A DNA stretch of 38,453 nt from Alistipes sp. GTDB lineage: Bacteria; Bacteroidota; Bacteroidia; Bacteroidales; Rikenellaceae. The DNA lies in assembly GCA_017505725.1 (NCBI GenBank), contig JAFVOR010000064.1:1-38453 (forward strand), written 5' to 3'. Position numbers and translations under genes: made by a program. Positions 1 to 38,453 of the stretch are shown here, one piece after another. Under the pieces are notes generated by a model. That model did not search any database. It was not told the origin of the DNA and was given only the letters and a program-made list of their open reading frames with translations. The number at the start of each line of letters is the position of its first letter. Within the stretch, counting starts at the first letter, position 1.

Positions 1-18
1 ATGCAAAATAAATAAAAT

Positions 19-46
19 AATTCTGAATTTTGAATTCTGAATTTTG
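19..46. repeat. Tandem 14-nt repeat, two copies
   Basis: Two perfect adjacent copies of AATTCTGAATTTTG lie just upstream of the first gene, followed by a partial third copy. The tract is A+T-rich and intergenic. It is seen directly; no function can be assigned. Confidence 0.8.
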
Positions 47-57
47 AATTTGGTTTT

Positions 58-783
58 ATGATCACACGAGCCGAAATACTTGCCATCAAGGCACTTGCGA
101 CCAAGCAGGGACGCGAGGAGCAGGGTGCGTTTATTGCCGAGGGCGAGAAGCTCATAGGCGAGATTCGCAACTCGAAGCTCCGCATCCGCAAGATATACCA
201 AACAAAGCCGTTATTCGCTGATGCAGAGATGGTTAGCGAGAAGGAGATGGAGCGTATCTCGCAACTGAAAACCGCCAACTCGGTGTTGGCGGTGGTCGAG
301 ACACCGAAGTCAAAAATCGCCTCTGTCAAGCCCGACTCAAGCCTCGTATTGGCACTCGACCGCGTGCAGAATCCGGGCAACCTCGGCACCATAATTCGCC
401 TTGCTGACTGGTTTGGAATCTCGGACATCGTCTGCTCGGAGGATAGCGCCGACTGCTTCAATCCGAAGGTTGTGCAGGCAACAATGGGGGCAATACTGCG
501 TGTGCGCGTACACTATACTAACCTCGCAAAATGGCTCGGCGAGCAGCGTGGAGCGAAGATCTATGGCACCTTCCTTGAGGGCGAAAACATCTACTCCGCA
601 CAGCTCGACAAGAGCGGCATCATCGTGATGGGCAACGAGGGACAGGGCATCTCGGCAGAGGTCGCTGCAACCGTATCGCACAAGCTGCTCATTCCACCAT
701 ACCCAGCCGACCGCTGTGGCTCCGAGTCGCTCAATGTGGCGGTAGCAACAGCTGTTATTTGTTCCGAATTCCGCAGACGCTAA
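58..783 (+). CDS. TrmH/SpoU-family RNA 2'-O-methyltransferase
   Basis: Predicted cytoplasmic SAM-dependent methyltransferase that adds a methyl to a ribose 2'-OH of tRNA or rRNA. The 241-aa length fits the family. The N-terminal ~90 residues look like the SpoU substrate-binding domain. The SPOUT knot domain follows, with its three motifs visible: motif 1 around residues 102-122 (DRVQNPGNLGTIIRLADWFG), motif 2 around 188-198 (GIIVMGNEGQGIS), and motif 3 near the C-terminus (IPPYP then SESLNVAVATAV). The ATG at 58 gives a family-like N-terminus. It lies 6 bp upstream of the Maf gene and is probably co-transcribed with it. The target nucleotide cannot be read from sequence; it could be an RlmB-like 23S enzyme or a tRNA enzyme. 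Confidence 0.93.
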   Translation: MITRAEILAIKALATKQGREEQGAFIAEGEKLIGEIRNSKLRIRKIYQTKPLFADAEMVSEKEMERISQLKTANSVLAVVETPKSKIASVKPDSSLVLALDRVQNPGNLGTIIRLADWFGISDIVCSEDSADCFNPKVVQATMGAILRVRVHYTNLAKWLGEQRGAKIYGTFLEGENIYSAQLDKSGIIVMGNEGQGISAEVAATVSHKLLIPPYPADRCGSESLNVAVATAVICSEFRRR

Positions 784-789
784 TAGCCT

Positions 790-1389
790 ATGTTACTGCA
801 AGATATACTGAAAGAGTATCGCCTGATTCTGGCTTCGGCATCGCCTCGTCGACGAGAGTTGCTCGCCTCGTGCGACCTCGACTTTGTGTTAGCAGAGAAA
901 TTCGAATGCGAGGAGTGCTACCCTGCCGAATTGGCGACAGAGAAGGTTGCCGAATACCTCTCGCAACTCAAAAGCGAGGCCTATCCCCACGCACTCGGAG
1001 AGCGAGATATTCTGCTGACTGCCGATACCGTAGTGATTTTGGGCGAGAAGATTCTTGGAAAACCACGCACCGAAGAGGAGGCTTGCCAGATGATAGAGGC
1101 ACTCTCGGGGGCTACCCACAAGGTAGTAACGGGCGTCACCATCCGCACGCAGTCGCAGATAGTATCCTTCTCGGCCGAGAGTCTTGTGACATTCAGAGCA
1201 ATTGACAAGGAGGAGATTCGCTACTATGTAGAAAAATATCGCCCACTCGATAAAGCGGGCGCATATGGTATCCAAGAGTGGATTGGCTACACCGCTATAG
1301 AGCGCCTTGAGGGCTCCTTCTACAATGTGATGGGTCTGCCCGTACAAAGACTCTACTCGGCCTTGAAAGAGCTTGTCAGCTCCAATTAA
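790..1389 (+). CDS. maf: Maf-family nucleoside triphosphate pyrophosphatase
   Basis: Maf proteins hydrolyse non-canonical or pyrimidine NTPs (dTTP/UTP or modified bases) to the monophosphate plus pyrophosphate, a house-cleaning function in the cytoplasm. The 199-aa product has the N-terminal Maf signature LILASASPRRRELL (residues ~12-25), the central TADTVV loop with the catalytic Asp (~77-82), KVVTGV, and the C-terminal KAGAYGIQ (~150-157), all typical of the YhdE subgroup. It begins 6 bp after the methyltransferase stop. Its last 14 bp overlap the convergent RT gene on the opposite strand, an unusually tight junction that suggests the RT block abuts core chromosome exactly here. Confidence 0.95.
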   Translation: MLLQDILKEYRLILASASPRRRELLASCDLDFVLAEKFECEECYPAELATEKVAEYLSQLKSEAYPHALGERDILLTADTVVILGEKILGKPRTEEEACQMIEALSGATHKVVTGVTIRTQSQIVSFSAESLVTFRAIDKEEIRYYVEKYRPLDKAGAYGIQEWIGYTAIERLEGSFYNVMGLPVQRLYSALKELVSSN

Positions 1390-2587
1390 TCTCTCTCTTA
1401 TCATAATATTCGTGTACCAGGCTACGATAGCCCAACTGCTTCATCAGGTTGTAGGTTGTTCGGTAGTTTGCCTTGCTGTGCTTGCCCGTAGCGAGCACTC
1501 GCACCGACTGTTGCAAGTAGTGGTCAAGCGTCTGCAGACCATTGGCACAGTTGATGACAGGGAAGTACCACCGCGACCAGGTGAGCTCGCGCTCCTCGTC
1601 GTTATCGAAAAACTTTTTGTCGAAGTGGCCAATCAGTCGTGCCATAGCTCGCTCGGCTGAAGCCCCCTTGCGCTTGCGCCAACGGAGCAATGAGTGCATT
1701 CGGCGGCGTATCTTGCCCTTCATCTTTTGTATGCTCGAATCGGCTATATCTATCTGATTGCCAAGGCACTTAAAACCCAAAAACTCGTATGCCTCATCAG
1801 GCGAATAGATATGCTCCTTCGACGGATTGACCTTGAGTCCCCGCTCCTCAACAAAGCCCAAAATCGTAGTGCGATACTCCTCCAGCTTCTCGCGTGTGTC
1901 GGCAAAGAGGATGATGTCGTCAGAGTAGCGAGCATAGATGACACCCTCGTTGTGGAAGTGGTGGTCGACATCCATCATATAGAGGTTCGCCAAGAACGAT
2001 GCTATAGGCAGACCTGCCATTGCTCCACGCGGCTCGTGGACAATCTCGTCGTTGTAGATGGCCCGATCATCCGAGAGCATACGCTCGAAAAAGGAGTAGA
2101 GCATCGTATCATCGTGCAGCACCTCGCGCAAAACCGCAAGCAAAGGCTCGACAGGAATCGAATTGAAGTAGTTGGAGATGTCGAGTTTGTAGGCCCAATA
2201 GCGACCCTTACGCACCGCATTATGTACCTTCAGCACCGCATCCGAAGCCCTCACGCCTCGACGAAAAGCGTAGCAGTTGGGGGCAAAGAGCGAGTCGTAC
2301 CTGTAGAGCAGGGAGGACAACACCTTGAGCACAGTCATCTCCGCGGGGGCAAAAGTGTAGACCACACGCTTCTTGCCCGTACCCATCTTGTTGACTATTC
2401 GTTTGGTGGGTAACCCCAACGAGCCTCCAGCTATAATCGCCTCAACGACAGGCAGATACTCCTCGCGCTCGACAAAGTCGTCGAACGCCTCAAACGCCCT
2501 CCAATTGAGTCGCCCCTTCTCGAGTCGATGGGCCAAAAACTCCTCCCACACCTGCTGTGTGGCAAGTTGTTGAATAATGCTGCTCAT
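1376..2587 (-). CDS. Stand-alone reverse transcriptase (ncRNA-linked, group-II-like/UG type)
   Basis: A 403-aa RNA-directed DNA polymerase. RT motifs occur in order: KKRVVYTF (res ~72-79), NCYAFRRGVRASDA (~104-117), the first catalytic Asp in KLDISNYFNSI (~134-144), GAMAGLPIASFLANLYM (~188-204), the catalytic YARYSDDI (~218-225, YSDD), KVNPSKEHIY (~252-261) and YEFLGF (~267-272). A ~130-aa basic thumb-like tail follows. There is no HNH or maturase DNA-binding domain, so it is not a mobile group II intron protein. The G-LPIAS motif differs from the SQ-type motif of diversity-generating RTs. The gene starts 10 nt after a 138-nt folded RNA (2598-2735), as in retrons and in UG/DRT defence RTs, and sits near a TIR gene. 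The ATG at 2587 follows the RNA's terminal stem directly. RT identity is certain; class and defence role are inferred. Confidence 0.95.
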   Translation of the reverse strand: MSSIIQQLATQQVWEEFLAHRLEKGRLNWRAFEAFDDFVEREEYLPVVEAIIAGGSLGLPTKRIVNKMGTGKKRVVYTFAPAEMTVLKVLSSLLYRYDSLFAPNCYAFRRGVRASDAVLKVHNAVRKGRYWAYKLDISNYFNSIPVEPLLAVLREVLHDDTMLYSFFERMLSDDRAIYNDEIVHEPRGAMAGLPIASFLANLYMMDVDHHFHNEGVIYARYSDDIILFADTREKLEEYRTTILGFVEERGLKVNPSKEHIYSPDEAYEFLGFKCLGNQIDIADSSIQKMKGKIRRRMHSLLRWRKRKGASAERAMARLIGHFDKKFFDNDEERELTWSRWYFPVINCANGLQTLDHYLQQSVRVLATGKHSKANYRTTYNLMKQLGYRSLVHEYYDKREINWS

Positions 2588-2597
2588 ATCAGAAAAA

Positions 2598-2735
2598 GAA
2601 AAGGGGGAGGGATTTTGAATCCGAGAACTGTTCTCGGTTCACAAGGTGGTACATAGCTTGGTCGCCTGCAAGACCATCTGTCGAAGCTATGCTGCACCCG
2701 CCACAGGCACAACCCGAGGTTGTATCCCCCTTTTC
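2598..2735 (-). ncRNA. Structured RNA upstream of the reverse transcriptase
   Basis: On the minus strand this 138-nt segment is closed by a perfect 11-bp terminal stem (2725-2735 with 2598-2608, a C5/G5 core flanked by A/T runs). Inside are a 6-bp hairpin (709-714 with 718-723 of the 2-kb block, i.e. 2709-2714/2718-2723, ACAACC-CGA-GGTTGT in the plus orientation) and a compound stem: 4 bp (2645-2648/2695-2698), then 8 bp (2652-2659/2684-2691), then a 4-bp apical helix (2660-2663/2672-2675). A third hairpin has 7 bp and a 3-nt loop (2621-2627/2631-2637). It fills the gap between the 165-aa gene and the RT. The pairing is seen directly; a role as RT template/primer (retron- or DRT-like) is inferred. 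An alternative is a leader controlling RT translation. Confidence 0.75.
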
Positions 2736-2753
2736 GTTTAAAGTTGGTGATTG

Positions 2754-3251
2754 TTACTGCTGCTTGCCGAGAACCTTGTTGATGCGATGAACAACATAGC
2801 GGATATCGTTCTCGAGGTCGGTGTAGAAGCCGAGGTAAGGCACGCCCATCTTCTTGGCATACATTCTCGAAATCAGGTACTTAACCTTGGATATGTGGCT
2901 TTTTGGACCGCCAATCATAATGATAAATTTGAGCTCCCCTCCCGCGTACGCCACAAAGGTATATGGGGTTCCCCACTCCGCCTTGTAGACGCGATGTGGA
3001 CGGCTCTCGTAGAGGGTGAAGGTGTCGGTCACATCTCCCACCATATCGGTCACAGGCACACTCTCCTTGATGGTAAGCTCGGGATACTCTGTGGCGAGGA
3101 TGTTGCGGAAGTAGTCGACAATCTGATCACCCGTAAGATGCTCTGTCGAGGTTACTGTGTGCTCACCCTTGAGCTCGGTGGCTGCGTAGTAAGGCTCCGA
3201 CTTCTCTGCCTGCTGCGGCTTGTTGCCAAACAAAAAATCTAAAATTCCCAT
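2754..3251 (-). CDS. Uncharacterised 165-aa protein encoded upstream of the RT ncRNA
   Basis: Soluble, with no signal peptide or membrane segment. The N-terminus MGILDFLFGN is followed by a low-complexity, charged linker. The body is an alpha/beta domain with an alternating hydrophobic core around residues 85-125 (EWGTPYTFVAYAGGELKF then IIMIGGPKSH) and a C-terminal helix-rich part (KVKYLISRMYAKKMGVPYLG, then YVVHRINKVLG). The pattern loosely recalls small nuclease-like alpha/beta folds, but I cannot assign a family. The gene has the same orientation as the RT, and its stop lies 18 nt before the terminal stem of the ncRNA, so co-transcription is likely. It could be a partner of the RT system or simply an upstream host gene. 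Confidence 0.8.
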   Translation of the reverse strand: MGILDFLFGNKPQQAEKSEPYYAATELKGEHTVTSTEHLTGDQIVDYFRNILATEYPELTIKESVPVTDMVGDVTDTFTLYESRPHRVYKAEWGTPYTFVAYAGGELKFIIMIGGPKSHISKVKYLISRMYAKKMGVPYLGFYTDLENDIRYVVHRINKVLGKQQ

Positions 3252-3316
3252 AGTGTAAAGGTTTTTGAACTATTGTTAACAGATATATTCCAACATCTCG
3301 TGGCTGAATTCTAGTG

Positions 3317-3324
3317 CAAAGTAA
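3317..3324 (-). promoter_or_regulatory. Possible -7 element for the 165-aa/ncRNA/RT transcript
   Basis: The minus strand reads TTACTTTG, one mismatch from the Bacteroidetes -7 consensus TAnnTTTG. No TTTG is found at the usual -33 distance. It lies ~65 nt upstream of the start at 3251. Weak support. Confidence 0.25.
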
Positions 3325-3361
3325 GGCCATATTTCCGAGATATCCTATTGGAGTATACGTA

Positions 3362-3394
3362 TAAAAAAAGACCGCCACCCCGAAGGATGGCGGT
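3362..3394 (-). terminator. Rho-independent terminator of the TIR gene
   Basis: On the minus strand a GC-rich 7-bp stem (ACCGCCA/TGGCGGT, 3371-3377 with 3388-3394) with a CC/GG extension around a GAA-type loop is followed directly by CTTTTTTT. It lies 15 nt after the TIR stop codon and separates this gene from the RT operon. Confidence 0.9.
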
Positions 3395-3409
3395 TGTACC
3401 AGATTCTTA

Positions 3410-4594
3410 TCACTGCTCTATCGTAGCTTTTTGTTTTTCCACTGCTAATTTTATTTCTGCGGCTATGCTTTGGTATTTTCCCATCTCGGCAATCGCTAAT
3501 TTTTCATACTCAGACTGATCCATATTCAATGTCACAGTATTTTCTATAGCAATGAATTTGCCATTAGTATAATAATACTCCTTGCCAATAGCGGGCATTT
3601 TGGCTATCTCCGCCATATAATTATAATACAAACTCTGAAGCACACAGCCCCATCCCTCAAATTGTTTCTCAGCTATAAACTTCTGAGTATCTTGTATTGA
3701 TGGACTTGTAACTGACTTTAAATATGAGACATCTTGCAACGCCATATCAAACATTGCATCATAGAATCCACTAAAAGCCGATATGTCTTGAGGCGTATAG
3801 CCATACAAACCAAGCAAAAACTTCTCAAATGATGTAAACTTAGTATACTTTTCGACTTTATCACGCATATTCGCAATCTCTTGACCATAAACGTGTAAAG
3901 ATTTATGAATTTTTTCCGTTCTCTGTGCTATCTCTGCTTTTGTGAGATTATGCGTTTTTATATATGTATTATACTCCTGCCAAAGTTTATTATAATTCAC
4001 CTGTGTTTTCCTAACCGCATTCAAAATAGTAAATTCCTGTGTCAAGCAAACACAAACATCATAGCACAAAGCTTTTGCTGAATGCATTATTACGCCTCCG
4101 ATTAACCCTAATACTACAAGTATCGAAGCTAAGATTATAGCGAATCTTTTGTAAAATTTACGCATATCCCTATGTGGCTTGCTCTTGAGATAACCGGCCA
4201 AGCGATCCATAGACATATCGAAGAACTCCTGCTCACCTGCTACTATAGCTTGGTAGTTTGGAAGCTCCTCCAATCCGTGTGGCATAGGCGATGGCCACTC
4301 GAAACCAGCCAACTGAACAGGCACAATATTCTTGTTGCCTTGCATTGCCCGAATCAACTCTCGACGCACCCAATCCCCCTCATCGTGGCACTTATCCAGC
4401 GCATTTGGTGGCAAAACCAATATAAAGTCATTGCAGTTGTCGATCACCTCATACAACTGCTCGTTAAACTTTCCTGATCTTAAGGTCTCAACATCGAAGA
4501 AGACCGAATAGCCCTTCGAGCGCATCTTCTCGGCTATCAAATTTGCCGACTCGAACGAGCTTCTGCGATAACTTACAAAAACATCGTATTTCAT
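3410..4594 (-). CDS. Membrane-anchored TIR-domain protein
   Basis: A 394-aa protein starting at the ATG at 4594 (MKYDVFVSYRR). A longer open frame runs to 4762 but would start upstream of a clear promoter. Residues 1-~138 are a TIR domain: DVFVSYRR, then VFFDVETLRSGKF, FILVLPPNALDKC, and DWVRREL with Glu79 in the position of the catalytic NADase Glu. A single transmembrane helix follows (~151-171). The ~220-aa C-terminal part is predominantly helical, resembles no domain I recognise, and would be on the far side of the membrane if the TIR domain is cytoplasmic. Bacterial TIR proteins commonly cleave NAD+ or signal in anti-phage abortive infection. It has its own promoter and terminator beside the RT operon, suggesting a small defence cluster rather than a shared operon. 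Confidence 0.88.
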   Translation of the reverse strand: MKYDVFVSYRRSSFESANLIAEKMRSKGYSVFFDVETLRSGKFNEQLYEVIDNCNDFILVLPPNALDKCHDEGDWVRRELIRAMQGNKNIVPVQLAGFEWPSPMPHGLEELPNYQAIVAGEQEFFDMSMDRLAGYLKSKPHRDMRKFYKRFAIILASILVVLGLIGGVIMHSAKALCYDVCVCLTQEFTILNAVRKTQVNYNKLWQEYNTYIKTHNLTKAEIAQRTEKIHKSLHVYGQEIANMRDKVEKYTKFTSFEKFLLGLYGYTPQDISAFSGFYDAMFDMALQDVSYLKSVTSPSIQDTQKFIAEKQFEGWGCVLQSLYYNYMAEIAKMPAIGKEYYYTNGKFIAIENTVTLNMDQSEYEKLAIAEMGKYQSIAAEIKLAVEKQKATIEQ

Positions 4595-4635
4595 AAATAG
4601 TGATGTAAAATGGGTTAGTACTAATCTATCACTAG

Positions 4636-4666
4636 CAAAATTAATAAATTTGCAGTTATCTTCAAA
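4636..4666 (-). promoter_or_regulatory. Bacteroidetes-type promoter of the TIR gene
   Basis: The minus strand carries TTTG (4663-4666), a 19-nt spacer, then TAATTTTG (4636-4643), an exact match to TTTG-N19-TAnnTTTG. The predicted start site is near 4629, giving a ~35-nt leader before the ATG at 4594. This supports the shorter protein start. Confidence 0.85.
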
Positions 4667-4711
4667 GAAATTGCCCCCAAAAAGCGACCAAACCTTGTGG
4701 GATAAACAGAA

Positions 4712-4748
4712 CCAGAGTGTGTTCCGAAGTGATCGGAACACACTCTGG
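4712..4748 (-). terminator. Terminator of the DUF1501/DUF1549 operon
   Basis: A perfect 15-bp stem (4712-4726 with 4734-4748) with a 7-nt loop lies 21 nt beyond the stop at 4770. The minus strand after it reads TTCTGTTTATC. It closes the four-gene operon. Confidence 0.85.
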
Positions 4749-4769
4749 AGGTATGATGACACCGATAAG

Positions 4770-6857
4770 CTATCTCTTGAGGCGGATGTTGAAGATTGGA
4801 GTCATCTCCTCGTACTTGGCCACCTGTACCTGACGACCTCGGTTGGTTCTGATCCACTCGCCCTTGACAATACCCGAGATATACATCTGCCAATTTGGTC
4901 GGCTCTTCTTGCCCTTGAAGCGCTCCATAGCGGTCTGGTTAACCTTGATGAAGACCATCTTCTCGGTCTCGCCCGGCTGGAACGAAACCGGCTCGAGCGA
5001 GAAGAGGCGGCTCTTCTTGCCCAACACCAAGTCGACATTCTCGGTGAAGCCCTGACTTCTATCGATCATCACCTTGACGGGGATGGTCTCGTCGTTGATC
5101 TTGAGTGGAATATCCTCCTCGAGATTCATATCGAGCGAGAGGCGGTATGGTGCAGCCTCAACCACATCGACGGCCAACTCCGCAGCCGGAATATGGTGGG
5201 TGTAGTAGAAGGCCTGAAGCATCTTATCAACCGGCAGAACATCGGCCATCTCGCGACCATCGTTGCTTGGATACTCAATCTTGAGTTTGATAGGGTAACG
5301 CTTGATTGGAGCCCCCTTAGGCGCGGTGATTGAGACATCCCAACGACGACCACGCACCTTCATACTACTTGTGGTATAGCCACTTGGCAGACCCCTCAGA
5401 ACAAGGTTTGCAGGGCGCTTGAGCTTGCCCGTAATGTCGACACGGAACTGCGAAGTACCACCCGAAGGGATTGTGATATAGGCCGGCGAAACAAATGCAC
5501 TGAACGATGGCATCTGGCTGTGGCGACGCAACACATAGTGGTACTCCTTGCCATAGCCCTGATAGAGATCCTCGACCTCGAGAGTCATCTTGCCACCCGC
5601 TTTGGCTCTGTACTTCAACACAGGATCGGCGTGGAAGGTGATAAGACCCTGAATTGGATCTTCGGTATCATCGACCTCTGCCACCATATTGCCGTGGCTA
5701 TCGCGCAGACGCATAATAGCATCAATACGCGACGAGTTGCGACGACCAATAAGCTCGACAATTACCTCCTCGCCTCGATCGACATTGATGCTGTATCGCT
5801 TGATTGGATGCGCCGCAGTGAGTGAGTCGACAATGGCATTCGAGAAGGTGAGATAGACCTCATCCTTTGGATTGTGTACAAGGCGAGTACCCTTTGGCAA
5901 TGCATAATATGACACCGCATTCGAAGTACCTGTCTTGTTGGTATAGGTGAGCTGATGGAAACCCTCGTTCTTGACCTTGATTGTCGCTTTGTCGTCGGTG
6001 AGATTGACACCCTCGAGCTCCTGCTTCACCTTCTTACCCGCCACACCATAGGCCGGATAGCGGCCCGTAACGAACGGAATGACACCGAGCTGGATGCGGT
6101 AGTTGAAGTCCTCACGACCACGATAGATGGCATCGTGGATGTAGAGTGTGTAGTCACCATCTGCCGGCAAAGTGGTCATAATTACAGGGTCGACATTGTG
6201 GTGATAGTCATCCGAGTAGGCAATCTCGCGACCCTTCGAATCGAGGATACGGATAACAGGCTGGAACCATCCCGGCACCGCATCCGCCATATATGGAACA
6301 AGCTGACGACCCTTGACCGAAGCGACAAGTTTGTCGCCCTTCTTGCCCGAGAAGCGGAAATAGTCGACCTCGCCAGGCTTGACATAGCCACACAAAACCG
6401 CTGGCAATGACACTACCTTATTGGGGTTCTTGATGCTCGAATTCTTCTTCTCCTCGAGGTAATTCGGATAGGATGCCACCTCGAATGGAAGTTTGTTCGA
6501 GAGACCCTTAGGGCTCTGCAGACGCAAGTCGTACAAGCCGCAAGGCACATCGTCGGCAATGGTGATGAGCATCTTCACCTTGTCGGCCAATTGCGGACTA
6601 CTCTGGTCGTTGAGTCTGCGGCGGCGACGACGCTTTGCAGCAGGCTCCTCGTATGGCAAAATCTCGCCTTTGATACCCGGGTGGTTGAATACCACCTTCT
6701 TTGCCTTGTTGATGTTGAGTCCACCGGCCTCGACCTCGACCGTGGTACCCACCTGTCCACCTGCCGGGAAGAGGTATCCCGAGACCATCTTCTGCGCCGA
6801 AAGTGGCAACGCAAGAAGGGTGAACAATATCGCCAATATTATACTTCTACTTTTCAT
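4770..6857 (-). CDS. Exported PPC (pre-peptidase C-terminal)-domain protein
   Basis: A 695-aa secreted protein with a signal peptide (MKSRSIILAILFTLLALPLSAQ). After an IPT/Ig-like N-terminal domain (res ~24-120), a PPC-like beta-sandwich covers ~145-260 (CGYVKPGEVDYFRFSGKKGD, then LPADGDYTLYIHDAIY). Further beta-rich Ig-like domains run to the C-terminus, the last around 580-690 with alternating strands. This architecture accompanies DUF1501 and DUF1549/DUF1553 proteins in planctomycete-type gene sets. No protease or hydrolase catalytic motif is visible. It is the last gene of the operon, starting 1 bp after the DUF1501 stop. One oddity is a run of six Arg (AAKRRRRRRLND, ~74-85) between the first two domains, unusual in an exported protein. 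The role is inferred to be structural or binding at the cell surface or periplasm. Confidence 0.85.
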   Translation of the reverse strand: MKSRSIILAILFTLLALPLSAQKMVSGYLFPAGGQVGTTVEVEAGGLNINKAKKVVFNHPGIKGEILPYEEPAAKRRRRRRLNDQSSPQLADKVKMLITIADDVPCGLYDLRLQSPKGLSNKLPFEVASYPNYLEEKKNSSIKNPNKVVSLPAVLCGYVKPGEVDYFRFSGKKGDKLVASVKGRQLVPYMADAVPGWFQPVIRILDSKGREIAYSDDYHHNVDPVIMTTLPADGDYTLYIHDAIYRGREDFNYRIQLGVIPFVTGRYPAYGVAGKKVKQELEGVNLTDDKATIKVKNEGFHQLTYTNKTGTSNAVSYYALPKGTRLVHNPKDEVYLTFSNAIVDSLTAAHPIKRYSINVDRGEEVIVELIGRRNSSRIDAIMRLRDSHGNMVAEVDDTEDPIQGLITFHADPVLKYRAKAGGKMTLEVEDLYQGYGKEYHYVLRRHSQMPSFSAFVSPAYITIPSGGTSQFRVDITGKLKRPANLVLRGLPSGYTTSSMKVRGRRWDVSITAPKGAPIKRYPIKLKIEYPSNDGREMADVLPVDKMLQAFYYTHHIPAAELAVDVVEAAPYRLSLDMNLEEDIPLKINDETIPVKVMIDRSQGFTENVDLVLGKKSRLFSLEPVSFQPGETEKMVFIKVNQTAMERFKGKKSRPNWQMYISGIVKGEWIRTNRGRQVQVAKYEEMTPIFNIRLKR

Positions 6858-6858
6858 A

Positions 6859-8124
6859 CTACTTCTTCGGTTCTTTTATATCAATAATTTCGTAGAGAAG
6901 TCCACCTGGCTTCTTCTTGTCCAACAACGACGGCAGGATTGGCAAATCACCCTCCGACACGTGTGGTAAGGTGCCATAAGGGTCGATGCCCATCAACATA
7001 TAGACCGTACCGATGAGGTCGCAAGGGCGCACCGGACGCTCGGCAACATACTCGCCGGTCTTGTCGCTCTTGCCCACAACCTTGCCACCGTGGAAACCAC
7101 CACCTGCAACAAGGTAGGAGAATACGCGACCAAAGTGGGCACGACCACCATTCCAAGGTGCCTCCCACTCGACCTTCGGTGTACGACCAAACTCGCCACC
7201 GAGCAAGACGATGGTGCTATCGAGCAGGCCTCGGGCATCCAAATCGGCAAGCAGAGCCGAAACAGCCTTATCGAGGTTTGGCAACATCGAGTTCATACGC
7301 TGGAAGTGCTTCTTGTGGGTATCCCAGCCTGTCATACGAACATTCACGAAAGGAACACCCGCCTGGACCAAGCGACGCGCCACAAGACACGACTGGCCCA
7401 AACGATTCTTACCATAACGCTGACGCACCGAGTCGAGCTCATTGCTGAGGTCGAACACATCGCGGCTGTTACCCCACATAAACTGCATATTGACATCGCG
7501 CATCGAGTCGATCTTCTGCTTCTCGAAAGGCATAGTCTCGAACTGCTTGAGCATATTCATACGACGGTCCATTCGCTCCTTGTTGACAAATCGGTTGACT
7601 ACGCCCTCAACCTCGAACTCCTTCTTCTCGGGAGCACCGCCCGTATCGAACGACTTGTAGGCGTTACCGAGGAAACCACCCTCATTGAATCGGCTGTTTG
7701 CCGAGGTCACCGAGATGTAGCAAGGCAAGACTCCCTTGTAACTATCCTTCTTCATATAGGAGATGACCGCACCAAACGATGGATAGACCACCGCGCCACC
7801 CGAGGTATCGCCCGTAATCATTGCGTAGTGGCCTGTCTCGTGGGCATTACTGCCGTGAGTCATTGTACGAATCAGCGAGTACTTGTCGGCCATAGTAGCC
7901 AACAATGGCAACTTCTGACCAATCTCGATACCCTCGACATTTGTCTTGCAGACATCCTTGAGGTTTCCGTAGTAGTTTCGTCCCGCCTCAGGCTTTGGGT
8001 CGAAGGTGTCGGTCTGCGAAGGACCTCCATCCAAATATATCAATATCACCGACTTGGCACTCTGTGCATAGGCTGCAACCGAGAGTGTCAGCAATAGAAC
8101 TATTGTCAAATAAATCTTTCTCAT
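6859..8124 (-). CDS. DUF1501 family protein (alkaline-phosphatase-like fold)
   Basis: A 421-aa exported protein; the ATG at 8124 gives a signal peptide (MRKIYLTIVLLLTLSVAAYAQ). DUF1501 members are related to the sulfatase/alkaline phosphatase superfamily. Hallmarks here are LIYLDGGPSQTDTFDPKP (res ~29-46), RTMTHGSNAHETGHYAMITG (~91-110), VTGWDTH-like VRMTGWDTHKKHF (~270-282), LLGGEFGRTP (~310-320) and the closing HFGRVFSYLVAGGGF (~330-345). His and Asp residues in these blocks may bind metal. It sits between a DUF1549/DUF1553 gene (11 bp upstream) and the PPC gene (1 bp downstream), the usual trio order. The enzymatic substrate is unknown in the family; a sulfatase- or phosphatase-like role is inference. 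Confidence 0.93.
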   Translation of the reverse strand: MRKIYLTIVLLLTLSVAAYAQSAKSVILIYLDGGPSQTDTFDPKPEAGRNYYGNLKDVCKTNVEGIEIGQKLPLLATMADKYSLIRTMTHGSNAHETGHYAMITGDTSGGAVVYPSFGAVISYMKKDSYKGVLPCYISVTSANSRFNEGGFLGNAYKSFDTGGAPEKKEFEVEGVVNRFVNKERMDRRMNMLKQFETMPFEKQKIDSMRDVNMQFMWGNSRDVFDLSNELDSVRQRYGKNRLGQSCLVARRLVQAGVPFVNVRMTGWDTHKKHFQRMNSMLPNLDKAVSALLADLDARGLLDSTIVLLGGEFGRTPKVEWEAPWNGGRAHFGRVFSYLVAGGGFHGGKVVGKSDKTGEYVAERPVRPCDLIGTVYMLMGIDPYGTLPHVSEGDLPILPSLLDKKKPGGLLYEIIDIKEPKK

Positions 8125-8135
8125 AGCCAAAGGTA

Positions 8136-9548
8136 TTAGTGGTTATAAAGGAACTCGTTGCTGTTGAGTTGCATCCACATAATATCGAAGGCGACCTCGA
8201 TAAGTGGCTGCTTGCTCTCCTCCATATGCTTCTTGTAAATCTCAATCTCGGCAGGAGTTGCGTGGCGCGACAACACAAGCAGTGTGATGGCGTCGGCAAC
8301 ATTGGTGACATTGCCACCATCCAGGTAGATCTGCTGCAGGATCGGACTTCGGCGGATGCGACGCTCAAGCACCGACGAGTTCATCAGATAGAGCAACTGA
8401 CGCGCGGTGATGGAGTTGTTGCGCTGACTCTCCAGCGAGACATCGCGCGACACCTTACCAAAGAGCTCCAACTCGCTCGACGATACGGTGGCATCGCCCA
8501 GATGAGTCGAGCGTGTGCGCTGCGGATAGAAGGTGAATGGCTCAGGCACACGACTGCTGTAGGTGCTCCAGATGCCTGTCACCGATGCCAAAGCATCGAC
8601 AATAACCTCGGCAGGGAGTCGCTGTGGCTCATAGAAGCCCTCAGGTGCCGCCTTCGAGTTGAACTGCTCCGAGAGGAGCATCTTCTTCATCAGCTTACGC
8701 ATATCGTAGCCATTGCTGACGAAGTAGTCGGTGTACTCCTTCAACAACGCAGGATTAGACGGAAGGTTGTCGGCACGCCAATCATCCGGCTCGTGAACAA
8801 TACCCTTGCCGAAGAGCCAATACCACATTCTGTTGACCATAACCTCGGCAAAGCGACGATTCTTTGGCGAGGTGAGCCAATTGACATACTCCTTACGCCA
8901 ATCGGTGTTTGGCTTCGGCACAAGGTGTGTGCCATCCTCCAGCTTGATGGTCTGCCAAGGGAGGTTGCGGTGGATGTCGAGATAGATGATCTCCTCCTTC
9001 CACTCCTTGGTCGACTTGAACGACACCTGCGAGAAGCAGAGGTAGCCATTATCCTTGCAGTTGCGGTTGCCCAGGAAGAGAAGGTTTATGTTGGCATAGA
9101 CATTCTCGGGCGAACGCTTCTGGAATCCACGATAGAAGTTCACCGCAGGGGCACGGAAGTTACTACCCTGCGAGATGATCAAGTCGTGCACCATCTTGTT
9201 GTAAGGCACATTGTTGAGCAACTGCTCGTAGACCCATCGGTTGTAGGCCTGCACGCCATTAGGCCACAGGTTGCTCGGGAACTCCGACTTGATACGCAGG
9301 ATGTCGCCCCAGCGCATCTGCATATACTTGAGCGCAAGTTCACTCTCAATAACTTGGTTTACGAGCTTCTCGCGCTTGTTGGCATCCTTGCTGTCGAGGA
9401 ACTTCACCGTCTGCTGCGTGGTTGGCAATGCGCCCGTCACAGTCAGATAGAGTCTCCTCAAAAATACCTCGTCCGAGCATCTGCTCGAAGCTGCTGCCTG
9501 CATAGCCGTAGAGAGCAGACAGAGTGCGATAATCAGAAACTTTTTCAT
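8136..9548 (-). CDS. DUF1549/DUF1553 domain-containing exported protein
   Basis: A 470-aa protein with a signal peptide (MKKFLIIALCLLSTAMQAAAS). The DUF1549-like half covers residues ~22-180, with FLRRLYLTVTGALPTTQQT and RWGDILRIK; it is followed by the DUF1553-like half from ~225 (RFAEVMVNRMWYWLFGKGIV, then LPAEVIVDALASVTG, and a C-terminal WMQLNSNEFLYNH). Planctomycete homologues are usually longer and often carry a cytochrome c (CxxCH) domain, absent here, so this is a compact form. It is encoded 4 bp after the RidA-like gene and 11 bp before DUF1501, in a single transcript. The function is unknown in the family; its constant pairing with DUF1501 suggests the two products work together outside the cytoplasm. 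Confidence 0.92.
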   Translation of the reverse strand: MKKFLIIALCLLSTAMQAAASSRCSDEVFLRRLYLTVTGALPTTQQTVKFLDSKDANKREKLVNQVIESELALKYMQMRWGDILRIKSEFPSNLWPNGVQAYNRWVYEQLLNNVPYNKMVHDLIISQGSNFRAPAVNFYRGFQKRSPENVYANINLLFLGNRNCKDNGYLCFSQVSFKSTKEWKEEIIYLDIHRNLPWQTIKLEDGTHLVPKPNTDWRKEYVNWLTSPKNRRFAEVMVNRMWYWLFGKGIVHEPDDWRADNLPSNPALLKEYTDYFVSNGYDMRKLMKKMLLSEQFNSKAAPEGFYEPQRLPAEVIVDALASVTGIWSTYSSRVPEPFTFYPQRTRSTHLGDATVSSSELELFGKVSRDVSLESQRNNSITARQLLYLMNSSVLERRIRRSPILQQIYLDGGNVTNVADAITLLVLSRHATPAEIEIYKKHMEESKQPLIEVAFDIMWMQLNSNEFLYNH

Positions 9549-9552
9549 TTTA

Positions 9553-10662
9553 TTACGAAATTAATATTCCCTCTATTTCAACTAATAACTCGCTGCGGCA
9601 GACATCCGCCAGAGAGTAGACCACCGCCACCTGCGGATAGTGCTCCTCGACCACCTTACGCACATCGGCGTAATCCTCTTCGTGCTTGATGTAGACCTGA
9701 AGGTAGACGCACTTAAGGTCGTAAGGCTTGCTGCCGAAACGCTCCAAGTTCTCCTTCGACACCAGGTACTCGATATTCTCAATCGTGCGCACAGTCTGCA
9801 TCTTTGCCGACGAGGCGTCGACGCTCTCCTCGCCACGAATGGCCGCTGTGCCCGATACAAAGCAGATGGCACCACGCTCAGTCTCGATGAGCTTCGCGCG
9901 CTCGAACTTCGGTGTGCTCTTCACGGCATCCACCGCATCGTCTATCAGCACCCTCTTCGAGTAGATGTGCGCCGCCACCTGCAGTGGGTTGTCGATTGGG
10001 TAGACACCCACGCCATCAGCCCTCTTGAAGGCTATGCAGCCCACCACGATGCCATCCATCGAGCCGATACCTGTGGCAGCGGGATAGCCCTTGCTCCACG
10101 CACCATTAGCGTAGTAGCGTGAGCGGGCATCGTTGAACTCCTGATAGTTCTGCTTGCCCTCGCGGCACGCCACGATGTTGCCGATGTAGTTCCACTGTCG
10201 CACGATGTCATCAACCCCGTATCCATACTCCGAGAGTATCGAATCGAGCTTGGTGAAAACCTCGTGACTCTGCTCGGCAACCGATACCGCAAAGTCAGAG
10301 GCGGGCACACCCTCGATGAAGAGCATACGCTCCTGCTCCCCTTCGATAACGCCATAGCATACGCCATCGCGCACATCAAAGCGAGCCGATGAAGCTCCAT
10401 CAAGCACATAGATGTCGAGCGAAAGTCCGCCCTGAGGTAAGAGGTATTGTGGGATAAGGGTTATGGGAATCTGTCGCCCCAACGATTCGTGAACTGCATT
10501 CTTGAGGCTATCAAGCAGCGAGTGATACTCCATCTCTTCGCTTGTGCCACAAAAAACAACGCCACAGACTCCGTCAGTCGGAATCTCTTTTAGCCTTGTT
10601 GCAACAGCACTCACGAGCCCGTCGTTAAGGTCAAGGGTCGAAGAATATATCTTTAATCCCAT
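9553..10662 (-). CDS. RidA/chorismatase-like fold protein
   Basis: A 369-aa cytoplasmic protein, first gene of its operon. The start is taken as the ATG at 10662 (MGLKIYSSTLDL); a longer frame would need a TTG that overlaps the promoter's -7 box. The C-terminal ~110 residues resemble RidA/YjgF: YLQVYIKHEEDYADVRKVVE, then AVVYSLADVCRSELLVEIEG, with the conserved Arg and EIEG end. The middle (YPAATGIGSMDGIVVGCIAF, res ~206-225) is like the TGIG block of FkbO/Hyg5/XanB2 chorismatases, which are built on a RidA fold. Those enzymes hydrolyse chorismate to dihydroxy- or hydroxybenzoates. Whether this one does, or is an imine deaminase, cannot be told. Its link to DUF1549/DUF1501 genes is unexpected. 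Confidence 0.7.
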   Translation of the reverse strand: MGLKIYSSTLDLNDGLVSAVATRLKEIPTDGVCGVVFCGTSEEMEYHSLLDSLKNAVHESLGRQIPITLIPQYLLPQGGLSLDIYVLDGASSARFDVRDGVCYGVIEGEQERMLFIEGVPASDFAVSVAEQSHEVFTKLDSILSEYGYGVDDIVRQWNYIGNIVACREGKQNYQEFNDARSRYYANGAWSKGYPAATGIGSMDGIVVGCIAFKRADGVGVYPIDNPLQVAAHIYSKRVLIDDAVDAVKSTPKFERAKLIETERGAICFVSGTAAIRGEESVDASSAKMQTVRTIENIEYLVSKENLERFGSKPYDLKCVYLQVYIKHEEDYADVRKVVEEHYPQVAVVYSLADVCRSELLVEIEGILIS

Positions 10663-10695
10663 ATGTTTCAGGTTGGTTAGTCGTTTATCTAAAGA

Positions 10696-10726
10696 CAAAG
10701 TTAAGAATAAAAAGTTAAATTACAAA
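10696..10726 (-). promoter_or_regulatory. Bacteroidetes-type promoter of the RidA-DUF1549-DUF1501-PPC operon
   Basis: On the minus strand TTTG (10723-10726), a 19-nt spacer and TAACTTTG (10696-10703) match the consensus exactly. The predicted start near 10689 gives a ~27-nt leader before the ATG at 10662. Confidence 0.88.
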
Positions 10727-10864
10727 TTATAAATTTGTTAGTAGATCCGCGTTACACCCAATCTTATTAGATTGAAATCGACAAAAAAGAGGCCGTTTAC
10801 AAATCGCAAAAACGGTAAAGTTGCCATCGAAAAAGAAAAAAATTGCGAAAATTTTGTGGTTTGA

Positions 10865-10895
10865 GTTGTAAATCAAAAAATTATTTATACCTTTG
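10865..10895 (+). promoter_or_regulatory. Promoter of tRNA-Leu
   Basis: GTTG (10865-10868), a 19-nt spacer and TACCTTTG (10888-10895) fit the Bacteroidetes promoter consensus, with one mismatch at -33. The start site would be ~27 nt before the tRNA. It is divergent from the operon promoter 140 bp away. Confidence 0.75.
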
Positions 10896-10928
10896 CACCG
10901 CTGAAACGCTCGAAAGAGCTCGGCAGAA

Positions 10929-11012
10929 GCCCAGATGGCGGAATCGGTAGACGCGCTGGTCTCAAACACCAGTAGGTTCACCCCTGTGCCGGTTCGACCC
11001 CGGCTCTGGGTA
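10929..11012 (+). tRNA. tRNA-Leu (anticodon CAA)
   Basis: An 84-nt class II tRNA with a long variable arm. The acceptor arm is GCCCAGA/TCTGGGT (first pair G-T). The anticodon stem CTGGT/ACCAG encloses the loop CTCAAAC, giving anticodon CAA. The T arm contains GGTTCGACCCC and the discriminator base is A. The CCA end is not encoded. A terminator follows within 5 nt. Confidence 0.95.
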
Positions 11013-11016
11013 CTGA

Positions 11017-11056
11017 AAACCCTCGTAGAACAACTTCTACGGGGGTTTCTTCTTTT
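11017..11056 (+). terminator. Terminator of tRNA-Leu
   Basis: A 14-bp stem (11017-11030 with 11035-11048, one G-T pair) with a 4-nt loop is followed by CTTCTTTT. Confidence 0.9.
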
Positions 11057-11244
11057 CAAAACCTCAAAAATGGTCACTTTTGGTCACCACTTTGAAAAAG
11101 GTGGTCCAAAAAACGCCCCGAAAGCGGTCTAAAAAAAATGTCCAAAATTTCGCTTTTTTAAGAGGAGCAACAAAAAATAAAAATTATATTATAATTTATT
11201 TGCAAATAATAATCCTTCCCCTCCACAAAGGAACAGTTTTAACT

Positions 11245-11272
11245 GGGAGCGATTCTATGTCGCTCCCTTTTC
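11245..11272 (+). terminator. Hairpin with T-run in the tRNA-ATPase gap
   Basis: GGGAGCGA (11245-11252) pairs with TCGCTCCC (11260-11267), followed by TTTTC. No open gene ends just before it. The surrounding AT-rich stretch (11057-11300) has no gene I can support, so this may be a leftover terminator of lost sequence or the end of an unseen small RNA. Confidence 0.55.
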
Positions 11273-11307
11273 ATTTCGACAAAGAATGTGAAATTTCTGG
11301 TGAATTA

Positions 11308-11339
11308 TTTGCTAATTCCGAAAATTACCACTACTTTTG
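11308..11339 (+). promoter_or_regulatory. Promoter of the ATPase gene
   Basis: TTTG (11308-11311), a 20-nt spacer and TACTTTTG (11332-11339) match the Bacteroidetes consensus. The predicted start at ~11346 leaves ~38 nt before the ATG at 11384. This rules out the longer upstream start at 11288. Confidence 0.85.
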
Positions 11340-11383
11340 TTATGGCGGTAAAATTTACGGCTGTAATAAAAGCAAAGAAAAAT

Positions 11384-12709
11384 ATGAAATTCTACAACAG
11401 AGAACACGAGATTGCAAAACTCAAAGAGGTACGAGAGTCGTCATACAATGACCATTCACGATTGACGGTGGTTACAGGTCGTAGGCGTATTGGTAAGACC
11501 TCTCTTATTGGTCGTGCGATGGGCGATGAACCATTTATCTACCTCTTCGTTGGCCGAAAGAATGAGGCATCGCTCTGCGCTGGATATTGCAAGGAGATTG
11601 CTTCGAAGTTGGGCGTATTTGTTCCGCCGATGACATCTTTCCAAGATGTGTTTGTGTTTTTGATGCAACAGGGCGAAACAAAAAAGTTTACCCTTGTGAT
11701 TGACGAATTTCAGGAGTTCTTCAATGTAAATTCGAGCGTATATAGCGACATTCAGAATCATTGGGATCAGTACCGCCTTAAAACGCACATCAATTTCATT
11801 GTTAGCGGTTCAGTCTATTCGTTGATGACCAAGATATTTCAGCACTACCACGAACCTCTGTTTGGTCGTGCCGATGTATTGTTGAAACTCAATCCGTTCT
11901 CTCTTTCTGTGTTGAAGCAGATAATGGCGGACAATAATCCTGAATACACAAACGATGACCTACTGGCACTATACACCGTAACTGGAGGAATTCCAAAGTA
12001 TGTAGAGTTGTTGGTAGATGCCAAAGCGTTGTCGGTAGAGAAGATTATCCACGCAGTATGCGATGCCGACTCTCCATTCAAAGATGAGGGAAAGAACCTC
12101 TTGGTCGATGAGTTCGGCAAGCAGTATGGCACTTACTTCTCAATCTTGGACGCAATATCCAACGGAAGAAACACTCAATCCGAAATCGCCACCTTGCTCG
12201 GAGAGAAGAGTATCGGAGGTCAACTCAAAAAGTTGGAGGAAACCTATGAGGTTATCAAGAAGATGCGTCCAATACTCGCAAAGAAGGGAACACAAACTGT
12301 TAGATATGAAATATCGGATATGTTCTTGCGTTTCTGGTTCCGTTACTTTGAGGGAAATCGCACCCTTGTTGAGATGAATCAATTTGAGGTGGTTGAGAGA
12401 ATTATCTTAGAGGATTATACCACCTACTCAGGCAAAACATTGGAGGAGTATTTCAAACAGCAATTCGTAGAGAGTCATCAATACCGTGACATCGGTTCGT
12501 ATTGGGAGGCAAAGAAGGGTAAAGAACAAAATGATATAGACATTGTCGCTTTGCGTTTAGAGAAAAATCAGGCAGTTGCAGTTGAGGTGAAACGCCAACG
12601 CAAAGAGTTCAAACCCGAACTTCTCTCGGAGAAAGTAGAACACCTTAAAAATAAGATTATGCCAAAGTACAACATTGAGCAGATGTGTTTGACTTTGGAA
12701 GATATGTAA
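11384..12709 (+). CDS. Archaeal-type ATPase with DUF234-like C-terminus
   Basis: A 442-aa P-loop ATPase of the archaeal/Bacteroides 'ATP-binding protein' family. The Walker A motif is at residues ~32-40 (GRRRIGKTS) and Walker B at ~102-109 (FTLVIDEF). FIVSGS resembles sensor 1. A winged-helix-like segment (NGRNTQSEIATLL, ~265-285) follows. The C-terminal domain has the spaced acidic/basic pattern of PD-(D/E)xK-like DUF234 modules (DIDIVALRL then AVAVEVKRQRK, ~390-415). The family is common and its biological role is poorly known. The start at 11384 is fixed by the upstream promoter. The gene is AT-richer than the genes on either side and lies next to a tRNA, which would fit acquisition by transfer. 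It is single, convergent with the EEP gene downstream. Confidence 0.9.
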   Translation: MKFYNREHEIAKLKEVRESSYNDHSRLTVVTGRRRIGKTSLIGRAMGDEPFIYLFVGRKNEASLCAGYCKEIASKLGVFVPPMTSFQDVFVFLMQQGETKKFTLVIDEFQEFFNVNSSVYSDIQNHWDQYRLKTHINFIVSGSVYSLMTKIFQHYHEPLFGRADVLLKLNPFSLSVLKQIMADNNPEYTNDDLLALYTVTGGIPKYVELLVDAKALSVEKIIHAVCDADSPFKDEGKNLLVDEFGKQYGTYFSILDAISNGRNTQSEIATLLGEKSIGGQLKKLEETYEVIKKMRPILAKKGTQTVRYEISDMFLRFWFRYFEGNRTLVEMNQFEVVERIILEDYTTYSGKTLEEYFKQQFVESHQYRDIGSYWEAKKGKEQNDIDIVALRLEKNQAVAVEVKRQRKEFKPELLSEKVEHLKNKIMPKYNIEQMCLTLEDM

Positions 12710-12827
12710 ATCAATCAAACTAATCTTTTAAGTTGAGAGTGGGAGTTTCTGGATCGGGAATAATGTATCTTAACGCCCAAATTTTTGCCAAATCCTCGAG
12801 GAACGGTCTGATTAATCAGGCTCTGGA

Positions 12828-12859
12828 TACAAAAGGAGGAAGATCTTCCTCCTTTTGTA
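12828..12859. terminator. Bidirectional terminator, perfect 32-nt palindrome
   Basis: The left half TACAAAAGGAGGAAGA is exactly complementary to the right half, with the two arms adjacent. It lies between the convergent ATPase gene (+) and the surface-uptake operon (-). The T-rich arm lies downstream in either direction. Confidence 0.85.
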
Positions 12860-12881
12860 GGGCTTTATAACTGTGTACTAG

Positions 12882-13805
12882 TTATCTCTTCGGCGATTTG
12901 AACTCCATAACCAGCGGACAGTGATCCGATGAGGTGCGGACAAAGTCGTCACGAATCGTATAGGCCTTCTTGATGGCCGAATATATCTTCTTCGTGCAGT
13001 AGATATAGTCGATGCGAGCCTTGCCTCGAGTCGAAGATTGGAACTCCGATGGATTCTTGTCGAAGATGGCGTCGTGAGGATAGACCTTGAGCACTGCATT
13101 GTGCACATCGTTGTTGAATGTACGAGGTTTCTTGCGGTGAATCTCGGCATAGAACTCATTATCCTTTGGAGAGCGCGAGTTGAAGTCGCCCGTCATCACC
13201 CAATGCTTCTCGTTGGCATATTCGGGGTTAAGAATGGTCTGATCCATAATGTACTGAATCTCCTCCAGGCGATATCCGTCGCCGCCACTGCCCTTGGTGC
13301 GAGTTTTGTCATCCTTGTGCCAAGCTTGAGGCCAGAGGTGCAGCACCACATAGTTCACACCGAGAATCTTAACGTGCAGAGCTCCGTGCGATATATTCTT
13401 GCCGCCTATAGGGTGGACAAAATCTATTGGATAGCGCGAAGTCACAGCCACTGGATAGTTGTCCTGATAGGCTCCTAATGCCGTATAGCTATGGCCCCAT
13501 CGAGCTGCCAGCTCGTCCCATTTGCCTGGAAGGTAGCGTACCTCATCGTTCTTCGGCACATTCTTCTTGTTCTTATCCCAATGGGTTGCAGCCTCGCACA
13601 CGGCAAAGATATCTATCTTTTGAGCCTGCATCCACTGCACAAAGCGGTCGTAGTTGTTGAACTGATCCCACCACATTCCGTCAGCGATATTGAAGTCCAT
13701 AAAACGGATTGTCGCAGGCTTGGTCTTATCCTTCGGCGCTTTAGCGCAGAGTGGCTGCGAGAGGCAGAGCAGAACCAATGCACACAAGATGCTCTTCAAC
13801 TTCAT
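12882..13805 (-). CDS. Secreted endonuclease/exonuclease/phosphatase (EEP) family enzyme
   Basis: A 307-aa metal-dependent phosphoesterase with a signal peptide (MKLKSILCALVLLCLSQPLCA). EEP motifs appear in order: MDFNIADGMWWDQF (Asn metal ligand, res ~36-49), VCEAATHW (metal Glu, ~68-75), HGALHVKI (~140), VLHLWPQ (~153-159), TGDFNSRSP (catalytic Asp/Asn, ~197-205), RIDYIYC (~265-271) and SSDHCPLVMEF (Asp-His, ~293-303). The superfamily includes nucleases, inositol phosphatases and sphingomyelinases, and this sequence alone does not decide the substrate. It is the last gene of the operon, 26 bp after the MBL-fold gene. It is clearly related to the EEP lipoprotein at 24240-25220 of the same operon, so the two are probably paralogues with different locations. 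Confidence 0.93.
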   Translation of the reverse strand: MKLKSILCALVLLCLSQPLCAKAPKDKTKPATIRFMDFNIADGMWWDQFNNYDRFVQWMQAQKIDIFAVCEAATHWDKNKKNVPKNDEVRYLPGKWDELAARWGHSYTALGAYQDNYPVAVTSRYPIDFVHPIGGKNISHGALHVKILGVNYVVLHLWPQAWHKDDKTRTKGSGGDGYRLEEIQYIMDQTILNPEYANEKHWVMTGDFNSRSPKDNEFYAEIHRKKPRTFNNDVHNAVLKVYPHDAIFDKNPSEFQSSTRGKARIDYIYCTKKIYSAIKKAYTIRDDFVRTSSDHCPLVMEFKSPKR

Positions 13806-13831
13806 ATTTCTAGTTGCTTTTGATTTGTTTA

Positions 13832-14887
13832 TTATTTACCCGAAGCGGTTTGTGTGGCCTTTGTGTAGACAATCTTATCGCCCCAAGTTGGTAGGAGGAT
13901 GCGATTCTTGTCGAAGCCCGTAATCTTACCCGAGATCTTCAACAGATCGTCGATTGTCCAACGCCACTTCACTACGCTGTGACCCAGCTCCCAAGCGTGC
14001 GAGAAGATGGCATACTGAGGGTTAATCTTATCGATTGCATTCTGAATGCGGAGACCCACAGCCGAGTGGAAGATGAAGAGGTCTGGACGCTTCTCCACCT
14101 CGAGCTGCTCGTAATTGTGAGCATCGCCCGTATGGAAAATCACAACATTGCCCGACTCTGCACCGCAGTCGATCTCGTAGGTGGTGACAAACTTCTTGCC
14201 CCACTCGTTCTTGTTGTGGTCTACGCGCTTGCAGTTAATCGAGATGTCGCCAATCTTGATGCGATCGACCTCGTCAACATACTCCCAATCGAGAAGTTTA
14301 CCCTGCCAAACAACAGGCTTGCTCAACTTGAAGCCCGCAATAATCTTCGACTCACCCAAGGCGAGCTGATTTTGAGCGTGCTTATCGCAGTGGTCGCCGT
14401 GCTTATGGGTTACCAACACAAAATCCAACTCTTTGGCAATCTCCTCGATGTGCTTGTGTACGATGTCGATACCGAAGGTCTGCTTCGGGGTCTTTACGAT
14501 GTAGCCCATATTGTAGAGATTCCAAAGGACAACGGTACCTGGCGCAACCTTAGTCTTCTTGATCTCGTTGCGCACCTTGTTGAAGGCTTGGCGATAGAAG
14601 TAGAGGGTACCCTGCAACTCCAAATCATCTACCTTAACCCAATCCCAGCAGTTGTAGAAATTTTTCCAATCCTCGGTGCTGAAATTGTTCATCTCGCGCT
14701 GGATAACGTTCATAGCCTCGAGGCGAGATGTCTGGTCTGCATCGCAGCAAGAGGTACTTTTGAGTACGGTCTTAACTGCCGTCTTCAGTTCCTTGTTCGA
14801 TGGCTTTTCGTAGGAGATGACAGTCTGTGCATCGGTTGCAAGAACAACCGATGCCACAGCTATAACTGATAAAATAAATCTCTTCAT
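13832..14887 (-). CDS. Secreted metallo-beta-lactamase-fold hydrolase (UlaG-like)
   Basis: A 351-aa protein with a signal peptide (MKRFILSVIAVASVVLATDAQ). After an N-terminal helical region (~25-105) comes an MBL-fold domain: VTHKHGDHCDKHA (HxHxDH-type zinc motif with Lys between the first two His; ~158-170), VVIFHTGDAHNYE (metal Asp, ~248-260) and FSHAWELGH (~300-308). The TWGDKIVY end is also conserved-looking. UlaG-like members hydrolyse lactones or phosphodiesters. It lies between the DUF5689 lipoprotein and the second EEP gene, with short gaps (27 and 26 bp). Together with two EEP enzymes it makes three predicted metal hydrolases in an uptake locus. The substrate is unknown; a phosphodiester or cyclic phosphate product is a reasonable guess. 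Confidence 0.88.
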   Translation of the reverse strand: MKRFILSVIAVASVVLATDAQTVISYEKPSNKELKTAVKTVLKSTSCCDADQTSRLEAMNVIQREMNNFSTEDWKNFYNCWDWVKVDDLELQGTLYFYRQAFNKVRNEIKKTKVAPGTVVLWNLYNMGYIVKTPKQTFGIDIVHKHIEEIAKELDFVLVTHKHGDHCDKHAQNQLALGESKIIAGFKLSKPVVWQGKLLDWEYVDEVDRIKIGDISINCKRVDHNKNEWGKKFVTTYEIDCGAESGNVVIFHTGDAHNYEQLEVEKRPDLFIFHSAVGLRIQNAIDKINPQYAIFSHAWELGHSVVKWRWTIDDLLKISGKITGFDKNRILLPTWGDKIVYTKATQTASGK

Positions 14888-14914
14888 ATTAATGCTCTTA
14901 TTATAGTTTACTTG

Positions 14915-17200
14915 CTACTTTGTGTAACGAACAGTGAGGTAAGCCAAGCCGCTCGACTTGTCGGCTGCAATGCCACCATCGTAGCTCATAGTCTCGCCTG
15001 CAAGACCCGAGTTCGGGATAAGTCGGATATAGACCTTCTCCTGACCGAACAACTCGTCTGGCAACTCAATGTTTATGTGCTTGTAGCCGCACAACTGCCA
15101 ATATGCAGTGTAGCTCCACTGCGCCACATCGGGCACGGTATACTCGGCAGCCTTTGTCCACTTCGACTTGTCGGTCGACCACTCCACATTCCAGTAGCGA
15201 GGTGCGCCAATTCCGAGGTTGCAAGCGGCAAACTGCATCGAGAGATGCGAGCCCAAAGCCGAAGCGGTAGAGAACTCTACCAACCAGTAGTGGTACGAAG
15301 AGCCATTAATCCACTTCGATGCTGTCCAAGCACAACCATACGATGCGTCGATAGTACCACGAGAGCCAGCACTGCTATTCTCGGCACTGCTAATCTGCTT
15401 GCCATCGACCTTCACTCCATTTGCATCGACAACACCACTACCTACGGCCTGTGTATTCTTCGAGTCGCCGAGGAAGTACCACGCAGAAGCACCCGATACG
15501 GTAGATTCCGACGAGTGCGAGAGTGTAGCCGTAGCAGCCGAGTTATACTGCGGATAGTACATCTTGTAGTATGGGTCGACATTCACTGCGCAGTCGGTGC
15601 GATCCTTGTTGTAGTACGCAAATTCACAAATGACTGTGGTATTTGCTGCGGTGATATCCGATGCCATAGCGATATCGCTCTGCGACTGGTGACGAATCTG
15701 ATAGCGACCGATATTGCCGAGATTGTAGATCTGGTCGAGAGAGTAACCCTCGGCCACCATCTCGGCTTGCTTTGCGCTATCCCACTCGAGACGGTCGCAA
15801 GCCTCGTGAACAATCACACCCGAGAGTGTTCCACTACCATAAGGCAACTTCTCGCCCGTACGACGATATGTACAGGTGGTATTGGTAACGGTATAGAACG
15901 AATTTCCGTGCGAGTCACGAACGAGCAATGGGTACTGGCTGATGCGGTTAGCCGTAAAGATAGTAGCCACGCCACCGCCAGTATAACCCTCGTTGAGCGG
16001 AGTGAGAGGGCCCTTTTTGATTGGGAACTCGCAATCCTTGAGAGTCACATAGGTATAGACATCCTCGTCGGTAAGCTCGTGGAAGAACTTCTCCTTGTGA
16101 GGAATTGTCGAATCCGAGCCCGACTCCACCGAGAGGATATTCGCCGCAGTAATCTCATTGATGTAGTAGCGGATAGGATCCTTGTCGGCAACATTCGAGC
16201 TACCCTCCTTGCCGAAATAGCAACCATTGAGGTTGAGGCGCACCTTGTCGTAACGCTTCAAGATATTATCCTTCTCGGCCTTGAACTCCACCATAAAGCC
16301 ATAGCGGCCATCCAAGCTCTCGAGGTAGACGATACGCTTGGTACCGGTGTAGTCGATACGCATCGAAGTGATAGGGGTGTTAGGACCTGCATTACCATAG
16401 GTAGGGTCACTCACAACATATCCCTCGATGCAGACATCCTCGACGATGTCACGCTCGCCCTTCTGGCGCATCTCGGCAAACGAGAGGATGTTCTCGGTGA
16501 TGCTCACCTCCTTGTCCTGGGTCACCACAATCTCGGTCGAGATGGTCTCTGCCCAGTCGTCGGTGTAGGAGAAACGAACAGTCGCCTTGCGAACACTCTT
16601 TGCGTTAGGATTTGGATCGACATCGAAATTCAAGGTGTTGTTCACACACTCGATATTCGAGATCCAATTCGAGGTCGCCTCCTCGCCATAGTCGATGTCG
16701 ATTTTGAGGTCGTCGAAGTCGACGCTACTCTTCAACAATGTCGAGCACTGGCCACCCTGATACTCTACGAGCATCGAACGATTCGACACCTCGAGAGTGC
16801 TACTTGTGCGACCTGTCTGCTTGATAAATATCGAGTCTACACGATTCTCGGCCGAGAGGGTGATGATACCCATACGGCGAGTGCCCTCGTTGCGATGGTA
16901 GGCTGCGATGAACGAGCCGTCGCCCGAAAGCGAGAGGGTCTGATGACGGAGATCGCTCTCCTCGGTGCCGAGGCGAATCCAGTTGTTACCCTTGACAACC
17001 TCAACGGTGTAAGGCTGCGAGGCGAAGACATCGATAACCTGGTTGCCACCCTTATAGTCGACGGTGAAGATGTTATCCTCATCGACGGCACCCAATTCTG
17101 GTGTGTATACCTTATCGCCCTCGTCTATCTCGCATGCAACAAAGAGTGCGGCCGAGGCGATAATGGCAATTGAGAGTAATCTTTTAAATATGCTTTTCAT
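14915..17200 (-). CDS. BACON-DUF5689 surface lipoprotein
   Basis: A 761-aa lipoprotein; the ATG at 17200 gives MKSIFKRLLSIAIIASAALF then VAC with Cys ~21 as the lipidated residue. EIDEGD directly after it resembles the acidic lipoprotein export signal that places proteins on the outer face in Bacteroidetes. One or two BACON-type beta-sandwiches cover ~35-210. A DUF5689 domain covers ~215-480 (ILSFAEMRQKGERDIVEDVC, then EGYVVSD, and later YTYVTLKDCEF). A C-terminal beta-rich region (~520-755) contains a galactose-binding-like segment (YWNVEWSTDKSKWTKAAEY). It is encoded 12 bp after a paralogue of the same architecture. The likely role is substrate binding at the surface for the SusC/D transporter. 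DUF5689 often occurs beside extracellular nucleases, which fits the EEP enzymes here. Confidence 0.88.
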   Translation of the reverse strand: MKSIFKRLLSIAIIASAALFVACEIDEGDKVYTPELGAVDEDNIFTVDYKGGNQVIDVFASQPYTVEVVKGNNWIRLGTEESDLRHQTLSLSGDGSFIAAYHRNEGTRRMGIITLSAENRVDSIFIKQTGRTSSTLEVSNRSMLVEYQGGQCSTLLKSSVDFDDLKIDIDYGEEATSNWISNIECVNNTLNFDVDPNPNAKSVRKATVRFSYTDDWAETISTEIVVTQDKEVSITENILSFAEMRQKGERDIVEDVCIEGYVVSDPTYGNAGPNTPITSMRIDYTGTKRIVYLESLDGRYGFMVEFKAEKDNILKRYDKVRLNLNGCYFGKEGSSNVADKDPIRYYINEITAANILSVESGSDSTIPHKEKFFHELTDEDVYTYVTLKDCEFPIKKGPLTPLNEGYTGGGVATIFTANRISQYPLLVRDSHGNSFYTVTNTTCTYRRTGEKLPYGSGTLSGVIVHEACDRLEWDSAKQAEMVAEGYSLDQIYNLGNIGRYQIRHQSQSDIAMASDITAANTTVICEFAYYNKDRTDCAVNVDPYYKMYYPQYNSAATATLSHSSESTVSGASAWYFLGDSKNTQAVGSGVVDANGVKVDGKQISSAENSSAGSRGTIDASYGCAWTASKWINGSSYHYWLVEFSTASALGSHLSMQFAACNLGIGAPRYWNVEWSTDKSKWTKAAEYTVPDVAQWSYTAYWQLCGYKHINIELPDELFGQEKVYIRLIPNSGLAGETMSYDGGIAADKSSGLAYLTVRYTK

Positions 17201-17212
17201 AGCCAATACTGA

Positions 17213-19375
17213 TTACTTATTATACTTGATTGTTACTGCTGCAAGGTAGAGACCTGTAGCGGAGGACTTCGACGAGAATGTGCCGCCCTCTGGGTCTGTC
17301 AACGATGCACAAAGGTTGTTGTATGGAGCGAGACGCAAGTATGCCTTCTTCGCACCGCTCAACTCGGCTGGCAATAGGAACGAACGCTGTGCCAAACCGT
17401 GGGTTGCAAAGGTTGGGCAAGACGAAGTCCACCAAACGAATGGGTGGATGTCTATCTCCGAACCCTCGATTGCGGTGTAGGTCACGCCATCTATCGAGTA
17501 CTCCAACTTCCAATTTGCAGGGAAGTTGACACCAACACCCGAAGTGGCCTGCGAGCCGGCCCAGTATGCAATATTCAACGATGCACCTGCACCCAAAGTT
17601 GTTGCATTGAACTCGAAGATTACACCCTTGAGGTTGCCCTCCTCATCGCACCAGTTCGACGAGAATGCGCACGAAGCGTTTGCAATCTGCGTACCTGTCG
17701 AAGAGGTCGAGTAGGTCAAACCGTTGAAGTTAGGACCCAAAACTGGCTTAACATCCATCTCGTGGTACACCTTACCCTCGCCGACCTTTGCCAATGCGGC
17801 ATTGCCCTCGAGTAGGAGGTTCGAGTCGTTCCAGCACCACTCGGTATGTGTTGCCGAGAAGTTCTCCTGCTCGTCATAGTTGAACATTAAGCAGCCCTCG
17901 TTGTACGGACGGATAACGAATGCGCCCATCGAGCCATTGCCCGAGCTTACACCATCGACGATATTCGGATTCGAGCCATAGCGAGGCGAGGTCTCGTAGG
18001 TGATGATACCCTTCACATCGCCCGAGCCGCAAGGTGCCTCCTTGCCGTTACGCACCCAGTATGCCGAGGCGTAGTTGAACATCATATAGATGGTATTGCC
18101 ATCCTTGTCACGCAACATTGTTGGATAGTAGTCGCAAGCGTAGCGATAACCATCAGTAGTGTTGTAGAATGCACCCTTGTTGTAGACCAACTCCACATCC
18201 TTCAAGGTTACGATGCGGTAGTAGTCATTGCTCGAAAGCTCCGAAATGGTGCGCTCCACCGCTGGAACATCCTGCTCCGAGCCTGTAACAATCGAGACGA
18301 TATTGCGAGAGCGGATGTCGGCAAGCATATAGCGACCCTCGCCCAACTTGCGCAACTTGGCGCCATTCACTCTAATCTGCGCCTTCGAGTACTGTGCAAG
18401 GATGTTATCCTTGGCAGTATCCATACGGAGAAGCATCGAGTATGCGCCATCCTTGCTCACGAAGTAGTTCGTAGCATCGTTGTTGTAGGTGTCGGTCACT
18501 GCAAAGCTACTACCCGACCACGAACTCTGCGCATTCATAGCAGCGTTAGTGTTCTCTGGGAAGCTGACGCTTACGCCCGAAATCTTAATTCCGTTCGCCT
18601 CCTCTTCACCCTCGGTTGTGATTGTCCAGCTACCATCACTATTGCGATCGGTGGCAGCCTCGTAGCGAGCGAGGAGTGCCTCCCAAGTGATCTCGATAGA
18701 CGAAGTGGTGGTCTGGGTGATATTAACATACGAAGGGCCATAGACGAGTTTGGTGTGAGGGTCGGTGAAGGTGATACCCAAGCGAGCCGAGCGCTCCTTC
18801 TCGGTGTCGTTGGCCGCAACATTGAGTGCGAGCTGCTCGCCCTCCATCTTCACATCGCTAATCCAGCCCTCCTCGCCATTGTACTGAACCTCGTCGAGCA
18901 CGACATGCTGGTAGAGGTCGTTCGAGATGTTGGCATCGAGTGCGAGGTAGTAGGTTGTAGCCTCCTTCTCGATAATCATATCGCCATCCTCGGCACGGAA
19001 GCGGAATACGATGTCGTCACCCTTCTGCACAATCATAATACGCTTGGTCTCGCCCTTGCTGTGAACAAGCACAAACGCACGACGAATAGCGTCACGATTG
19101 GTCTTATAGTTGAAGAGGATATATCCATTGCCATTGCCGCTCGTATTGGAGATGGTTGCCCAGTCGATGTCATTCTCCAACTCGGCTGTCCACGCACTAT
19201 CCGAATATACCGAGATGCGGGTCGAACCTTCGCTATCCTTCTCGAGGCTGATGCAATGCTCATCGGAGTCGTCGTTGTTTACACCGAAACCTTCCCACTC
19301 GAATTCACGATTGCAGCTCGAAAAGAGAGCCAAGATCGCTAAAATAGATGTTAAATATTTAAGAGTTTGTTTCAT
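17213..19375 (-). CDS. BACON-DUF5689 surface lipoprotein (paralogue)
   Basis: A 720-aa lipoprotein with signal MKQTLKYLTSILAILALFSS followed by Cys21 and acidic residues (NREFEWEG). The BACON-type repeats (~40-220) contain SDSAWTAELENDIDWATI and RIMIVQKGD. The DUF5689 domain (~228-470) shows KDNILAQYSKAQIRVNG and YYRIVTLKDVELVYNKGAFYN. The C-terminal domain (~510-715) ends with a discoidin/galactose-binding-like stretch (NWKLEYSIDGVTYTAIEG) and YLRLAPYN. It shares this order and many short motifs with the neighbour at 14915-17200, indicating an old tandem duplication. It lies directly downstream of susD (22 bp), the slot usually held by SusE/SusF-like surface glycan-binding proteins, so a ligand-binding role is inferred. 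Confidence 0.88.
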   Translation of the reverse strand: MKQTLKYLTSILAILALFSSCNREFEWEGFGVNNDDSDEHCISLEKDSEGSTRISVYSDSAWTAELENDIDWATISNTSGNGNGYILFNYKTNRDAIRRAFVLVHSKGETKRIMIVQKGDDIVFRFRAEDGDMIIEKEATTYYLALDANISNDLYQHVVLDEVQYNGEEGWISDVKMEGEQLALNVAANDTEKERSARLGITFTDPHTKLVYGPSYVNITQTTTSSIEITWEALLARYEAATDRNSDGSWTITTEGEEEANGIKISGVSVSFPENTNAAMNAQSSWSGSSFAVTDTYNNDATNYFVSKDGAYSMLLRMDTAKDNILAQYSKAQIRVNGAKLRKLGEGRYMLADIRSRNIVSIVTGSEQDVPAVERTISELSSNDYYRIVTLKDVELVYNKGAFYNTTDGYRYACDYYPTMLRDKDGNTIYMMFNYASAYWVRNGKEAPCGSGDVKGIITYETSPRYGSNPNIVDGVSSGNGSMGAFVIRPYNEGCLMFNYDEQENFSATHTEWCWNDSNLLLEGNAALAKVGEGKVYHEMDVKPVLGPNFNGLTYSTSSTGTQIANASCAFSSNWCDEEGNLKGVIFEFNATTLGAGASLNIAYWAGSQATSGVGVNFPANWKLEYSIDGVTYTAIEGSEIDIHPFVWWTSSCPTFATHGLAQRSFLLPAELSGAKKAYLRLAPYNNLCASLTDPEGGTFSSKSSATGLYLAAVTIKYNK

Positions 19376-19397
19376 AGTTTACAAATCCGTTAGAGTA

Positions 19398-21086
19398 TTA
19401 CATTTGGTACTTTTCGTAAGCCTCGTTGGTCAAAACACCACCCGAAAGTGCTACCTCCTTATCAGGGATTGGGTAGTACTCGTGGCAAGGCAACATCAAG
19501 TTCTTGAGCTTTGAGAGGTCGTTGCAGTTGTAGACCTGGTCGAACCAGATACCCCAACGCACCAACTCGAACTTACGCTGGAACTCGCCCACAAGCTCAC
19601 GACCGTGCTCCTTCTGAATCTCGTCCATAAGGGCTGCCGAGCTCTTGAAGTTGGCTGGGTTCAAGCCACCGAGACCTGCACGACGACGAACACGATTGAG
19701 ATACTCAACCGCCATATTGCGATCGCCCTTCTCGAGGTGGCACTCTGCCGCCATAATCAACGCTCCAGCATAGCGGAAGACCTTGTAGTTGTTACCGTCG
19801 GCTGTAGACTGCATATTCGGACACCAGAACTTGTCGCCCATCCACGGACGGCTCTGGTTGGTCATCTTGGTGGTCTTGCCAAACCACTGCCACTCGAGGT
19901 TGTTGTTCACCTCATTAAGCGACTTGTAGCCCCAAGCCATATTGATCTTCGAGCGGTGGTCGAACACGCCACTTGCAAACTCTACGCTATTCTCGTCGAG
20001 CTTGTCGTACTCGGTAAAGAGCTGCAACTGCTCGTAGAAGTAGCGGTTAGGACGGAATGCGGTGTAGGTACGAGCCTGTGTGCCCAACTCCTCGATAACC
20101 AAGCCGTCGTAGTAGGTTGCAGCGGTCTGACCCTCCAATACGGTGTCGTCGTCCTGTGTAGAACGGGTTGGGGTGAAGAAGCAGGCAACATTGCCATATA
20201 CCTTCAAGCCATCCTCATCGTAGAGGTTCGCAATTTCGAAAATAGACTCTCGAGTATACTTGTTGCGGTAACGAATATCCGAAATAGGATATTGGTTCAA
20301 GTCGCCATAGATAGTCTCGAGGTGGCCGATTGCGGTCAACGCCTTGTCCCACCAAGCGGTGTTGCCCGTTGCATCCTTCGAGCCATTCCACATCGCAAGT
20401 TTTGCGCATACCATCCAACCGAATGCTGCACCCATTCGATAGTCCTCGCCTGTAACGGCCTCGTAGGTACGCTCCTGCTTCACGCCTGGCTTTGCCAAGA
20501 GGTCGAGCAACTCGTCGACAATATAGCCACGAGTCTCGATTGCCGACATACGAGGAATCTTGGCAACACGATCCTGATCCTCCATAGTCTCGACCGGAGT
20601 GGTGTAGAACGGAACATCGCCAAAGAACGAGGTGAGCAGGTAGTAGTACATACCTCGCAAAGCCGCACCCTCGGCCTTCAAAGCATTGTACTCCTCCTCC
20701 TTGATATAGCCCTCGGCAAAGGCACGCTCGATTGCGGCGATGACATTGTTGCATCGCATAACACCGAGGTAGCCCTGTGTCCACATCGTCTTACCGAAAC
20801 GAGGGTTCGCTGGCGAGATGTCGAGGATTGCATCGTAGGTACCCGAGTCGCAATACATAAGATCCGAAACGGCCTCTACGGCGAGCATAAATGTACCATT
20901 GTATATCGAGCGGAATGGAGCATAGCAACCATTCAAGCCCGTTACGCACTGTGCATATGATTTGTAGTATGTCTGAGTCTGATAGTTCGACTGCATATCT
21001 TCCTCCAAAGTACAAGCGGAGAAGAGCGCCAATACAGAGAGCGCAACAACTACATTTTTGATAATATAAAGCTTAAACTTTTTCAT
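19398..21086 (-). CDS. susD: SusD/RagB-family surface lipoprotein
   Basis: SusD-like proteins form the lid of the SusC transporter and capture the ligand on the outer surface. The product is 562 aa from the ATG at 21086 (MKKFKLYIIKNVVVALSVLA then LFSAC, with acidic TLEEDMQ after the lipid Cys); an ATG four codons upstream is also possible. SusD features visible are LNGCYAPFRSIYNG near the N-terminus, AEGAALRGMYYYLLTSFFGD (TPR-like helix, ~145-165), YDEDGLKVYG, and the C-terminal YLNRVRRRAGL then IQKEHGRELVGEFQRKFELVRWG. It lies 21 bp after susC. Ligand specificity cannot be read. The symbol denotes family only. Confidence 0.95.
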   Translation of the reverse strand: MKKFKLYIIKNVVVALSVLALFSACTLEEDMQSNYQTQTYYKSYAQCVTGLNGCYAPFRSIYNGTFMLAVEAVSDLMYCDSGTYDAILDISPANPRFGKTMWTQGYLGVMRCNNVIAAIERAFAEGYIKEEEYNALKAEGAALRGMYYYLLTSFFGDVPFYTTPVETMEDQDRVAKIPRMSAIETRGYIVDELLDLLAKPGVKQERTYEAVTGEDYRMGAAFGWMVCAKLAMWNGSKDATGNTAWWDKALTAIGHLETIYGDLNQYPISDIRYRNKYTRESIFEIANLYDEDGLKVYGNVACFFTPTRSTQDDDTVLEGQTAATYYDGLVIEELGTQARTYTAFRPNRYFYEQLQLFTEYDKLDENSVEFASGVFDHRSKINMAWGYKSLNEVNNNLEWQWFGKTTKMTNQSRPWMGDKFWCPNMQSTADGNNYKVFRYAGALIMAAECHLEKGDRNMAVEYLNRVRRRAGLGGLNPANFKSSAALMDEIQKEHGRELVGEFQRKFELVRWGIWFDQVYNCNDLSKLKNLMLPCHEYYPIPDKEVALSGGVLTNEAYEKYQM

Positions 21087-21107
21087 CTTTCTTTGCATCT
21101 TTGAAGG

Positions 21108-24100
21108 TTAGTAACGAATCTGAACACTGAAGATAAAGGTTCGTGCCTTTGGATATGCACCATTGTCCATACGGCGGATTGTCGAACCGCTCGCATTTGT
21201 CGAGACATCAGGGTCGTATCCGTTATAGTTCTTCCACAAGAAGATATTCTCGGCACTTGCACTAACGGTGATGTCACGCAGGTGCTTGGTCTTATTACGC
21301 AAATCGAAGGTGTAGCCCAACGAGATGTTCTTCAGACGGATGTACGAAGCATCGTAGACCATTCGTGAGCTTGGCAACTCGTCGTTGTAGTATGCCGCTG
21401 GGATGTTCGACTCTGGGTTTCGTACCGGATGCCAAGCATCGAGCATATAGCGATACTGGTTGGTGTAGGAGCTACCCGACATCCACAACTCCGAGAGGTT
21501 GTAGATCTTACCTCCAAGCGAGTAGTTGAAGAATACGCTCACACGGAACTTGTAGATGTGGAAGGTGTTCTGCAAACCACCGTAGATGATAGGGTCGGCC
21601 GAACCGAGGTATACGAGGTCATCTTCGTTCAAAGTACCATCGTGGTTGGTGTCGACATAGTATGCATAACCAGGCTTGTAGGTGTTCGATGCACGAGATA
21701 CATAGGCCTTGGTCTCCTTGTTGCGGTCAATCTGATCCTGTGTGTGCCATACACCAGCGAACTTGAAGCCCCACAATGCATTGAGCGGATAGCCATTTAC
21801 ATATCCGTACATCATATAGGAGTTGTTCGTAGGTGTCGAGTAGGCTGCAATAAAGTCGTTCGAGCCAGTGTCGAGCACCTTCTGTCGGTTGTGAGCAATG
21901 GTAAGGGTTGTGTTCCAGCTGAAATTCTTGTTTTTGAAGTTGTGCGAAGTGACACTGAACTCAACACCCTTATTCTCGGTCGCACCGATATTGGTGTAGC
22001 GAGACGAGAAACCAGTCTGCGTAGGCAACTGCACCGAGAGCAACAGGTCGGTAGTCTTCGAGTAGTAGGCCTCGAGCGAGAACTCCAAGCGGTTCTTCAA
22101 CACCGCAAAGTCGATTGCTGCGTTGTACATTGCGGTCTTCTCCCAAGTGAGATCCTTACTCTCCAAGCGAGATGGATATACCGCCAATGGCTGATTTGAG
22201 CCGAAGAGGTAACCGCTAGTGGTACAGCTCAACGCCTCCATCGAACGATAGTACGAGATAGCATCGTTACCCGACATACCCGCACTGAGTCGCAACGAGA
22301 GATCGTCAATCCAATGAGCCTTCTTCATAAATGGCTCCTTCGAGATCATCCACTTGAAGGCACCCGAAGGGAAGAATGCATACTTGTTATTTGCGGCGAA
22401 GTTCGACGAACCATCGACACGAGCCGTAAATGTGAAGTAGTAGCGCTTCTTGTAGTTGTAGTTGAAACGACCGAGGAACGAGTTGCGAGTACGCTCGTTA
22501 AGCGAAGATGATGGCACGAGGTTATTCTTGTCTGGAATAGCCGTCATATTGTTCCACTTGATGTCGTCGCTCAAGTAGCCAGTACCCTTCAACGAGAAGT
22601 TGTTCTGCTTGAACTTCTCGACAGTGAAACCTGCCATCAAGTCGACAGCGTGCAAGCGGCGGAATGTGCGCTTGAAGGTCAAGGTGTTCTCGTTGGTGAG
22701 TCGATACTCGTCGGTCTCGGCACGATATGCTACAGCACCCTGATTGATGGCTGCATAGGTCGGACGAGTCGACGGATAGAACTCATAGTTGTGTCGCTGG
22801 AAGACATAGTAGTTGAATCGTGAACGGAAGGTCAAGCCCTTGGCCAATGTAATGTTGACATTTGGCGACACGGTACACATCTTACGAACCGCCTCGTTGG
22901 TGATGAGGTGTGCATCCATATAAGGGCTATTGTATGGCTGACCGCCATCGAAACCTGTACCCCAAAGGATATTCACCGTATCGGTAGGCTTCTGCATCGG
23001 GTTCAAGAAGATAGCACCATTCCAGTAGTTCACACCACCGATAGTGACCTTGTTGTTGTCGTTGTAGCGATACTCATAGCTGAAGTTGATGCCGAATCGC
23101 AACCACTTGAACAACTCGTACGATGCGTTGAGACGACCTGTATATCGCTCCAAACCCGAGCGGATGACGATACCCTGATTGTTGTGGTAGCCGAACGATG
23201 CAAAGTAGTTATACTTCTTTGTTCCGCCCGATACGCTCATGTTGTAGTTCTGATACATACCTGTGCGAGTAACCACATCCTGCCAGTCGGTACCCTTACC
23301 ATAGATCTCTGGGTTTGGATACTGGTAGCTTGACTCTGGGCGATTGATGTACGATGAGTTGTTCATCATATAGTATACATCGTTGCGGTAGCGAGCAAAC
23401 TCCGTTGCATTCATAACATCGAGCTTGCGAGGCAACTGCGAGAAGCCGACATCGGCCTTGAATGTAATACGAGGCTTTGCGCCCGAGTCGCTACCACCTT
23501 TTGTTGTCACGATGATTACACCGTTTGCACCTCTTGCACCATAGATAGCGGTCGAAGAGGCATCCTTCAACACCGAGATAGACTTGATGTCGGCAGGGTT
23601 GATATCGCCCAAGTCCGACACGCCATCCATCACGCCATCGACCACAATCAGAGGCTCATTCGATGCAGTGATTGAACGAGTACCACGGATACGAATAGAG
23701 GTCGAAGCACCTGGCTCACCTGTGGTTGACATAATGTCGGCACCTGCAATACGACCCTGCAATGCCTGGTCGACCGAGGTCACAGGAGCGTCGGCAATCT
23801 CCGACATCTTCACATTTGTTACCGAACCGGTGAGGTCGCTCTTTGCAACGGCACCATATCCGATTACGACAACCTCCTCCACCTTGACATTGTCGGGCGA
23901 GAGGGCAATATTTATAGTTGTGCGAGAGTTGATCTTCTCCTTCTTCGCTGTATAACCAAGGTATTGAATCTCCAACACACCTGTTGGTGGCACCTGCAAG
24001 GTATACTTACCATTCAAATCGGTCGATGTACCGATTGCTGTGCCCTCGACCGATACGGTAGCTCCGATGAGAGGCTGCTTGTTCGAGGCATCGGTAATCG

Positions 24101-24218
24101 TACCCGAAATCGTAATCTTACTCTGTGCCATAGCCGTAGGTGCCACACACAAGAGCAACAGCAACACCATCAACGGCATACAAACCTTGGAGTTTAATTT
24201 ATTTAGAATTTGTCCCAT
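21108..24218 (-). CDS. susC: SusC/RagA-family TonB-linked outer-membrane transporter
   Basis: A 1036-aa outer-membrane protein with a signal peptide (res 1-~32, cleaving after TAMAQ). A carboxypeptidase-regulatory-like domain (~34-115) has ISGTITDASNKQPLIGATVS. The plug follows, with the SusC signature VTSVDQALQGRIAGADI, IRIRGTRSI, and SISVLKDASSTAIYGARGANG then VIIVTTKGG. A beta-barrel ends in TFIFSVQIRY with a C-terminal aromatic. There is no STN/anti-sigma signalling domain at the N-terminus, so control by a cognate FecR/ECF pair is not suggested. It pairs with the adjacent susD. It imports the oligomeric substrate into the periplasm using TonB energy. The EEP gene upstream is only 21 bp away. 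Confidence 0.97.
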   Translation of the reverse strand: MGQILNKLNSKVCMPLMVLLLLLCVAPTAMAQSKITISGTITDASNKQPLIGATVSVEGTAIGTSTDLNGKYTLQVPPTGVLEIQYLGYTAKKEKINSRTTINIALSPDNVKVEEVVVIGYGAVAKSDLTGSVTNVKMSEIADAPVTSVDQALQGRIAGADIMSTTGEPGASTSIRIRGTRSITASNEPLIVVDGVMDGVSDLGDINPADIKSISVLKDASSTAIYGARGANGVIIVTTKGGSDSGAKPRITFKADVGFSQLPRKLDVMNATEFARYRNDVYYMMNNSSYINRPESSYQYPNPEIYGKGTDWQDVVTRTGMYQNYNMSVSGGTKKYNYFASFGYHNNQGIVIRSGLERYTGRLNASYELFKWLRFGINFSYEYRYNDNNKVTIGGVNYWNGAIFLNPMQKPTDTVNILWGTGFDGGQPYNSPYMDAHLITNEAVRKMCTVSPNVNITLAKGLTFRSRFNYYVFQRHNYEFYPSTRPTYAAINQGAVAYRAETDEYRLTNENTLTFKRTFRRLHAVDLMAGFTVEKFKQNNFSLKGTGYLSDDIKWNNMTAIPDKNNLVPSSSLNERTRNSFLGRFNYNYKKRYYFTFTARVDGSSNFAANNKYAFFPSGAFKWMISKEPFMKKAHWIDDLSLRLSAGMSGNDAISYYRSMEALSCTTSGYLFGSNQPLAVYPSRLESKDLTWEKTAMYNAAIDFAVLKNRLEFSLEAYYSKTTDLLLSVQLPTQTGFSSRYTNIGATENKGVEFSVTSHNFKNKNFSWNTTLTIAHNRQKVLDTGSNDFIAAYSTPTNNSYMMYGYVNGYPLNALWGFKFAGVWHTQDQIDRNKETKAYVSRASNTYKPGYAYYVDTNHDGTLNEDDLVYLGSADPIIYGGLQNTFHIYKFRVSVFFNYSLGGKIYNLSELWMSGSSYTNQYRYMLDAWHPVRNPESNIPAAYYNDELPSSRMVYDASYIRLKNISLGYTFDLRNKTKHLRDITVSASAENIFLWKNYNGYDPDVSTNASGSTIRRMDNGAYPKARTFIFSVQIRY

Positions 24219-24239
24219 TTTTATACGCTATTTTGATGG

Positions 24240-25220
24240 TTATTCGTAGAGAGAAAATTCTGCTAATACTGGGTAGTGATCCGAGTACCTCCAAACGCCC
24301 ACGCCATTGTTGATGGCCACACCATTTGGCGAGTACATAATCTTATCCACATGTGCAAAACCATAGAGGAAGTCAATCGACTTGAGTGACTTACGCATCG
24401 ACTCGGTGCCGTAGATGAAGTCGATATACGACTTGTTGTAGCTATTCATCTCGGCCCACAAATCGTAGTACGAGTTCTTGCGTACCTCAACATCGACATT
24501 CTTGCCGACATTACTATTGAAGTCACCCATCATCAACCAATGCTCATCACGATAGTGCTCCTTCGAGTTGATGGTCTTCGAGAGGTAGAAGTTAATCTCG
24601 TTCATACGGAAATTACTTGCGTTAGCGATATTGTCTGGCTGCAAGTGAAGGTTTACGAGATTTACCGAGATGTCGTCGGTGAAATGAACCTTTGCGTATA
24701 ATGCACCGTGCGAAACTGTGGTATTCTCGTCGCCACGCAGGCGCTCGATAATCTCGATAGGGTACTTCGAAGTGATAACCACAGGGTAGTTATCCTTGTA
24801 AGGGCCCATTACGACATATTGGTGTCCCCAACGCTTAGCAAGAGCTACCCATCCCGAAGGGTTGTCCCACTTCGATTCCACATTCTTCTGGTCGGGATAA
24901 GGGAGGTAGCGACTATAGTGCGAGAGGTTCTTGCCGTCGATGTCCCAATGGCTGGCTGCCTCCTGAATACAGAAGACATCGGGGTTAATCTCGTTGATGT
25001 AGGCAACGAAGTTTACATAGTCGTCGAACTGGTCGCACCACATACCATCCTGAATATTCCAACTCAACAACTTGAAGTTGTTGACAAACTCTGCCGACTC
25101 GCTCTCCACCTTGAGAGGGGTGTCGCCCTCAACAAGCTTTGTTCCGCAGGCAGAGAGGAGTGTTGCAGCCATCATCGCACCGAAAACGACTGCCATATGC
25201 TTTATATTAGAACTCATCAT
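24240..25220 (-). CDS. EEP-family phosphoesterase/nuclease lipoprotein
   Basis: A 326-aa protein with a lipoprotein signal (AVVFGAMMAATLLSAC, Cys ~25, then GTKLVEGD). EEP motifs: LLSWNIQDGMWCDQF (res ~53-67), CIQEAASHWD (~86-95), HGALYAKVHF, NLVNLHLQPDN (~194-204), MMGDFNSNVG (~235-244), YIDFIYGTES (~266-275) and YSDHYPVLAEF (~312-322). It shares the WNI/NI-DGMW-DQF block and the EA-HWD block with the secreted EEP enzyme at 12882-13805, so both belong to one subgroup. Its first ~14 bp overlap the end of the BACON gene, implying translational coupling. Two adjacent ATGs (25220, 25217) could start it. It probably acts on the cell surface, cutting polymer before SusC/D uptake; the substrate is unknown. 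Confidence 0.93.
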   Translation of the reverse strand: MMSSNIKHMAVVFGAMMAATLLSACGTKLVEGDTPLKVESESAEFVNNFKLLSWNIQDGMWCDQFDDYVNFVAYINEINPDVFCIQEAASHWDIDGKNLSHYSRYLPYPDQKNVESKWDNPSGWVALAKRWGHQYVVMGPYKDNYPVVITSKYPIEIIERLRGDENTTVSHGALYAKVHFTDDISVNLVNLHLQPDNIANASNFRMNEINFYLSKTINSKEHYRDEHWLMMGDFNSNVGKNVDVEVRKNSYYDLWAEMNSYNKSYIDFIYGTESMRKSLKSIDFLYGFAHVDKIMYSPNGVAINNGVGVWRYSDHYPVLAEFSLYE

Positions 25221-25917
25221 CTTCCTCCTCTGTCTTTAAAGTTTCAAACTGCTCTGGAGCAACAGGCTTGCTCTTCTGCACGACGGTTGTAGTCGAACGG
25301 AAGGTGTCGCCCCACGCATCGGTGTAAGATACCTCAACCTCGGCAACACGAGCCTCCTCGCCGTTGTTCACATCGGTCGAGAGGTGAATCTCTGCTCCAT
25401 TTACTGTCATATAGTGGCTCGTAACCCACTCGCCCTTCACCTCGTAGTGCATATCTTCAGCCTCGAATACCGAAAGGTTGGTATTCACTGGCAACAAGAA
25501 CTCCGTAGTGTTGTAGTCGAAGTTGTAGCTCTTCTCGGTGAACTCCACCTTTGGTGTGATACCATTTTGGCGGAAGTAGATGGTTATCGAGGTGAAGCCG
25601 TCGCCTGTAATAACTGTGAATACAGCCTGACGGCGCAAGCCACGACGCACACCATCGAAGGCGTTCTCGTCGTAGCGCACGGTGAAGGCACCCACGCCAT
25701 TGCCCGAGGTTGGGCCCTCGAAGTGGCACCACTCCTGCGACGCCTCGTCCATCGATACGCTCCACGCACCTGGTGTGGTCACTCCGAACGAGTGAACTCC
25801 AGCATCGGGGGTAACAATAACGATTTGGTCGCTATTTTTTGTAATAATCTCCTCTTTTTGGCAGCCGCACGCCACAATAAGCACTACAGCAAGGAGAATC
25901 TTTATCATCTTTTTCAT
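25207..25917 (-). CDS. BACON-domain lipoprotein
   Basis: A 236-aa lipoprotein from the ATG at 25917 (MKKMIKILLAVVLIVACGC; the lipid Cys is probably the second, followed by QKEE). Two BACON-like beta-sandwich modules are apparent: ~30-110 (TTPGAWSVSMDEASQEWCHF then FTVITGDGFTSITIYFRQNG) and ~115-215 (VSYTDAWGDTFRSTTTVVQK). The tail is very acidic (TLKTEEEDDEF). BACON modules bind glycans or mucin or act as spacers in surface lipoproteins. It starts 11 bp after the FISUMP gene stop and overlaps the EEP lipoprotein start. It is likely a surface adaptor of the uptake system; the binding partner is not known. Confidence 0.85.
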   Translation of the reverse strand: MKKMIKILLAVVLIVACGCQKEEIITKNSDQIVIVTPDAGVHSFGVTTPGAWSVSMDEASQEWCHFEGPTSGNGVGAFTVRYDENAFDGVRRGLRRQAVFTVITGDGFTSITIYFRQNGITPKVEFTEKSYNFDYNTTEFLLPVNTNLSVFEAEDMHYEVKGEWVTSHYMTVNGAEIHLSTDVNNGEEARVAEVEVSYTDAWGDTFRSTTTVVQKSKPVAPEQFETLKTEEEDDEF

Positions 25918-25928
25918 ATCGCTATTAT

Positions 25929-28900
25929 CTATTTTTTGATACAACGAACTCCCATTGCAGTTACTGGTGCCCAAGAACCCGTGTTAACAGTGCGTGCTCC
26001 AGCACCCTTACCCCAATAGAGGAACAACTGCTTCGAATCGTTAGTTGTAGCTCCTGCAATATTGGCATTAGGGCTATTCACAGTTGTCCACAAACCATAG
26101 TATTGGCGCAAACCGCTTACGGCATGCCACAAGAACTCGCCTTCGCGCTCTATGTAGTAACCACCTTTGCAGTTACCCTCGGCAGCCAAGTGCGCTGTAG
26201 GAGGTGTTGCTGTATTCAACGCAATGAGGTCGGCAACGATAGTTGCTGTCAGTGGCAACTCATAGCCATAAGGACACGGATCGTACTGCTTGTGCTTCTC
26301 GTTAGAGTAGTTCCACGAAGCTTCGGCGTGCGAAGGGTCCATACTCCAGACCTGATTCCAATGACGATGTGTTGTGTCGTTTGTCTGACAACCGATGTAG
26401 AGAGGCGACTTTGTAGCCGCAGCATTTGTTGCCCAGAAAGTCAGGGAAACACCGCTGGTGAATCGCTTCATAACAGATGCCGGAATTGCACCTCCTGCAC
26501 CACCTGTACCACCTACGGTGATGAGATCTGCCGATGGGTAGTGGTAGGTTGGAGAGTTCTCGCCCGACTGTCCCAAACGAGTAGCCCACGCCTCGTTGGT
26601 GTAGTTCTTTGCGTAAGGGAATGGCGATGGACGGCCCCACTGATAGAGCATACCGCCCGAAGCGAGGAAGTCTGCATCGGTCATAGCCTCCATCTCGGCC
26701 TTCGAAGTAGGAACTTTCAATGCGCCGATGTTGCGGTCATAGTAGGTGTTCGAGCCCAAGACAACATCCTTTGGCTGACCTGCGCCAGGGCACCACAAGT
26801 GCCAAGCCCAGAGGACCATACCGCCGTCGATTGTAGCAATCGAAGCGTTACCTACCGAGCCGTCGTAGTAGAACGAGATGCTCTTGCCCTCGTTGCAGAT
26901 GCCCACCTGCGAAATCATACCGCTATTCAACTCAAAGAGAGTACCAGCGATTGCGTTCTCGGTGATGAGAGCGCCACCATCCTCATCGTGTGTATAGCCA
27001 CCCTTCGAACGAGCGTCAAACATATACCAACCCTTCTTGTTCGGAAGAACGAAGCAGTTTGCGTACTTCTCGCCTGCCGAAAGGTTTGTACACTTAATGG
27101 TCGACACTGCCATCTCGCTGAGCGAAGCTGGAATAGCTTCGATAGCCGATGTGCTTGTTGTTGCGGTTGCGCCCAACGATGCGCTGATTGCCACCGAGAT
27201 ATCCTCTGCAGGGTAACTACCTGCAGGGACTGCGATATAGAGTGTGCGACTCTCGCCATTTGCCAAAACCAAAGGCTCGGCAAAGAGGAGTTGCACACTA
27301 TTCTTCGCCTTTGTCAGAGTTGCCACAGGGCGCTCCTCGTAGTTCATATCCACGGTTGCGACACCTGCCAAAGGCAAGCTCTTGCTATTGACTGTCACCG
27401 ACGAAATCTTACAATCGGCATATGTCGAGGTTACGGTTACGCCAAGAATCGACGAGAGGAGATAGACCTCGCCCTTGCCATTCTCGCTACGACCTACATA
27501 GATTTGGGTTGCCTTATCGATTGCATCGGCAGTGTAGTTCTGCACTGCAGGGAACTCCACCACGGCCTTGCTATCGAGCGAAGTTACGGCCGACGCTGGG
27601 TATACGAGGTTGTAGGTCTCCTCTGGAGTACCTGAAGCCACGATGCGAGCATCGAATGCCGACTTCACCTGCACATTCGAGTTGATGAGCTTGCCACGAG
27701 TTGCGTCGTAGACTGCGACATAGTCGTCGGCCGCCCAACCGCTCTTTGCAAACTCCACATCCTCGAGCGAGATGTCGATAGTCTGATATGTAATATCCTC
27801 GGCGAGGGTCGAGAGGTTCATCTTGTTGATAACCACCTTGTCGCCGACATTCTTTATCAACGAGCTACCATCCTCGGCTGTCACCGCAATGTTCAAATCG
27901 TCGTACTCGCCAGCAGGGAGTGTCAGATAGAATGTCAACGGATTGGCCATCGTTGTCTCTGGCAAGATGGCGCTTGCATCGAGGGTGATGATGCTCTTTG
28001 TGCCCACCTCGGCAGCGTTGCAAACATAGCCATTGGCGGTATCCACCAAGAGCTTACCTGCAAGAGGCTTTGCCGAAGAGAGGGTTATATACTTAACCTT
28101 CAAATCTGCGCTTACACGCACGCCCACAACGCCCATAACATACTCGAACGAGAGGTCGGCTCCCTCCTCGCCCTGCGCCACCATAAATGGCGTAGAGTCG
28201 ACGAACTGTGCAAGCAAATCGCTGTTGTAGAGCTGTGTATCGTTTGCGGTGAGCGTGAGAACGCCATCCACAAGGGTTGCATTTGCGCTATATGGATAGT
28301 AGGCGGTCACTGCGCCAGTGCTTGCTGCACCTACGAACTCTCCCTTTGCTTTGTTTGCGCTCGATGCCGAGAGCGAGAACTTGGTATTCTTGGAGTTCTC
28401 CGAGAAGATACCAATCTCTGCGCCAGCCTTCCAGGTACGAGGCGATACCTCGCTCTGCTCGCCGAGAGTGAGGGCTGCAAAGTCGGCCACGATAGTGCCG
28501 CTCGACAACGCCTCCTCCGAGGTTGCCGCCACAACTCGCTTAACGGTATACGAGCCATTGAGTTGCTTCGAAATAATGCCATCCGAGGTTGTAACCTCGA
28601 TGCTCAATGCCGAGTATGTTGCTGGTGGCAACATCACATAGAGCGTTGCTGGGTTCTCTTCGCTTGTCTGTACGCCCTCACCGCAGTTGAGTGTGAGCGA
28701 ATAGAGAGAACGAGCCACTGCCGAAGCCTCCATATCGTTCTCGAAGTCGAAAGCGATGCGGCCTGCGAGAGGCTGATTTGCGCTTGTGAGTTTGATTGAC
28801 TCGATGGTGAAGTTGCCCTTAATCGAGATGCCGAGGCAACCATAGAGGTGACCAAGAGCCACATTTTCGTCGGTAGATTTTGCGACCAAGATAGTGCTGT

Positions 28901-29318
28901 TAGCCTCGAACTGCTTTACGAGGTCAGCGTCGTAGGTCTGAGTGTCGGGGATTGTAAGAGCCACCTTCGAGCCCTCTGCCGTAGCCTCCTTGTCGTAAGG
29001 GTAGTAGGCGTAGATGTTGCCCTTCAACTCTGCACCGTAGAATAGGCCCTCCACCGCTCCGTCGTAGTCGTTGAAGAGGGTGTACTTGGCATTCTTGCCA
29101 CCTTCGCTACCGAAAGCCCCGATGTAGGCGCCCTTCGACCAAGTGTGGTCGTTGCTACCCACCAAGACCTCCTGCGAAAGCGTAAGTTCGAGTTGTGCAG
29201 TTGTGGCTTTGATTGTTGTGTGACCTGGTGTTGCAGGAGTGTCTACTCCGTCATCAGGTTGCACACACCCCGAAAGAGATAGAACAACACATAGAAGTGT
29301 GAAGTACAATCTTTTCAT
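25929..29318 (-). CDS. Fimbrillin-like triple-repeat lipoprotein with C-terminal FISUMP domain
   Basis: A 1129-aa lipoprotein (MKRLYFTLLCVVLSLSGC then VQPDDGVD, an acidic export signal). Three tandem fimbrillin-like modules of ~250 aa occupy ~25-775; each repeats a W-GA/AD-IG/VA-F/Y strand, a YYPY-type strand, a D-Q-Y-ADL motif, PLAG, and a LY--LP-G-Y strand. From ~790 a FISUMP-type domain follows: WYMFDARSKGG, WAWHLWCPG, VVLGSNTYYDRNIGAL, GGMLYQWGRPSPFPY, YDPCPYGYELP and final GVRCIKK. Proteins of this form are surface adhesins or ligand-binding factors in Bacteroidetes. It is the first gene of the nine-gene operon. No exact consensus promoter is found upstream, only a near-match TACACTTTG right at the start codon. 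Confidence 0.85.
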   Translation of the reverse strand: MKRLYFTLLCVVLSLSGCVQPDDGVDTPATPGHTTIKATTAQLELTLSQEVLVGSNDHTWSKGAYIGAFGSEGGKNAKYTLFNDYDGAVEGLFYGAELKGNIYAYYPYDKEATAEGSKVALTIPDTQTYDADLVKQFEANSTILVAKSTDENVALGHLYGCLGISIKGNFTIESIKLTSANQPLAGRIAFDFENDMEASAVARSLYSLTLNCGEGVQTSEENPATLYVMLPPATYSALSIEVTTSDGIISKQLNGSYTVKRVVAATSEEALSSGTIVADFAALTLGEQSEVSPRTWKAGAEIGIFSENSKNTKFSLSASSANKAKGEFVGAASTGAVTAYYPYSANATLVDGVLTLTANDTQLYNSDLLAQFVDSTPFMVAQGEEGADLSFEYVMGVVGVRVSADLKVKYITLSSAKPLAGKLLVDTANGYVCNAAEVGTKSIITLDASAILPETTMANPLTFYLTLPAGEYDDLNIAVTAEDGSSLIKNVGDKVVINKMNLSTLAEDITYQTIDISLEDVEFAKSGWAADDYVAVYDATRGKLINSNVQVKSAFDARIVASGTPEETYNLVYPASAVTSLDSKAVVEFPAVQNYTADAIDKATQIYVGRSENGKGEVYLLSSILGVTVTSTYADCKISSVTVNSKSLPLAGVATVDMNYEERPVATLTKAKNSVQLLFAEPLVLANGESRTLYIAVPAGSYPAEDISVAISASLGATATTSTSAIEAIPASLSEMAVSTIKCTNLSAGEKYANCFVLPNKKGWYMFDARSKGGYTHDEDGGALITENAIAGTLFELNSGMISQVGICNEGKSISFYYDGSVGNASIATIDGGMVLWAWHLWCPGAGQPKDVVLGSNTYYDRNIGALKVPTSKAEMEAMTDADFLASGGMLYQWGRPSPFPYAKNYTNEAWATRLGQSGENSPTYHYPSADLITVGGTGGAGGAIPASVMKRFTSGVSLTFWATNAAATKSPLYIGCQTNDTTHRHWNQVWSMDPSHAEASWNYSNEKHKQYDPCPYGYELPLTATIVADLIALNTATPPTAHLAAEGNCKGGYYIEREGEFLWHAVSGLRQYYGLWTTVNSPNANIAGATTNDSKQLFLYWGKGAGARTVNTGSWAPVTAMGVRCIKK

Positions 29319-29432
29319 ACAAAGTGTAGTTTTATACCTATATATATTAAGATATATGGGCGGTTTTTTTTGGTTGGTTTGTGAGGGTTATTTTCTCTTT
29401 GAATTATCTACTTTGTGTTAGTGAAAGTTAAT
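29319..29432. other. AT-rich leader region of the surface-uptake operon
   Basis: No gene is visible in this stretch. It contains an AT-rich near-palindrome (TATATATTAAGATATA) and a T8 run. A promoter for the operon is expected here, but no exact TTTG-N19-TAnnTTTG was found. Confidence 0.4.
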
Positions 29433-29525
29433 CGTCATTCCGAGCGAGAGAAACGAGCGTGGGAATCTCCCACCAACCATTACGATAGGAGATTGCCACA
29501 GTCGCTATGCTCCTTCGCAATGACG
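29433..29525. repeat. REP-like imperfect inverted repeat
   Basis: The arm CGTCATTCCGAGCG...GGAATCTCC (29433-29470) is repeated inverted as GGAGATTGCC...TCGCAATGACG (29488-29525). This CGTCATT-CGAG/GGAATCTCC form is a known kind of dispersed intergenic palindrome in bacterial genomes. Only one copy lies in the window. Confidence 0.75.
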
Positions 29526-29566
29526 TATAGGCCTTTCGTAGATAATTCTGTTTTATTTGGCAGATA

Positions 29567-29598
29567 CCCGAGTGCTATTCAACGGAATGGCACTCGGG
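29567..29598 (-). terminator. Terminator hairpin of the fimbrillin gene
   Basis: CCCGAGTGC (29567-29575) pairs with GCACTCGGG (29590-29598), and an inner ATTC/GAAT extension closes on an AACG loop. It is 26 nt past the stop at 29625. The following minus-strand sequence is only moderately T-rich. Confidence 0.7.
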
Positions 29599-29624
29599 CG
29601 TGTAACTGCCTAATTGTTTAGGGT

Positions 29625-31865
29625 TTAGAACTTACCGCGACGGCAACGAACATTGTAGCCCTGAGCGTTTACAGTCTTACTTGGACTTGGGTTGAGAAGA
29701 CCTGGTGCAGTGTAGCCGTTTCCAATCTCACCGAATGCCATTGCACCACCATTACCTACAGTATAAGTCTTACTGTCCTTTGTAACGGTGTAAGTATTGG
29801 TATTGTTGGTGTTTACAACATAGATGTAACCGCAGTTAGCATACTGACCGGCAACGCCTGTAATACCCGATGTTCTGTTACCTGCGCAAGGCCAATACAT
29901 AGGAACAGCGTTATCATCCTTATCCTTGCAGTCATTGTAATACATACCATAGAACTTATAGCCCGACTTGTAGGTAGCATCATCCTCAGCAGCACGAGCA
30001 TAGCCAAACTTAGCCTTCACGGCATCGCTTATGGTAGCATACCAATAGAGGACAGAGTAGTTCTCCATAATATATCCTGGAGGGCACGGATCGTGAGCAG
30101 TCTTGTACTTCATCATCTCATCGTGCTCGTTATTGTTGATACTATTCCAAAGACGATAATTACCCTCTGAAACAAGCACACTTGTTGGTGAAGTTTTGCC
30201 TTGCTGGTTAATAATGTTTGACAAGTTCCAAAGATCCTTATTACCCTCATTTGCTCGGTACTCGTAGTTTGGCAAGGTGATACCATTGTGAACATAGAGC
30301 GTCTGACCCTCCTCGGTGAACGAAGACGCAAAGATATTTGCTGCGCTTGCCGATGTTGCCCAATACTGGCTATACTGCGAGAAACCATACGCTACATCGC
30401 AACGAGTGTTGTGGAGAGTTGAAATATTCTCCTTAGTCTTGTCGCCCAAGCTCTTGATACGAGGGAGTGGGTTACAGCTCTGATACTGGAAGTAAACACC
30501 ACAAGCATCGCTTGCATTCTCCAATGCAATTGTGTTGTTGAATGCTACATTCTGATTTGAAAGAGTCACGGTAGAGGTTGTCTCGATATTAGAAGTAGGA
30601 ACCCAAGTTGCACCTAATACACGATCCATCAAGTAGTAAGCAACGTTCGCATTCTTACCCGAACCCATAATCTTCAAGGTCTTAGGTGCATCGGTAATCC
30701 AGATGTGCCAGTGCCAAATAATAGCATTATTACCCTGATTACCATTGGTGAGTACAACCAATGCGTTACCCTTCTTACCATTGGTCTTGAACGAAATCTT
30801 GTTGGTTGCCGGATCGTAGTGCAAGTCGTAAACCATACCAGCCTCCTCAGCCCACTTAATCTCGGCAGTAACACCACCCTTGAGAACAACGCCGTCAGCC
30901 AAGATACAAGGGAACTCATACGAACCTGCTGTTGGAGGAACCATATAGCAACGAGCGTAGTCCTCGTAAGCCTTACCTGTAGTGCCTGCCAACGAAACAG
31001 GATTTGTAGGAGTATGAGCAGCCAAATTGATGTGAGATGCGCTAATAGGCTTGATAGCCGAACGAGTTACAGTGTGCTTGTTGTTAGCATAGACAGCATG
31101 CGAGCCCTTGTCGGTGATGAATACAAGACCCATATTCTCGTACTCGCCTGCAGGCAATGCGATATAGAGATCCTCACCATTTGTGATATCCAAACCTTCC
31201 TTGTAGGTATACTTCAAGTAAGAGAAAGCAGCATTGTTGGTAGCCATCTTAAGGTTACCATTCTCACCTACGGTCTTCGAAAGGTCGAGAGATGCCGACT
31301 GAGCGATTGGGTGGAACTCAGATGATGTACGGCAGGTTGAACGAACGATAACGCCCTGCAACTTACCCTCACCCTTTACAGGAACCTTGATATAACCAAG
31401 CAAGTTCTTGAAAGCGATGTACTCGCCCTCAACAACACCCTTCATAGGGTTCTGATCGAAGATTGCCTCAGCGCTTGCAAGGTTTGTTACATTGTAAGGC
31501 AGGTTGAACGATGCAGTTGCACCGCTGATAGATGGCTTAGGTGACATGTAGAGCACATAAGCAGTGTTCTCAGGTACGGCAACCTTGTTGTTGATGTGGT
31601 CAACGGTGTACTTCTGTGAGTCGAGAGTAAGTGCACCACCCTCACCCTTGAGTACTACCTGAATCTGGTCGCCCTCGCTCCACGAAAGCTTACCGCTTAC
31701 GCCGTCACGCTCAAGACGAGTGTCATCCTCGAATATCAAGCCCTTCTCAACGAGAGCACCACGCTGGATATCAGTATCAACCAAATTGTCGATTGTTTGA
31801 TCTTTAACGCAGCCCGTAAAGAATACCGCTACGGCTGCCAATCCCAAAAGTATTGTCTTTTTCAT
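29625..31865 (-). CDS. Fimbrillin-family/FISUMP-like lipoprotein
   Basis: A 746-aa lipoprotein. The ATG at 31865 gives MKKTILLGLAAVAVFFTGC then VKDQTIDN; longer upstream starts lack a signal peptide and overlap the small gene before it. Residues ~25-310 form a fimbrillin-like module (GKLSWSEGDQIQVVLKG, YVLYMSPKPSISG, GEDLYIALPAGEYENM). The ~330-745 part is FISUMP-like (ARCYMVPPTAGSYEF, IWHWHIWITDAPKT, YLMDRVLGATWVPT, HDPCPPGYIMENY and final GYNVRCRRGKF). It is a shorter relative of the 1129-aa protein at 25929-29318, with one repeat instead of three. It has its own terminator and is preceded 44 nt upstream by a 47-codon gene with which it probably shares a transcript. The likely role is a surface or fimbrial-tip adhesin; the ligand is unknown. 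Confidence 0.87.
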   Translation of the reverse strand: MKKTILLGLAAVAVFFTGCVKDQTIDNLVDTDIQRGALVEKGLIFEDDTRLERDGVSGKLSWSEGDQIQVVLKGEGGALTLDSQKYTVDHINNKVAVPENTAYVLYMSPKPSISGATASFNLPYNVTNLASAEAIFDQNPMKGVVEGEYIAFKNLLGYIKVPVKGEGKLQGVIVRSTCRTSSEFHPIAQSASLDLSKTVGENGNLKMATNNAAFSYLKYTYKEGLDITNGEDLYIALPAGEYENMGLVFITDKGSHAVYANNKHTVTRSAIKPISASHINLAAHTPTNPVSLAGTTGKAYEDYARCYMVPPTAGSYEFPCILADGVVLKGGVTAEIKWAEEAGMVYDLHYDPATNKISFKTNGKKGNALVVLTNGNQGNNAIIWHWHIWITDAPKTLKIMGSGKNANVAYYLMDRVLGATWVPTSNIETTSTVTLSNQNVAFNNTIALENASDACGVYFQYQSCNPLPRIKSLGDKTKENISTLHNTRCDVAYGFSQYSQYWATSASAANIFASSFTEEGQTLYVHNGITLPNYEYRANEGNKDLWNLSNIINQQGKTSPTSVLVSEGNYRLWNSINNNEHDEMMKYKTAHDPCPPGYIMENYSVLYWYATISDAVKAKFGYARAAEDDATYKSGYKFYGMYYNDCKDKDDNAVPMYWPCAGNRTSGITGVAGQYANCGYIYVVNTNNTNTYTVTKDSKTYTVGNGGAMAFGEIGNGYTAPGLLNPSPSKTVNAQGYNVRCRRGKF

Positions 31866-31908
31866 TTTGTAGTGTGTTTTTAATTTCTTAATCAGGTTTG
31901 TTTGTGGG

Positions 31909-32052
31909 TTAGAACGCGTCATCCGCTTCTTGCTCTTCGAGTTTCTCGAGTGGGGTGTCATAAGACACTGCGAATCCGGCCTCAGCTCGTACCGCAATTT
32001 CGACTATTGCCGGCTTGGCATAATCGTTACTTAACAGTTGTTTTTTTACCAT
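31909..32052 (-). CDS. Small 47-aa acidic-tailed protein upstream of the fimbrillin gene
   Basis: ATG at 32052, stop TAA at 31909. The product begins MVKKQLLSNDYAKPAIVEIA and ends EKLEEQEADDAF. The 'MKK-L---Y-KP-I/VE' opening is common in short conserved proteins of unknown function placed upstream of Bacteroidales surface-protein genes. There is no transmembrane segment. It lies 44 nt before the fimbrillin start, in the same direction. Upstream, TTTG-N20-TACTTAAA is a partial promoter match. It might be a peptide precursor, a small regulator or a translated leader; none can be chosen. Confidence 0.65.
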   Translation of the reverse strand: MVKKQLLSNDYAKPAIVEIAVRAEAGFAVSYDTPLEKLEEQEADDAF

Positions 32053-32101
32053 AAGATTTAAGTTTTAAGTATTGTTTATTAATGTTTGATAGTCAAAAAA
32101 C

Positions 32102-32150
32102 AAGATAGGGAAGCACCCGACCCCAAAAAGGTCGAATGTCTCCCTATCTT
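32102..32150 (-). terminator. Terminator of the 34-aa gene
   Basis: A 10-bp stem (32102-32111 with 32141-32150) with an inner 5-bp hairpin (CGACC/GGTCG, 32118-32122 with 32130-32134), followed on the minus strand by GTTTTTTG. It starts at the base next to the stop codon at 32151. Confidence 0.85.
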
Positions 32151-32255
32151 TTATGCACTATTGGCAAGAGTGTATCCTACGGAACACCCCCCCCCATCAG
32201 AAACGGTCATAAATGCCTTAGAATCAAGCATTAGCACATCATCAAAGAGACTCAT
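32151..32255 (-). CDS. 34-aa peptide with a poly-G (GGG-Gly) tract
   Basis: ATG at 32255, stop TAA at 32151; the terminator hairpin begins at the very next base and a TATATTTG -7 box lies ~60 nt upstream, so this looks like a complete transcription unit. The peptide starts MSLFDDVLMLDSKAFMTVSD, then Gly-Gly-Gly-Cys and ends SVGYTLANSA. The three Gly codons are a run of nine G (32187-32195 region on the minus strand), a possible slippage site: either frameshift truncates or rewrites the short tail. A hydrophilic/amphipathic leader, Gly-Gly and a short Cys-containing tail are reminiscent of secreted peptide precursors, but no maturation or export gene is adjacent. The function is not known. Confidence 0.6.
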   Translation of the reverse strand: MSLFDDVLMLDSKAFMTVSDGGGCSVGYTLANSA

Positions 32256-32314
32256 TATTCTCTATTTCAACCTAAAAAAGATTTATTCGTTCTCAGAATC
32301 ACCTTCTGTTATTG

Positions 32315-32322
32315 CAAATATA
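32315..32322 (-). promoter_or_regulatory. -7 element of the 34-aa gene
   Basis: The minus strand reads TATATTTG, an exact TAnnTTTG match. No TTTG is found at -33. The predicted start is near 32308, with a leader of ~53 nt. Confidence 0.5.
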
Positions 32323-32417
32323 AGCATTTTTTTTGATAATTCCATATTATTAGGAGAAATATGGTAACTTGTCAATAATACGGGACGACTTTGGCTCTCT
32401 TGTCCATGTAAAAGAAA

Positions 32418-32446
32418 GGAGGGTGTGCCATTGGGACACACCCTCC
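32418..32446 (-). terminator. Terminator of the Api92-like gene
   Basis: GGAGGGTGTG (32418-32427) pairs perfectly with CACACCCTCC (32437-32446) around a 9-nt loop. The minus strand continues TTTCTTTTAC. It lies 17 nt beyond the stop at 32463. Confidence 0.85.
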
Positions 32447-32462
32447 ATTGTTATTGATGCTG

Positions 32463-33050
32463 CTATACAATAGCGTATTTATAGATTTCGAATATGGCAT
32501 CTTCGTAAGAATCCATTTCGTCATATTCATATCCATTGATATAGTCTATCATCTCTTCTTCTGATTTGTCGCCTCTCTCGACCTCCATTTTAAAACACCA
32601 TTCTTGTATGGCATCTTCAATGCTGTCAAAATCGTCATAATACAAATCATCGAATGGGCCCCCAAAAGAATACACACAACACTTTTGAGTAAAGAACTCT
32701 CCTTCGTCATGAATGCGAAATATAACAGTTCCTGGCTCTTTCTCTCGGTAACTGATACTCATTTCATCGCCCAACACCTCATTAACTGCCCAGAAAAATT
32801 CGTGACATCCTGCCCACGCAGTATCAGTCTCTAATGTAAGCAAGTTTTCGTCTGGCTCATACACGGCATAGATAATGTTTCCTCGTACAGAAATCTGCTG
32901 ATTCTTATAGTCGATTCCGTAGTGTTCAGCCAAGTTTTTAAGCCAAACATCTTTGGTATTAACATCCATGGACACAAGGGTGTCCCATAAATTTTTTACT
33001 GCCTTTTGTAAGCCAGTAATCTTATAAATAGTATAGCAGTTGTTTGCCAT
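32463..33050 (-). CDS. Api92-like/DUF1281-type protein
   Basis: A 195-aa soluble acidic protein starting at the ATG at 33050 (MANNCYTIYKITGLQKAVKN). The opening 'MANNCYTIYKI-G' and the central TLETDTAWAGCHEFFWAVNE then FFTQKCCVYS resemble the ferredoxin-like-fold Api92/DUF1281 proteins carried on phages, plasmids and conjugative elements. The C-terminus is rich in Asp/Glu/Tyr (DSYEDAIFEIYKYAIV). The biochemical role of the family is unknown. Its presence supports a mobile-element origin for the right part of the window. It has its own terminator; no exact promoter was found in the 144-nt gap upstream. Confidence 0.6.
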   Translation of the reverse strand: MANNCYTIYKITGLQKAVKNLWDTLVSMDVNTKDVWLKNLAEHYGIDYKNQQISVRGNIIYAVYEPDENLLTLETDTAWAGCHEFFWAVNEVLGDEMSISYREKEPGTVIFRIHDEGEFFTQKCCVYSFGGPFDDLYYDDFDSIEDAIQEWCFKMEVERGDKSEEEMIDYINGYEYDEMDSYEDAIFEIYKYAIV

Positions 33051-33194
33051 ATTGATAAAAACGGTTAGCCTATACACCGAAAGGTTCAAAAAATTAAATT
33101 AAACTTATTCATGCTCTTTACTTTTTCTGTTTTTAGCGAATAACAGCGATATCACTCAAGGTATCAGGGTGTTGTTCAAACAAATCCCCACCCT

Positions 33195-33425
33195 TTACCT
33201 TTCTACTACATTAATTTTGAATCCACCACCAACAAACAAAACCTTTGCATTGTCATCTCCAAGATGATGTTCAATGACTTTCTGCCCGTTTGCTTTAAGA
33301 GATTTCATAATATCACAGTAGAGTTCTTTTACGCCATTAAGAGCTGCTCTTCTATTCTCATATTTACGAACCAAGCTCGTCGACATGGTGGAAAAATATA
33401 TTTCTACATACCAATTTTTATTCAT
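33195..33425 (-). CDS. Small hypothetical protein (76 aa)
   Basis: ATG at 33425 (MNKNWYVEIYFSTMSTSLVR); an in-frame earlier start lies inside the HNH gene. Its first 8 bp overlap the end of the NUMOD4-HNH gene, so translation is probably coupled. The body (KYENRRAALNGVKELYCDIM then VIEHHLGDDNAKVLFVGGGF) suggests a small alpha/beta protein. I recognise no family. A role accompanying the endonuclease is possible from position only. Confidence 0.6.
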   Translation of the reverse strand: MNKNWYVEIYFSTMSTSLVRKYENRRAALNGVKELYCDIMKSLKANGQKVIEHHLGDDNAKVLFVGGGFKINVVER

Positions 33426-33945
33426 ATCTCCATAATTCACCATCTATAACTTCAACTTCTGACACTCCAAGTCTTGGTGAGGCAGATACAGTTTTCGAAG
33501 TGCGTTTGCTCTTTCTCTTCTTCTTTGGTTTAAATTCCACCCACTCCAGATTATCAGCACGATTATCTGTAAGCCTACCATTGATGTGCTTAACGAAAGT
33601 ATAACCCCCTGGATTAGGGACAAAAGCCTTAGCAACCAGTATATGAACTGCAATGTTTTTTAGCGATTTATCGTCGCCTTTGTGCTTGAGATTTGCTCTA
33701 AGATAATCCCCATACTTGGTACATGATACTGGTCTCTTGTCTGACTTGTCTGCAAATCTAAGATGCCCTAAAAAAGAAACCTCATATCTTCCCTCAAAGC
33801 CTTCGATATCACGCCATACATCAATGTTCGCTTCTTCGCAGATTGTTTCACTGACGAGTTCTTCAGCGATCTTTACATCTTTAACCAAATCGTTAAGGTT
33901 AGTTGCTGTGGTTGCAGTCTCTCCCGCTGTCATAATTGTGTTCAT
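33418..33945 (-). CDS. NUMOD4-HNH endonuclease
   Basis: A 175-aa protein. A NUMOD4 motif at residues ~44-90 (DVWRDIEGFEGRYEVSFLGH) precedes an HNH_3-type nuclease core at ~102-138 (VHILVAKAFVPN, then KHINGRLTDNRADNLEWV; His and Asn ligands visible). A basic tail follows (KPKKKRKSKRTSK). Such proteins are phage or intron homing endonucleases or DNA-nicking enzymes of mobile elements. The first ~40 residues are an unrelated helical segment. It lies 19 bp after the 111-aa gene stop and overlaps the 76-aa gene. No intron boundaries are seen around it, so it is free-standing. Confidence 0.9.
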   Translation of the reverse strand: MNTIMTAGETATTATNLNDLVKDVKIAEELVSETICEEANIDVWRDIEGFEGRYEVSFLGHLRFADKSDKRPVSCTKYGDYLRANLKHKGDDKSLKNIAVHILVAKAFVPNPGGYTFVKHINGRLTDNRADNLEWVEFKPKKKRKSKRTSKTVSASPRLGVSEVEVIDGELWRYE

Positions 33946-33964
33946 AATATTTTATTTTTAAAAG

Positions 33965-34300
33965 TTATTTAATCCTTGTGTTTCTGCTCGCTTTACCTTT
34001 TGTCGAGCACTTGTAAGTTCCTGTCACGATTTCCTCCCAGTTGTTAAGAATCTCTGCTTGCAGATTACTCATCTTGTTGATGAGGAGATATTTATTCTCC
34101 GTGCAGTAATCATCGTAAAAAGAATACTTGAACCAAAAGTGGCGAGTGTAATCCCTAAAGCAGACCAGAACTTCTCCTCTGAAATCTTCTTTCATATAAT
34201 CCTTGCAAATTTCAAGTTTGCTGTTCAGGAGAATGCACCCCTCGATTTTACGCAGTTTGTCAAGATATCTGACGACTGCAATTCTTTCATAATGCTCCAT
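33965..34300 (-). CDS. Hypothetical protein (111 aa)
   Basis: ATG at 34300 (MEHYERIAVVRYLDKLRKIE); a longer frame up to 34387 would overlap the promoter box. Soluble, mixed charge, rich in aromatic residues (CFRDYTRHFWFKYSFYDDYC, ~53-72), with a basic C-terminus (KCSTKGKASRNTRIK). No domain recognised. It is the first gene of a likely transcript continuing into the NUMOD4-HNH and 76-aa genes. Confidence 0.65.
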   Translation of the reverse strand: MEHYERIAVVRYLDKLRKIEGCILLNSKLEICKDYMKEDFRGEVLVCFRDYTRHFWFKYSFYDDYCTENKYLLINKMSNLQAEILNNWEEIVTGTYKCSTKGKASRNTRIK

Positions 34301-34604
34301 AGTCAAATAGTTTTTATATGTTTTATACTCCGTTTTACTATCAAGTTTTGTTCTTTCCTTAACCCGACAGTGCAAAGGTATGGACATAAAAAACCCTGTG
34401 CTACTTGAAGTTAGACAGGTTTAATTTTTAACTAACTGATTTTCAGCGTTAATTTTTACGAAAATTACGAAATTCTACATAGAAGACTACATAGAGGTCG
34501 TAATTAAGCCTATTTGCCAACGAGTGTAAAAGGGGACAATACATTTGATGGTAAAGTGCTGGTGCCTCTCACTATACAAAGATATGTTGCGGACAACGAA
34601 ACAA
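34301..34604. other. Intergenic region with one promoter element
   Basis: AT-rich stretch between two minus-strand transcripts. Apart from the -7 box at 34373-34380, I see no ORF of note, no strong hairpin and no repeat. Confidence 0.5.
34373..34380 (-). promoter_or_regulatory. -7 element for the 111-aa/HNH/76-aa transcript
   Basis: The minus strand reads TACCTTTG followed by CAC, an exact TAnnTTTG match, ~73 nt upstream of the ATG at 34300. No -33 TTTG is seen at the right distance. Confidence 0.5.
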
Positions 34605-34640
34605 GCGTATGCTATGAGCTACATAAAGCCCTGCATACGC
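34605..34640 (-). terminator. Hairpin after the Sel1-repeat gene
   Basis: GCGTATGC (34605-34612) pairs with GCATACGC (34633-34640) around a 20-nt loop, followed on the minus strand by TTGTTTCG. It lies 6 nt beyond the stop at 34647. A weak terminator. Confidence 0.55.
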
Positions 34641-34646
34641 CTTTTC

Positions 34647-35627
34647 TTATTCTTTATCCAATTCTTTCAAAGCCTTAATAGCCTCTGCAAGTCCTTGTTC
34701 TGCTGCCAGTCTATACCATTTTGCCGCCTCGGTACGATCAACTTTCACTCCTTTCCCTTGAGAATAACAACGACCGAGCCAATATCGACCTACTGCATTT
34801 CCCAATTTAGCAGCTTGACGAAACCATTTTACAGCCTCGGCATAATCTTGTGGTATTCCTTCAACTCCCCAATAATAGTATGCCCCGATATAACACTGAG
34901 CTTCGGCATTTGCCATTTTTGCAGGGAAACGAAACCAATGTAGAGCCTCCGTGTAATCTTTCTTTACGCCATCTCCTCGTTGATATGCTATGGCCAGATT
35001 GAAGTGTGCGGGCCAATATCCACTTTCAGCTGCAAGTCGATACCATTTTACGGCTTCAACAAAATCTTGTTCCACGCCCAACCCCTCACCATAAAACGCT
35101 CCAAGATTAAATTGAGCCAGATGTTCTCCTCGCTCGGCAGCAAACAAATACCACTTTGCAGCCTCACTATAATTCTCTTTTTCGCCGTAAATATCGCCGA
35201 GATATAACGCCGCCGTTCCTGAACCTTGCTCGGCTGCCAAACTAAACCATTTTATTGCCGTTGAATAGTCCTGCGCTACAACTTCACCTTCTTTATAGAA
35301 TTTACCGAGTTTGAATTGTATTTCCATATCACCCGACTCCGCAGCAAGGCAATACCATTTCAAAGCCTCTGAATAGTCTTGTTGAACACCTTGACCAATT
35401 TCATAATATTTTCCTATTTGGGCACATTGTGGATTTGACTTACCCGCCTTGACTATAAAACGATACCAATCATCAGCTTGGTCATAGTTTCCCTTTCGAT
35501 AGTAGACATTGGCAACATATAGCCACTCTTCAATATCTTTATTCTTGCGAATTTGTTCTAATGTGTCGATAAACAACTGCTCGCCTTCGGTGGCGCGCTC
35601 GATTATCAGTTCGATCTGTCTATTCAT
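34647..35627 (-). CDS. Sel1-repeat (SLR/TPR-like) protein
   Basis: A ~326-aa soluble protein, taken from the ATG at 35627; ATGs at 35636 and 35648 are alternatives. After a short helical N-terminus come about eight Sel1-like repeats of ~36 aa, each with an A--LG--Y--G-GV--DY-EA-KWY--AAE-G pattern (e.g. YYEIGQGVQQDYSEALKWYC, then YGEGLGVEQDFVEAVKWYRL). Sel1 repeats form alpha-solenoids used as protein-protein scaffolds, often in signalling or host interaction. There is no signal peptide. It overlaps the end of the two-TM gene by 8 bp, so the two are translationally coupled and their products may interact. It is the last gene of a three-gene operon. Confidence 0.9.
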   Translation of the reverse strand: MNRQIELIIERATEGEQLFIDTLEQIRKNKDIEEWLYVANVYYRKGNYDQADDWYRFIVKAGKSNPQCAQIGKYYEIGQGVQQDYSEALKWYCLAAESGDMEIQFKLGKFYKEGEVVAQDYSTAIKWFSLAAEQGSGTAALYLGDIYGEKENYSEAAKWYLFAAERGEHLAQFNLGAFYGEGLGVEQDFVEAVKWYRLAAESGYWPAHFNLAIAYQRGDGVKKDYTEALHWFRFPAKMANAEAQCYIGAYYYWGVEGIPQDYAEAVKWFRQAAKLGNAVGRYWLGRCYSQGKGVKVDRTEAAKWYRLAAEQGLAEAIKALKELDKE

Positions 35628-36702
35628 AATCCTCATCTCCCTCCTCAAAGGCTTGGGCGGTTGTCAAAAGTTTGTTTCGGATCCCTTCTTCTTTGGATGA
35701 TGCCTCTTGTCTTAACCGTGATATATAGCGATTGCTGTTCCAATAGCGGATAAAATAAATAAGTAGTAGTATTGCAAGAATACCTAACAGATATAAATAT
35801 ATATCGCTGCTATAATTGGTGAGGGCGACCTCATTTTCGGCTTTACGGAACCAATTGCCGACGGACGTTCCCGCATTGGAAAACACGCGCCATATCCAAA
35901 TAAAGAAAGCAATAACCATTGTTCCAAAAACACTCGCCGTACTCGATACTTTTAGTTGTTTGGCATTCTCTTTTTGTTGATAAACAACACTTGCCCATTC
36001 ATCTTGGGTATAATGATCGGTTATATCGTCTGCATAGCGTTCGATCAATCCGGCTATGATGTCGGATTTCCCGATAAGTTTCTTGTGTTTCGCTAATTTG
36101 CCTATCAACGAATAGATGGTTTCAATAAACTCCTCTTGTTTCTGTCGAAGTGCAGACTCTTTATTCCACCACCGCATAAACTTCAACAGTAATCCGTCTT
36201 TGCCCTTTGCCTGCTCTTTCATCAAAGAGTTAACTACGGCTTTCTTCATCGTTGCTTTTGCGGTTACTTTTGCGGCTGTTCCCGTGCCTGCCGTAGTGGC
36301 AGCAACTGCCACATCTGCCACACTCTCTCCTAATGTTAAAATGGCTTCCTCCATTAGGCTTTCGTATTCTGAACGTTGCACAGCGGTATCATAGTCTATT
36401 TTTGCCTGCATGAAGAATACATAGTTATTAATCATAACCGTTGTTTTCTCTCTAATCAACTCGCGCTCTTTTGTCGAATCGGTCATCTTGATTGCTTTGC
36501 GAACATTGGCAAACAACAAGTCAAAAGAGCTGTCATACAATTTGGGAGATTGCACATATTTCAGCACCTGTATCTGTGCATTAAGTGCAGCTGCCAACGA
36601 TTCATTTGCAGTTTCGGCAATTTGCTGCAACGCAACCTCCACATCTTGTATATTTTGTGCTTTGGTAAGTTGCGCCGTAGGTGTAGTAGTTATTTCGCTC
36701 AT
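35620..36702 (-). CDS. Two-transmembrane-segment protein of unknown function
   Basis: A 360-aa protein. The N-terminal ~240 residues are helical and largely soluble: a QNIQDVEVALQQIAETANES coiled-coil-like start, an Ala/Thr-rich small-residue stretch ~128-152 (ESVADVAVAATTAGTGTAAK) that may be a membrane-active or glycine-zipper-like segment, and WWNKESALRQKQEEFIETIY. Two clear membrane helices follow: ~254-274 (GTMVIAFFIWIWRVF) and ~302-322 (YLYLLGILAILLLIYFIRYW). The C-terminal tail is acidic (AFEEGDEDYE). No family recognised. It begins 15 bp after the 75-aa gene and overlaps the Sel1 gene; the arrangement suggests a membrane complex with a scaffold partner. Confidence 0.8.
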   Translation of the reverse strand: MSEITTTPTAQLTKAQNIQDVEVALQQIAETANESLAAALNAQIQVLKYVQSPKLYDSSFDLLFANVRKAIKMTDSTKERELIREKTTVMINNYVFFMQAKIDYDTAVQRSEYESLMEEAILTLGESVADVAVAATTAGTGTAAKVTAKATMKKAVVNSLMKEQAKGKDGLLLKFMRWWNKESALRQKQEEFIETIYSLIGKLAKHKKLIGKSDIIAGLIERYADDITDHYTQDEWASVVYQQKENAKQLKVSSTASVFGTMVIAFFIWIWRVFSNAGTSVGNWFRKAENEVALTNYSSDIYLYLLGILAILLLIYFIRYWNSNRYISRLRQEASSKEEGIRNKLLTTAQAFEEGDEDYE

Positions 36703-36717
36703 AAAAATTTATGTTTT

Positions 36718-36945
36718 TTATTTAACTTCCTCAATATCGAAACAGCCCGGCCAAATTGGCGACCAAGCATACTTTGCGTTTATATCAATACCATACTTAT
36801 TCATAAACATACGGCGCACAAACTCAAAACCCTCACCATGGCGTGGTGTCAATCCGCAACGAATAGGTACCTCTATTGACATACCCTCTACAAGTCCGAC
36901 CTCTCTAATGCTTCGTCTAACTCGAATAATGTAGGTTTGTACCAT
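36718..36945 (-). CDS. Small conserved-looking protein (75 aa)
   Basis: ATG at 36945 (MVQTYIIRVRRSIREVGLVE). It has the feel of a compact alpha/beta protein: an IIRV strand, VEGMSIEVPIRCG, then EFVRRMFMNKYGIDINAKYA and a WSPIWPGCFDIEEVK end. No signal peptide or TM segment. It leads the operon with the two-TM and Sel1 genes (15-bp gap). The family is not recognised. No exact promoter lies in the ~60 nt upstream. Confidence 0.7.
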   Translation of the reverse strand: MVQTYIIRVRRSIREVGLVEGMSIEVPIRCGLTPRHGEGFEFVRRMFMNKYGIDINAKYAWSPIWPGCFDIEEVK

Positions 36946-37003
36946 AACTAAACAACATAATATTTACTTACCGTAACAACTCCTATGCGGTGGGTTAGTA
37001 AAA

Positions 37004-37092
37004 ACAAGAAAGTGTGGAGCTGACTTCCGTTTATCTAACGAGAGGCTCTGGAATGCCCAACTAAAAATAAACGATTACAAGACCCCACACTT
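37004..37092 (-). other. Large nested stem-loop after the 50-codon ORF
   Basis: On the minus strand AAGTGTGG (37085-37092) pairs with CCACACTT (37010-37017), and inside it CGTTTAT (37067-37073) pairs with ATAAACG (37028-37034). TCTTGTTTTTAC follows. The outer left arm overlaps the last codons of the small ORF. It could be a terminator or part of a structured RNA. Confidence 0.45.
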
Positions 37093-37227
37093 GAATAGTA
37101 TGGGGTAGGTACACGCAAGAAACGTGTATAGCCACATAACTATACAAGAAATGAGTGTTGTCGTTATCCTTTTAGTTGTGAAATTTTCCAGATTTCTCGT
37201 TAAGGATAAAAGCGAATACACTTTCAT
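37075..37227 (-). CDS. Possible 50-aa membrane peptide
   Basis: ATG at 37227, stop TAA at 37075. It begins MKVYSLLSLTRNLENFTTKR and has a hydrophobic segment (~26-45, TTLISCIVMWLYTFLAC) near the C-terminus. It is placed ~35 nt downstream of a good promoter match and followed by a large stem-loop. Size and layout are like type I toxins, but the sequence matches none I know and the open frame could be chance. Two short hairpins (ACCCCA/TGGGGT at 37082-37106; TACACG/CGTGTA at 37110-37128) fall within its 3' half, which is unusual for chance coding DNA and could mean the segment is RNA only. Confidence 0.3.
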   Translation of the reverse strand: MKVYSLLSLTRNLENFTTKRITTTLISCIVMWLYTFLACTYPILFKCGVL

Positions 37228-37268
37228 CAAATATGTAGTTGCCGAGGGTATAAACACCCACAGCACCA

Positions 37269-37299
37269 CAAAATTAGTTAATTTTTCGCAATTTACAAC
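37269..37299 (-). promoter_or_regulatory. Promoter reading into the 37.0-37.26 kb segment
   Basis: The minus strand carries GTTG (37296-37299), a 19-nt spacer and TAATTTTG (37269-37276), one mismatch from consensus at -33. The predicted start is near 37262. Confidence 0.6.
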
Positions 37300-37330
37300 A
37301 CTCATGCAGAATCTTGTTCGGATATGATAC

Positions 37331-37363
37331 AAAAATTCGCCTCCCACCATGGCGAGAGGCGAA
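37331..37363 (-). terminator. Rho-independent terminator
   Basis: TTCGCCTC (37336-37343) pairs with GAGGCGAA (37356-37363) around a 12-nt loop. The minus strand continues TTTTTGTATC. It ends whatever is transcribed from the right, either the partial gene at 37668 or an RNA from 37370-37660. Confidence 0.8.
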
Positions 37364-37627
37364 ATCATAAAGGTATATTTATTATTTATACTTAATTTAG
37401 ACTACATAAAAGCTTACATGAGAGAAGTTAAATCTTCGCAAAATCAAGGTTTAGACGATTTTTGCTCGGACAACCAGTCCGCATCTAAACAACTTAACAC
37501 ATTACAAATCAAACACTTCTTAAAATACTGCGTTGGCAGTATTTTAGAGAGGGCCTAACTCTTCGTTGCACAGGACTTAATTTTGTTTTTTAACTACTTG
37601 ATATGTAGTGAAATAATTTTTTTAAGC
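37364..37627. other. Non-coding stretch with several stem-loops
   Basis: No gene is supported here. Pairings seen: GTTTAGA/TCTAAAC enclosing CGGAC/GTCCG (about 37450-37496), and a perfect 11-bp hairpin with a GTTG loop (37521-37531 with 37536-37546). The density of pairing suggests a structured RNA between the partial gene and the terminator at 37331-37363. Confidence 0.4.
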
Positions 37628-37665
37628 GGGGAATTTTTGGGGAAGCATTGGGGGAATATAAGGGG
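37628..37665 (+). other. Four-tract G-quadruplex-like motif
   Basis: Four G-runs of 4, 4, 5 and 4 bases are separated by exactly 7 nt each (AATTTTT, AAGCATT, AATATAA) on the plus strand. Read on the minus strand it is a ~11-nt periodic TTCCCC repeat lying 2 nt beyond the stop codon at 37668. Confidence 0.7.
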
Positions 37666-37667
37666 AA

Positions 37668-38453
37668 TTAGCGAAATCCCTTCATTGACTCCCAAACCGC
37701 CTTGTCATTAGGATCCTCACCAAACTTATCCATAAGACGCAGGCATTTGTTGCGTTTCAATGTATTCTCCTCCTCTATCTCCCAGAATAACAAGCATAAA
37801 TCTCTGAATCGCTCTTGACGCAAAAATTTATGCTCACCTGCAGCATCGTTATGATAGCAGAATCTGGCATTGAGGTATTTATAATTGATTTCCTCCTGAA
37901 ACTTATAACAAAGAGCGGCTTGTTGCGACTTATTTAGTTTATCCACTTTAAAATGCTTGCGGATTTTTTTCAGGAAACCTTCTACGGTATTACGGCACTG
38001 AAATTTTGAGCACATCTCTTCAAGGATTTGCTCATTATTTTTCGGCTTATGCTTATCCAGCCCCTTACATACAAACCCAAAAATAGCACTTAATTGATGC
38101 TTTACTTTTTTGAGCGAGACCAGACCAATTTTGGAACGATACAATACCCATACAAGATGATTGAAAATATTCTTAACACTCAATATGTATTTGTGGAGAG
38201 CAACAAACAGTTTAAAGTCCTCTTCGGTTCTAAAGTATCCTTGTGATTTTAAGATTGCTATGATTGTATCCTTATCATTTTTTGGAACACCTTCCAGTCT
38301 TTCCCTTATCTCGTCGTGTGCCTCCAATCCTTCATCGAACTTCCTAATAATACTATCTGGTATCAAAGAGAAGAAATCCTTCAACACTTTTTTTAGATAC
38401 GCCTCTGCCCTTATTTTACCTCTATTGTCTTTATCTTGAAGCAAATGTTTATA
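37668..38453 (-). CDS. Uncharacterised protein, 5'-truncated by the window edge
   Basis: The frame is open to the last base of the window, and the first possible in-frame start seen (a TTG near 38444) is not convincing, so the true N-terminus lies outside. At least 261 residues are visible: soluble, Lys-rich and mostly helical (AYLKKVLKDFFSLIPDSIIR, later FLKKIRKHFKVDKLNKSQQA, and NKCLRLMDKFGEDPNDKAVW). There is no catalytic motif I recognise. AT-rich composition and Lys-rich helices are typical of accessory genes of Bacteroidales integrative elements. It ends next to the G-run motif. Confidence 0.75.
   Translation of the reverse strand, partial: YKHLLQDKDNRGKIRAEAYLKKVLKDFFSLIPDSIIRKFDEGLEAHDEIRERLEGVPKNDKDTIIAILKSQGYFRTEEDFKLFVALHKYILSVKNIFNHLVWVLYRSKIGLVSLKKVKHQLSAIFGFVCKGLDKHKPKNNEQILEEMCSKFQCRNTVEGFLKKIRKHFKVDKLNKSQQAALCYKFQEEINYKYLNARFCYHNDAAGEHKFLRQERFRDLCLLFWEIEEENTLKRNKCLRLMDKFGEDPNDKAVWESMKGFR

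Follow-up and report, generated by a model that had tools for sequence, protein, structure and literature searches.

The Class 2 DRTs studied so far make repeat cDNA on an ncRNA template, as described in the accessible parts of two reports (PMC12632851, PMC13174585), the first of which also proposes the UG enzymes as bacterial kin of telomerase (PMC12632851). In DRT10, the UG17 system, a UG RT is accompanied by an adjacent ncRNA and by a third, co-evolving protein, according to the available text (PMC12632851), and the same three kinds of component recur at the locus described here. UG26 is mentioned in the accessible part of a study of cold-seep viruses (PMC10504277). Among the matches listed, the open-access literature gave no account of the function, the ncRNA or the partner of UG26, and no publication on the Rfam RNA RT-5 was found there; the UG26 group is said to come from the work of Mestre in 2022 and the RT-5 RNA from that of Weinberg in 2017. 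The window analysed here, a stretch of 38,453 nt from the genome of a gut Alistipes (contig JAFVOR010000064.1), holds what is probably a three-part, Class-2-like UG26 DRT cassette, in which the ncRNA would template a short, perhaps repetitive cDNA and an accessory protein would serve as sensor or effector. The cassette appears to be an anti-phage system of a kind that has been little studied, and may copy a short piece of its RNA into DNA.

The reverse transcriptase is encoded by an intact ORF of 403 aa at 1376-2587 on the minus strand, and its printed translation contains DISNYFNSI and YARYSDD, in agreement with the original prediction of a complete stand-alone enzyme with the motifs DISNYFNSI and YSDD. 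PADLOC RT_UG26 is the top profile, with a full-length match of 529 bits, followed by UG27 (122 bits), UG17, i.e. DRT10 (113 bits), Drt9 (100 bits), UG4 (94 bits) and Drt3a (89 bits). All 40 RT homologues match the UG26 profile, 39 match Drt9 and 31 match Drt3a, and the YSDD active site is invariant in these 40 proteins and in the window RT. The placement of UG26 near the Class 2 DRTs ("Class-2-like") is read from the ranking of RT profiles. A second RT in the same genome (G000:C63, 272-1078; L002) has a weak UG26 score of 40 bits and probably belongs to another RT class.

The ncRNA lies on the same strand and measures 138 nt with both strands of its terminal stem included (2598-2735, minus strand), so that the RT starts 10 nt past its end. 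The terminal stem P1 (5' strand at 2725-2735, pairing with the 3' strand at 2598-2608, both minus) is a perfect 11-bp helix in the window RNA, with the strands GAAAAGGGGGA and TCCCCCTTTTC. The minimum free energy is -61.5 kcal/mol, compared with -39.9 (sd 3.8) in 200 dinucleotide shuffles, none of which folded as well (z -5.65), and Rfam RF03026 (RT-5) independently matches 2607-2712 of the minus strand with 77 bits (model positions 1-104, gathering score 45.7). The RNA seen in the original prediction, with its perfect terminal stem, is thus real but belongs to an already named family: of the claim to a new ncRNA-RT system the pairing of the two parts holds, but its novelty by name does not, the RNA being RT-5 and the RT being UG26.

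The structure was assessed on alignment A3, which comprises 85 distinct RNAs of the 87 listed (L013 and L014 were excluded). The model has 50 pairs in seven helices with 94.9% of cells paired, a percentage that is biased upward because the structure was partly derived from the window's own fold; double changes are better structural evidence. Changes on both sides occur in 40 of the 50 pairs and every helix is backed by compensatory changes, so the covariation asked of the helices was found; none of 500 shuffles reached the observed value of any of the five measures, and slid structures were 44-50% paired. In P1 all 11 pairs show a both-side change somewhere and 95.8% of cells are standard, the stem being variable among homologues, with letters on both sides of the outermost pair in just 13 of the 85 RNAs.

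A pseudoknot, which the original prediction had overlooked, is formed by strand a, GCCUGUG (2702-2708, minus strand), a 5' RCCYGYR element, and strand b, UGCAGGC (2664-2670, minus strand), inside the loop of P4. It is paired in 98.3% of cells, as against 25-41% when slid, and six of its seven pairs are standard in all 85 RNAs. Double changes affect three of the seven pairs and amount to 17 cells, compared with 1.6 in shuffles (0/500 as high); by the weaker measure, the number of double-change pairs, 28 of the 500 shuffles reached the observed value, and two slid versions gave 19 and 27 double-change cells, yet were only 41% paired. Compared with the structure line of RF03026, which shows P3, P4 and P5, the present model adds P1, the hairpin P2 and the covarying pseudoknot, which is missing from that line, although the Rfam seed could still annotate one.

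The system is also larger than the two parts first described, since a conserved gene just upstream of the ncRNA (2754-3251, minus strand) had been passed over. It encodes an accessory protein of 165 aa, whose predicted structure combines a low-confidence N-terminal part with a domain of endonuclease-like fold. Proteins of endonuclease fold rank highest among its structural matches; the Foldseek search gave none at E <= 0.001, and nuclease and GTPase rows were mixed. The PADLOC profile RTasCOG2852 is matched by 33 of 42 accessory homologues (best E 3.1e-8), weakly and mostly over the C-terminal part; across 228 genomes this profile gave no match, a result that is uninformative, the controls having been silent too. 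Among 11 divergent accessory proteins no acidic or Lys residue at all is invariant, E92 and K124 being invariant only in the main-clade alignment (n = 42), so that the conserved catalytic D...(D/E)xK of a PD-(D/E)XK nuclease is not seen; the lack of a conserved catalytic triad also sets the protein apart from RTasCOG2852. The accessory profile found no matches among PDB sequences, and neither PHROGs nor Pfam gave a convincing match on the accessory proteins. Their N-terminus is often amphipathic.

A gene for a TIR-domain protein (3410-4594, minus strand) adjoins the cassette and reads in the same direction; it is a possible second defence gene, with weak matches to Thoeris-type models (ThsB, ThcB4). 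Elsewhere in the window, an ATPase_2/DUF234 protein (11288-12709, plus strand; PADLOC candidate PDC-S27, 139.5 bits) is encoded near a tRNA-Leu (10929-11013), and a NUMOD4/HNH homing-endonuclease-like gene (33418-33945, minus strand) sits amid small unknown ORFs near the right end.

At least 80 UG26 loci were found through the RT, and the analysis covers 80. Accessory gene, ncRNA and RT follow in fixed order on one strand in 79 of them; the remaining locus, L020, ends at a contig end, where the 3' part of the RNA is still visible. A pattern recognised 76 of the RNAs, inspection by eye added those of L015 and L017, and the RNA of L091 came from the covariance model. The comparison with the ncRNA-then-RT layout of UG/DRT systems was therefore apt, and the homologues lacking the RNA that would have spoken against it did not turn up. 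Starting from the RNA led back to the same cassette. With RF03026, 7 of 393 genomes of an order sample were positive, six of them over the cut-off; further samples gave 24/99 in the genus of G858, 3/15 in the family of G868, 11/18 in the family of G1039 and 9/399 in family f2, where eight had accessory, RNA and RT (L153-L160) and G1400 had a doubled arrangement. Among 38 RNA-found loci of the G858, G868 and G1039 groups the accessory gene is present in 37 (L120 is cut) and the RT in the fetched flank of 35. It is missing from the flank of L121, where it comes after trkA/trkH-like genes (L137), from L125, which lies at a contig end in a genome (G1161) without any UG26 RT, and from L129, where none occurs before the contig ends 4.6 kb further on and two UG26 RTs are located elsewhere in the genome.

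In the genus of the window UG26 occurs in 6 of 180 genomes, its own included, with RT-5 above the gathering score at all six loci, and in a phylum-wide sample solely in the window's own genome (1/395). Named UG26 records are MAGs of Bacteroidales or Bacteroidia, many from ruminant and deer gut. Viral contigs yielded no UG26: a search with A1 gave two weak RTs of 25-28% identity, and HMM searches found no accessory. Scans of genome and viral contigs with single proteins gave nothing useful, and matches in plasmids and phages were all under 60% identity, the best listed being near 25%. When the maf locus of 14 relatives was compared as a candidate empty site, neither RT nor accessory gave a match in the 1.5 kb read beyond maf, SpoU standing beside maf in 5 of the 14. 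Over 71 loci the distances correlate between RT and RNA (0.80), RT and accessory (0.73) and accessory and RNA (0.71; permutation P 0.001 each), and the neighbouring ORFs fall into 55 families at 66 loci downstream and 49 families at 69 loci upstream, rough families for which the nearest long ORF was picked mechanically. Correlated distances together with changing neighbours indicate that the three parts travel together; distance correlation by itself could reflect vertical descent.

Several loci depart from this pattern. L135 (G824; 5614-6879, minus strand) encodes a divergent UG26-like RT (363 bits) with no accessory gene within 14 kb and a weak RT-5-like RNA (49.5 bits with model R1; 41.2 with RF03026, below the cut-off). 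In L081 (3953-5200) a stop splits the UG26 RT into two ORFs, RNA and accessory being present, and in G1039, where a contig ends (C23, 280743-281381, minus strand; L171), a second UG26 RT of that genome is matched only in part, over profile positions 182-394. Small lipoprotein-like ORFs at L008 (1667-2146) and L006 (2-415), whose N-termini look similar by eye, may represent a further associated gene.

The long unpaired segment of the RNA changes fast. The variable loop from P3 to the pseudoknot hairpin P4, taken with the first P4 base (2675-2684, minus strand), is the candidate template on grounds of length and variability: across the 85 RNAs it measures 8-15 nt and is poorly conserved, flanked by a stem on the 5' side and by the pseudoknot hairpin on the 3' side. 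Direct repeats of at least 3 nt are present in 45 of 101 distinct loops, where three nulls expect 27-30 (P <= 0.0005); repeats of at least 4 nt are not enriched in the same loops. A scan for A-B-A' arrangements covered 24 settings, the strongest of which placed the end of a 3-nt tail at column 74 (20/79, 22/79 and 22/79 with the three loop starts, 9.0-10.5 expected, 0/5000 permutations as high); tails ending one column before or after gave mostly no signal. With stratification by relatedness the count was 23/96, at P 0.00025, 0.004, 0.039 and 0.10 for 7, 17, 33 and 55 groups, and tails of 2 nt gave P 0.06 to 0.81. Thinning by edit distance left 31/73 (20.5 expected) and 22/50 (16.2 expected, P 0.025), and the signal was gone after thinning at edit distance >4; the whole-loop test on segments with their flanks returned P 0.21 and 0.999. 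The excess is only a lead, since longer repeats are not enriched and it fades with relatedness control, and it is only suggestive of templating. A further A-B-A' candidate, UGCG-CC-UGCG beside P2, was dropped: by eye it is broken in several lineages (e.g. L038, L054, L058), and its bases belong to the pseudoknot.

Templating could also be real but non-repetitive, the product being a single short cDNA or something else and the loop repeats being due to chance. This is possible, though we doubt it: the fading of the repeat excess under strict control would be expected, as would the fact that alignment A3 shows no conserved poly-U or ACACAC tract of the kind known from DRT9 and DRT3a, but a modest excess persists under three nulls, and those Class 2 systems that have been examined to date make tandem-repeat cDNA, as far as the accessible text goes (PMC13174585). 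Under the favoured reading of a three-part, Class-2-like cassette, the RNA, released from an accessory-RNA-RT transcript, would work in trans by binding to the RT. Its single-stranded loop, from P3 to the pseudoknot hairpin, would serve as template, and the RT, by analogy with DRT10, DRT3a and DRT9, might copy it repeatedly into a short-repeat cDNA. The accessory protein would then sense or act on the cDNA, so that phage growth is stopped. The conserved C-terminal RT motif LGYRSLV includes a Tyr and a Ser, which could conceivably hold a protein primer. Phage defence by the cassette, like templating and priming, is something that we infer.

A bolder version, which we regard as rather unlikely, makes UG26 a telomerase-like repeat synthesiser served by swappable accessory-RNA modules, in which the repeat encoded by each loop would be read by the partner protein of that RNA. 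The variable loop would be flanked by a boundary stem and a pseudoknot, an order that telomerase RNA also has. By sequence, TERT chains are weak matches to the RT profile (E 2e-6), although the 50 VIA rows listed for the RT include no telomerase chain. At L168 (G1400:C92, 2723-6350) the order is accessory-RNA-accessory-RNA-RT, with one UG26 RT, two differing loops (CGTATATATG and CACACAAAAG) and a second accessory ORF of 473 aa with a hydrophobic N-terminus; one RT with two such modules would, on the telomerase-like view, mean two signals for two effectors.

The ncRNA might instead be a cis-acting leader, whose terminal stem, about 11 nt before the start codon, governs translation of the RT, without any template. 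The spacing fits such a role, since 8-14 nt separate the RNA end from the RT start in 57 of 71 measured loci. In L137 (1215-6187) and L091, however, trkA/trkH-like potassium-uptake genes (about 3 kb, named by eye) lie between the RT-5 RNA and the RT, and another ORF does so in L008/L126, the fold being kept in each case; L127 and L128 have an RNA-RT gap of similar size. This separation by genes sets the leader reading back, one L168 RNA sits between two accessory genes, and RT-5 is classed in Rfam as a gene for an sRNA. A leader is thus improbable, and the RNA is most likely trans-acting, because its fold is kept when genes intervene and because the RNA-accessory unit is doubled in G1400.

That the locus is a retron, with the RNA as msr-msd and a branched RNA-DNA product, is highly improbable, in spite of a similar layout of ncRNA and RT, a closing terminal stem and a common RT core. 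The only retron model among seven NCBIfam matches, retron_St85, reaches 57 bits against a cut-off of 235, far behind the 529 bits of UG26. Motifs NAxxH and VTG are hallmarks of retron RTs, and both are absent from the window RT; Rfam matches in the window include no retron RNA family, and the RNA has a pseudoknot and, in the 85-RNA alignment, no long msd hairpin, as the original prediction had noted in doubting that it is a classical retron. Least likely of all, with next to no weight, is that the enzyme is a housekeeping RT that was domesticated, or what is left of a degenerate group II intron, since the maturase profile TIGR04416 stays at 114 bits (cut-off 300), Rfam shows no intron RNA around the RT ORF or elsewhere in the window, and the patchy presence and mostly differing neighbours do not fit a housekeeping gene; nor, in agreement with the earlier exclusion of introns and diversity-generating elements, does the window (1-9000, seed 12) hold an ungapped direct repeat of at least 40 nt as expected for a DGR-type TR/VR.

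RT-5 in Rfam, UG26 in PADLOC and a related accessory profile in PADLOC are already named; as far as searches of the open-access literature go, what is new is the link of RT-5 to UG26, the pseudoknot, the partner with a predicted nuclease fold and the duplication of accessory and RNA. The RNA is of the same family as Rfam RT-5, but is here tied to a UG26 RT and an accessory gene, so that an orphan Rfam RNA gains a concrete partner and setting, and a probable three-part UG26 cassette is defined in Bacteroidales with its pseudoknot, candidate template loop and predicted nuclease-fold partner named. DRT9 (UG28) has, according to the accessible text, a universally conserved poly-uridine template (PMC12483538), whereas no such tract occurs here. 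The likeness to DRT10 extends to a loop that varies and is poorly conserved, the loop of DRT10 being its template, and an A-B-A' arrangement is given for 85.0-95.0% of DRT10 RNAs in the part of the report available (PMC12632851), compared with repeats of at least 3 nt in 45/101 loops here, the criteria being different. The partner there is a SLATT protein (PMC12632851, accessible text), whereas here it is predicted to have an endonuclease fold; if the cDNA of UG26 is repetitive, the cassette would therefore form another branch of the telomerase-kin UG enzymes (PMC12632851, same text), equipped with a partner protein of another kind.
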